This document shows positions 1-34,136 of a stretch of DNA of 34,136 bases, piece after piece. The DNA comes from Acidimicrobiia bacterium (GTDB lineage: Bacteria; Actinomycetota; Acidimicrobiia; Acidimicrobiales; Bin134). The translations under genes were made by a program, and so were the position numbers. Within the stretch, counting starts at the first letter, position 1, and each line of letters begins with the position of its first letter. The notes under the pieces are model-generated. The model was not told the origin of the DNA. It did not search any database and saw nothing but the letters and a program-made list of their open reading frames with translations. Location: assembly GCA_009843865.1 (NCBI GenBank), contig VYCQ01000030.1, positions 1 to 34,136 on the forward strand. Reading direction: 5' to 3'.

Positions 1-51
1 GACATGATTCCTGATGAATAGCGCTCAACGATTGCGGGGCGAGCCTTCTCT

Positions 52-69
52 GCTGCATTCGAGTGCAGC
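52..69 (+). other. Short inverted repeat upstream of hsdM
   Basis: GCTGCA at 52-57 and TGCAGC at 64-69 form a perfect 6-bp stem around the loop TTCGAG. It lies about 60 bases before the favoured hsdM start. It has no T tract, so it is not an obvious terminator, and it could be an operator or chance. The 1-127 leader otherwise shows no clear promoter. Confidence 0.2.
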
Positions 70-127
70 CTTAAAGAGTCACGGGAGTGAGTTAGCAAGC
101 CGAGTGAGGGTGTCCTATTGTCTCGGC

Positions 128-1285
128 ATGCTTACGTTGCCCCAGCTTGAGAGGCATCTGTTTGCTGCGGCAGACATCTTGCGGGGGAAGATGGATGCGT
201 CGGAGTTCAAGGAGTACATCTTCGGGGCTCTGTTCTTGAAGCGGGCGAGCGATGTGTTCGAGCAGGAGCGACAGGGGGTGGTGTTACAGGAGCTTAACCG
301 GAAGCGTTCGCAGGAAGAGGCAGAGAGGCGGGCGGACGATCCTGACTTCTATGAAGACGCATTCTTTATGCCAGAGGTGGCTCGATGGGAGTACCTGCGG
401 GACGAGGTGCATCATCAGGTGGGTGATGGGCTGAACAAGGCTCTCGCGGCCCTGGAGGAGTCGAACCCCTCGCTGGAAGGGGTGTTGCAGCACATCGACT
501 TCAACCGGAGAGTGGGCACCACGACAGTTTCGGATAAGAAGTGGCGGGATCTGATCGATCACTTCTCGAAGTACCGGCTGCGAAACGAAGACTTTGAGTT
601 TCCTGACCTGTTGGGCGCGGCCTACGAGTACCTGATTCGGGACTTTGCCGACTCGGCTGGCAAGAAGGGCGGAGAGTTCTATACGCCCCGGCCGGTGGTG
701 CAACTGATGGTGCGTCTGGTCGATCCTAAGGAGGGGATGTCGGTGTACGACCCGTGTTCGGGGTCGGGCGGCATGTTGATCTACGCCCGCAACCATGTGG
801 CTGACAACGGAGGCAATCCTGACAACCTCGAACTCGCCGGCCAAGAGAACAACGGAACCACCTGGTCGATCTCGAAGATGAACATGCTTCTGCACGGCAT
901 CCGCGACGCCGACTTGCGCAACAACGACACCTTGACTACCCCAGAGCACACCAAGGGCGGGGAACTGAAGCGGTTTGACTGCGTGATCACCAATCCACCG
1001 TTCAGCCAGAATTACGACAAGGACTCCCTAACCCACACCGAGCGGTTCCGCTACGGCTTCACCCCCGAAGGTGGCAAGAAGGCCGACCTCATGTTCTTGC
1101 AGCACATGCTGGCGGTGCTCAAAGTCGATGGTGTTGTCGCCACCGTCATGCCCCACGGGGTGTTGTTCCGGGGCGGGGCGGAGGGTGAAATCCGTAGGAA
1201 AATCATCGAGGACGACCTGCTCGACACGGCATTGGCCTGGGCCCAAACCTCTTCTACGGCACGGGCATTCCAGCGGCCATCTTGA
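128..1285 (+). CDS. hsdM: Type I restriction-modification DNA methyltransferase subunit HsdM, N-terminal part (frameshifted)
   Basis: This is the methyltransferase (M) subunit of a type I R-M system, which transfers a methyl group from S-adenosylmethionine to adenine N6 within the site read by HsdS. I favour the ATG at 128 because the protein then begins [12 protein letters not shown], as in relatives. The same frame is open upstream to position 14 but that stretch looks non-coding. An N-terminal HsdM helical domain is followed by the SAM-binding motif DPCSGSGG (residues about 208-215) and the catalytic NPPF motif (about 289-292), typical of gamma-class N6-adenine methyltransferases. The frame is lost near 1229: the last 18 or so codons to the stop at 1285 are out of register, and the family sequence resumes one base earlier in the next frame as [12 protein letters not shown]. 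One base seems to have been deleted between 1228 and 1231. Without repair the protein would lack the end of its catalytic fold. Confidence 0.85.
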
Positions 1286-2508
1286 TCCTGCGGGCTAGAG
1301 GCTCGAAGCCACAAGAGCGGGTGGGCAAGGTGCTGTTCATCAATGCTGACCGTGAATTCGGCGAGGGCCGGGCCCAGAACTATTTGCGACCTCAAGACGA
1401 AGAGAAGATCGCTGTTACCTATCGGGACTTCGTCGACATCGAGGGCTTCGCCAAGGTCGTCACAATAGACGAGCTTGCCGACAACGACTTCAACTGCAAC
1501 ATTCGCCGCTACGCCGACAACGCGCCGCCGCCAGAACCACAAGACGTGCGGGCTCATCTCCACGGCGGGGTGCCTATGGCTGAGATCGATGCAGCGAAGG
1601 ATCTCTTGCAACGAGCTGGTTTAGATGCTGAGGTTCTCTTTGCCGACAGGGGCGACGGTTATGCCGAGTGGTGTCATGGCATCGCCTCCGACGAAGGGCG
1701 AGATGCTGCCTGGAACGCAATCAGGCATGCCGTCTCGCAACAGGCAGCCGTAAGTCCTTGGCCTCGGTGGTGGTCTGAGGCTGTTGAGCCACGACTTCTC
1801 GCCTTGCATGACGCCGACGATCTAGCTGATCTGCGTCGCCACTTTGTGGGCACCTTCACCAGCTGTATGACGTCAGCTGGATTGGACCGCTTTGAGGCTG
1901 CAGGGATGGTCGCAGAATGGTGGCAGCAGAGCATCAACGAGCTTCAGACCGCCGCCAATCGAGGATGGAAGGCTGCGATCGAGGCTTGGCTCACTACCGC
2001 AGAAGCCAGCCAAGCCGAGAAGAACGCCCCAGATTTGGCTGATCAGACTGCCATAAGGCTTCTCGCGGGTAGCCAACTCGCACAGAGAGCCGACCTTGTG
2101 ATTGAACATGCCCGTCTCGTCGTCGAGATCAATGCTGCCGAAGCGTCAGAAGAGGATGATGAGTCTGGCGACGACATCATCAGCTCGTCCGAGGTCAAGC
2201 GATTGAAGGCTGAGCGCACCAGAGTCAAGAGGGCGCTCAAATCCTTGGATGACGCGCTGCTCATGCAAGCTCATCAGGCTCTTGAGGCCATGCGGTTGGA
2301 AGACGCCCCCGGCGAGGCTGTCGCAGTGCTACGCAGCCGGATCGAGAAGCTCGTAGCTGACCACTTTGCCACCGTTGACCGCGGCACCATTGCATGGTTC
2401 GACAATCTGGCTAGCAAATACAGCACGACTCTCAACGAGCTAGAAGTCCAACGCGACACAGCCATCACCCGACTGGAAGAGCATTTTCGGGAGTTGGGGT
2501 ATGGGTGA
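1231..2508 (+). CDS. hsdM: HsdM, C-terminal part after the frameshift, with a long helical extension
   Basis: This continues HsdM in the -1 frame. It starts with the conserved [20 protein letters not shown] stretch that directly follows the catalytic core in type I methyltransferases. If translated alone, the TTG at 1282 is the only start near the break. Beyond the family core (to about position 1500) there is a long, mostly helical C-terminal extension. It contains an acidic run (EEDDESGDD, about 2150-2175) followed by a charged, coiled-coil-like segment rich in Lys, Arg and Glu that reaches the stop. Such extensions in large HsdM proteins probably contact HsdS and the partner HsdM. The two halves joined would give roughly 790 residues, long for HsdM but seen in this subgroup. 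The stop overlaps the hsdS start by 8 bases, so the downstream genes are probably translationally coupled to this half. Confidence 0.8.
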
Positions 2509-3640
2509 GGAATTTCGGTCACGCACTTTGGATGAGCTTGCGCATTTCATAAACGGATACGCGTTTAAACCGTCAGACTTTACTGAAAATGGTTTGCCGG
2601 TCATTAGAATCCAGCAGCTGCTTGATGCTGATGCAGAGACGGATCGATTCGATGGCCAGATCGACTCTCGATTCATGATCCAAACAGGTGACATTGTGAT
2701 GTCGTGGAGTGGGACGATCGCTGTCGTCGAATGGAAACGGGGCGATGCGTGGCTCAATCAGCACCTTTTTCGAGTTGACCCTCGAGACGGTGTGAGTCGA
2801 GAGTTCCTTCGTCACCTCTTGTCTTTCGCAGTTGATGACCTGCTGAGAGCAGCACACGGCACAACTATGAAGCACATAACAAGAGCGGAACTCTCTCGAT
2901 TTGTGGTCTTGATTCCATCTCTTGGGGAACAGCGGCGAATCGCAGAGGTTCTTGACACGGTCGAGGAGGGAATCCAAGCCACCAAACGTGTCATCTCCAA
3001 AATATCCAGAATCCGTGAAGCTACTATTGACGACTTATTGTCTGGCCTTGATCCCCATCTTGACTCTTGTCTCGCTGATGTGCTCCAAGATCCCCTTTGC
3101 TACGGAATTGTCCAAGTTGGCGAATATGTATCTGAGGGTATACCCGTGGTTGCTATTCGTGACCTGAACGGAGACTTCGGCCTTGACCTGCACCGGACCA
3201 GTACGACAATCGATGAACAGTATCCCAGAAGCAGAGTTCAAGGCGGTGAAGTACTGCTGTCTATCAAAGGAACAATTGGAAAAGTCGGCTTAGTGCCAAG
3301 AGCCTTTAGGGGAAACATAAGCCGCGATATAGCACTCCTTAGACCCAATGCCAAGGTCAAGAGTGCATACCTAGCCCATTTCTTGCAGTCACACGAAGGA
3401 CAACGCCGACTTCGGCGGATTGCCGTCGGTACGACAAGGGCTGAACTCTCGATTCACGCGCTTCGTGATGTTCCAGTGTCGGTGCCTGACTCTTCGGAGC
3501 AGTGTCTTATTGCCGAAATAGTGGGCAACCTCGATGCCTGGCAAGAGGAAGAGTTCAATCGACTGTCGAAACTGAGGCAACTTCAAAAAGGTCTCTCTGC
3601 TGACCTGATTTCGGGCCGCGTTCGGACGGTGGCTGCGTGA
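2501..3640 (+). CDS. hsdS: Type I restriction-modification specificity subunit HsdS
   Basis: HsdS recognises the bipartite DNA target and holds two HsdM and two HsdR subunits. The 379 residues show the classic arrangement. Target recognition domain 1 begins LDELAHFINGYAFK. A conserved helical spacer follows (PSLGEQRRIAEVLDTVEEGI, about residues 134-153, then IREATIDDLLSGL). Target recognition domain 2 comes next, and then a second helical spacer with SSEQCLIAEIVGNLD ending in LQKGLSADLISGRV. The ATG overlaps the hsdM stop by 8 bases and the stop overlaps the hsdR start by 4. By eye this gene is more A/T-rich than hsdM and hsdR on either side, as expected if the specificity gene has been exchanged by recombination. 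The target sequence cannot be predicted from the protein by inspection. Confidence 0.93.
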   Translation: MGEEFRSRTLDELAHFINGYAFKPSDFTENGLPVIRIQQLLDADAETDRFDGQIDSRFMIQTGDIVMSWSGTIAVVEWKRGDAWLNQHLFRVDPRDGVSREFLRHLLSFAVDDLLRAAHGTTMKHITRAELSRFVVLIPSLGEQRRIAEVLDTVEEGIQATKRVISKISRIREATIDDLLSGLDPHLDSCLADVLQDPLCYGIVQVGEYVSEGIPVVAIRDLNGDFGLDLHRTSTTIDEQYPRSRVQGGEVLLSIKGTIGKVGLVPRAFRGNISRDIALLRPNAKVKSAYLAHFLQSHEGQRRLRRIAVGTTRAELSIHALRDVPVSVPDSSEQCLIAEIVGNLDAWQEEEFNRLSKLRQLQKGLSADLISGRVRTVAA

Positions 3641-6600
3641 GCACAGGCCCAGAGTGGGAGCGTGTAGAGAGGCCGCTTCTGGAACACCTGTCTCAACTGG
3701 GTTGGGAGACGCTGGTGTGGGGGAAGCAGCAGGAGGCCGATGTCGTTGGCCGTGACTCGGAGCGGGACGTCTTACTGGAGCGGCGGCTGAGTTCGGCGTT
3801 GCGGCGAATCAATCTACGGCCGAATGGGGAGCCTTGGCTTGATGAGGATCGGATCAAGTCGGCGATTGCGGAATTGCGGACAGCGCCTGGTGGGACGGCA
3901 TTGTTGGAGGCGAACCAGCGATCAACTGAGTTGTTGCTGGGTGGGTTTGCCGTTCCCGGGTTGGACGGGGATCGAGAGCAGATCGTTGACTACATCTGCT
4001 GGGACGACTGGTCGGCCAATGACTTCTTGGCAGTGTCGCAGTTTCGGGTGGCCACGCCGGGCAGCCGCCCCAACATCAGGCCGGATGTCACGCTGTTCGT
4101 GAACGGCATCCCGCTCGTGGTGATTGAGGCCAAGCCGCCGGGCACTGAGAGCGGTATCACCGATGCCATTGACCAGTTACGTCGCTATGCCAACCAGCGG
4201 GACAGCGAATCGGCCGAGGGTGCGGAGCAACTGTTTTGGCCCAATCAGTTCACGGTTGCCACGACCGGTGAGCGAGCCGAGGCTGGCACGTTCTCGGCCT
4301 TGCCTGAGCACTACCTGGCTTGGAAGGATCCATACCCAACTTCAAGGGAAGTGGTCGCCGCGTCACTGGGGATGCTGGTTGAGGCGGTCACTCAGCAAGA
4401 GGTCTTGACGGCGGGAATGTTGGCGCCGGAGCGGTTGCTGGACATTGTGCGGCATTTCACGCTGTTCAAGGAGGCTGGCTCGGGTCGCACGATCAAGCTG
4501 GTGTGCCGGTATCAGCAGTACCGGGGCGTGCAGAAGGCATTACACCGGCTGCGGGCCGGAACTACTCGGGCTGAAGACGGTCATGTGGATCGCCGAGGCG
4601 GGATCATCTGGCATACCCAGGGGTCGGGCAAGAGCTTGACCATGGTTTTCTTGATTCGGGCGATGCGGAGTGATCCCGAGTTGCGGAAGTTCAAGATCGT
4701 GTTGGTTACTGACCGCACCGATTTGGAGATCCAGCTTCGTGACACCGCAGCGCTGACGGGTGAGACGGTGAAGGTAGCTAGGAGCGCGGCTGAAGTGCGT
4801 GAGCTTCTGTCGCAACCCGGTCCTGGTGTGGTAATGGCGATGATCCAGAAATACCGCGACACCAACGGTGGGAGCGGTGATGGCTTGGGTGCCGAGGAGA
4901 CGTTCGGAGTGTTGAACGACTCCGAGTCGTTTCTCGTCATGGTGGATGAGGCCCACCGTTCTCAGGCATCGACGCTGCATGCGAACTTGATGGCTGCGGT
5001 ACCCAACGCGGCTCGGATCGGATTTACTGGCACGCCTATCATCATGGGCAAGCGGAAGAAGACTTTGGAGATTTTCGGCGACTACATCGACCGCTACACG
5101 CTGGCCCAGTCGGAAGCCGATGAGTCGACGGTTCCGATCTTCTACGAGGGACGCACTACCGACGCAGCCGTCAGCGGCGCGTCGAGGATGGACGAGGTGT
5201 TCTTTCGTTGGTTCCGCGATCTCACCGAACAACAGCGCGAGGTACTCCAGAAGAAGTATGCCACCACCGCTCAGGTGCTGGAGGCACCAGAGTTGATCGC
5301 TGCCAAGGCAAAGGATATTTTGCGTCATTACATCGCAACGGTGATGCCCGATGGGTTCAAGGGCATGATCGTGGCCACCAGTCGGGAGGCGTGTCTTCGG
5401 TACTACGACGCGCTGAACACAGCCCGAGACGAGCTGGTCATAGAGCTCGATCAGCGTCGGAACGAACTCGGGGGCCGATTGGGCTACGTACTCAACCTTG
5501 ATTCCGAGGAGTCGTTTCTGCGTTCCGCAGTAGGGCAAGTGGATTTGATTCGCGCTCTGGAATTCGCGCCGGTTATCTCTGGTGATCACAACGATCCTCC
5601 GCACTATGCCGATTGGACTGACAAGCTGCGCCAGCAGGTCCGCATTAACAGCTTCAAGCTTCCTCTGGGGGTTGGCGTTGACGGTCACAGCCCCCTGGGG
5701 CTTTTGATTGTGAAGTCGATGTTGCTCACAGGGTTCGATGCACCTTGGGCTCAGGCTCTCTACCTCGATCGGATGATCCAGGAGGTCGAGCTGCTTCAAG
5801 CCGTTGCTCGTGTCAACCGAACTGCACCGAAGAAGACCTATGGGTTGGTGGTGGACTACTATGGGGTGTCTTCTCAGCTCACCAAGGCTCTGGCTGCCTA
5901 TGCTGGCGACGATGGCGAGATTGATCCTGATGTCGAGGGGGCGCTGCGCCCGCTTACTGCGGAGATTGAGAAGCTGGAACCACAGCGTCAACGAGTCCGA
6001 CAGATTTTCGTGCAGCGGGGCATCGAGCCGGAGGCAACCAATGATGCGATCGAGGCTTGCGTTTACCTGCTTCGCGATGAGCGGCTCCGGGCTGAATTCG
6101 ATGTCGCTCTTCGGACGCTTCTCACCACCTTCGATACCGTGTTGCCCCGACCCGAGGCGCTTCCATTTGTGGACGATGCCAACCTCTTTGCCGAGGTTCA
6201 GATAGCGACCCGTCGGCGCTATCGGGACACGCCCGACGGTGACTTCGACCCGTTCAAGTACAAGGAGAAGGTCCGCCGCCTTATCGACGAGCACATCACG
6301 GTTCTCGACCTGTCTCAGAAGATCCCCTCAGTGAGGATCACAGACCCCGATTTCCGAAACCATATTCAAGGCATCAACTCCGATCGGGCCAAGGCTTCAG
6401 AGATGGAGCACGCGGCGCGTCACCACATTCGAGAGCACCTCGATGAGGATCCGTCCTACTACGGCAAGCTCTCGAAGCGCATTGACGAGATTCTCGAGCG
6501 GTTCGAAGACCGATGGGATCAGATGGCCCTTGAGTTTGAAGAACTGATCGCCGAGAGCAACGCCGGGCGCATTGACGAGGACAACACCGGGCTTGATCCG

Positions 6601-6882
6601 ACTATTGAGTTGCCCTTCCACGGAATGATGGTTGAGAAGGTGAATAGCTCTGTATCCGACGCTTCCGAGCAACTCATCACGCTTACTCGCCAGCTCGTGG
6701 CCGATGTCCGCCGGATCATCAGTAATGTCGGGTTTTGGGACAACGCCACCAAACAAGATGAGCTCCGCAAAGCTGTGAAGCGCCAGCTTGATGGGAGTGA
6801 GCTGTTTGAATTCAACAGTCTTGACGAGCTGGCTGTCGAGCTCGTTGACCTGGCCAAGGCCAATCAGCAGCGGCTGGCATGA
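3637..6882 (+). CDS. hsdR: Type I restriction enzyme motor/endonuclease subunit HsdR
   Basis: HsdR translocates DNA with ATP and cuts it at a distance from unmethylated sites. At 1081 residues it has normal length. The N-terminal PD-(D/E)xK nuclease domain shows D150, E164 and K166 (RPDVTLF ... VIEAK). The superfamily 2 helicase core follows: Walker A GSGKS at 329-333, VTDRTDLEIQL (motif Ia region), DEAH at 437-440, FTGTP (motif III), MLLTGFDAP (motif V) and QAVARVNR (motif VI). A helical C-terminal domain of about 300 residues completes the protein. The GTG start overlaps the hsdS stop as GTGA, and the stop overlaps the next start as ATGA, so all four genes form one operon. No lesion is visible in this subunit. 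If hsdM is truly broken, an active HsdR could not restrict on its own, because HsdR needs the M and S subunits to engage DNA. Confidence 0.96.
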   Translation: MSTGPEWERVERPLLEHLSQLGWETLVWGKQQEADVVGRDSERDVLLERRLSSALRRINLRPNGEPWLDEDRIKSAIAELRTAPGGTALLEANQRSTELLLGGFAVPGLDGDREQIVDYICWDDWSANDFLAVSQFRVATPGSRPNIRPDVTLFVNGIPLVVIEAKPPGTESGITDAIDQLRRYANQRDSESAEGAEQLFWPNQFTVATTGERAEAGTFSALPEHYLAWKDPYPTSREVVAASLGMLVEAVTQQEVLTAGMLAPERLLDIVRHFTLFKEAGSGRTIKLVCRYQQYRGVQKALHRLRAGTTRAEDGHVDRRGGIIWHTQGSGKSLTMVFLIRAMRSDPELRKFKIVLVTDRTDLEIQLRDTAALTGETVKVARSAAEVRELLSQPGPGVVMAMIQKYRDTNGGSGDGLGAEETFGVLNDSESFLVMVDEAHRSQASTLHANLMAAVPNAARIGFTGTPIIMGKRKKTLEIFGDYIDRYTLAQSEADESTVPIFYEGRTTDAAVSGASRMDEVFFRWFRDLTEQQREVLQKKYATTAQVLEAPELIAAKAKDILRHYIATVMPDGFKGMIVATSREACLRYYDALNTARDELVIELDQRRNELGGRLGYVLNLDSEESFLRSAVGQVDLIRALEFAPVISGDHNDPPHYADWTDKLRQQVRINSFKLPLGVGVDGHSPLGLLIVKSMLLTGFDAPWAQALYLDRMIQEVELLQAVARVNRTAPKKTYGLVVDYYGVSSQLTKALAAYAGDDGEIDPDVEGALRPLTAEIEKLEPQRQRVRQIFVQRGIEPEATNDAIEACVYLLRDERLRAEFDVALRTLLTTFDTVLPRPEALPFVDDANLFAEVQIATRRRYRDTPDGDFDPFKYKEKVRRLIDEHITVLDLSQKIPSVRITDPDFRNHIQGINSDRAKASEMEHAARHHIREHLDEDPSYYGKLSKRIDEILERFEDRWDQMALEFEELIAESNAGRIDEDNTGLDPTIELPFHGMMVEKVNSSVSDASEQLITLTRQLVADVRRIISNVGFWDNATKQDELRKAVKRQLDGSELFEFNSLDELAVELVDLAKANQQRLA

Positions 6883-7628
6883 CAACTGCTGCCGTTGCTT
6901 CCCTTCACGAGTTTCCTGAGATGGTTGTGGGCGACTTAGTGTTGGCGGTCGCTCCCCCTAGCGAACGCACCACCATTGAGATCACGGTTGAGCGCGATGC
7001 TTCGCTCGTGCTTAAGGCACCTCGCGACACCACTATCGAACGAGCAATCCAGTTTGTGGCCGACAAGCGTCAGTGGGTGTATCGAAAACTGACCGAGAAG
7101 GATGCCCTCACCGGCCCGCAGATCACAAAGCGATTCGTGGAAGGGGAGGGTTTCGCCTATCTCGGCCGCAGCTACCGGCTCACCCTCTCCGATCAAGTTG
7201 CCGATGTTCGCCTTGAACGGGGCCGCTTCTACATGAACCCTTCCCAAGCCGGAGAGGGGGCAGCCGCGATGCGTCGCTGGTACACCAACACCGGGACTCA
7301 CTGGCTTCAAAAGAGGATCGGCCCTTGGGTCGCCCGGATGGGGGAGGACACCGTTGATGTTGTCGTGAGAGATCTGGGCTACCGCTGGGGCTCAGCCCGG
7401 CCCACCGAAGGCCCCCAGAGCATCAACATTCACTGGGCCGCCCTCCAACTCCCGCCTAGCCTCATCGACTACATCCTTGTCCACGAACTCGCCCACCTCC
7501 ACGAAATCAACCACACCCCCCAGTTCTGGGCCATCGTCGCCCGCCTCATGCCCGCCTATGAAACTCACAAGTCCGTCCTAGCTACCTTCGGAAAGAACAT
7601 TTGGTTGGGCTCAGCTGTAGGAAAATAA
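6879..7628 (+). CDS. YgjP-like (SprT/M48-related) zinc metallopeptidase of the R-M operon
   Basis: This 249-residue protein belongs to the YgjP/DUF45 metallopeptidase family. The zinc-binding HELAH motif is at residues 202-206, in the context YILVHELAHLHEINH, with a further conserved HTPQFW just after it. An RWGS-type motif (GYRWGSARP) lies upstream, also typical of YgjP proteins. The ATG overlaps the hsdR stop as ATGA, which implies translation coupled to HsdR. YgjP-type genes often sit next to hsdR in type I loci, where their role is uncertain; proteolytic control of the restriction subunit is an attractive idea but an inference. There is no signal peptide, so it acts in the cytoplasm. The 187 bases downstream, before the convergent deaminase gene, hold no clear terminator or gene. 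Confidence 0.88.
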   Translation: MTTAAVASLHEFPEMVVGDLVLAVAPPSERTTIEITVERDASLVLKAPRDTTIERAIQFVADKRQWVYRKLTEKDALTGPQITKRFVEGEGFAYLGRSYRLTLSDQVADVRLERGRFYMNPSQAGEGAAAMRRWYTNTGTHWLQKRIGPWVARMGEDTVDVVVRDLGYRWGSARPTEGPQSINIHWAALQLPPSLIDYILVHELAHLHEINHTPQFWAIVARLMPAYETHKSVLATFGKNIWLGSAVGK

Positions 7629-7815
7629 GAGAGACGACTATCGAAAATCCGGGAATCACTACTTGTTGGGCACAAAAAAGTCCTGCCAATGCACCACAGA
7701 CAAGCCATGGTGGATGGCGGGGAGGGTTGATCCAAAGTGTAGTAGCGATCCAGGTGAGCCAGTGGTCCGAGCAAACGGCCGGGGTTACGTCTTTGTGGGG
7801 GGAAGTGAGGGGGGG

Positions 7816-9129
7816 TTAGGCCCAGAGGCGACGGGATTTGCGGGCGAGATCAGCGTGGGCTTCGGTTAGGTCGTAGCCTAGCAGTTGACCATCTTGAACT
7901 ACCGGTTGGCCTGCTACATACAGGTGGCGTACTTGGCGGTCGGGACCTAGCACGAGGCCAGTTAAAGGGTCGGCTATATCGGCTATATCCTCGCCTGGCC
8001 AAACGGCTAGGTCGGCCAGCATGCCTGGTTGCAGCGTGCCTAGCTTGTCGGCCACGCCTAAGCAGCTAGCTCCTCCTGAGGTGCCTAATCGCAGCGCATC
8101 AGCTGGCATGAAGGCATCGGCTGATTCGGTCCGCAGCCTGGCAGCGTAAAGCGATTGACGTAGCTCTGGAAACAGGCCGCCCACCTCGTTGGAAGCAACT
8201 CCGTCTACCCCTAGGCCAACCGGTACGCCTGCGGCCTCAAGATCGGTTACCCGACAGATGCCAGCAGCTAAGCGGGCATTAGAGGAAGGGCAGTGCGCTA
8301 CGCCTACGCCTGCTGTACCTAGTTGGGCTATCTCGGGGTCGTTGATCCAGATTCCGTGGGCCAGCCAAACGTCATGGTCTACCCAGCCCCACTCGGCGAG
8401 TTGCTCTACTGGGCGGCGGCCAAAACGCTCAAGGCAGTGTGTTTGTTCGTCAACGGTCTCGCACAGGTGCGTATGTAGGCGCAGTTCATGTTGTCGGGCT
8501 AAAGCGGCTGAAGCCTCCATTAGCTCAGAGCTGACCGAAAACGGGCTACATGGGGCCACCACCACATGCACCATGTAGCCGTCGTGGTGTTGGGTGATTA
8601 TCCGTTCGGTGGATGCCATGATGGAGTCCAAATCTTCCACGACATGGTCAGGAGGTAGCCCACCTTGGGACTCTCCTAAATCCATAGAACCCCTGTTTAG
8701 GTGTAGGCGGATGCCCACAGTAGTGGCGGCCTCTACTATGGTATCAAACACGGTGTCGTCACCGTGGGGCACCAAATAGTGATGGTCAGATGCTGAGGTG
8801 CAGCCACTAATCGCAAGTTCTCCCAAGCCAACTAAGGCAGCTGCGCGTACATCTTCCACAGTCAAGCGTCCCCAGATGGGATAGAGCTCTACTAGCCAGC
8901 CAAAAAGGTCGCAGCCCACAGCCCGACCCCTGGTCATCCATTGGTAGAGGTGATGGTGGGTGTTAACTAGTCCGGCGGTGATGATGTCGCCATCTACGCG
9001 AATCACCTCATCACCGGGCTGAGGTGCGACGTTGCCAGAGGCGACAATTTGGTCTCCGATGATGGCGATGTCGCCAGGCCAACGGGCACCGCGTAAAACT
9101 GTTCGGGGCGATATGGTGCTAGAAGTCAA
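7816..9129 (-). CDS. Amidohydrolase-family deaminase, 8-oxoguanine-deaminase-like (AtzB/TrzA/SsnA group)
   Basis: This is a metal-dependent aminohydrolase of the 8-oxoguanine/guanine/SAH deaminase group, which removes an exocyclic amino group from a purine-like ring. The metal-binding NTHHH motif is at residues 56-60. LFGWLVELYPIWGRLT follows and strongly resembles 8-oxoguanine deaminases. HTHLCE (about 219-224), an LAHGIW histidine (258) and the GVDG aspartate (309) complete the site. I chose the TTG start at 9129-9127: it gives a normal 437-residue protein, AGGAG lies 7 bases upstream, and it overlaps the preceding stop as TTGA. The longer ATG-started frame to 9267 runs inside the upstream gene and is unlikely. 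It is the last gene of a three-gene minus-strand operon that diverges from a nucleoside-type ABC transporter, which supports a purine substrate. The exact substrate is not certain. Confidence 0.85.
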   Translation of the reverse strand: MTSSTISPRTVLRGARWPGDIAIIGDQIVASGNVAPQPGDEVIRVDGDIITAGLVNTHHHLYQWMTRGRAVGCDLFGWLVELYPIWGRLTVEDVRAAALVGLGELAISGCTSASDHHYLVPHGDDTVFDTIVEAATTVGIRLHLNRGSMDLGESQGGLPPDHVVEDLDSIMASTERIITQHHDGYMVHVVVAPCSPFSVSSELMEASAALARQHELRLHTHLCETVDEQTHCLERFGRRPVEQLAEWGWVDHDVWLAHGIWINDPEIAQLGTAGVGVAHCPSSNARLAAGICRVTDLEAAGVPVGLGVDGVASNEVGGLFPELRQSLYAARLRTESADAFMPADALRLGTSGGASCLGVADKLGTLQPGMLADLAVWPGEDIADIADPLTGLVLGPDRQVRHLYVAGQPVVQDGQLLGYDLTEAHADLARKSRRLWA

Positions 9130-10355
9130 AACTGCGCTCCTGTGAACAGCACCGCTGTTTTGGTGTTGGCGGGGGGGTTGTCGTGCAACAGACCTGCTAG
9201 GCCAGCCGAACCGGTGGCGCTGACGTTGATGCCTGTGGCAGAGCGCGCAGTATCCCAGGCTTCGCAAATCAATTTCTCGGGTACAACCACGGGGTAGCCC
9301 TCGCTAGCAGCCATGGCTTCACTGACGCTGGCCCAATCATAGGTTTCGTCGTCTAGAATGCCGCTGGCTGCTGAAGTGGGGGTGGGTGTCCACGGCCACA
9401 TCACAGCATTGCGTTGGGCTCGGGCTTGCGGTAAGCCGCCAAGGTTGTAGATGCGCCGCCAAGCTCTAGCTAGAGGAGCGCAACCCTCGACTTGTACTGC
9501 GATTAGACGGGTTCGGGATTGAGCAGCAGACAGACCTTGGAATACTGAAGATGCTAACGCTCCTCCGCCAACCTGCACATATATTTGTTCTATATCGGGG
9601 GCTTGTTCGGCTAGCTCATAGCCCAAGGTGCGGCCACCGTCGAAGGTGTAGCCGTTGTCGGGGCCCTGACAGCCGAAGGGCACTGCCCCTGCTTGTGTTG
9701 CCTGACGAAAGCGAGCATATGAGGGGTCTCCGGGGTGGTCATCGGTTCGGGGGCAGACTTCCACCGTTGCTCCTAGCTCTTTGAGGTAGCTGACGGTGGC
9801 GGGGTTGGCTTCCTCAGGAACAAACACGCTGAGCGGCCAACGTTCCGCAGCAGCTACCACCGCGGCAGCTACCGCAGCATTGCCACAAGAAGCGATGGCC
9901 AGCCGAGGGCGTTTGGAGTGCTTGTTGGTAGCAGCGGTCCCATGCATGGTGGTTTGTTGTCGTTCGCGCACCAGCAAGTGCAGTATCAGCCCGAAGGTGT
10001 GACGAGCTTTGTGTGATCCCGATACATTGCCGGTTTCATTTTTTATCGTTACGCGGTGGCTAGCGATCTTGTGCTCGTTACACGGCGACATCTCAAAGCC
10101 GTGGCCGTCGATTGCTGCAACTGCCTCGTCTAGACGTTGAGCCGTGGCTACAAACCATCCGTCGTCGCCAGCTTGCTGCCACGACCACAGCATCCGGCGG
10201 TAGCGCACAAAGGGTTGTTGGCTAGATTCATCTACCCACCACTTGGGAATTGGTAGCTGCAAAACATGATCGGCCTCGTCAGTGTCTCGCTTTTTACAAG
10301 CCCACGCCTTGGGGTTCGCAATCGCCCCGCAGCTACATCGTAAGCGAGCTGTCAT
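9126..10355 (-). CDS. PLP-dependent fold-type II enzyme, threonine-synthase-like
   Basis: This is a pyridoxal-phosphate enzyme of the tryptophan-synthase-beta fold. The N-terminus has C7, C9 and C20 spaced like the small zinc-ribbon start of threonine-synthase-like proteins. The PLP lysine is probably K116 in GSHKARH. An SCGNAA substrate-loop motif follows (156-161), and further on is the glycine-rich QVGGGALASS that would hold the PLP phosphate. At 409 residues it is of normal length. Annotation pipelines would probably call it threonine synthase, but its neighbours (a second fold-type II enzyme 55 bases upstream, a purine-type deaminase overlapping downstream, and a divergent nucleoside transporter) argue for a catabolic lyase or ammonia-lyase acting on an amino acid released from the imported compound. 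That reassignment is inference. The stop overlaps the deaminase start. No clear Shine-Dalgarno sequence precedes the ATG. Confidence 0.8.
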   Translation of the reverse strand: MTARLRCSCGAIANPKAWACKKRDTDEADHVLQLPIPKWWVDESSQQPFVRYRRMLWSWQQAGDDGWFVATAQRLDEAVAAIDGHGFEMSPCNEHKIASHRVTIKNETGNVSGSHKARHTFGLILHLLVRERQQTTMHGTAATNKHSKRPRLAIASCGNAAVAAAVVAAAERWPLSVFVPEEANPATVSYLKELGATVEVCPRTDDHPGDPSYARFRQATQAGAVPFGCQGPDNGYTFDGGRTLGYELAEQAPDIEQIYVQVGGGALASSVFQGLSAAQSRTRLIAVQVEGCAPLARAWRRIYNLGGLPQARAQRNAVMWPWTPTPTSAASGILDDETYDWASVSEAMAASEGYPVVVPEKLICEAWDTARSATGINVSATGSAGLAGLLHDNPPANTKTAVLFTGAQF

Positions 10356-10410
10356 TGGTGCGGACTCTTGTTGGTGTCAGTTAATGGTGGATGGCAGGCA
10401 TCGCAGGTCA

Positions 10411-11907
10411 TCACCGCTGAGCGACTCGGGCGTTGAACTCAGCGATCAGCTCATCCCAAATTGGCAGCAACTCCCTTAGCGATTGCCAAAACGACTGATC
10501 GCGGCGGGCATCGAAGTGGGCTAACGCTACGCCTTGTTGTTCCACCCAGGTAAAATATCCCAGGTTGAATACTCGGTTGCGATCTCGTTCGCTGAGATGT
10601 AACAAGTGATCTGTGTCTACCTCAGATAGCCAGCGGTTGGACACAGCGGCAGCATCATCGGCACCGAAGCTGCCGCCGAACTCGGAAGCTAAGGTTTTGG
10701 CTGTCTCTGAGTTGTATAGCGCCGCTCCGTCGGTAGCTATGGTGACGATCACATCCTCAGGCCCGAAATCTAATGCTGTGGCTATCTTGGCTGAGGCCAA
10801 CATGTTAGCGATAGAGGAATAGCCAAGGTCGTCTAGATGGGCCATTACCTGATCGCCCACTCCTTGCTCGGCTAACCACCTACGGCCTTCGATGGCAGAG
10901 AACATTACCCCTAGCTGATCGGTAGCTTGATCTGAGATTGCTACAACTATGTCGGTGTTGGTTACGTTGTGGATGAGCGGGACATGTTTATCGCCAATGC
11001 CTTGAATGTTGTGTTCGCCGTAGCCGTTATACAACAATGTGGGGCACTCTAGGGCTTCAACCACACCGATAACTGATCCGTGGCGCTCCTTGAGCGGATC
11101 GCCTGCTCCAAGCGTGCCTGCCGATCCAGAGGCTGATACAAATCCAGCCAGTCGGGCGTTGGGATGTGTCGTTAAATAGTGTTCTAGCACCTGCTCAACA
11201 GCGGTGGCGGTGGCGGTGACGTGGCCTAGATGGTTGCCGTACTCGCAGAACTGGTTGAGGATCACGTTGGTCTCGTCTGCGGCTAAAGCATTGCAGGCAT
11301 CGTAGATTTCCTTCACGTTGCTTTCGGAACCAGGGGTGCGGATCACATCGGCAGGGTCGGATGTCCAGCGTTGTAGCCATTCAAAGCGTTCAGCCGACAT
11401 GCCCTCGGGCAGTACAGCCACACCCCGACAACCCATAATCGTGGAGATGGCCACGCCTCCACGGGCGTAGTTGCCCGTAGATGGCCACACTGCGCGGTTG
11501 CGGGTGGGATCAAACTGTCCTGTCACTAGCCGAGGTGCTAAGCAGCAGTAGGCGGCTAGCACCTTGTGGGCATTGATCATCGGGAAGCGGTTGCCTAACA
11601 ACATGATGATGGGGGATTGCACCCCCGAGAGCGCGGGTGGGATTATCACATGGCCGGGTATCGCAGAACGCCCAGAGCGAGAGGCATCGTTGAACCAGTG
11701 AACCCGCCAAAGGTTGTTTGGGTGTGCTGTGTCAGGGTCAACTCCCGTCAAGTCAGCTTTTGATATAGGAGGATTAGCCAACTCGGCAAACGTGGGTAGT
11801 CGGATACCCATTTCGGCACAGCGTTGAACTGCTTGATTTCGTGTGAGGGCATCCACTACCTCGGTCTCTAGGCCGAATTTTTTTGGGATGTCAGCGAACA
11901 CGCTCAT
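10411..11907 (-). CDS. PLP-dependent fold-type II enzyme (cysteine-synthase/ammonia-lyase-like)
   Basis: This 498-residue protein is a second, divergent tryptophan-synthase-beta-fold enzyme. The likely PLP lysine is K115 in NAHKVLAAY, and STGNYARGG (143-151) is the substrate-carboxylate loop. SASGSAGTLGAGD, about residues 258-270, is the phosphate-binding glycine loop. It has an N-terminal extension of about 70 residues and a longer C-terminal region than cysteine synthase. I do not recognise a precise named function; it is not close in motif to the threonine synthase of the next gene, so the two are not recent duplicates. It is the first gene of the minus-strand trio and faces the BMP lipoprotein gene across 116 bases, so it probably shares its regulator. 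Candidate activities are an ammonia-lyase, beta-elimination or beta-replacement on a small amino acid. No clear Shine-Dalgarno sequence lies ahead of the ATG. Confidence 0.75.
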   Translation of the reverse strand: MSVFADIPKKFGLETEVVDALTRNQAVQRCAEMGIRLPTFAELANPPISKADLTGVDPDTAHPNNLWRVHWFNDASRSGRSAIPGHVIIPPALSGVQSPIIMLLGNRFPMINAHKVLAAYCCLAPRLVTGQFDPTRNRAVWPSTGNYARGGVAISTIMGCRGVAVLPEGMSAERFEWLQRWTSDPADVIRTPGSESNVKEIYDACNALAADETNVILNQFCEYGNHLGHVTATATAVEQVLEHYLTTHPNARLAGFVSASGSAGTLGAGDPLKERHGSVIGVVEALECPTLLYNGYGEHNIQGIGDKHVPLIHNVTNTDIVVAISDQATDQLGVMFSAIEGRRWLAEQGVGDQVMAHLDDLGYSSIANMLASAKIATALDFGPEDVIVTIATDGAALYNSETAKTLASEFGGSFGADDAAAVSNRWLSEVDTDHLLHLSERDRNRVFNLGYFTWVEQQGVALAHFDARRDQSFWQSLRELLPIWDELIAEFNARVAQR

Positions 11908-12023
11908 TGGCTTACAGCTTGAAATATGATGTTCATATAACCTTTAGGTCTGTATGTCTGTTGCCCTAGAGTTTTAGGCTACTCTCTATATGCTCCGCTG
12001 CGGGCTAACTTCAGGAGGTAACC
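11908..12023. promoter_or_regulatory. Divergent promoter region between the PLP/deaminase operon and the BMP transporter operon
   Basis: These 116 bases separate two divergent operons. For the plus strand, TTGCCC (11961-11966) and TCTATA (11985-11990), 18 bases apart, are a plausible -35/-10 pair, and a strong AGGAGGT (12013-12019) lies 4 bases before the ATG at 12024. The part nearer the minus-strand gene is A/T-rich with several TATA-like words, for example around 11934-11940, which may hold its -10. No riboswitch-like structure was seen. Confidence 0.45.
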
Positions 12024-13187
12024 ATGTCCAAGCAGATCTTTTTAAAGCTATTGGTGCTCATGGCAGTTTTTGCTTTGGTTGCGACAGCTTGTGGCAATGA
12101 TGATTCTGATGCCCAGGGTACCGCAACAGACTCCGACCCAACTTCGGTGCCTGCTGAGAACATGGATAGCGACGACATGCATGACGAGGTTGTGGCCGCT
12201 TTCGTGTATGTCGGCCCGGTGGGTGATGCTGGTTGGACTTGGGCACATAACGAGGGCCGCCGTCAGGCTGAGAGTGCAACTGGTGCGTCAACCCCGTTTG
12301 TAGAGAACGTGCCAGAAGAGGGGCCAGATTTTAGGAACTTTGTGGTGGACTTCATCGAAAACGAACAGGCCGATGTTGTTTTTGCCACATCCTTTGGCTA
12401 CATGGATGCTATGGAGGAGTTAGCTGGCGAGTATCCCAATGTGGTGTTTGAGCATGCCAGTGGCTACAAGAAGAACGACACCAATTTTGGCAACTACTTC
12501 GGACGTATGTACCAGCCTCGTTACCTGTCGGGAATGGCTGCTGGTGCTCTCACAGCAACCAACCAGATTGGTTATGTGGCGGCGTTCCCTATTCCTGAGG
12601 TTTTGCGGGGTATCAATGCTTTCACCCTGGGAGCGCAGCGGGTGAATCCTGATGTTGAGGTACACGTTACTTGGACGTTTACCTGGTTTGATCCCGCGAT
12701 AGAAGGCGACAGTGCCCGGGCTTTGTTAGAAGCTGGTGCCGATGTGATCGCTATGCATCAAGACTCCACCGCACCCGGCTTAGCGGCCCAAGATGCAGGT
12801 GCCCGCTGGGTTTCTTATAACTCCGACATGAGTGCGTTCGCTCCTGATGCTTTCATCACAGCTCCGATTTGGAATTGGGGTCCTTATTACACCCGGGTTA
12901 TTGAAGCCGTTCAAGACGGCAGTTATGAGCCAGGTGCTTATTGGGGCGGCATGGCTGATGGTATCGTCGATTTGGCTCCTCTGGCCGATGATGTACCTGA
13001 AGCAGTGGTGGCTGAGATTGAGCAAGTACGTCAAGCTTTAGAGGCTGGTACTTGGGATGTGTTCACCGGCGAGATCGTTGATCAGGACGGCAATGTGGTC
13101 GTTGCTGAGGGTGAGACGATGAACGACGGCGACATGCTGGGTATGGAGTTCTTAGTTGCAGGTGTTGTTGGCAGCGCAACCGGCTGA
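12024..13187 (+). CDS. BMP/PnrA-family nucleoside-binding lipoprotein
   Basis: This is the substrate-binding component of an ABC importer of the basic-membrane-protein family, whose characterised members (such as PnrA and RnsB types) bind purine or other nucleosides. The signal peptide is a lipoprotein type: positive N-terminus, hydrophobic core, lipobox VATAC with C23 as the lipidated residue, then an acidic low-complexity linker. The mature domain starts AAFVYVGPVGDAGWTWAHNEG, a family hallmark, followed by FATSFGYMDAM and HASGYKKNDTNFGNYFGRMY, which also match the family. The 387-residue length is normal. A strong Shine-Dalgarno AGGAGGT supports the ATG. It is the first gene of the transporter operon and is probably expressed more strongly than the genes after it. 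The exact nucleoside is not visible from sequence; the divergent purine-type deaminase makes a purine likely. Confidence 0.9.
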   Translation: MSKQIFLKLLVLMAVFALVATACGNDDSDAQGTATDSDPTSVPAENMDSDDMHDEVVAAFVYVGPVGDAGWTWAHNEGRRQAESATGASTPFVENVPEEGPDFRNFVVDFIENEQADVVFATSFGYMDAMEELAGEYPNVVFEHASGYKKNDTNFGNYFGRMYQPRYLSGMAAGALTATNQIGYVAAFPIPEVLRGINAFTLGAQRVNPDVEVHVTWTFTWFDPAIEGDSARALLEAGADVIAMHQDSTAPGLAAQDAGARWVSYNSDMSAFAPDAFITAPIWNWGPYYTRVIEAVQDGSYEPGAYWGGMADGIVDLAPLADDVPEAVVAEIEQVRQALEAGTWDVFTGEIVDQDGNVVVAEGETMNDGDMLGMEFLVAGVVGSATG

Positions 13188-13203
13188 TTTTAGTTAGGTT
13201 TGC

Positions 13204-13221
13204 CCGGCTCTTATATGCCGG
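13204..13221 (+). terminator. Weak hairpin between the binding-protein and ATPase genes
   Basis: CCGGC (13204-13208) pairs with GCCGG (13217-13221) around an 8-base A/T loop, followed by CTTCTAT rather than a proper T run. It lies just after the lipoprotein gene, where many ABC operons carry an mRNA-stabilising or attenuating hairpin. The stem is short, so this is only suggestive. Confidence 0.2.
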
Positions 13222-13228
13222 CTTCTAT

Positions 13229-14746
13229 ATGGCAGCAATCGAAACCGATTACGCGGTTTGGCTCCGGGGAATTGAAAAAAGATTCCCCGGAGTGATTGCT
13301 TGTGATGGTGCCGAGCTAAAGGTTCGTCGCGGTACCATTCATGCCCTTTTGGGCGAGAACGGTGCTGGCAAAACAACGATGGCTAACGTGCTAGCAGGTG
13401 TTTATCGACCAGATGCTGGCGAAGTTTGGGTGAATGGCAAGCGTCAGACATTCCGCTCGCCTGCTGATGCCATCGCCGCAGGGGTGGGCATGGTGTATCA
13501 GGAGTTTCGGCTGGTGCCTTCGCTGACAGTTGCTGAGAACATCGTTTTGGGTGCTGCGTCCCCGTTGTTGAGAGTTGTTGAGATCGAAGAGAAGGTGGCT
13601 GAGCTGTCGGACACCTACGGCTTAGCCGCCGATCCCAGCAGGCCGGTGTGGCAGCTTTCGATGGGTGAGCGCCAGCGGGTGGAGATTTTAAAAGCCTTGT
13701 GGCGCAATGCCTCTGTGTTAGTGATGGACGAGCCCACCGCAGTGCTCACTCCGGCCGAAGCGGCTGAACTAGGACTCACTCTGCGGGCTATGGCTGTTGA
13801 TGGCCGCTCTGTGATCTACATCAGTCACAAGCTAGATCAGGTGGTGGCATTTTGTGATGAGGCCACGGTGTTGCGTCGTGGCAAGGTCACAGCCACCTTT
13901 GACGATTTGATAGATGTGGATCTAGCTGAGTTGGCCGAGAAGATGGTGGGAGCATCTGAGGTTGGCACTATCAAGCGGCTCAAATCAATCCAACCCGGGC
14001 ACGCAGTGTTGCACTTGAACGGTATTAGCGCTCGTAACGACAGAGGGTTGCCAGCGTTAAGCGATATCAACATAACGGTTCATGCCAACGAGATAGTGGG
14101 CATCGTGGGAGTGTCGGGCAACGGGCAAAAGGAATTGGCTGAGGTGATTGCGGGGTTGCGTAAGCCCTCTGAGGGGCGGATGATTTTGGGCGATCAAGAT
14201 GTTAGCGGAGCTTCACCTGCTGATCGCTACCGCATGGGCCTAGCCTATGTGCCAGAAGATCGCTTAGGCGTGGGCTTAGCCCCCAAGATGTCGGTGGTGG
14301 ACAACGCTGTGGTGAGATCGTACCGATCCCATCGCCGAGGCATATTTTTGGCTGCTTCTAAATGCATTGTCTTTTGCAAGGGCTTGATTGAGAGGTTTGG
14401 GGTTCGCGTGGGACGCTTGAGCCATCCTATAGCGGGGCTTTCTGGGGGTAATCTGCAAAAGTTGTTGTTGGGACGCGAGCTAGCCGAACAGCCCATCATG
14501 CTGGTGGCAGCTCAACCCTCACGAGGTTTGGATGTGCAGGGGGTGGTTGCTATTCAGGGGCATCTTGCGGATCAACGCAACAACGGTGTTGGTGTGTTAT
14601 TGATCTCAGAAGATTTGGATGAGCTGCTTGCGTTGGCAGATCGGTTGCTTGTGATGTTTGGGGGGCGTGTTGTGGGCGAGTACGGCCCTGATGTGACCCC
14701 GCGGACAATCTTGGGAGCGGCGATGGCGGGAAGGCCACCTCAATAA
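13229..14746 (+). CDS. Nucleoside-type ABC transporter ATPase with two ABC domains
   Basis: This cytoplasmic ATPase drives the BMP-dependent importer. It has two ABC domains in one 505-residue chain, as in YufO/RbsA-type proteins. Domain 1 is complete: Walker A GENGAGKT, Q-loop VYQEF, signature LSMGERQ, Walker B VLVMDEPT and the switch histidine in YISHK. Domain 2 is degenerate, as usual in this family: its P-loop reads GVSGNGQKE with no GKS/T. It keeps the signature LSGGNLQK, and its Walker B region reads VAAQPSRGLD, lacking the usual DE pair. Only one site is therefore expected to hydrolyse ATP efficiently. The ATG has no good Shine-Dalgarno sequence, and the start is set by length and by the usual short N-terminus. 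The gene is followed 13 bases later by the first permease. Confidence 0.94.
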   Translation: MAAIETDYAVWLRGIEKRFPGVIACDGAELKVRRGTIHALLGENGAGKTTMANVLAGVYRPDAGEVWVNGKRQTFRSPADAIAAGVGMVYQEFRLVPSLTVAENIVLGAASPLLRVVEIEEKVAELSDTYGLAADPSRPVWQLSMGERQRVEILKALWRNASVLVMDEPTAVLTPAEAAELGLTLRAMAVDGRSVIYISHKLDQVVAFCDEATVLRRGKVTATFDDLIDVDLAELAEKMVGASEVGTIKRLKSIQPGHAVLHLNGISARNDRGLPALSDINITVHANEIVGIVGVSGNGQKELAEVIAGLRKPSEGRMILGDQDVSGASPADRYRMGLAYVPEDRLGVGLAPKMSVVDNAVVRSYRSHRRGIFLAASKCIVFCKGLIERFGVRVGRLSHPIAGLSGGNLQKLLLGRELAEQPIMLVAAQPSRGLDVQGVVAIQGHLADQRNNGVGVLLISEDLDELLALADRLLVMFGGRVVGEYGPDVTPRTILGAAMAGRPPQ

Positions 14747-14759
14747 TGAGGTTGGCGCA

Positions 14760-15836
14760 ATGATGCGACCGGTGTTGGTTAGGCGGGATCGGGTGCTGCC
14801 TGCCACCCAAGCTTTGGGGTTTGTGGTGGGCATTGTGGGTGCATTGGTGTTGGGAGCGATCTTGTTGCTGGTGTCCGACAACAACCCCGTAGAAGTGTAT
14901 GAGCGCATGTTTGACTCAGCTCTTGGGGGAATTGATTCGTTGTCGCGCACCTTAGAGCGGGCTACGCCTTTGGCTCTAACTGGTTTGGCAGTAGCAGTAG
15001 CGGGGTCAATGGGGTTGTGGAATATTGGTGCTGAGGGTCAGATGATGGCTGGCGCAACTCTGGCAACCGGGGTTGCAATGATGACAGACGGACTATCTGG
15101 GCCGTTGCTCATAGCGGTGATGCTGGCTAGCGGTGTGGTTGGAGGCATGGTGTTGATGTTGGGGCCAGCCTTAGCACGCTCGTACTTAGGGGTGAGCGAG
15201 ATCATCACCACCTTGATGCTGGTTTACGTGTCTATTCGTGTGGTGGAGTGGCTGGAGGTGGGTCACTGGAAGGATGCTGGCTCGTTGGGCTTTCCTCGCA
15301 TAGAAGAAGTGCCCGCGCAGGCTGCGCTGCCCGGATTGTTTGGTCGGGTCAATATAGGGGCTCTGATCGCGCTGGGTTTGTTAGTTGTATTTTCTTTGGC
15401 TGTTTCTCGCACAGCCTGGGGTTACGAGCTGCGTTTGGCTGGGTCATCTCCCAACACGGCTCGCTATGCGGGTGTGTCGCTGCGTCGCAAAATACTCGCA
15501 GCATTGTTACTGTCTGGCGGCATTGCTGGTTTAGCTGGTGCGGTTCAGCTTACCGGCACTGAGGTGAGGCTTACGCCCGGGTTGTCTAACGGGTTTGGCT
15601 TTTCGGGCATCATCGTTGCCGCGTTGGCTTTGATGCGGCCTTCAGGGGTGGCTGTGGTGGCGTTTGTGTTCGGCGCGGTGCAGGTGGGGGGTCAGAGTAT
15701 TCAGACGTTGGGGGTGAGTTCGGCTATTTCCACGATCTTGCAGGCCATGATTTTGTTTAGCGCTTTAGCTGCTGTCGTGTTTTTCAACTATCGAGTTCGC
15801 TGGGCAGGCGCAGCTAGTGAGCATAGTGATGTCTGA
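14760..15836 (+). CDS. ABC transporter permease, nucleoside type (YufP/NupP-like)
   Basis: This is an integral membrane permease of the BPD_transp_2 family, 358 residues, with about eight to nine hydrophobic segments beginning ALGFVVGIVGALVLGAILLL. Family hallmarks are visible: ATPLALTGLAVAVA, GLWNIGAEGQMMAGA, and the loop SEIITTLMLVYVS that contacts the ATPase. A periplasmic stretch GSLGFPRIEE and the segment RLAGSSPNTARYAGVS match YufP-type permeases of BMP systems. The start reads ATGATG with a GAGG about 8 bases upstream. Its 3' end overlaps the second permease by up to 20 bases. It forms a heterodimeric channel with the next gene product. Confidence 0.93.
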   Translation: MMRPVLVRRDRVLPATQALGFVVGIVGALVLGAILLLVSDNNPVEVYERMFDSALGGIDSLSRTLERATPLALTGLAVAVAGSMGLWNIGAEGQMMAGATLATGVAMMTDGLSGPLLIAVMLASGVVGGMVLMLGPALARSYLGVSEIITTLMLVYVSIRVVEWLEVGHWKDAGSLGFPRIEEVPAQAALPGLFGRVNIGALIALGLLVVFSLAVSRTAWGYELRLAGSSPNTARYAGVSLRRKILAALLLSGGIAGLAGAVQLTGTEVRLTPGLSNGFGFSGIIVAALALMRPSGVAVVAFVFGAVQVGGQSIQTLGVSSAISTILQAMILFSALAAVVFFNYRVRWAGAASEHSDV

Positions 15837-16785
15837 AGCGGCTCTGGTTGGGCTGTTTGTGGCTACGGTTCAGTTCGCAACGCTGGTGTATCTGGCAGCT
15901 CTGGGAGAGTTGTTTGCTGAGAGGGCGGGGGTGCTCAACCTGGGGGTTGAGGGTATGATGGCTATGGGTGCGGTCAGCGGCTTTATGGTGGGTTTGGAGA
16001 CGGGCAGCCCCTGGGCAGCATTTGCCGCGGCAATCGTAGTGGGGGCCCTAGTGGGCGGATTGCATGCCCTCATCAGTGTGGTGTTGGGTGCAGATCAGGT
16101 GGTGTCGGGCCTGGCTTTGACCATTGGTGGGGTGGGCTTGGCTGCGTATGTGGGGCGCAATGTGGGGGGCAGAATTCCCGAGACACAATTCACTGATATG
16201 AGTATTGCGGGATTGGCCGACATTCGTTGGTTTGGTGAGATTTTTTTCGATCAACCTCCTGTGGTGTATCTGGCTGTCGGCCTTGGATTGGTTAGCTGGT
16301 TTGTGTTGGCGCGTACGCGTCTTGGATTGGCTCTTCGGGCAGTGGGCGAGTCGGCACCCACAACCGACGCAGTTGGGCATTCAGTGATGGGGCTGCGGGT
16401 GGGGGCGGTCATGGTAGGAGGGGCTTTTGCCGGTGGTGCTGGGTCGTTTTTGTCGTTATACATGGCTCCGGGGTGGGTTGAGGGCATGGTTGCGGGTCGC
16501 GGTTGGATTGCTGTGGCTTTGGTTATTTTTGGTGCTTGGCACCCCGGGCGTTTGGCATTCGGAGCGTTGTTATTCGGCTTTACTTTGGCGCTACAGCCGC
16601 GGTTGCAATCTTTTGATATAGGTCTGTTGGGTGTGCAGGTAAACGAGATCTCGCCCGCTCTGTTGGGAATGATGCCGTTCTTGTTGACTGTGGTGGTGCT
16701 GGTGATCATTAGCTGGCGTTACCGGCATCGTCCTTCGCCTGCTCCTGCCGATTTGGGTATTGCTTATCGTCGCGAGGAGCGCTAA
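15817..16785 (+). CDS. ABC transporter permease, nucleoside type (YufQ/NupQ-like)
   Basis: This is the second permease of the importer, 322 residues, again BPD_transp_2 family with about eight membrane segments. The start of the protein, LAALGELFAERAGVLNLGVEG, and MMAMGAVSGFM are typical of YufQ. LSGLALTIGG-like, ALRAVGESAPTTDAVGHSV and WIAVALVIFGAWHP segments also match. Two starts are possible: GTG at 15817 (20-base overlap with the previous gene) or ATG at 15829 (8-base overlap). The latter leaves the usual short N-terminus, and both keep the same frame. No lesion is visible. The operon then continues after a 68-base gap to a family-5 binding protein. Confidence 0.93.
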   Translation: MSIVMSEAALVGLFVATVQFATLVYLAALGELFAERAGVLNLGVEGMMAMGAVSGFMVGLETGSPWAAFAAAIVVGALVGGLHALISVVLGADQVVSGLALTIGGVGLAAYVGRNVGGRIPETQFTDMSIAGLADIRWFGEIFFDQPPVVYLAVGLGLVSWFVLARTRLGLALRAVGESAPTTDAVGHSVMGLRVGAVMVGGAFAGGAGSFLSLYMAPGWVEGMVAGRGWIAVALVIFGAWHPGRLAFGALLFGFTLALQPRLQSFDIGLLGVQVNEISPALLGMMPFLLTVVVLVIISWRYRHRPSPAPADLGIAYRREER

Positions 16786-16799
16786 AGAAGGTTAAAAAA

Positions 16800-16827
16800 C
16801 TTTGGCAAGGCTCCATTCTGGCCAAAG
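16800..16827 (+). other. Inverted repeat before the family-5 lipoprotein gene
   Basis: CTTTGGC (16800-16806) and GCCAAAG (16821-16827) form a perfect 7-bp stem with a 14-base loop, just after a run of six A. On the plus strand there is no T tract after it, so it is not a classical terminator for the permease operon. It could be an operator or mRNA structure controlling the next gene. Confidence 0.3.
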
Positions 16828-16853
16828 CAGTCATGAATGAGGGGGAATCAATT

Positions 16854-18581
16854 GTGAAGACGCGCTGGAAGACAATTGCTGCTGTGGCGTTAGTACTCAG
16901 CTTGTTGGCTGCTGCTTGTAGCTCAGATGATGATGTTGGGGGCACTGAAGTTGGCATAGAACAAAGCCACATCTCAGAAGATGAGGTTGTTTCAGATTCA
17001 GAACCGACAGCAGGGGTGGTGCCCACGAGCAATACCGGCTTTATTCCCGGGGCCATAGTTTCCACCGAGTGCACAGATATGCACCCCATCGGTGGCACGA
17101 TATCTATCGGCTTGTTCGGTGAGATGAATGGCTGGGATCCTACAACGGTTGAAGACGGCCCTGAACTAGGTGAGATTCAGTTGATGGCCATTTATGATTC
17201 TCTGTTTTATTTAGATCTCACTACATCGGAGTTGCTGCCCGCCCTAGCTGAAAGCATCACAACCGAGGACAATCAGACCTTTATCTTGACCTTGCGAAAC
17301 GATGTAAACTTTACAGACGGCACTCCACTTAATGCTGATGCCTTCATTTGGAATGTTGAGCATTACCGGACTGCTTCTGGGTCTCGTGCTGCTGATGAAG
17401 CCGAAACCATCGCAGAGATCAACAAGATAGACGAGTTAACCGTTGAGATTGTGGCTGTCAACAGTAACGCTGCTTTGCCTCTGAGCTTTGCTGGTCGTCT
17501 CGGCAAGATGATGTCGCCTACCACCTATGAGGCTGGTAGAGATTTAGAAACGGGTTTGAACTCTGAGATTAACACCAACCCTGTAGGCATAGGTGCAGGG
17601 GCTTTTTTATTTGAGTCGTGGATTCCAGGTGACGAAGCTGTTGTGGTGCGCAATCCCGATTACTACCGCGCTCCTTGCCCTTATTTAGATAGTGTGATCT
17701 TTAGACCGATTGTTGATGCGTCTCAGCGCCAAAAATCATATCAAGCTGGCGGTCTAGATATCTTCTACTCCAGGGATGCTGTAATCCTCAGCCAAGAAAG
17801 GGATGCGGGCAGCAACATCGCTACATATGTTGATAATCATGCCAGTCATTGGTTGCTTAACAACTCTAGGGAGCCTTTTAACATTCGTGCTTGTCGCCGA
17901 GCAGTGGCTCATGGGGTTGACTATGAGACCTTGAATGAGATTGTGCATGATGGTCTGAGCACAGTTAATCGCAGCATTATGAGTCCCGGCTCACCTTGGG
18001 TCGATCCTGAAGCTAAAATTCCAGCTTACGATCTTGATGCGGCTAGAGATGCGCTTGTTGAATGTGAAGCCGAGTTGGGCGGCCCATTGGAGTTCTCTAC
18101 CTTCTGTTATTCCGAAACCGTGAATCGAAAAACCGTAGAGACCTTGATTGCTATGTGGAATGCAATCGGGATCACTGCTATTGCTAATTGTGTGAGCGTT
18201 GGTGAGATGGCTAGTGAGGTGTTTGCTGGCGAGGCAATAGCTAATCCCTGGTCGGTGGCTGTGGGCGACCCCGATGATCTGTATTTCTCATACTATGGTG
18301 ATTCATCCACAGATGGAGTGTGCGGTTCTAATGTTTCAGCGGGCAACTACGGCAAGGCTTGCTACCCGGAGTTTGATGAGGCTCTTACGCAAGGTCGTAA
18401 AGGACTTACTTTCGCGCAGCGTTATGAGGCTTATAGTCGTTTTCAGCATAAATGGGCCGAAGAAGTACCCCATATCCTTACCTTTAAGCCAGAGCGCGGG
18501 TATGTTTGGAGTGATAAGGTTTCAGGCATGATGCAAACCAGCAACTTTGTTGCCATGTTGCAGTTTGTGGCTAAAGGCTAG
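16854..18581 (+). CDS. Family-5 solute-binding lipoprotein (peptide/nickel/oligosaccharide ABC type)
   Basis: This extracytoplasmic lipoprotein belongs to the SBP_bac_5 family, which delivers peptides, nickel or sugars to ABC permeases. I chose the GTG at 16854: AGGGGGAA lies about 6 bases upstream and the protein then starts MKTRWKTIAAVALVLSLLAAAC, a textbook lipoprotein signal with C22 lipidated. The ATG at 16833 in the same frame would add seven residues and swallow the Shine-Dalgarno sequence. The mature part has the family pattern: GTISIGLFGEMNGWDP, then YDSLFYLD, then LTLRNDVNFTDGTPLNADAF. NPVGIGAGAFLFESWIPGD and NPDYYR follow further on. About 575 residues is normal. No matching permease or ATPase of the peptide type is in the window, so it either works with distant components or serves another role. 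It converges on iorAB with only 4 bases between the stops. Confidence 0.9.
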   Translation: MKTRWKTIAAVALVLSLLAAACSSDDDVGGTEVGIEQSHISEDEVVSDSEPTAGVVPTSNTGFIPGAIVSTECTDMHPIGGTISIGLFGEMNGWDPTTVEDGPELGEIQLMAIYDSLFYLDLTTSELLPALAESITTEDNQTFILTLRNDVNFTDGTPLNADAFIWNVEHYRTASGSRAADEAETIAEINKIDELTVEIVAVNSNAALPLSFAGRLGKMMSPTTYEAGRDLETGLNSEINTNPVGIGAGAFLFESWIPGDEAVVVRNPDYYRAPCPYLDSVIFRPIVDASQRQKSYQAGGLDIFYSRDAVILSQERDAGSNIATYVDNHASHWLLNNSREPFNIRACRRAVAHGVDYETLNEIVHDGLSTVNRSIMSPGSPWVDPEAKIPAYDLDAARDALVECEAELGGPLEFSTFCYSETVNRKTVETLIAMWNAIGITAIANCVSVGEMASEVFAGEAIANPWSVAVGDPDDLYFSYYGDSSTDGVCGSNVSAGNYGKACYPEFDEALTQGRKGLTFAQRYEAYSRFQHKWAEEVPHILTFKPERGYVWSDKVSGMMQTSNFVAMLQFVAKG

Positions 18582-18585
18582 GCGG

Positions 18586-21500
18586 TCACTTAGATTGTAG
18601 GGACAGCTGCGCGCGGAACTTAGCGATGTTGGCTAACTTGATGCCTTCATAACCTCGCACCAATTCGGCAGACTTGGCTACTTCCAAGATTGCCTCAAGG
18701 TGTTCGGGGCTGCTGGCTCCTTTTGCTGCTTGGCTAAGGGTAGCTAAGTATTCTTGTGGCAGGCAACGTTCTTCGCGGCGCAGCTGGGTATAGCCGAAGG
18801 GATCCAACGGGGTACCTCGCAACCATTTAGCTCTGGCTAGCAGACAGATCACAGGCCGCCAGCGCTGTACTGACAATGCAATTTTCTGCTTACGCCCTAG
18901 TAAACGCATAAACGGCGGGTGTAGTCGCCAAGCCAAACGATCGCCGGGTTGGGCCACTGCCTCTACAGGTTTGTGCCCATCGGCATCTAACAACAATCGT
19001 GCCACCTCGTATTCATCCTTGTAGGCCAAGAGCTTGAACAGACCCGCAGCCACCGTTTTGGTGATCTCGGTGGTACCCGGGCTGATTTGTTGTTCTAGTT
19101 TGGCGTAGGGGCTCACATGATCTAAGAATTGATGGGCTAGTACACGGTTTTGGAACCTCGCTAACTCGCTGGCATACATCTGCAACGTGTTGGATAGATC
19201 ATTGTCATCGCCTGAGATGTTGGCGATGCTTGACAACAGATCTTGGGTTAAAATTGCTTGTGGAGTGGTCTTCAACCTTGTTCTAGCTGATCTTTTGCGC
19301 GTTGAAGTTGGTTTCGTAGCGTTAGTAACAGCATTGCTTACCGCCGTGGGGTCTGCCATTTGCCAGCGGCCCCAGCGAAAAGCTGCGGTGTTCATCTCTA
19401 CGGCCACACCGTTGAGACCGATGGCGGTTTCTACAGCTTCAGGTGATATCGGTAAAAGTCCTGCCTGCACTGCCATGCCAACCACAAACACGTTTGCTCC
19501 GGTGGCCTCGCCCACCAAAGCCATGGAAGTGTCTGTAGCCGCAGCCCAATGTTGCGCGTCGGGGCGGGTTTCAGCTTGTACCCGTCCTAAGAGTTCTTGG
19601 TCAGATGGCATCTGTGTTTCGGGATGGGCGGTTTTGGTGCCCGGGGGTGTTACGTTGAGCGATCCCACCACTGCTGTGCGAGAGGCATCTGCTGGGCCTA
19701 ATCCAGTGTCGGAAGCTGCCACTAGTAGGTCTAAAGCCAAAAGTAGGTCGGCTTGGTGGTCGCCTAGCCTGTTGCTGCCAGAGCGCCCGTTGCGAGAAAT
19801 GCGTAGGTCGCTCACTACGGGACCTGCCTTTTGGGACATGCCAATTTGGTCTAGCCCGTAAACACTTGATCCGTCTAGCATGGCAGCGGTGCCAATGAGC
19901 TGACCTGCGGTGACCACTCCGGTGCCGCCAATGCCGGTTATGTGTATGTTCACATCTTGTGAAATGTGTGAAGCAGGTTTTGGCAGGTGGGTGGGGGGTG
20001 GAGTTCTGTTGGTGGTGGCATCGTTAGCTGCGCTGGTTTTCGTGAGCTTGGGCCACAGGCGCTTGGGCTTAGTGACGGTAACAAAAGCCGGACAGTCTCC
20101 TTCTAGGCAGGAGAGGTCGATGTTGCAGCTTTCTTGATCGATGGTGGTCTTGCGGCCAAATGGTGTTTCAATGGGCTGCACCGATAAGCAGTTCGAGATT
20201 TCAGCGCAGTGACCACACCCCTCGCACACGCGATGGTTGATGGCTACTCTGGTGCGAGGCTGGCTGACGTGGCCTCGCTTGCGCTCGCGGCGCAATTCCG
20301 CAGCGCATCTCTGGTCGTGTATCAATACCGTCACCCCCGACACGCCAGCTAGCTCTTGTTGCACAGCGGCTAGCTCAGTGCGGTTTCTCACAACCACCTC
20401 GTCTGGTACGCCTAGGCGACGGGTGCGAGATGGATCATCAGAGGTGATGATGATCCGGGAGACACCTTGAGCTAGCAACGAGCGACATACCCGCTCAAGG
20501 GGTATTGTCCCGGCTGGCTCCTGCCCGCCGGTCATGGCCACGGCACCGTTCCACAGAAGCTTGTAGGTGATGTCGATTTTCGCAGCGATAGCTGCGGTTA
20601 TGGCCATCTGACCCGAGTGAAAGAAGGTGCCGTCGCCCATGTTTTGGATAAAGTGCCCCGCTTTTACGAACGGCGCCATGCCGATCCATTGGGTGCCCTC
20701 GTTGCCCATGCAGGTGATGCCAGCTATGTCACCGTAACGTTTCTCGTCGCCTAGCAGGATCATGGTGTGGCAGCCGATGCCTGCGCCTACTGCGGTGTTG
20801 GGGTCGGTCACGGTGCTGCGATTGTGTGGGCAACCCGAGCAGAAATAGGGAGTTCGGTTCACTGTAAGCGGGATGCGTTGTCGCACGGGTGTTGCGGGCT
20901 TTAACTGATTGCTTAGGCGGGCTGCTAAGCGGTCGCGCAGTGGCTCAACTAGGTCGTCGGCATGTAATGCACCATGGCTCTTGATGAGGGTTTGGTCTAG
21001 CTCGTCGAATTCGCCCACCACCTGAGGTCGATGTGAGGTGTTATAGAGGGCATCTTTGACTCGAGATTCTACGTTGGGGGTTTTTTCTTCGATGACAAAG
21101 ATCTCTTCTAGCCCAGCGGCGAATTTGCGGATCGAGGAAACGTTAAATGGTATGGGCATGCCCATACGTAAAAGGCGAATACCAGCGGTCGCTATGTCTT
21201 CGTCGCTAGCTAAGCCTAGAGATGCGAGGGCCTCGCGCACTTCCCAGTAGGTGATCCCTGAGGAAATGATGCCGATCCAGGCGCTTGCGGAATCTACCAC
21301 CACCCGGTTGAGGTGGTTCAGCTCGGCATAGTGCAGGGCTAGGTTGGTGCGTAGCTCCACGATCTCTTGTTCAATGTCTAAGGAGTAGGGGGTGAGCAGG
21401 CGGGTGTTGGGAGCATGCTGGTATGCCTCTCCATTTAGCAGGGGTATCTTGGGGTGTACGTTGTTGGGCTCGAGGTTGACGCTGGCAGACCCATCGGCCA

Positions 21501-22125
21501 CATTGGCCACAATTTTCATGCCTACCCAGAGCCCGGTAGCTCTGCTCATGGCGATGGCGTGACGACCTAGCTGAAGTACATCAGCGGGGTCACCGGGGTA
21601 TAGCACCGGTACATGTAGGTCGGCTAAAACGCCTGCTGTCGAAGAGGGCAAGGTAGAAGATTTGGCGCTTGGGTCATCGCCAGCGAACAAGATCACCCCG
21701 CCTTGGGGGTGTGCGCCTGTGAACACTGCGTGGCGGATGGCATCGGTGGCTCGATCCACACCGGGGGCTTTTCCGTACCAGATGCCGATTACTCCGTCGT
21801 ATTGGGCATCTGGGCGTGATCCAGCTAGCTGGCTGCCCATGACTGCGGTGGCGGCGGACTCCTCGTTTATTGAGGGTCGTAATACCATGGCATCTTCGCC
21901 TGCTTGACGTACAGCAGAATCCAACGCTGCGTCTAGACCTCCTAACGGTGACCCAGGGTAGCCAGCGGCGAAAGCGGCGGTGCGCAGACCCGCGGCTCTG
22001 TCCACTCGGAGTTGTTCTATGGGCAGGCGAGCCATGGCCTGAAGGCCGGTTAAGAAGACCGTGCCGTGATCTTTGGTGTAACGATCTGAGAGGCGGTAGC
22101 TGACAGCAGGCTCGGTGGCGGTCAT
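18586..22125 (-). CDS. Indolepyruvate:ferredoxin oxidoreductase, single-chain alpha-gamma fusion
   Basis: This enzyme oxidatively decarboxylates indolepyruvate and related aryl 2-oxo acids to acyl-CoA, passing electrons to ferredoxin; it serves aromatic amino acid breakdown. The 1179-residue chain holds all domains of the long fused form. The N-terminal pyruvate-binding region has GYPGSPLGGLD (about 55). A cysteine motif FCSGCPHN lies near residue 427 and the TPP-binding motif GDGTFFHSG near 500. The iron-sulfur region has CEGCGHC with further cysteines (NIDLSCLEGDC) from about 637. The gamma domain begins GIGGTGVVTAGQ near 735, and a C-terminal helical domain resembles DUF6537. The ATG has no Shine-Dalgarno sequence, but TAGACT lies nine bases upstream, suggesting a leaderless transcript. 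It stands alone between the transporter operon and the folate operon. The reading frame is intact. Confidence 0.93.
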   Translation of the reverse strand: MTATEPAVSYRLSDRYTKDHGTVFLTGLQAMARLPIEQLRVDRAAGLRTAAFAAGYPGSPLGGLDAALDSAVRQAGEDAMVLRPSINEESAATAVMGSQLAGSRPDAQYDGVIGIWYGKAPGVDRATDAIRHAVFTGAHPQGGVILFAGDDPSAKSSTLPSSTAGVLADLHVPVLYPGDPADVLQLGRHAIAMSRATGLWVGMKIVANVADGSASVNLEPNNVHPKIPLLNGEAYQHAPNTRLLTPYSLDIEQEIVELRTNLALHYAELNHLNRVVVDSASAWIGIISSGITYWEVREALASLGLASDEDIATAGIRLLRMGMPIPFNVSSIRKFAAGLEEIFVIEEKTPNVESRVKDALYNTSHRPQVVGEFDELDQTLIKSHGALHADDLVEPLRDRLAARLSNQLKPATPVRQRIPLTVNRTPYFCSGCPHNRSTVTDPNTAVGAGIGCHTMILLGDEKRYGDIAGITCMGNEGTQWIGMAPFVKAGHFIQNMGDGTFFHSGQMAITAAIAAKIDITYKLLWNGAVAMTGGQEPAGTIPLERVCRSLLAQGVSRIIITSDDPSRTRRLGVPDEVVVRNRTELAAVQQELAGVSGVTVLIHDQRCAAELRRERKRGHVSQPRTRVAINHRVCEGCGHCAEISNCLSVQPIETPFGRKTTIDQESCNIDLSCLEGDCPAFVTVTKPKRLWPKLTKTSAANDATTNRTPPPTHLPKPASHISQDVNIHITGIGGTGVVTAGQLIGTAAMLDGSSVYGLDQIGMSQKAGPVVSDLRISRNGRSGSNRLGDHQADLLLALDLLVAASDTGLGPADASRTAVVGSLNVTPPGTKTAHPETQMPSDQELLGRVQAETRPDAQHWAAATDTSMALVGEATGANVFVVGMAVQAGLLPISPEAVETAIGLNGVAVEMNTAAFRWGRWQMADPTAVSNAVTNATKPTSTRKRSARTRLKTTPQAILTQDLLSSIANISGDDNDLSNTLQMYASELARFQNRVLAHQFLDHVSPYAKLEQQISPGTTEITKTVAAGLFKLLAYKDEYEVARLLLDADGHKPVEAVAQPGDRLAWRLHPPFMRLLGRKQKIALSVQRWRPVICLLARAKWLRGTPLDPFGYTQLRREERCLPQEYLATLSQAAKGASSPEHLEAILEVAKSAELVRGYEGIKLANIAKFRAQLSLQSK

Positions 22126-22134
22126 GGGAGTTTC

Positions 22135-22140
22135 AGTCTA
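22135..22140 (-). promoter_or_regulatory. Putative -10 box for a leaderless iorAB-type transcript
   Basis: On the minus strand TAGACT (TANNNT pattern) ends nine bases before the ATG at 22125-22123, so transcription would begin at or within a few bases of the start codon. There is no Shine-Dalgarno sequence, which fits leaderless translation, common in actinomycetes. No convincing -35 was found. Confidence 0.4.
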
Positions 22141-22209
22141 CGGCTAACAAGCAAGGTGGCTCTACTGTCTTATGAAGCTGCTGAGTAGCTGTGCCTGTTT
22201 TGGGCCAAC

Positions 22210-22215
22210 TATTAT
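22210..22215 (+). promoter_or_regulatory. Putative -10 box just upstream of folE
   Basis: TATTAT sits eight bases before the ATG at 22224 and two before the ATG at 22218. No Shine-Dalgarno sequence precedes any candidate start, so a leaderless mRNA starting at about 22222-22224 would explain the arrangement. No good -35 is visible. It mirrors the -10-like box of the divergent gene on the other side of this short interval. Confidence 0.35.
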
Positions 22216-22223
22216 GTATGTGG

Positions 22224-22811
22224 ATGGAGCGACGCTTAGCGTCCAAGGTCGATCAGCCACGTATCGAAGCAGCGGTGCGAGAGATTCTTGAGGCCATTGG
22301 AGAAGACCCTAATCGAGACGGGCTACTTGATACCCCGATGAGGGTAGCTCGGATGTATGCCGAGATTTGCGAGGGTTTACATCAAGATCCTGCGGCGCAT
22401 CTCACTTGCAAGTTTGAGGCCGACCACGATGAGATGATCTTGGTGCGAGAGATCCCCTTGTATTCGCTGTGCGAGCATCACATGATTCCGTTTTTGGGGA
22501 AGGCTCATGTGGGTTACATTCCTAATGCCGATGGTTGCATAACCGGCCTCTCTAAGCTGGCTCGAATGGTGGAGGGCTATGCCCGAATGCCGCAAGTACA
22601 AGAGCGGCTTACCACTCAGGTGGCCGATGCAGTTGAGAGAGTTCTCAAGCCACGAGGGGTTATAGTGGTGGTGGAAGCCGAGCACCTGTGCATGTCGATG
22701 AGGGGGATTCGCAAGCCAGGTTCTAACACCGTCACCTCGGCAGTTCGAGGCTTGTTTCGTTCTGACAGCGCTACTCGCGCTGAGGCAATGCGCTTTATTG
22801 ATGGCAGATAG
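22224..22811 (+). CDS. folE: GTP cyclohydrolase I
   Basis: This enzyme converts GTP to 7,8-dihydroneopterin triphosphate, the first step of folate synthesis. The sequence shows the family run [20 protein letters not shown] and the zinc and active-site motif [40 protein letters not shown], the second zinc ligand in HLCMSMRG and a normal C-terminus follow. I chose the ATG at 22224 (about 195 residues) because of the TATTAT -10-like box just upstream. The ATG at 22218 and a GTG at 22191 are in-frame alternatives, and only the N-terminal few residues are affected. It opens the folate-pantothenate-NAD gene run, but 110-odd bases separate it from folP, so folP may also have its own promoter. Confidence 0.95.
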
Positions 22812-22930
22812 GGGTCACTCACCGGCAAGCACCCATAAACGGCGTGTTGTAGTTAGTGTTTGGCTTGTTGTATGAGATGGACGCTTAGCGACATTTACGG
22901 GCGTGCAGGTACCCTGAGAAGGTGCAAACA

Positions 22931-23758
22931 GTGAAAGCTGAGTCTGTGGTGATGGGCATAGTCAATGTAACCCCTGATTCGTTTTCTAATGATGGGTTGT
23001 ATGGGTCTAGCGAGGCCGCTATTGCTCAAGGTCTTCAGCAGTTTAGTCAAGGTGCCGCGATTGTGGATGTGGGCGGAGAATCCACCCGTCCGGGGGCCCT
23101 GTCGGTGCCGTTGGACGAAGAACTGCGTCGGGTTGTGGACGTGGTAGCGGGTTTAGCCCCTCATGGCAGGGTTTCTATCGATACCACTAAAGAACAGGTA
23201 GCGGTGGCAGCAGCAGAAGCTGGTGCTTGCATCTTGAATGACGTGTCAGCCAACTTGTGTGAAGTGGCAGCCCAATTGGGAATGACATGGATTGCGGTTC
23301 ATCGTCAGGGCACCGCAGCCACGATGCAAGACAATCCCACCTACGGTGATGTGGTAGTTGAGGTTGCTGAGTTCTTGGTGGGAGCACTACAGCGGGGTGT
23401 GGTCGCTGGGGTAAAAGAGGTGTGGGTTGATCCGGGAATTGGCTTTGGTAAGACCACCGCTCACAATTTAGAGCTGCTAGCCAATGTCCGTGGATTGTCT
23501 GAGTTAGGAGCTCCGTTAGTGGTAGGGGCTAGCCGTAAACGATTCATAGGCGAGCTGCATGCCCGTAGTGATGCCATCGCTAACATGGATGCCAACGATT
23601 TGGGAGTGCAGGTGCCCGCAGACGACCGCTTAGAAGGTTCGCTAGCGGTTGCCACATGGGCATTTTCTGAAGGAGCGTCTGTGGTACGAACTCACGATGT
23701 GGCATTCACCGTTGATGCTTTAAGGGTTGTCGGGGGAAAAGAGGCGGTAACGATATGA
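22931..23758 (+). CDS. folP: Dihydropteroate synthase
   Basis: This enzyme joins 6-hydroxymethyl-dihydropterin pyrophosphate to p-aminobenzoate and is the sulfonamide target. The TIM-barrel motifs are all present: MGIVNVTPDSFSNDG, DVGGESTRPGA, SIDTTK, ILNDVSA, WVDPGIGFGKT and VGASRKRFIG. I chose the GTG at 22931 because GAGAAGG (22916-22922) lies eight bases upstream; the GTG at 22922 overlaps that ribosome-binding site and is less likely. The length of about 275 residues is normal. Its stop overlaps the next start as ATGA. It is the second folate gene and is probably coupled to the following phosphatase-like gene. Confidence 0.95.
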   Translation: MKAESVVMGIVNVTPDSFSNDGLYGSSEAAIAQGLQQFSQGAAIVDVGGESTRPGALSVPLDEELRRVVDVVAGLAPHGRVSIDTTKEQVAVAAAEAGACILNDVSANLCEVAAQLGMTWIAVHRQGTAATMQDNPTYGDVVVEVAEFLVGALQRGVVAGVKEVWVDPGIGFGKTTAHNLELLANVRGLSELGAPLVVGASRKRFIGELHARSDAIANMDANDLGVQVPADDRLEGSLAVATWAFSEGASVVRTHDVAFTVDALRVVGGKEAVTI

Positions 23759-24351
23759 AGGGTAAGTGGGCTGAAGGCATTCAACCGCGCAATTTTCGTT
23801 GGATCATGCAAGACAGGTTGGCTGTTTGCGAGCGTCCTGGTGGTCAAAGTGAGAGCCATAGACGGGTTCGCCGCACCGAGGAGATTAATTGGATTCGTCA
23901 GCAGGGTTTTTCTCGAGTGGTGTCGTTGATGCCATCCACCCACAATCTACACAGCTACAGCGAACAGAATATTGCCTGGAGCCACTGGCCGATTTCCGAC
24001 AGGGAAGAATACGGAGATCGGCTAGGCGCATTGTTTGTAGAGCTGAACGTGCTTTTGACCCGCGGCGAGAAGGTGTTGGTTCATCGTCGTAGGCTGAGCG
24101 ATGAGGTGTGTGGCTTTATGGCCGGGTATTTGCTTTGGATGGGGATGGTGTCGGGTGAATCGCAGGTGGTGGTGATAATGGAGAAGATGACACAGCGTCC
24201 TTTTGGCGCGCTAGGGCGTCGGATTGTGAGCGCAGCGGCAAGGATGCCCGCGCCCGAGGTGTTGCTGGCTTCCAGAGACGATGCCAGCGTTGCCGAGCAG
24301 GAGGCCGATAAGGTCTCAGACCAAGCAGAACTCGGCGAGAGCCCGCCATGA
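23755..24351 (+). CDS. Dual-specificity-phosphatase-like protein with a degenerate active site, in the folate operon
   Basis: I recognise the fold rather than a named gene. GFSRVVSLMPS (51-61), then AWSHWPISDREEYGD (74-88, with D82 where the general acid normally sits), then GEKVLVH (104-110) and GYLLWMG match the layout of small tyrosine/dual-specificity phosphatases. The catalytic loop, normally HCxxGxxR, here reads HRRRLSDE at 110-117: the nucleophilic cysteine is R111, the glycine L114 and the arginine E117. It therefore cannot act by the usual cysteine chemistry. The C-terminal 40 residues are polar and probably disordered. It overlaps folP and folB by 4 bases on each side, so it is co-translated with folate enzymes. 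A role as a pseudophosphatase that binds a phosphorylated pterin or protein, or in dihydroneopterin triphosphate dephosphorylation by another chemistry, is possible but unproven. Confidence 0.7.
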   Translation: MKGKWAEGIQPRNFRWIMQDRLAVCERPGGQSESHRRVRRTEEINWIRQQGFSRVVSLMPSTHNLHSYSEQNIAWSHWPISDREEYGDRLGALFVELNVLLTRGEKVLVHRRRLSDEVCGFMAGYLLWMGMVSGESQVVVIMEKMTQRPFGALGRRIVSAAARMPAPEVLLASRDDASVAEQEADKVSDQAELGESPP

Positions 24352-24713
24352 GCGAGGATCGGCTGTTTCTTAGGGGCCTTCAGATCATGGCCTTGTGCGG
24401 GGCTTTGCCGGAAGAGCAGACCAGAGCGCAACCCTTTGAGATGGACATAGAGTTAGGTGCAGATTTGGTTCCTTCAGGGGTGTCCGATCAGCTTGGCGAT
24501 ACTGTGGACTACAGTGCTGTATGCGCCGCGGTGTGCGCGGTAACCCATGGTCAGCGCTTCGAGCTCATGGAGGCCATGGCTCACAAAGTGGCTGAAGTGT
24601 GCTTTGGGTGTGATGAGCGGGTGGTACATGTGACGGTGGAGGTTCGTAAGCTGCGTCCCCCCGTGCCTTATAACTTGGCGATTAGCGGGGTGCGCATCAC
24701 CCGTCGCCTTTAA
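24348..24713 (+). CDS. folB: Dihydroneopterin aldolase
   Basis: This enzyme cleaves 7,8-dihydroneopterin to 6-hydroxymethyl-dihydropterin and glycolaldehyde. The 121-residue protein shows the T-fold family pattern. LFLRGLQIMALCGALPEEQTRAQ replaces the more usual GxxGxxxxE start region, with the glutamate kept. QPFEMDIEL, DTVDYSAVCAAV, FELMEAMAHKVAE and VEVRKLRPPVPYNLAISGVRI follow, the last carrying the conserved lysine. The ATG overlaps the previous stop as ATGA. folK starts one base after its stop. The order folP-x-folB-folK supports the assignment. Confidence 0.93.
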   Translation: MSEDRLFLRGLQIMALCGALPEEQTRAQPFEMDIELGADLVPSGVSDQLGDTVDYSAVCAAVCAVTHGQRFELMEAMAHKVAEVCFGCDERVVHVTVEVRKLRPPVPYNLAISGVRITRRL

Positions 24714-24714
24714 T

Positions 24715-25248
24715 GTGGTATTGGCTCAGCACTCAACCATCAGCATCTCTTCAGGGCCTAGTAGGGCCTTTTTGGGGTTGGGTTCCAATATGGGCGACAG
24801 ATTGTGCTTTTTGCAAGCAGCGGTAAACGCTATAGATGCCATAGATGACTTGGTCGCTGTCTCTGGGGTTTACGAGACTGATCCGGTCGGTGGGCCTCAA
24901 CAGGGGCTGTTTTTAAATGTGGTGGCTCAGTTGAGCACCGGCCGGTTGCCTCGAAACCTCTTAGAGCTTTGTCAACAGCTGGAGACTTCAGCCGGTCGGG
25001 TGCGGGAGGTTCGTTGGGGTCCTCGTACTCTGGATGCTGATGTTTTGTGGGTGGAAGGCGAGACAGCGGATGAGCCTGATCTGATTGTGCCACATCCTCG
25101 CATGTTGGAGCGGGCGTTTGTGATGGTGCCACTGGGAGAGTTGGCCCCTGATTTGGTGGCAGGGTGGGTTAACCCTGGAATTGGCGATTGTCGTCGCTTG
25201 GGGGATTGGGATCAACTAGCTATCCGAACCGGCGAAGGCAGCTTATGA
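24715..25248 (+). CDS. folK: 2-amino-4-hydroxy-6-hydroxymethyldihydropteridine pyrophosphokinase
   Basis: HPPK transfers pyrophosphate from ATP to 6-hydroxymethyl-dihydropterin, giving the substrate of FolP. The motifs are complete: FLGLGSNMGDR, SGVYETDPVGGPQQGLFLNVV, RWGPRTLDADVLW (with the magnesium-binding aspartates) and PHPRMLERAFVMVPLGE. The start is GTG at 24715, with the folB TAA ending at 24713; an ATG at 24713 is out of frame. The 177 residues are normal. Its TGA overlaps the panC ATG. Confidence 0.95.
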   Translation: MVLAQHSTISISSGPSRAFLGLGSNMGDRLCFLQAAVNAIDAIDDLVAVSGVYETDPVGGPQQGLFLNVVAQLSTGRLPRNLLELCQQLETSAGRVREVRWGPRTLDADVLWVEGETADEPDLIVPHPRMLERAFVMVPLGELAPDLVAGWVNPGIGDCRRLGDWDQLAIRTGEGSL

Positions 25249-26111
25249 GCGCAGGGTTTGCAATTCCAGTTGTTCATAGTGCATCGGATTTGCGGGCTAT
25301 CACCGAGCCTATGCGTGCTCAAGGTGCAACGGTGGGTCTTGTGCCTACCATGGGCTACCTACACGAGGGTCATCAATCGCTGGTGATCCGCTCGGCCGCT
25401 GAGAACGATTTGACCGTGGTGAGCATCTTCGTGAACCCGCTTCAGTTTGCCGAGGGCGAGGACTACAGCATTTATCCTCGTGATCTCCAGCGAGATCACG
25501 AGATGTGCGCAGAGGTTGGGGCTGGGCTGGTGTTTGCTCCTTCTGCTGAGGAAATGTACGCAAAGGCACCCATCACTTCGGTGGCGGTTCAGGGGTTTAA
25601 CGCTGTGTTAGAAGGGCGGTTCCGCCCCACTCACTTTGATGGGGTCTCTACCGTGGTGGCCAAACTGTTCGCCATGCTGGGTCCGGATCGGGCTTATTTC
25701 GGAGAGAAGGATTATCAGCAGCTTGTCATCATCCGCCGCATGGCTTTCGATTTGTCTTTTTCTGTCGAGGTGGTGGGCTGCCCTACATTGCGTGAGTCCG
25801 ATGGTCTGGCAATGTCTAGCCGAAACGTGTACTTAACCGCCAGCGAACGATCTGCGGCCACCGTGTTGTGGCGATCTCTTCAAGCCGGGCGAGAAGTAGT
25901 GATGGCGGGAAATCGTGATCCCGACGAAGTAGAGGCGGTGATGGCTGCGGTGATAGCTGCCGAGCCCAAGGCATCTACCGACTACGCCGCGGTGGTACAC
26001 GCCGACACGTTGGAGCGTCCTGAGGTGCTGAATGGTGAGCTACGCCTGCTGATGGCCGCCCGTATTGGTCAAGCCCGGCTCATAGACAACATCGGGGTTA
26101 GTTGTGAGTAG
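25245..26111 (+). CDS. panC: Pantothenate synthetase
   Basis: This enzyme condenses pantoate and beta-alanine using ATP to make pantothenate, the coenzyme A precursor. Motifs are VGLVPTMGYLHEGHQSLV (HIGH-like nucleotide site), SIFVNPLQF, FGEKDYQQLVIIRRM and ESDGLAMSSRNVYL (KMSKS-like loop). The ATG at 25245 overlaps the folK stop as ATGA and gives 288 residues; a longer upstream frame to 25188 has no support. panB and panD are not in the window. The stop overlaps nadC by 8 bases. Confidence 0.96.
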   Translation: MSAGFAIPVVHSASDLRAITEPMRAQGATVGLVPTMGYLHEGHQSLVIRSAAENDLTVVSIFVNPLQFAEGEDYSIYPRDLQRDHEMCAEVGAGLVFAPSAEEMYAKAPITSVAVQGFNAVLEGRFRPTHFDGVSTVVAKLFAMLGPDRAYFGEKDYQQLVIIRRMAFDLSFSVEVVGCPTLRESDGLAMSSRNVYLTASERSAATVLWRSLQAGREVVMAGNRDPDEVEAVMAAVIAAEPKASTDYAAVVHADTLERPEVLNGELRLLMAARIGQARLIDNIGVSCE

Positions 26112-26940
26112 TTTTGATCCTCCAGCGCACGAAGTGCGGATGGCTGTTGAGCGGGCTTTGGCTGAGGATTTAGGACCTGAAGGTGATCTCACCTCGTCGC
26201 TTTTGCCCTCTGTTGATGTGATTGCTGTAATCGTGGCAAGGGCTGCTGGGGTCTTAGCCGGGCGGGCTTGCGCGACCGAGGTATTTCGTCAGGTCGATCC
26301 TTCGGTGATGTTACGGTGGGAGGTTGCTGACGGCGACCGGGTGAGTCCCGGCCAGCAGCTGGCTGCGGTCACAGGTTCTCGATCCTCGGTGCTCACTGCG
26401 GAGCGTACTGCGCTGAATTTCTTGAGCCATCTTTCTGGCATTGCTACCGAAGTGTCTCGGTACGTCGCAGCTGTTGCTGGCAGCGGCCGTGTTCGTGATA
26501 CCCGCAAGACCACCCCTGGCCTGCGGGTGTTGGAGAAGGCGGCTGTGCGGGCTGGTGGCGGCGACAACCACCGAGCGGGGCTCTCGGAATGGGTCATGTT
26601 TAAAGATAATCATTTGGCTGCCATCACCATTACCGAAGGGGTGTCGGCCGCTCGCCAGCGTTGGCCTGAGCGTGCCGTTTATGTGGAGTGCGACCGGATA
26701 GAGCAGGTAGATGAAGCCCTGGCTGCTGGCGCAGACGCTCTGCTGTTCGACAACATGACCCCTCAACAGGTGCTGACTTGCGTGGAGCGGGCTGAGGGCC
26801 ACGATTGCCTTCTAGAGGTGAGCGGTGGCATCACTCTAGAGACGGTGGCTGAGTACGCTGTTACTGGGGTGGACTTCATCTCGGTGGGCCAGCTCACCAA
26901 CTCGGCTCCGGCTTTAGACATCGCTCTTGATGTGGTTTGA
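26104..26940 (+). CDS. nadC: Nicotinate-nucleotide pyrophosphorylase (carboxylating), quinolinate phosphoribosyltransferase
   Basis: NadC converts quinolinate and PRPP to nicotinate mononucleotide in de novo NAD synthesis. Family motifs: ALAEDLGPEGDLTS near the N-terminus, AERTALNFLSHLSGIAT and DTRKTTPGLRVLEKAAVRAGG. NHRAGLSEWVMFKDNHL and LEVSGGITLETVAEYA follow. GTG start at 26104, 278 residues, normal. nadA and nadB are not seen here. It is the last gene of the biosynthetic run; no intrinsic terminator is obvious after it, and the tandem repeats begin 24 bases downstream. Confidence 0.96.
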   Translation: MSSFDPPAHEVRMAVERALAEDLGPEGDLTSSLLPSVDVIAVIVARAAGVLAGRACATEVFRQVDPSVMLRWEVADGDRVSPGQQLAAVTGSRSSVLTAERTALNFLSHLSGIATEVSRYVAAVAGSGRVRDTRKTTPGLRVLEKAAVRAGGGDNHRAGLSEWVMFKDNHLAAITITEGVSAARQRWPERAVYVECDRIEQVDEALAAGADALLFDNMTPQQVLTCVERAEGHDCLLEVSGGITLETVAEYAVTGVDFISVGQLTNSAPALDIALDVV

Positions 26941-26964
26941 GTTGTTCAGAGCTTCATTTCTAAT

Positions 26965-27045
26965 TTACAGAACGCGCTATAGAAACATTACAGAACGCGC
27001 TATAGAAACATTACAGAACGCGCTATAATTTCTTTTTAACGCGCT
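26965..27045. repeat. Tandem array of 23-bp units with AACGCGCT cores upstream of the DUF4143 ATPase gene
   Basis: Two full copies of a 23-bp unit (26965-26987, 26988-27010) and a 17-base partial third (27011-27027) are identical where they overlap. Each unit starts TTACAG, continues with AACGCGCTATA and ends GAAACA. A fourth, diverged core AACGCGCT is at 27038-27045. The cores start at 26971, 26994, 27017 and 27038, i.e. 23, 23 and 21 bases apart, about two helical turns. The third copy contains the -10-like TATAAT. This looks like a multi-site operator for the following gene. There are no spacers, so it is not a CRISPR array. Confidence 0.8.
27024..27029 (+). promoter_or_regulatory. -10 box of the DUF4143 ATPase promoter, embedded in the repeat array
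   Basis: TATAAT is a perfect consensus -10, created where the third repeat copy ends. The expected -35 position (27001-27006) reads TATAGA and belongs to the second repeat, so the promoter has a poor -35 and may need an activator or be repressed by a repeat-binding protein. The leader to the GTG start would be about 55 bases. Confidence 0.5.
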
Positions 27046-27090
27046 TCGCTTTGTTTTAGTTGCATCCAATCGCAGAAGGAGGCTTTAGAT

Positions 27091-28374
27091 GTGAGCGATC
27101 TGCGGAACACACTTACCATGCCCGGTTATCTAATGCGCGTTGCGGGCAGCGCTGTGGAGAGTGCTTTGCGCAGGCGGGGAGCTGTGTTGATCGAGGGGGT
27201 GCGCGGATGCGGCAAGACTTGGCTTGCTCGGTATTTTGCCCGTAGTGAAGTTCGCCTTGACAACGAGGCAGTATTGCTGCTGGCTTCTTCTGACCCTGTT
27301 GAAGTACTTCAAGGCCCCGTGCCTCGGCTGCTTGACGAGTGGCAGAATGCTCCAAAGCTGTGGAATTGGGTGCGCCGAGAGTGCGATGATCGCCCTGAGC
27401 GGGGCCAATTCATACTCACTGGTTCGGCTGTCCCCCAAGATGATGTGACTCGACATACTGGAACCGGGCGCATCAGTCGGGTGTTGTTGCGCCCGATGTC
27501 GTTGTTTGAGGCGGGGCGGTCCACCGGTGATGTGTCGTTGAGGGCGGTATTTGAGGGCGATGCTGTGTCGTCGATGCCCAACGAGAGAGTAGGGCTGCGC
27601 GAGATCGCTAGTGCAATCTGCGCTGGTGGATGGCCGCAGAATTTGGACGAGAGTGATGGAGATGCATTTCAGTCGGTTCGTGACTATGTGGGAGAGGTGG
27701 TCAGGGTGGATTTACTCTCCGGGAGTGGGGTTCGCCATGATCCTGACATGGTGCGGCGATTCATGCTGGCTTTGTCCTATAGCATTTCCACCGAGGCGAA
27801 GATTACAAAGCTGGCATCGGATGTGAGGATTGGTAATCCCCCTGGCCGGAATACCGTTGCTGCTTATTTGGACGCGTTGCGTCGAATCTTCGTTGTGGAA
27901 GACCAGCCAGCTTGGCCCGTTAGCCTGCGCTCTAAAGCTGTGTTGAGACGGGAGGCCAAGCGCCACTTCGTCGATCCGTCACTGGCTGCGGCGCTTGTAG
28001 GAAGCACTCCCGAGCGACTGTTGGCAGACCACACCATGTTTGGCATGTTGTTCGAGTCGCTGGTGGTGCGTGATCTTCGTGTGTACTCGCAGTCCGACCT
28101 TGGTGGTGTCTTCCATTTTCGAGACAACACAGGGCTTGAGGCCGATGCAATAGTCGAGCGTGTAGACGGTTCGTGGATTGCAGCAGAAATCAAGTTAAAC
28201 ACTGCTTCAAGCGTGATCGACAGGGCTGCCAAGACATTGAAGCGACTCCAAGACAAGGTAGTCCGTCAGCGTTCCAGCGAGCTAGCTGCATTGGTTATAA
28301 TAACGCCTACCGGATCTGCTTATCGTCGTCCCGATGGGGTGCAGGTTATCCCACTGCCCCTTCTGGGTCCATAG
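27091..28374 (+). CDS. AAA-type ATPase with C-terminal DUF4143 (PD-(D/E)xK-like) domain
   Basis: This intact 427-residue P-loop protein belongs to the AAA_14/DUF4143 family. Walker A GVRGCGKT is at 36-43, Walker B LLDEW around 80-84, and a sensor-like FILTGSA follows. The C-terminal half has the DUF4143 pattern ending in FRDNTGLEADAIVE and AAEIKLN, a PD-(D/E)xK nuclease-like core. GTG start at 27091 with a perfect AGGAGG eight bases upstream. Family members are common accessory genes of unknown function in bacteria and archaea, often in variable islands. The tandem AACGCGCT array over its promoter suggests tight control. Its last 29 bases overlap the end of the opposite-strand coiled-coil gene. 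The function is unknown; a defence or toxin-like role is only a guess from context. Confidence 0.88.
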   Translation: MSDLRNTLTMPGYLMRVAGSAVESALRRRGAVLIEGVRGCGKTWLARYFARSEVRLDNEAVLLLASSDPVEVLQGPVPRLLDEWQNAPKLWNWVRRECDDRPERGQFILTGSAVPQDDVTRHTGTGRISRVLLRPMSLFEAGRSTGDVSLRAVFEGDAVSSMPNERVGLREIASAICAGGWPQNLDESDGDAFQSVRDYVGEVVRVDLLSGSGVRHDPDMVRRFMLALSYSISTEAKITKLASDVRIGNPPGRNTVAAYLDALRRIFVVEDQPAWPVSLRSKAVLRREAKRHFVDPSLAAALVGSTPERLLADHTMFGMLFESLVVRDLRVYSQSDLGGVFHFRDNTGLEADAIVERVDGSWIAAEIKLNTASSVIDRAAKTLKRLQDKVVRQRSSELAALVIITPTGSAYRRPDGVQVIPLPLLGP

Positions 28375-28696
28375 GGGGTTCAATAGGCGCTAGCTCAGCG
28401 GCGGTATTGGCAGGTATGTCGATTGTTAGGACACCCTCGACCCGAGCCATCCTTTGTTCAAGCCGACCCACCCTCTCCTCCAACCGGGCGATCCTCTGCC
28501 CGTTCCTGATCACTTCTTTCTTGAGTTCAGCGAGCATGTCTAAAATGTGTTCGATCTGGGCTTCGATTCGGGCGATCCTCTGCCTGTTTTCGATCACAAT
28601 GTCGCGCAGTTTGTCGGTTGTTCGCTGTTGGTGCCAGATAATGGCGAGGACAGCCACCATCAAGGTGAGGATTTGGGTGACTACCTCCACGCTCAT
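28346..28696 (-). CDS. Small membrane-anchored coiled-coil protein
   Basis: This 116-residue protein has one N-terminal hydrophobic segment (TQILTLMVAVLAIIW, about 7-21). A long coiled coil rich in Arg, Glu, Ile and Leu follows to about residue 90, and then a Pro/Glu/Ala-rich tail. The coiled coil contains repeated phrases NRQRIARIE, NGQRIARLE and EQRMARVEG. Two near-identical 20-base DNA segments at 28485-28504 and 28569-28588 are 84 bases apart, i.e. 28 residues or four heptads, so part of the gene was duplicated in register. The ATG has AGGA seven bases upstream and a good promoter-like pair (separate entry). I do not know a named family; similar small proteins seem common in actinobacterial accessory regions, from memory. 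It sits between two DUF4143-type genes on the opposite strand. The open frame on the other strand here has no family motif and I regard it as a shadow. Confidence 0.7.
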   Translation of the reverse strand: MSVEVVTQILTLMVAVLAIIWHQQRTTDKLRDIVIENRQRIARIEAQIEHILDMLAELKKEVIRNGQRIARLEERVGRLEQRMARVEGVLTIDIPANTAAELAPIEPPMDPEGAVG

Positions 28697-28702
28697 GACA
28701 AT

Positions 28703-28731
28703 ATCCTATCTGCCGATCCCATAGCTTACAA
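28703..28731 (-). promoter_or_regulatory. Promoter of the coiled-coil gene
   Basis: On the minus strand TTGTAA (28731-28726) and TAGGAT (28708-28703) are 17 bases apart, with the ATG six bases further on. This gives a transcript that starts at or near the ATG (leaderless), unless the AGGA inside TAGGAT serves as a Shine-Dalgarno sequence of a longer RNA. The surrounding DNA is A/T-rich. Confidence 0.45.
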
Positions 28732-28765
28732 CCTAAAATATATAGAATATACGGAAATCCCTTTC

Positions 28766-29881
28766 TTGTGTGAGGTGGCAAAACTTGTCCACAAACTCGA
28801 CGGAGAAGTGGCAGACACAACATACCGGGGTTTAGATCGTGGTATCTCTGAGACGTTTCAGCCCGATGTCAGCCACCTCGTCAAAGTTTGGCAACACTGT
28901 CGTTATCAGGCCATGCGTTCGCCTAGCGGTTTTGTTCTTGTTCTAGACGAGATTCAACGAATTGATGGATGGTCGGAGGTGGCGAAGGGGCTGTGGGATG
29001 CCGACCGCAGGGATGGTTGTCCTCTGCGTGTGGTGATTCTCGGGTCGGCACCGCTTCTTATGCAGGAGGGTTTGCATGAGAGTTTGGCTGGCCGGTTCGA
29101 GCCGATTCACTTTACCCACTGGTCGTTTGCCGAAATGTCGGAGGCATTTGGCCTTAGTTTGGAAGAGTACATTTACTTCGGCGGCTACCCTGGCGCGGCC
29201 GCCAGAATAGATGACCCCGACCGATGGGGTGATTATGTTCGTAGCGCTCTCATCGGGCCTGCTATGGAGCGTGACGTGCTTGCGATGGTTAGGGTGGATA
29301 AGCCCGAGCTGCTCAAGCGACTCTTTGATCTTGGTGCGCGTTACTTCGGCCAACAGGTTTCGTACACCAAGTTGTTGGGCTATCTTCAGGAGGCCGGCAA
29401 CACAACCACCCTCACCCGCTATCTAGAGCTTCTTGCCCGAGTGGGCATGATTACCGGATTGCCCAAGCTGACCAATCGTCCGACATCGCCTAAAGCTCCC
29501 ATTCCGAAGTTGAACGTGCTCAACACCGCCCTCATGTCAGCGGTTGGTGGTTACAGCTTCGATGCGGCTCGAGCCGATCGTTCGTATTGGGGCCGCCTGC
29601 TAGAGAGCTGCATGGGCGCTCACCTGTTGAACGCTGCTTCGCCGAGGACCGAGGTCAAGTATTGGCGCGACAAGCAGCACGAGGCAGATTTTGTGCTTCA
29701 GCGCGGACCGCACCTCGTTGGTATCGAGGTTAAGAGCGGACAAGCTTCCGTCGCCCCAAGAGGTCTGAAAGAGTTTCAAGACCGTTTTAGGCTAGTAAAC
29801 ACTGTTGTAGTTGGAGATGGCGGTGTGCCTCTTTACGAGTTTTTGACCCTGCCCCCCGATCATTGGTTCGATTCCCCGTGA
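28766..29881 (+). pseudogene. DUF4143-type AAA ATPase lacking its P-loop (5'-truncated)
   Basis: The family part begins around IPFLCEVAKLV and runs to the stop. Walker B is clear (FVLVLDEIQRI), followed by ILGSAPLLMQEGLHESLAGRFE, HWSFAEMSEAFG and FGGYPGAA. Next come DVLAMVRVDKPELLKRLFDLG and NTTTLTRYLELLARVGMI. The C-terminal EADFVLQRGPHLVGIEVKSG is a PD-(D/E)xK-like core. Relatives carry a Walker A motif about 50-70 residues before Walker B; none exists here. The open frame continues upstream to 28547, but that part is simply the complement of the coiled-coil gene. So the first fifth of the gene is missing. TTG at 28766 or GTG at 28775 are the only nearby starts and neither has a good ribosome-binding site. 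Its stop overlaps the NACHT start as GTGA, so the two were once coupled. It belongs to a different branch of the family from the intact gene upstream. Confidence 0.75.
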
Positions 29882-31539
29882 GCTTTTACGTCGCTCGTAC
29901 TTGTACTGAAGTCGGTGCTGGCGCTGCCAGTATCTCGCGGTCGCTTGATTGCTTTCGAGACCGACCTGCTTATGTGTTGCTTGGTGATCCTGGCTCGGGA
30001 AAGAGCACAGCATTTCAAAAAGAACAGGCTGCCTTAGGCGATGCCGCAGTGTATGTGAGCGCCCGAGATTTCATCACCCTTTCGGTGGCCTCCTATCCCG
30101 AATGGCGGGGCCATACCCTCTTCATCGATGGACTTGATGAGATGCGAGCTGGCACCACTGATATGAGGTCTTCTTTGGATGAGGTTCGCGGTCGGCTCGA
30201 TCAGCTTGGTTGTCGCAGTTTTCGAATCTCGTGTCGAGAGGCCGATTGGCTTGGTGCCAACGACCTGCGCAGTTTGCAGGCTGTCTCCCCCGAGTCGCAG
30301 GTTGTCGTTTTGCGACTTGATGCTTTGAACGACGATGACATTGCGGAGTTGCTTAGCGAACATCTGGTTCTTGACGATGCCCAAAAGTTCATCGTTCAAG
30401 CCGAGCAGAGCGGCCTGAGTGGTTTGCTCGGTAATCCGCAAACGCTGAAGCTGTTGGTTGATGCAGTGACGCACCGCGGCGAGTGGCCGGACAGCCGTTT
30501 GGAAATCTTTGAGATGGCTTGTCGACAGATGGTCGCGGAGCAAAACGAAGAGCACCGCATAGGTGATGGAGTTTCGCCCGAAGACGATGTATTGGATGCT
30601 GCTGGTTACCTATGTGCTCTACACCTGATCGCTGATGTGCCAGGATTCTTGGCTGCCTCTAACGTTGATTGCCATTCGTTGGTATCGGTTCATTCGCTTG
30701 CAGAGTTGCCTACTTTGCTGTCTAGAGAAGGCGTGGAGCGAGCCCTGAAGACGAGGCTGTTCACCGTTTCTGGTGAACACGGTCACGCCCCTGCTCACCG
30801 CCATTTGGCTGAGTTTCTTGCTGGTCATTACCTCGCTAAGTTAATTGGCGATGGGTTGCCAGCCTCGAGGGTGGTGGCGCTGTTAAGCAGGCCGACTGAC
30901 GGGCGGGTGGTTACTGCGTTGCGGGGTCTGTCGGCTTGGCTTGCGGCTTATTCTCCTAACGCGCGGGGCCATCTGATCGATGCCGATCCCGTTGGAGTTG
31001 GCTTGTCTGGGGACATCGGCAGTTTCTCCCCTGATGAGAAGAAGTGCCTGTTGGGATCGTTGACCAGATTGGCCGCTTTTGGGCCGCTGCTTGGCCATGA
31101 GCAGAGCGACGGGCGGGTTGATGACTACCGAGACACCACCGCCTGGGCATTTCGGTCGCTCATATCAACAGACACGGCGGCTGTTGTCAGGGATTTGCTT
31201 GTCGATCTTGACCCCTCGAACAACAAGCAGCGTGTTTTGCAGTTCGTCTTGATCGTGCTTGGTGTTGTCGAAAGCTCGAGCTTGCAGATGCTCGTCAACC
31301 TTGAGTCACACACTGAGGCAATTGCGCGTAACTCTAAGTGTTCTTCATACACAAGACGGTTGGCGTTGGATGTCTATCTTCGGGTAGTCGTTGAACGCGA
31401 TTCCAAAGCTCGCTCTGCGCTTCGGCTTCTTAGTGATATTCACACGCGGGCAGTGTCTGATCCTGACGATGATCTGCGTGGCACCCTGTTGCAATGCTTG
31501 TATCCGGCCTGCTTGCCGACGTCAGATATATGGACATAG
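29878..31539 (+). pseudogene. NACHT-type STAND NTPase with nuclease tail, N-terminal part (gene broken)
   Basis: This is the N-terminal half of a large NTPase. From the GTG at 29878 (GTGA overlap with the previous stop) the protein has Walker A GDPGSGKS at 36-43 and VYVSARDF. Walker B LFIDGLDE is at 81-88 and FRISCREADW is the sensor. The helical NACHT-associated region follows with LLGNPQTLKLLVDAV, FEMACRQMVAEQNEEH and HRHLAEFLAGHYLA, then helical repeats. These match a widespread family of large bacterial NACHT proteins that end in a PD-(D/E)xK domain; bacterial NACHT proteins include proven anti-phage defence factors. A TTG at 29863 would extend the frame by five codons. The frame stops at 31539, just after LPTSDIW. 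The rest of the protein is found in other frames downstream, with several further lesions, so the gene is probably dead as a whole. Confidence 0.8.
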
Positions 31540-31861
31540 GGCTTGCGATGCTTTGCATTGGAGCGCACTGCCCGCAGACTTCGGTCTTTGGTGTGTGGAA
31601 ATAGTTCTGCGATTAGCAGATTCCGAGCCGTTTGTTTCCAAAGTGTTGCTTACCGAGGCATACCGTGCGCTAGATGATCCTGCTATCAGCGAAAGTCTCA
31701 CGCTTGACGACTTGGAGGGTCGGATGCAGGGCAACCGTAGGTTGGTCATAGCGCTTGAGGAACTACGCACACCTACGCCTTTTCGAAAAGAGCACCTGAG
31801 GTGGGAGCAAGAACATCAAGAGCGATTGGTCGAATACGAGCGAAGCAAGCGTCAGAGGTAG
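31540..31861 (+). pseudogene. NACHT gene, middle fragment in the next frame, ending in an amber codon
   Basis: After the frame break near 31535 the family sequence resumes in the +1 frame: DALHWSALPADFGLWCVEIVL, then a charged helical stretch ending EYERSKRQR followed by TAG at 31859-31861. From memory of this family, relatives have a longer segment between the TSDIW-like and ALPADFGLWC-like motifs, so the break may be an internal deletion as well as a frameshift. The frame continues unchanged beyond the TAG, and relatives carry a Gln/Arg-rich stretch here, so CAG changed to TAG is the simplest reading. Confidence 0.65.
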
Positions 31862-32611
31862 TCTGCATGGTCAGCGGCAGTGCGTTCGCACGAAGTCGAG
31901 TTACACAAAAATCAGGCTCCCCCGCAATTGTTGCATAACCTGGCCATGGCTTATTTCGCTTTGTTTGTCGAAGTTGATCAGCGGATGCACCCACGGGATC
32001 GTATCTGCGAATTTCTCGGTGGTGATGCTGGATTGGCTGATGTGGCACTCACCGCTTTGCGTGACACAGCATTTCGTGACGACCTACCTGAGGCTGACGA
32101 GACGATCTCGTTTCACGCCGAATCTCGTCATCACTTCTTGGCTTATCCCGTGCTGGCCAGCCTTGATTTGCTTCAAGCTGAATCGCCATCGCGCTTGGAC
32201 GAACTCAGTGGGGAACAGAAGCGCAAGATTCTCTCTGTTCGCTATTGTGTTGCGGATACCCTCAGGCAAGACGCAACCAGCGAGTGTCACGATCGTTGGT
32301 TGCAACAGGATCCTGATTTGGTATTGGACATGCTCTATCGGTGCGCTGTCGACGCGCTTAAAGTCGGAGATAGCAACCCGCCGGGTCTCTATGATCTTGA
32401 CCGATTTGATACTCAAGTTGACAGGTCATATGACATCAGGGTTCGACTTTTACGAGCGTTCCCCGTTCGTGCCCCCAGCACGCAGCTACCATTGCTCGAC
32501 CGGCTGTTAGGCCAGGTTGTGCTGTTCCCCGACAGAGTAGCATTGTCAGCAGTTATTGCTAAGAAGCTTAAAGCTAAGAGTGCTACCGATGCTCAGAAGG
32601 TGCTCTGCTAG
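31862..32611 (+). pseudogene. NACHT gene, helical middle fragment after the amber codon
   Basis: This is in the same frame as the preceding fragment; a GTG at 31880 is the first possible restart. It is all-helical: AAVRSHEVELHKNQAPPQLL, HNLAMAYFALF, FLGGDAGLADVALTALRDTAF and HFLAYPVLASLDLL. These look like ordinary helical-repeat sensor sequence between the NTPase and nuclease domains. The frame stops at 32611 after QKVLC, while coding-quality sequence continues in the -1 frame from about 32602. Confidence 0.65.
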
Positions 32612-32844
32612 CGCCGTCGCAGCATCGAGAGGCGCTTCGTGAGTTCATTGGTAGCAGCGATGAGAGGAGCAGGCATCTAGCCGAGTTTCTACGCGGGGCT
32701 TCTGAAAACGATTCTTGGGGACCTTCGGTAATGGGTCAGTGTTCAGAGCCTGCTTTATTACGCGATGCCATTCAGAGGTTGGGCCGACTTTATGGCCCGC
32801 TTATGTTGTCGAACGGTTCGGTCACCCTAGATGGGCGCTTCTGA
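32602..32844 (+). pseudogene. NACHT gene, short fragment between two frameshifts
   Basis: Read from 32602 this frame gives LLAPSQHREALREFIGSS, then RSRHLAEFLRGASEND, LRDAIQRLGRLYGPLML and TLDGRF before TGA at 32842-32844. It bridges the previous and next fragments. The sequence resumes one base later as ASDRIASMISLLGSL, so a single inserted base near 32836 (in the GGGC run) separates it from the last fragment. Confidence 0.6.
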
Positions 32845-33622
32845 TCGAATCGCCAGCATGATCTCATTACTTGGTTCCCTGACAAGCAGAGAGGCTCACA
32901 AGACATTGACCTATCTGCTCGCTGACCCGCAGCTCGTTGCTTGGCACGATCATCTCCAACGTTCCTTGGAAAGCCAGAGAGTTCTCTACGGAGATGCCTC
33001 ATACGTAGTTCCTAGCATCGAACAGGTTAAAAGCACCCTTAGTAATACTTTGCCCGCCAATGCGGGCGACTTAGCTGCTCTTGTTATAGATAAACTGAGA
33101 GAGATATCGTCTCGTTTGCGTGGTGGTAGTAGCAATTTGTGGTGCCAGTTCTGGAACGAAGATCAATATGGTCGCCCTATTGATGCCAAACCTGAAAACT
33201 CTTGCCGAGATGCAATTCTTGCGCTGCTTCAGAGTGCGCTTCCCGATGGCGCTGACGCGGTGCCAGAAGGGCATTACGCCGCAGGTACTCGAGCCGATAT
33301 TCGGGTGAGCTATGGTGGGCACAACATCCCTATTGAGATCAAGAAGGACACCCACCGCGACCTGTGGACTGCATTTCGTAGTCAGCTTATTAATTATTAC
33401 ACCACTGACCCAGCTACTGGGGGACACTGTATCTACCTGGTGCTTTGGTTTGCTGGAGATGAGAAGAGGATTGCTTGCTCCCCTTGCGGTTATCAGCTCA
33501 CAACTGCCGAGGAACTACAGCAAAGCATTGAGCAAGGTCTGACCTTAGACGAAGCCCGCAAGGTATCTGTTGTTGTTTTTGATGTCAATAAACCTAGCGT
33601 ACAGTCAGCTGAACTGGTGTAG
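32831..33622 (+). pseudogene. NACHT gene, C-terminal PD-(D/E)xK nuclease fragment
   Basis: This is the 263-residue end of the broken protein. After helical sequence (LADPQLVAWHDHL, VPSIEQVKSTL) comes FWNEDQYGRPIDAKPENSCRD. The nuclease core follows: GTRADIRVSYGGHNIPIEIKK, with D156, E169 and K171 as the likely catalytic triad. RDLWTAFRSQLINYY and GGHCIYLVLWF follow. The triad is intact, so the nuclease part has not lost its signature residues even though the upstream frame is broken. It could be translated alone from the ATG at 32831, but no Shine-Dalgarno sequence supports that. The TAG stop lies within the stem of the terminator. Confidence 0.75.
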
Positions 33623-33645
33623 GCATTCCCCTACACCAGTTTTGT
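33612..33645 (+). terminator. Intrinsic terminator after the NACHT gene
   Basis: A perfect 11-bp stem ACTGGTGTAGG / CCTACACCAGT (33613-33623 with 33630-33640) has a six-base loop and can be extended by one A-T pair. It is followed at once by TTTTGTT. The stop codon TAG (33620-33622) is inside the left arm. Confidence 0.85.
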
Positions 33646-34136
33646 TCCCCGTCTCAGGGCACGACACAAAAGCGTACCCCGAAACCCTTGGGGCACTAGA
33701 ATTATTGTTAGTAGTTTGTTTGGTTTGGTGGTTAGTGGGTATCCGCTAACCATGTCATCGTTGCTTCAAAATCTATGATAGCGCCCAAGTATTGTCATTA
33801 GCAATTCGTGTGTAGTTAAGGTTGAGGGTTAGGTTTAAGGTTGAAGTGTTGTGATTCTATTGATTGTTTCGTGAGTTATATCGCTGAGAGGTGTTGTGGT
33901 GTTATGGCGACAGCTTTAGAATTGCTTGAGCTTATTTAGTGAATGTTCATGATTAGTTTTTCAAACATATTTAAAATTATGTTCCCCGCAGTGTTCGCCA
34001 TGTTTTTATTGTTGATGTTGGGTGAGGGAGTGGGTGTTTTTGATTTGGTGGGAGTGTTTTCAGGTGTTTGGAGTGCTGCTGGTTGTGGGCGGGGTGTTGT
34101 GTTGTGAGTTGTTTTGGAGTGGGGAACATTGTGTGT
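33646..34136. other. Non-coding right end, G/T-rich on the plus strand
   Basis: I see no convincing gene in these 491 bases. A hairpin lies at 33730-33751 (GGTTAGTGG and CCGCTAACC around a GTAT loop, one G-T pair) without a T tract. Two short frames were considered: an 11-residue one at 33904-33939 and a hydrophobic 42-residue one at 33979-34107; neither has a good ribosome-binding site and family support. From about 34000 the plus strand is strikingly G- and T-rich. AAGGTTGA-type words recur near 33818-33846. Confidence 0.4.

Follow-up and report, generated by a model that had tools for sequence, protein, structure and literature searches.

A Cysteine-Less Relative of Dual-Specificity Phosphatases Conserved in the Folate Operon of Acidimicrobiia

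Results

Gene X Lies Between folP and folB

The window, i.e., the whole stretch of 34,136 nucleotides analyzed here (contig VYCQ01000030.1 of an Acidimicrobiia bacterium), carries on its forward strand an open reading frame at 23755–24351 encoding a 198-aa cysteine-less protein of PTP/DSP fold, hereafter X, which was characterized through its translation, its homologues, an AlphaFold2 model and dN/dS. Its neighbors, identified with Pfam and NCBIfam, are all on the same strand: folE, GTP cyclohydrolase I (22191–22811; PF01227, 5e-76); folP, dihydropteroate synthase (22922–23758; TIGR01496 over cut-off); folB, dihydroneopterin aldolase (24348–24713; TIGR00525 over cut-off); folK, HPPK (24715–25248; TIGR01498 over cut-off); panC (25188–26111; PF02569, 7e-103) and nadC (26104–26940; PF01729/PF02749). 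The stop codon of folP overlaps the start of X, and the stop of X overlaps the start of folB, in both cases through the tetranucleotide ATGA. The reading frame, its coordinates and both overlaps had been reported in a first-pass annotation of this DNA and were recovered when the sequence was read again. Since the listed start codon of panC overlaps folK, the true start of this gene may lie further downstream.

Divergently from folE, the reverse strand (18586–22125) encodes a 1179-aa protein which by eye resembles a fused indolepyruvate ferredoxin oxidoreductase, and the place of this gene beside the operon is kept in the genus. Soon after nadC, two genes of the forward strand (27091–28374 and 28547–29881) appear by eye to encode AAA-type ATPases of the DUF4143 kind that are paralogues of each other. 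Elsewhere in the window's genome, outside the operon, lies another FolP-like match, which is weaker (86 bits; G000:C2:56234-56893). This genome, of 1.79 Mb at 98% completeness vs. 2.2–3.8 Mb in the same genus, looks reduced.

X Has the Fold of VHZ/DUSP23 Phosphatases

A dual-specificity phosphatase outline had been ascribed to X by eye, and both sequence and structure comparisons agreed with it. A phmmer search of the PDB with the single sequence matched 25xa (E 3e-4), and the match improved to 8e-9 when a profile of 42 X homologues was used. The AlphaFold2 model of X (pLDDT 92, pTM 0.88) had its best structural matches, by Foldseek and VIA-align, in the VHZ/DUSP23 phosphatases (PDB 2img, 4erc; by sequence 25xa), with a Z of 17.8 and an rmsd of 2.1 over 146 residues for 2img. 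The likeness covers the whole fold and includes a similar N-terminal W-V...LA...P segment and the His of the P-loop. X differs from this type in lacking the catalytic Cys and the P-loop Gly, and in the window copy also the Arg, and in having an acid at position 116 and, following ERPGG, an additional insertion rich in Arg and His. The window protein matched nothing in Pfam or NCBIfam, and the same search with all 42 homologues returned nothing naming the family; the Pfam DSPc model (PF00782) had no match in the window protein and a weak one (E 0.004) in 1 of the 42 homologues. X is by fold a relative of the dual-specificity phosphatases and by signature not an active member, and can be placed among the loosely defined pseudophosphatases.

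The Catalytic Loop Is Replaced Throughout the Class

Codons 110–117 of X (24082–24105) read HRRRLSDE (H110 to E117). Alignment of this loop to HCRAGYGR of the intact 25xa places replacements at C111, G114 and R117, which are the Cys, Gly and Arg of HCxxGxxR that the first-pass annotation had described as replaced. The same loop was read in 122 Acidimicrobiia sequences, a few of them represented twice from the same genome, and an intact HCxxGxxR, which would have meant a recent decay in the window, was seen in none (0/122); neither did any sequence combine C111 with R117. Only two homologues had a Cys at 111, L107 (HCEEVSDK) and L174 (HCDDIDDQ), both without the Gly and the Arg, and Gly114 was present in no homologue of the class.

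Conservation was then counted in a reduced set of 101 sequences, in which one representative of the window's genus was kept. H110 was invariant, position 112 was acidic in 96/101, position 116 in 100/101, G120 was found in 99/101 and Arg117 was retained in 55/101. These counts give a class motif Hx[D/E]xx[G/S/D][D/E], from which the window's genus departs by having Arg or Trp, and no acid, at 112. D82 of the window protein aligns with the general-acid Asp of 25xa, but in other members of the class an Asp at this position is uncommon.

The strongest conservation of X lies in codons 26–46 (23830–23892), where the pattern ERPGG..HR.VRR.EE..W is near-invariant and is common to relatives outside the class; after PGG, the corresponding stretch of 25xa is six residues shorter. 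The nearly invariant polar positions were E26, R27, H35, R36, R39, R40, E43, Y68, H110 and the acid at 116, and 23 columns were invariant across 42 X sequences of the order, Acidimicrobiales. The description of X as phosphate-binding was not upheld by these data, since the loop is acidic in most of the class; any anion site in X would have to come from the nearby conserved Arg/His segment.

X Is Nearly Universal in Acidimicrobiia and Under Purifying Selection

The family was searched in Actinomycetota genomes, and the contigs were additionally scanned with a pattern for close relatives. Homologues of X were present in 58 of 60 relatives of the window and in 283/296 Acidimicrobiia genomes at least 90% complete. 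The 13 genomes without X comprised nine of family f33, one of f114 (G635) and three drafts, which may simply be incomplete. A plasmid search gave no match, and a literature search linking Acidimicrobiia with folP and folB found no paper in the collection searched.

The median dN/dS within the genus was 0.09 for X, compared with 0.16 for folP, 0.17 for folB, 0.15 for folK and 0.04 for folE. Purifying selection and the conserved homologues ruled out a chance reading frame, and class-wide conservation together with dN/dS ruled out a recent decay of the gene. In distance matrices, X tracked all of the operon genes, panC included (r 0.57–0.76), which fits vertical inheritance.

Synteny With fol Genes Is Conserved, With Few Rearrangements

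The gene order was examined at those distinct X loci of the class whose flanking sequence was long enough, 86 in all. The fol genes adjoined X in about 85 of them, with folP directly upstream in 80/86, and the commonest order was folE-folP-X-folB-folK, which was also kept in four f120 genomes of only 1.0–1.1 Mb. The comparison of homologues proposed in the first-pass annotation found no intact loop in the relatives examined and the fol synteny conserved across the class; an absence of fol genes beside X elsewhere would have spoken against its proposal.

A different arrangement was found in five genomes, four from f42 and one from f43, in which X lies between folP and folK, and a second cluster carries folE and folB. 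This second cluster (L134–L138) has the order SDR reductase-folB-folK::folE, the last two as a fusion, so that there are two folK genes per genome. In G233 (f44) the order was folE-X-folB-folK. In f33, folE-folP-folB-folK was intact without X in 4/4 operons read, and in G635 the operon runs directly from folP to folB; in these X-less operons (L133, L224–L227) the folP and folB matches are only 48–211 bp apart. Because f33 lost X and yet kept the four fol genes, X is replaceable.

The idea that X is a regulator of FolE, lost together with an altered FolE, was discarded, as no such link was found across f33 and f120. A low-scoring FolE was indeed seen in five f33 genomes without X (G053, G553, G601, G630, G644), but FolE was near-normal in G516, G643, G645 and G668, also without X, and low-scoring in f120 although X is present. 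Nudix genes numbered 3 in the window genome, 2–3 in f120 and 5–8 in f33, counts which, as the genome sizes differ, do not decide whether X was replaced by one of them.

Relatives Outside the Class Share the Core of X

Distant matches to X were found in 6/396 genomes of the phylum, and in 27/200 when the search was centered on one of them. These relatives share ERPGG.G..HR..RR..E and a loop near Hx[D/N]xxx[D/E] (e.g., HCDRVSEW, HVNRPGEW, HGNRHTDF); the intact loop was absent from them as well, and no fol gene was found in the stretch read around them. A sister branch from another actinobacterial class (L116–L121, L240–L266), whose loop is degenerate in a different way, lies near genes which by eye encode sigma factors, sugar transferases, thioredoxins or HAD-like proteins. 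That the same core occurs outside a folate context would point to a site for ligand binding or catalysis, and not to a surface shaped for a single folate enzyme.

Discussion

Loss of the nucleophile from a protein kept under selection is known from the STYX-type pseudophosphatases of eukaryotes, one of which (2r0b) was among the structural matches of X. X shares with them the PTP fold without its Cys, but it is bacterial, belongs to a biosynthetic operon, and has had the rest of the loop rebuilt and not only the Cys exchanged. One history to be considered, put forward with reserve, is that the ancestor of the family was a VHZ-like dual-specificity phosphatase, that its catalytic loop had already been replaced when the class began to diversify, and that the family became fixed in the folate operon.

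Our working proposal, held tentatively, is that X may represent an undescribed cysteine-independent PTP-fold family of the folate operon which handles a phosphorylated dihydropterin. Such a protein would no longer form a cysteinyl-phosphate, and its old active-site cleft would bind the pterin compound. The phosphates would be held by the Arg/His segment (R27, H35, R36, R39, R40), as the corresponding stretch flanks the cleft in other dual-specificity phosphatases, and D116, an acid close to the loop, would hold a metal, a water molecule or the pterin ring, a task that acids perform in other pterin enzymes. A nearly invariant polar set, most of which recurs outside folate operons, would be more in keeping with a site for ligand binding or catalysis than with a surface for binding one partner. 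Against a pterin-phosphate role, an acidic loop should repel phosphate, and the window's genus has no acid at 112. A catalytic role is further opposed by the fact that, to our knowledge, no PTP-fold enzyme is known to hydrolyze its substrate without the Cys.

The leading specific guess would be that X takes phosphate or pyrophosphate off dihydroneopterin triphosphate (DHNTP) without the help of a cysteine, between FolE and FolB. This step is attractive because most bacteria have no gene assigned to it (PMC1971073). A candidate hydrolase inside a fol cluster has precedents in FolQ, the Nudix DHNTP pyrophosphatase, and in the proposed HDIG phosphohydrolase FolQ2 (PMC1971073); these are of other folds, and X had no Nudix (PF00293) or HD match in Pfam/NCBIfam. 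That X is itself a DHNTP phosphohydrolase filling the folQ step, with His or metal/water chemistry in its rebuilt loop in place of the cysteine nucleophile, seems unlikely to us. X is dispensable in f33, it parts from folE and folB in f42/f43 while staying with folP and folK, and one of the three Nudix genes of the window genome could perform the step. Of what the first-pass annotation had proposed, the part that stands is a conserved cysteine-less phosphatase relative belonging to folate synthesis, supported by the missing intact loop in the relatives examined and by the conserved fol synteny; the DHNTP step is no more than a possibility, in view of the f42/f43 split and the f33 loss.

X could instead be a true pseudophosphatase, i.e., a non-catalytic partner of FolP, FolB or FolK, or a sensor of pterin phosphates, which adjusts flux or channels intermediates. 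This is a serious possibility, though we would not presume it. Most described cysteine-less PTP-fold proteins are regulatory, and here the examined homologues have lost the Cys and the Gly, and most of them the general-acid position too; X also remains with folP and folK where folE and folB have moved, and it can be lost while the pathway genes stay. However, many of its conserved polar residues fall, by alignment, in segments that would line the active-site cleft of other dual-specificity phosphatases and recur in relatives without fol linkage, and the distance matrices give FolP, FolB and FolK no special co-variation with X over PanC.

The same polar constellation would also suit an enzyme acting on another substrate, such as a pterin (di)phosphate that is damaged or leads nowhere, or some other phosphorylated metabolite of the folate/pantothenate/NAD operon. 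The near-universal and yet dispensable nature of X, the presence of panC and nadC in the window's operon and the relatives not linked to folate all point that way; nevertheless, the genes tightly linked to X are folP, folB and folK, not panC or nadC, and this explanation is rather improbable. Far more improbable still is that X has decayed and keeps its frame through translational coupling alone. The lost catalytic loop and the ATGA overlaps at both ends would agree with decay, but a dN/dS of 0.09 in the genus, the 23 columns that do not vary among 42 sequences of the order and the retention of X in genomes of about 1 Mb argue strongly against it.

X, a class-wide and nameless protein fixed in the folate operon, offers a concrete single-gene candidate for the step between FolE and FolB or for pathway control. 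If X is catalytic, it would represent a phosphatase fold changing its chemistry; a non-catalytic X would be a pseudophosphatase of bacterial biosynthesis whose set of genomic partners is very clear.
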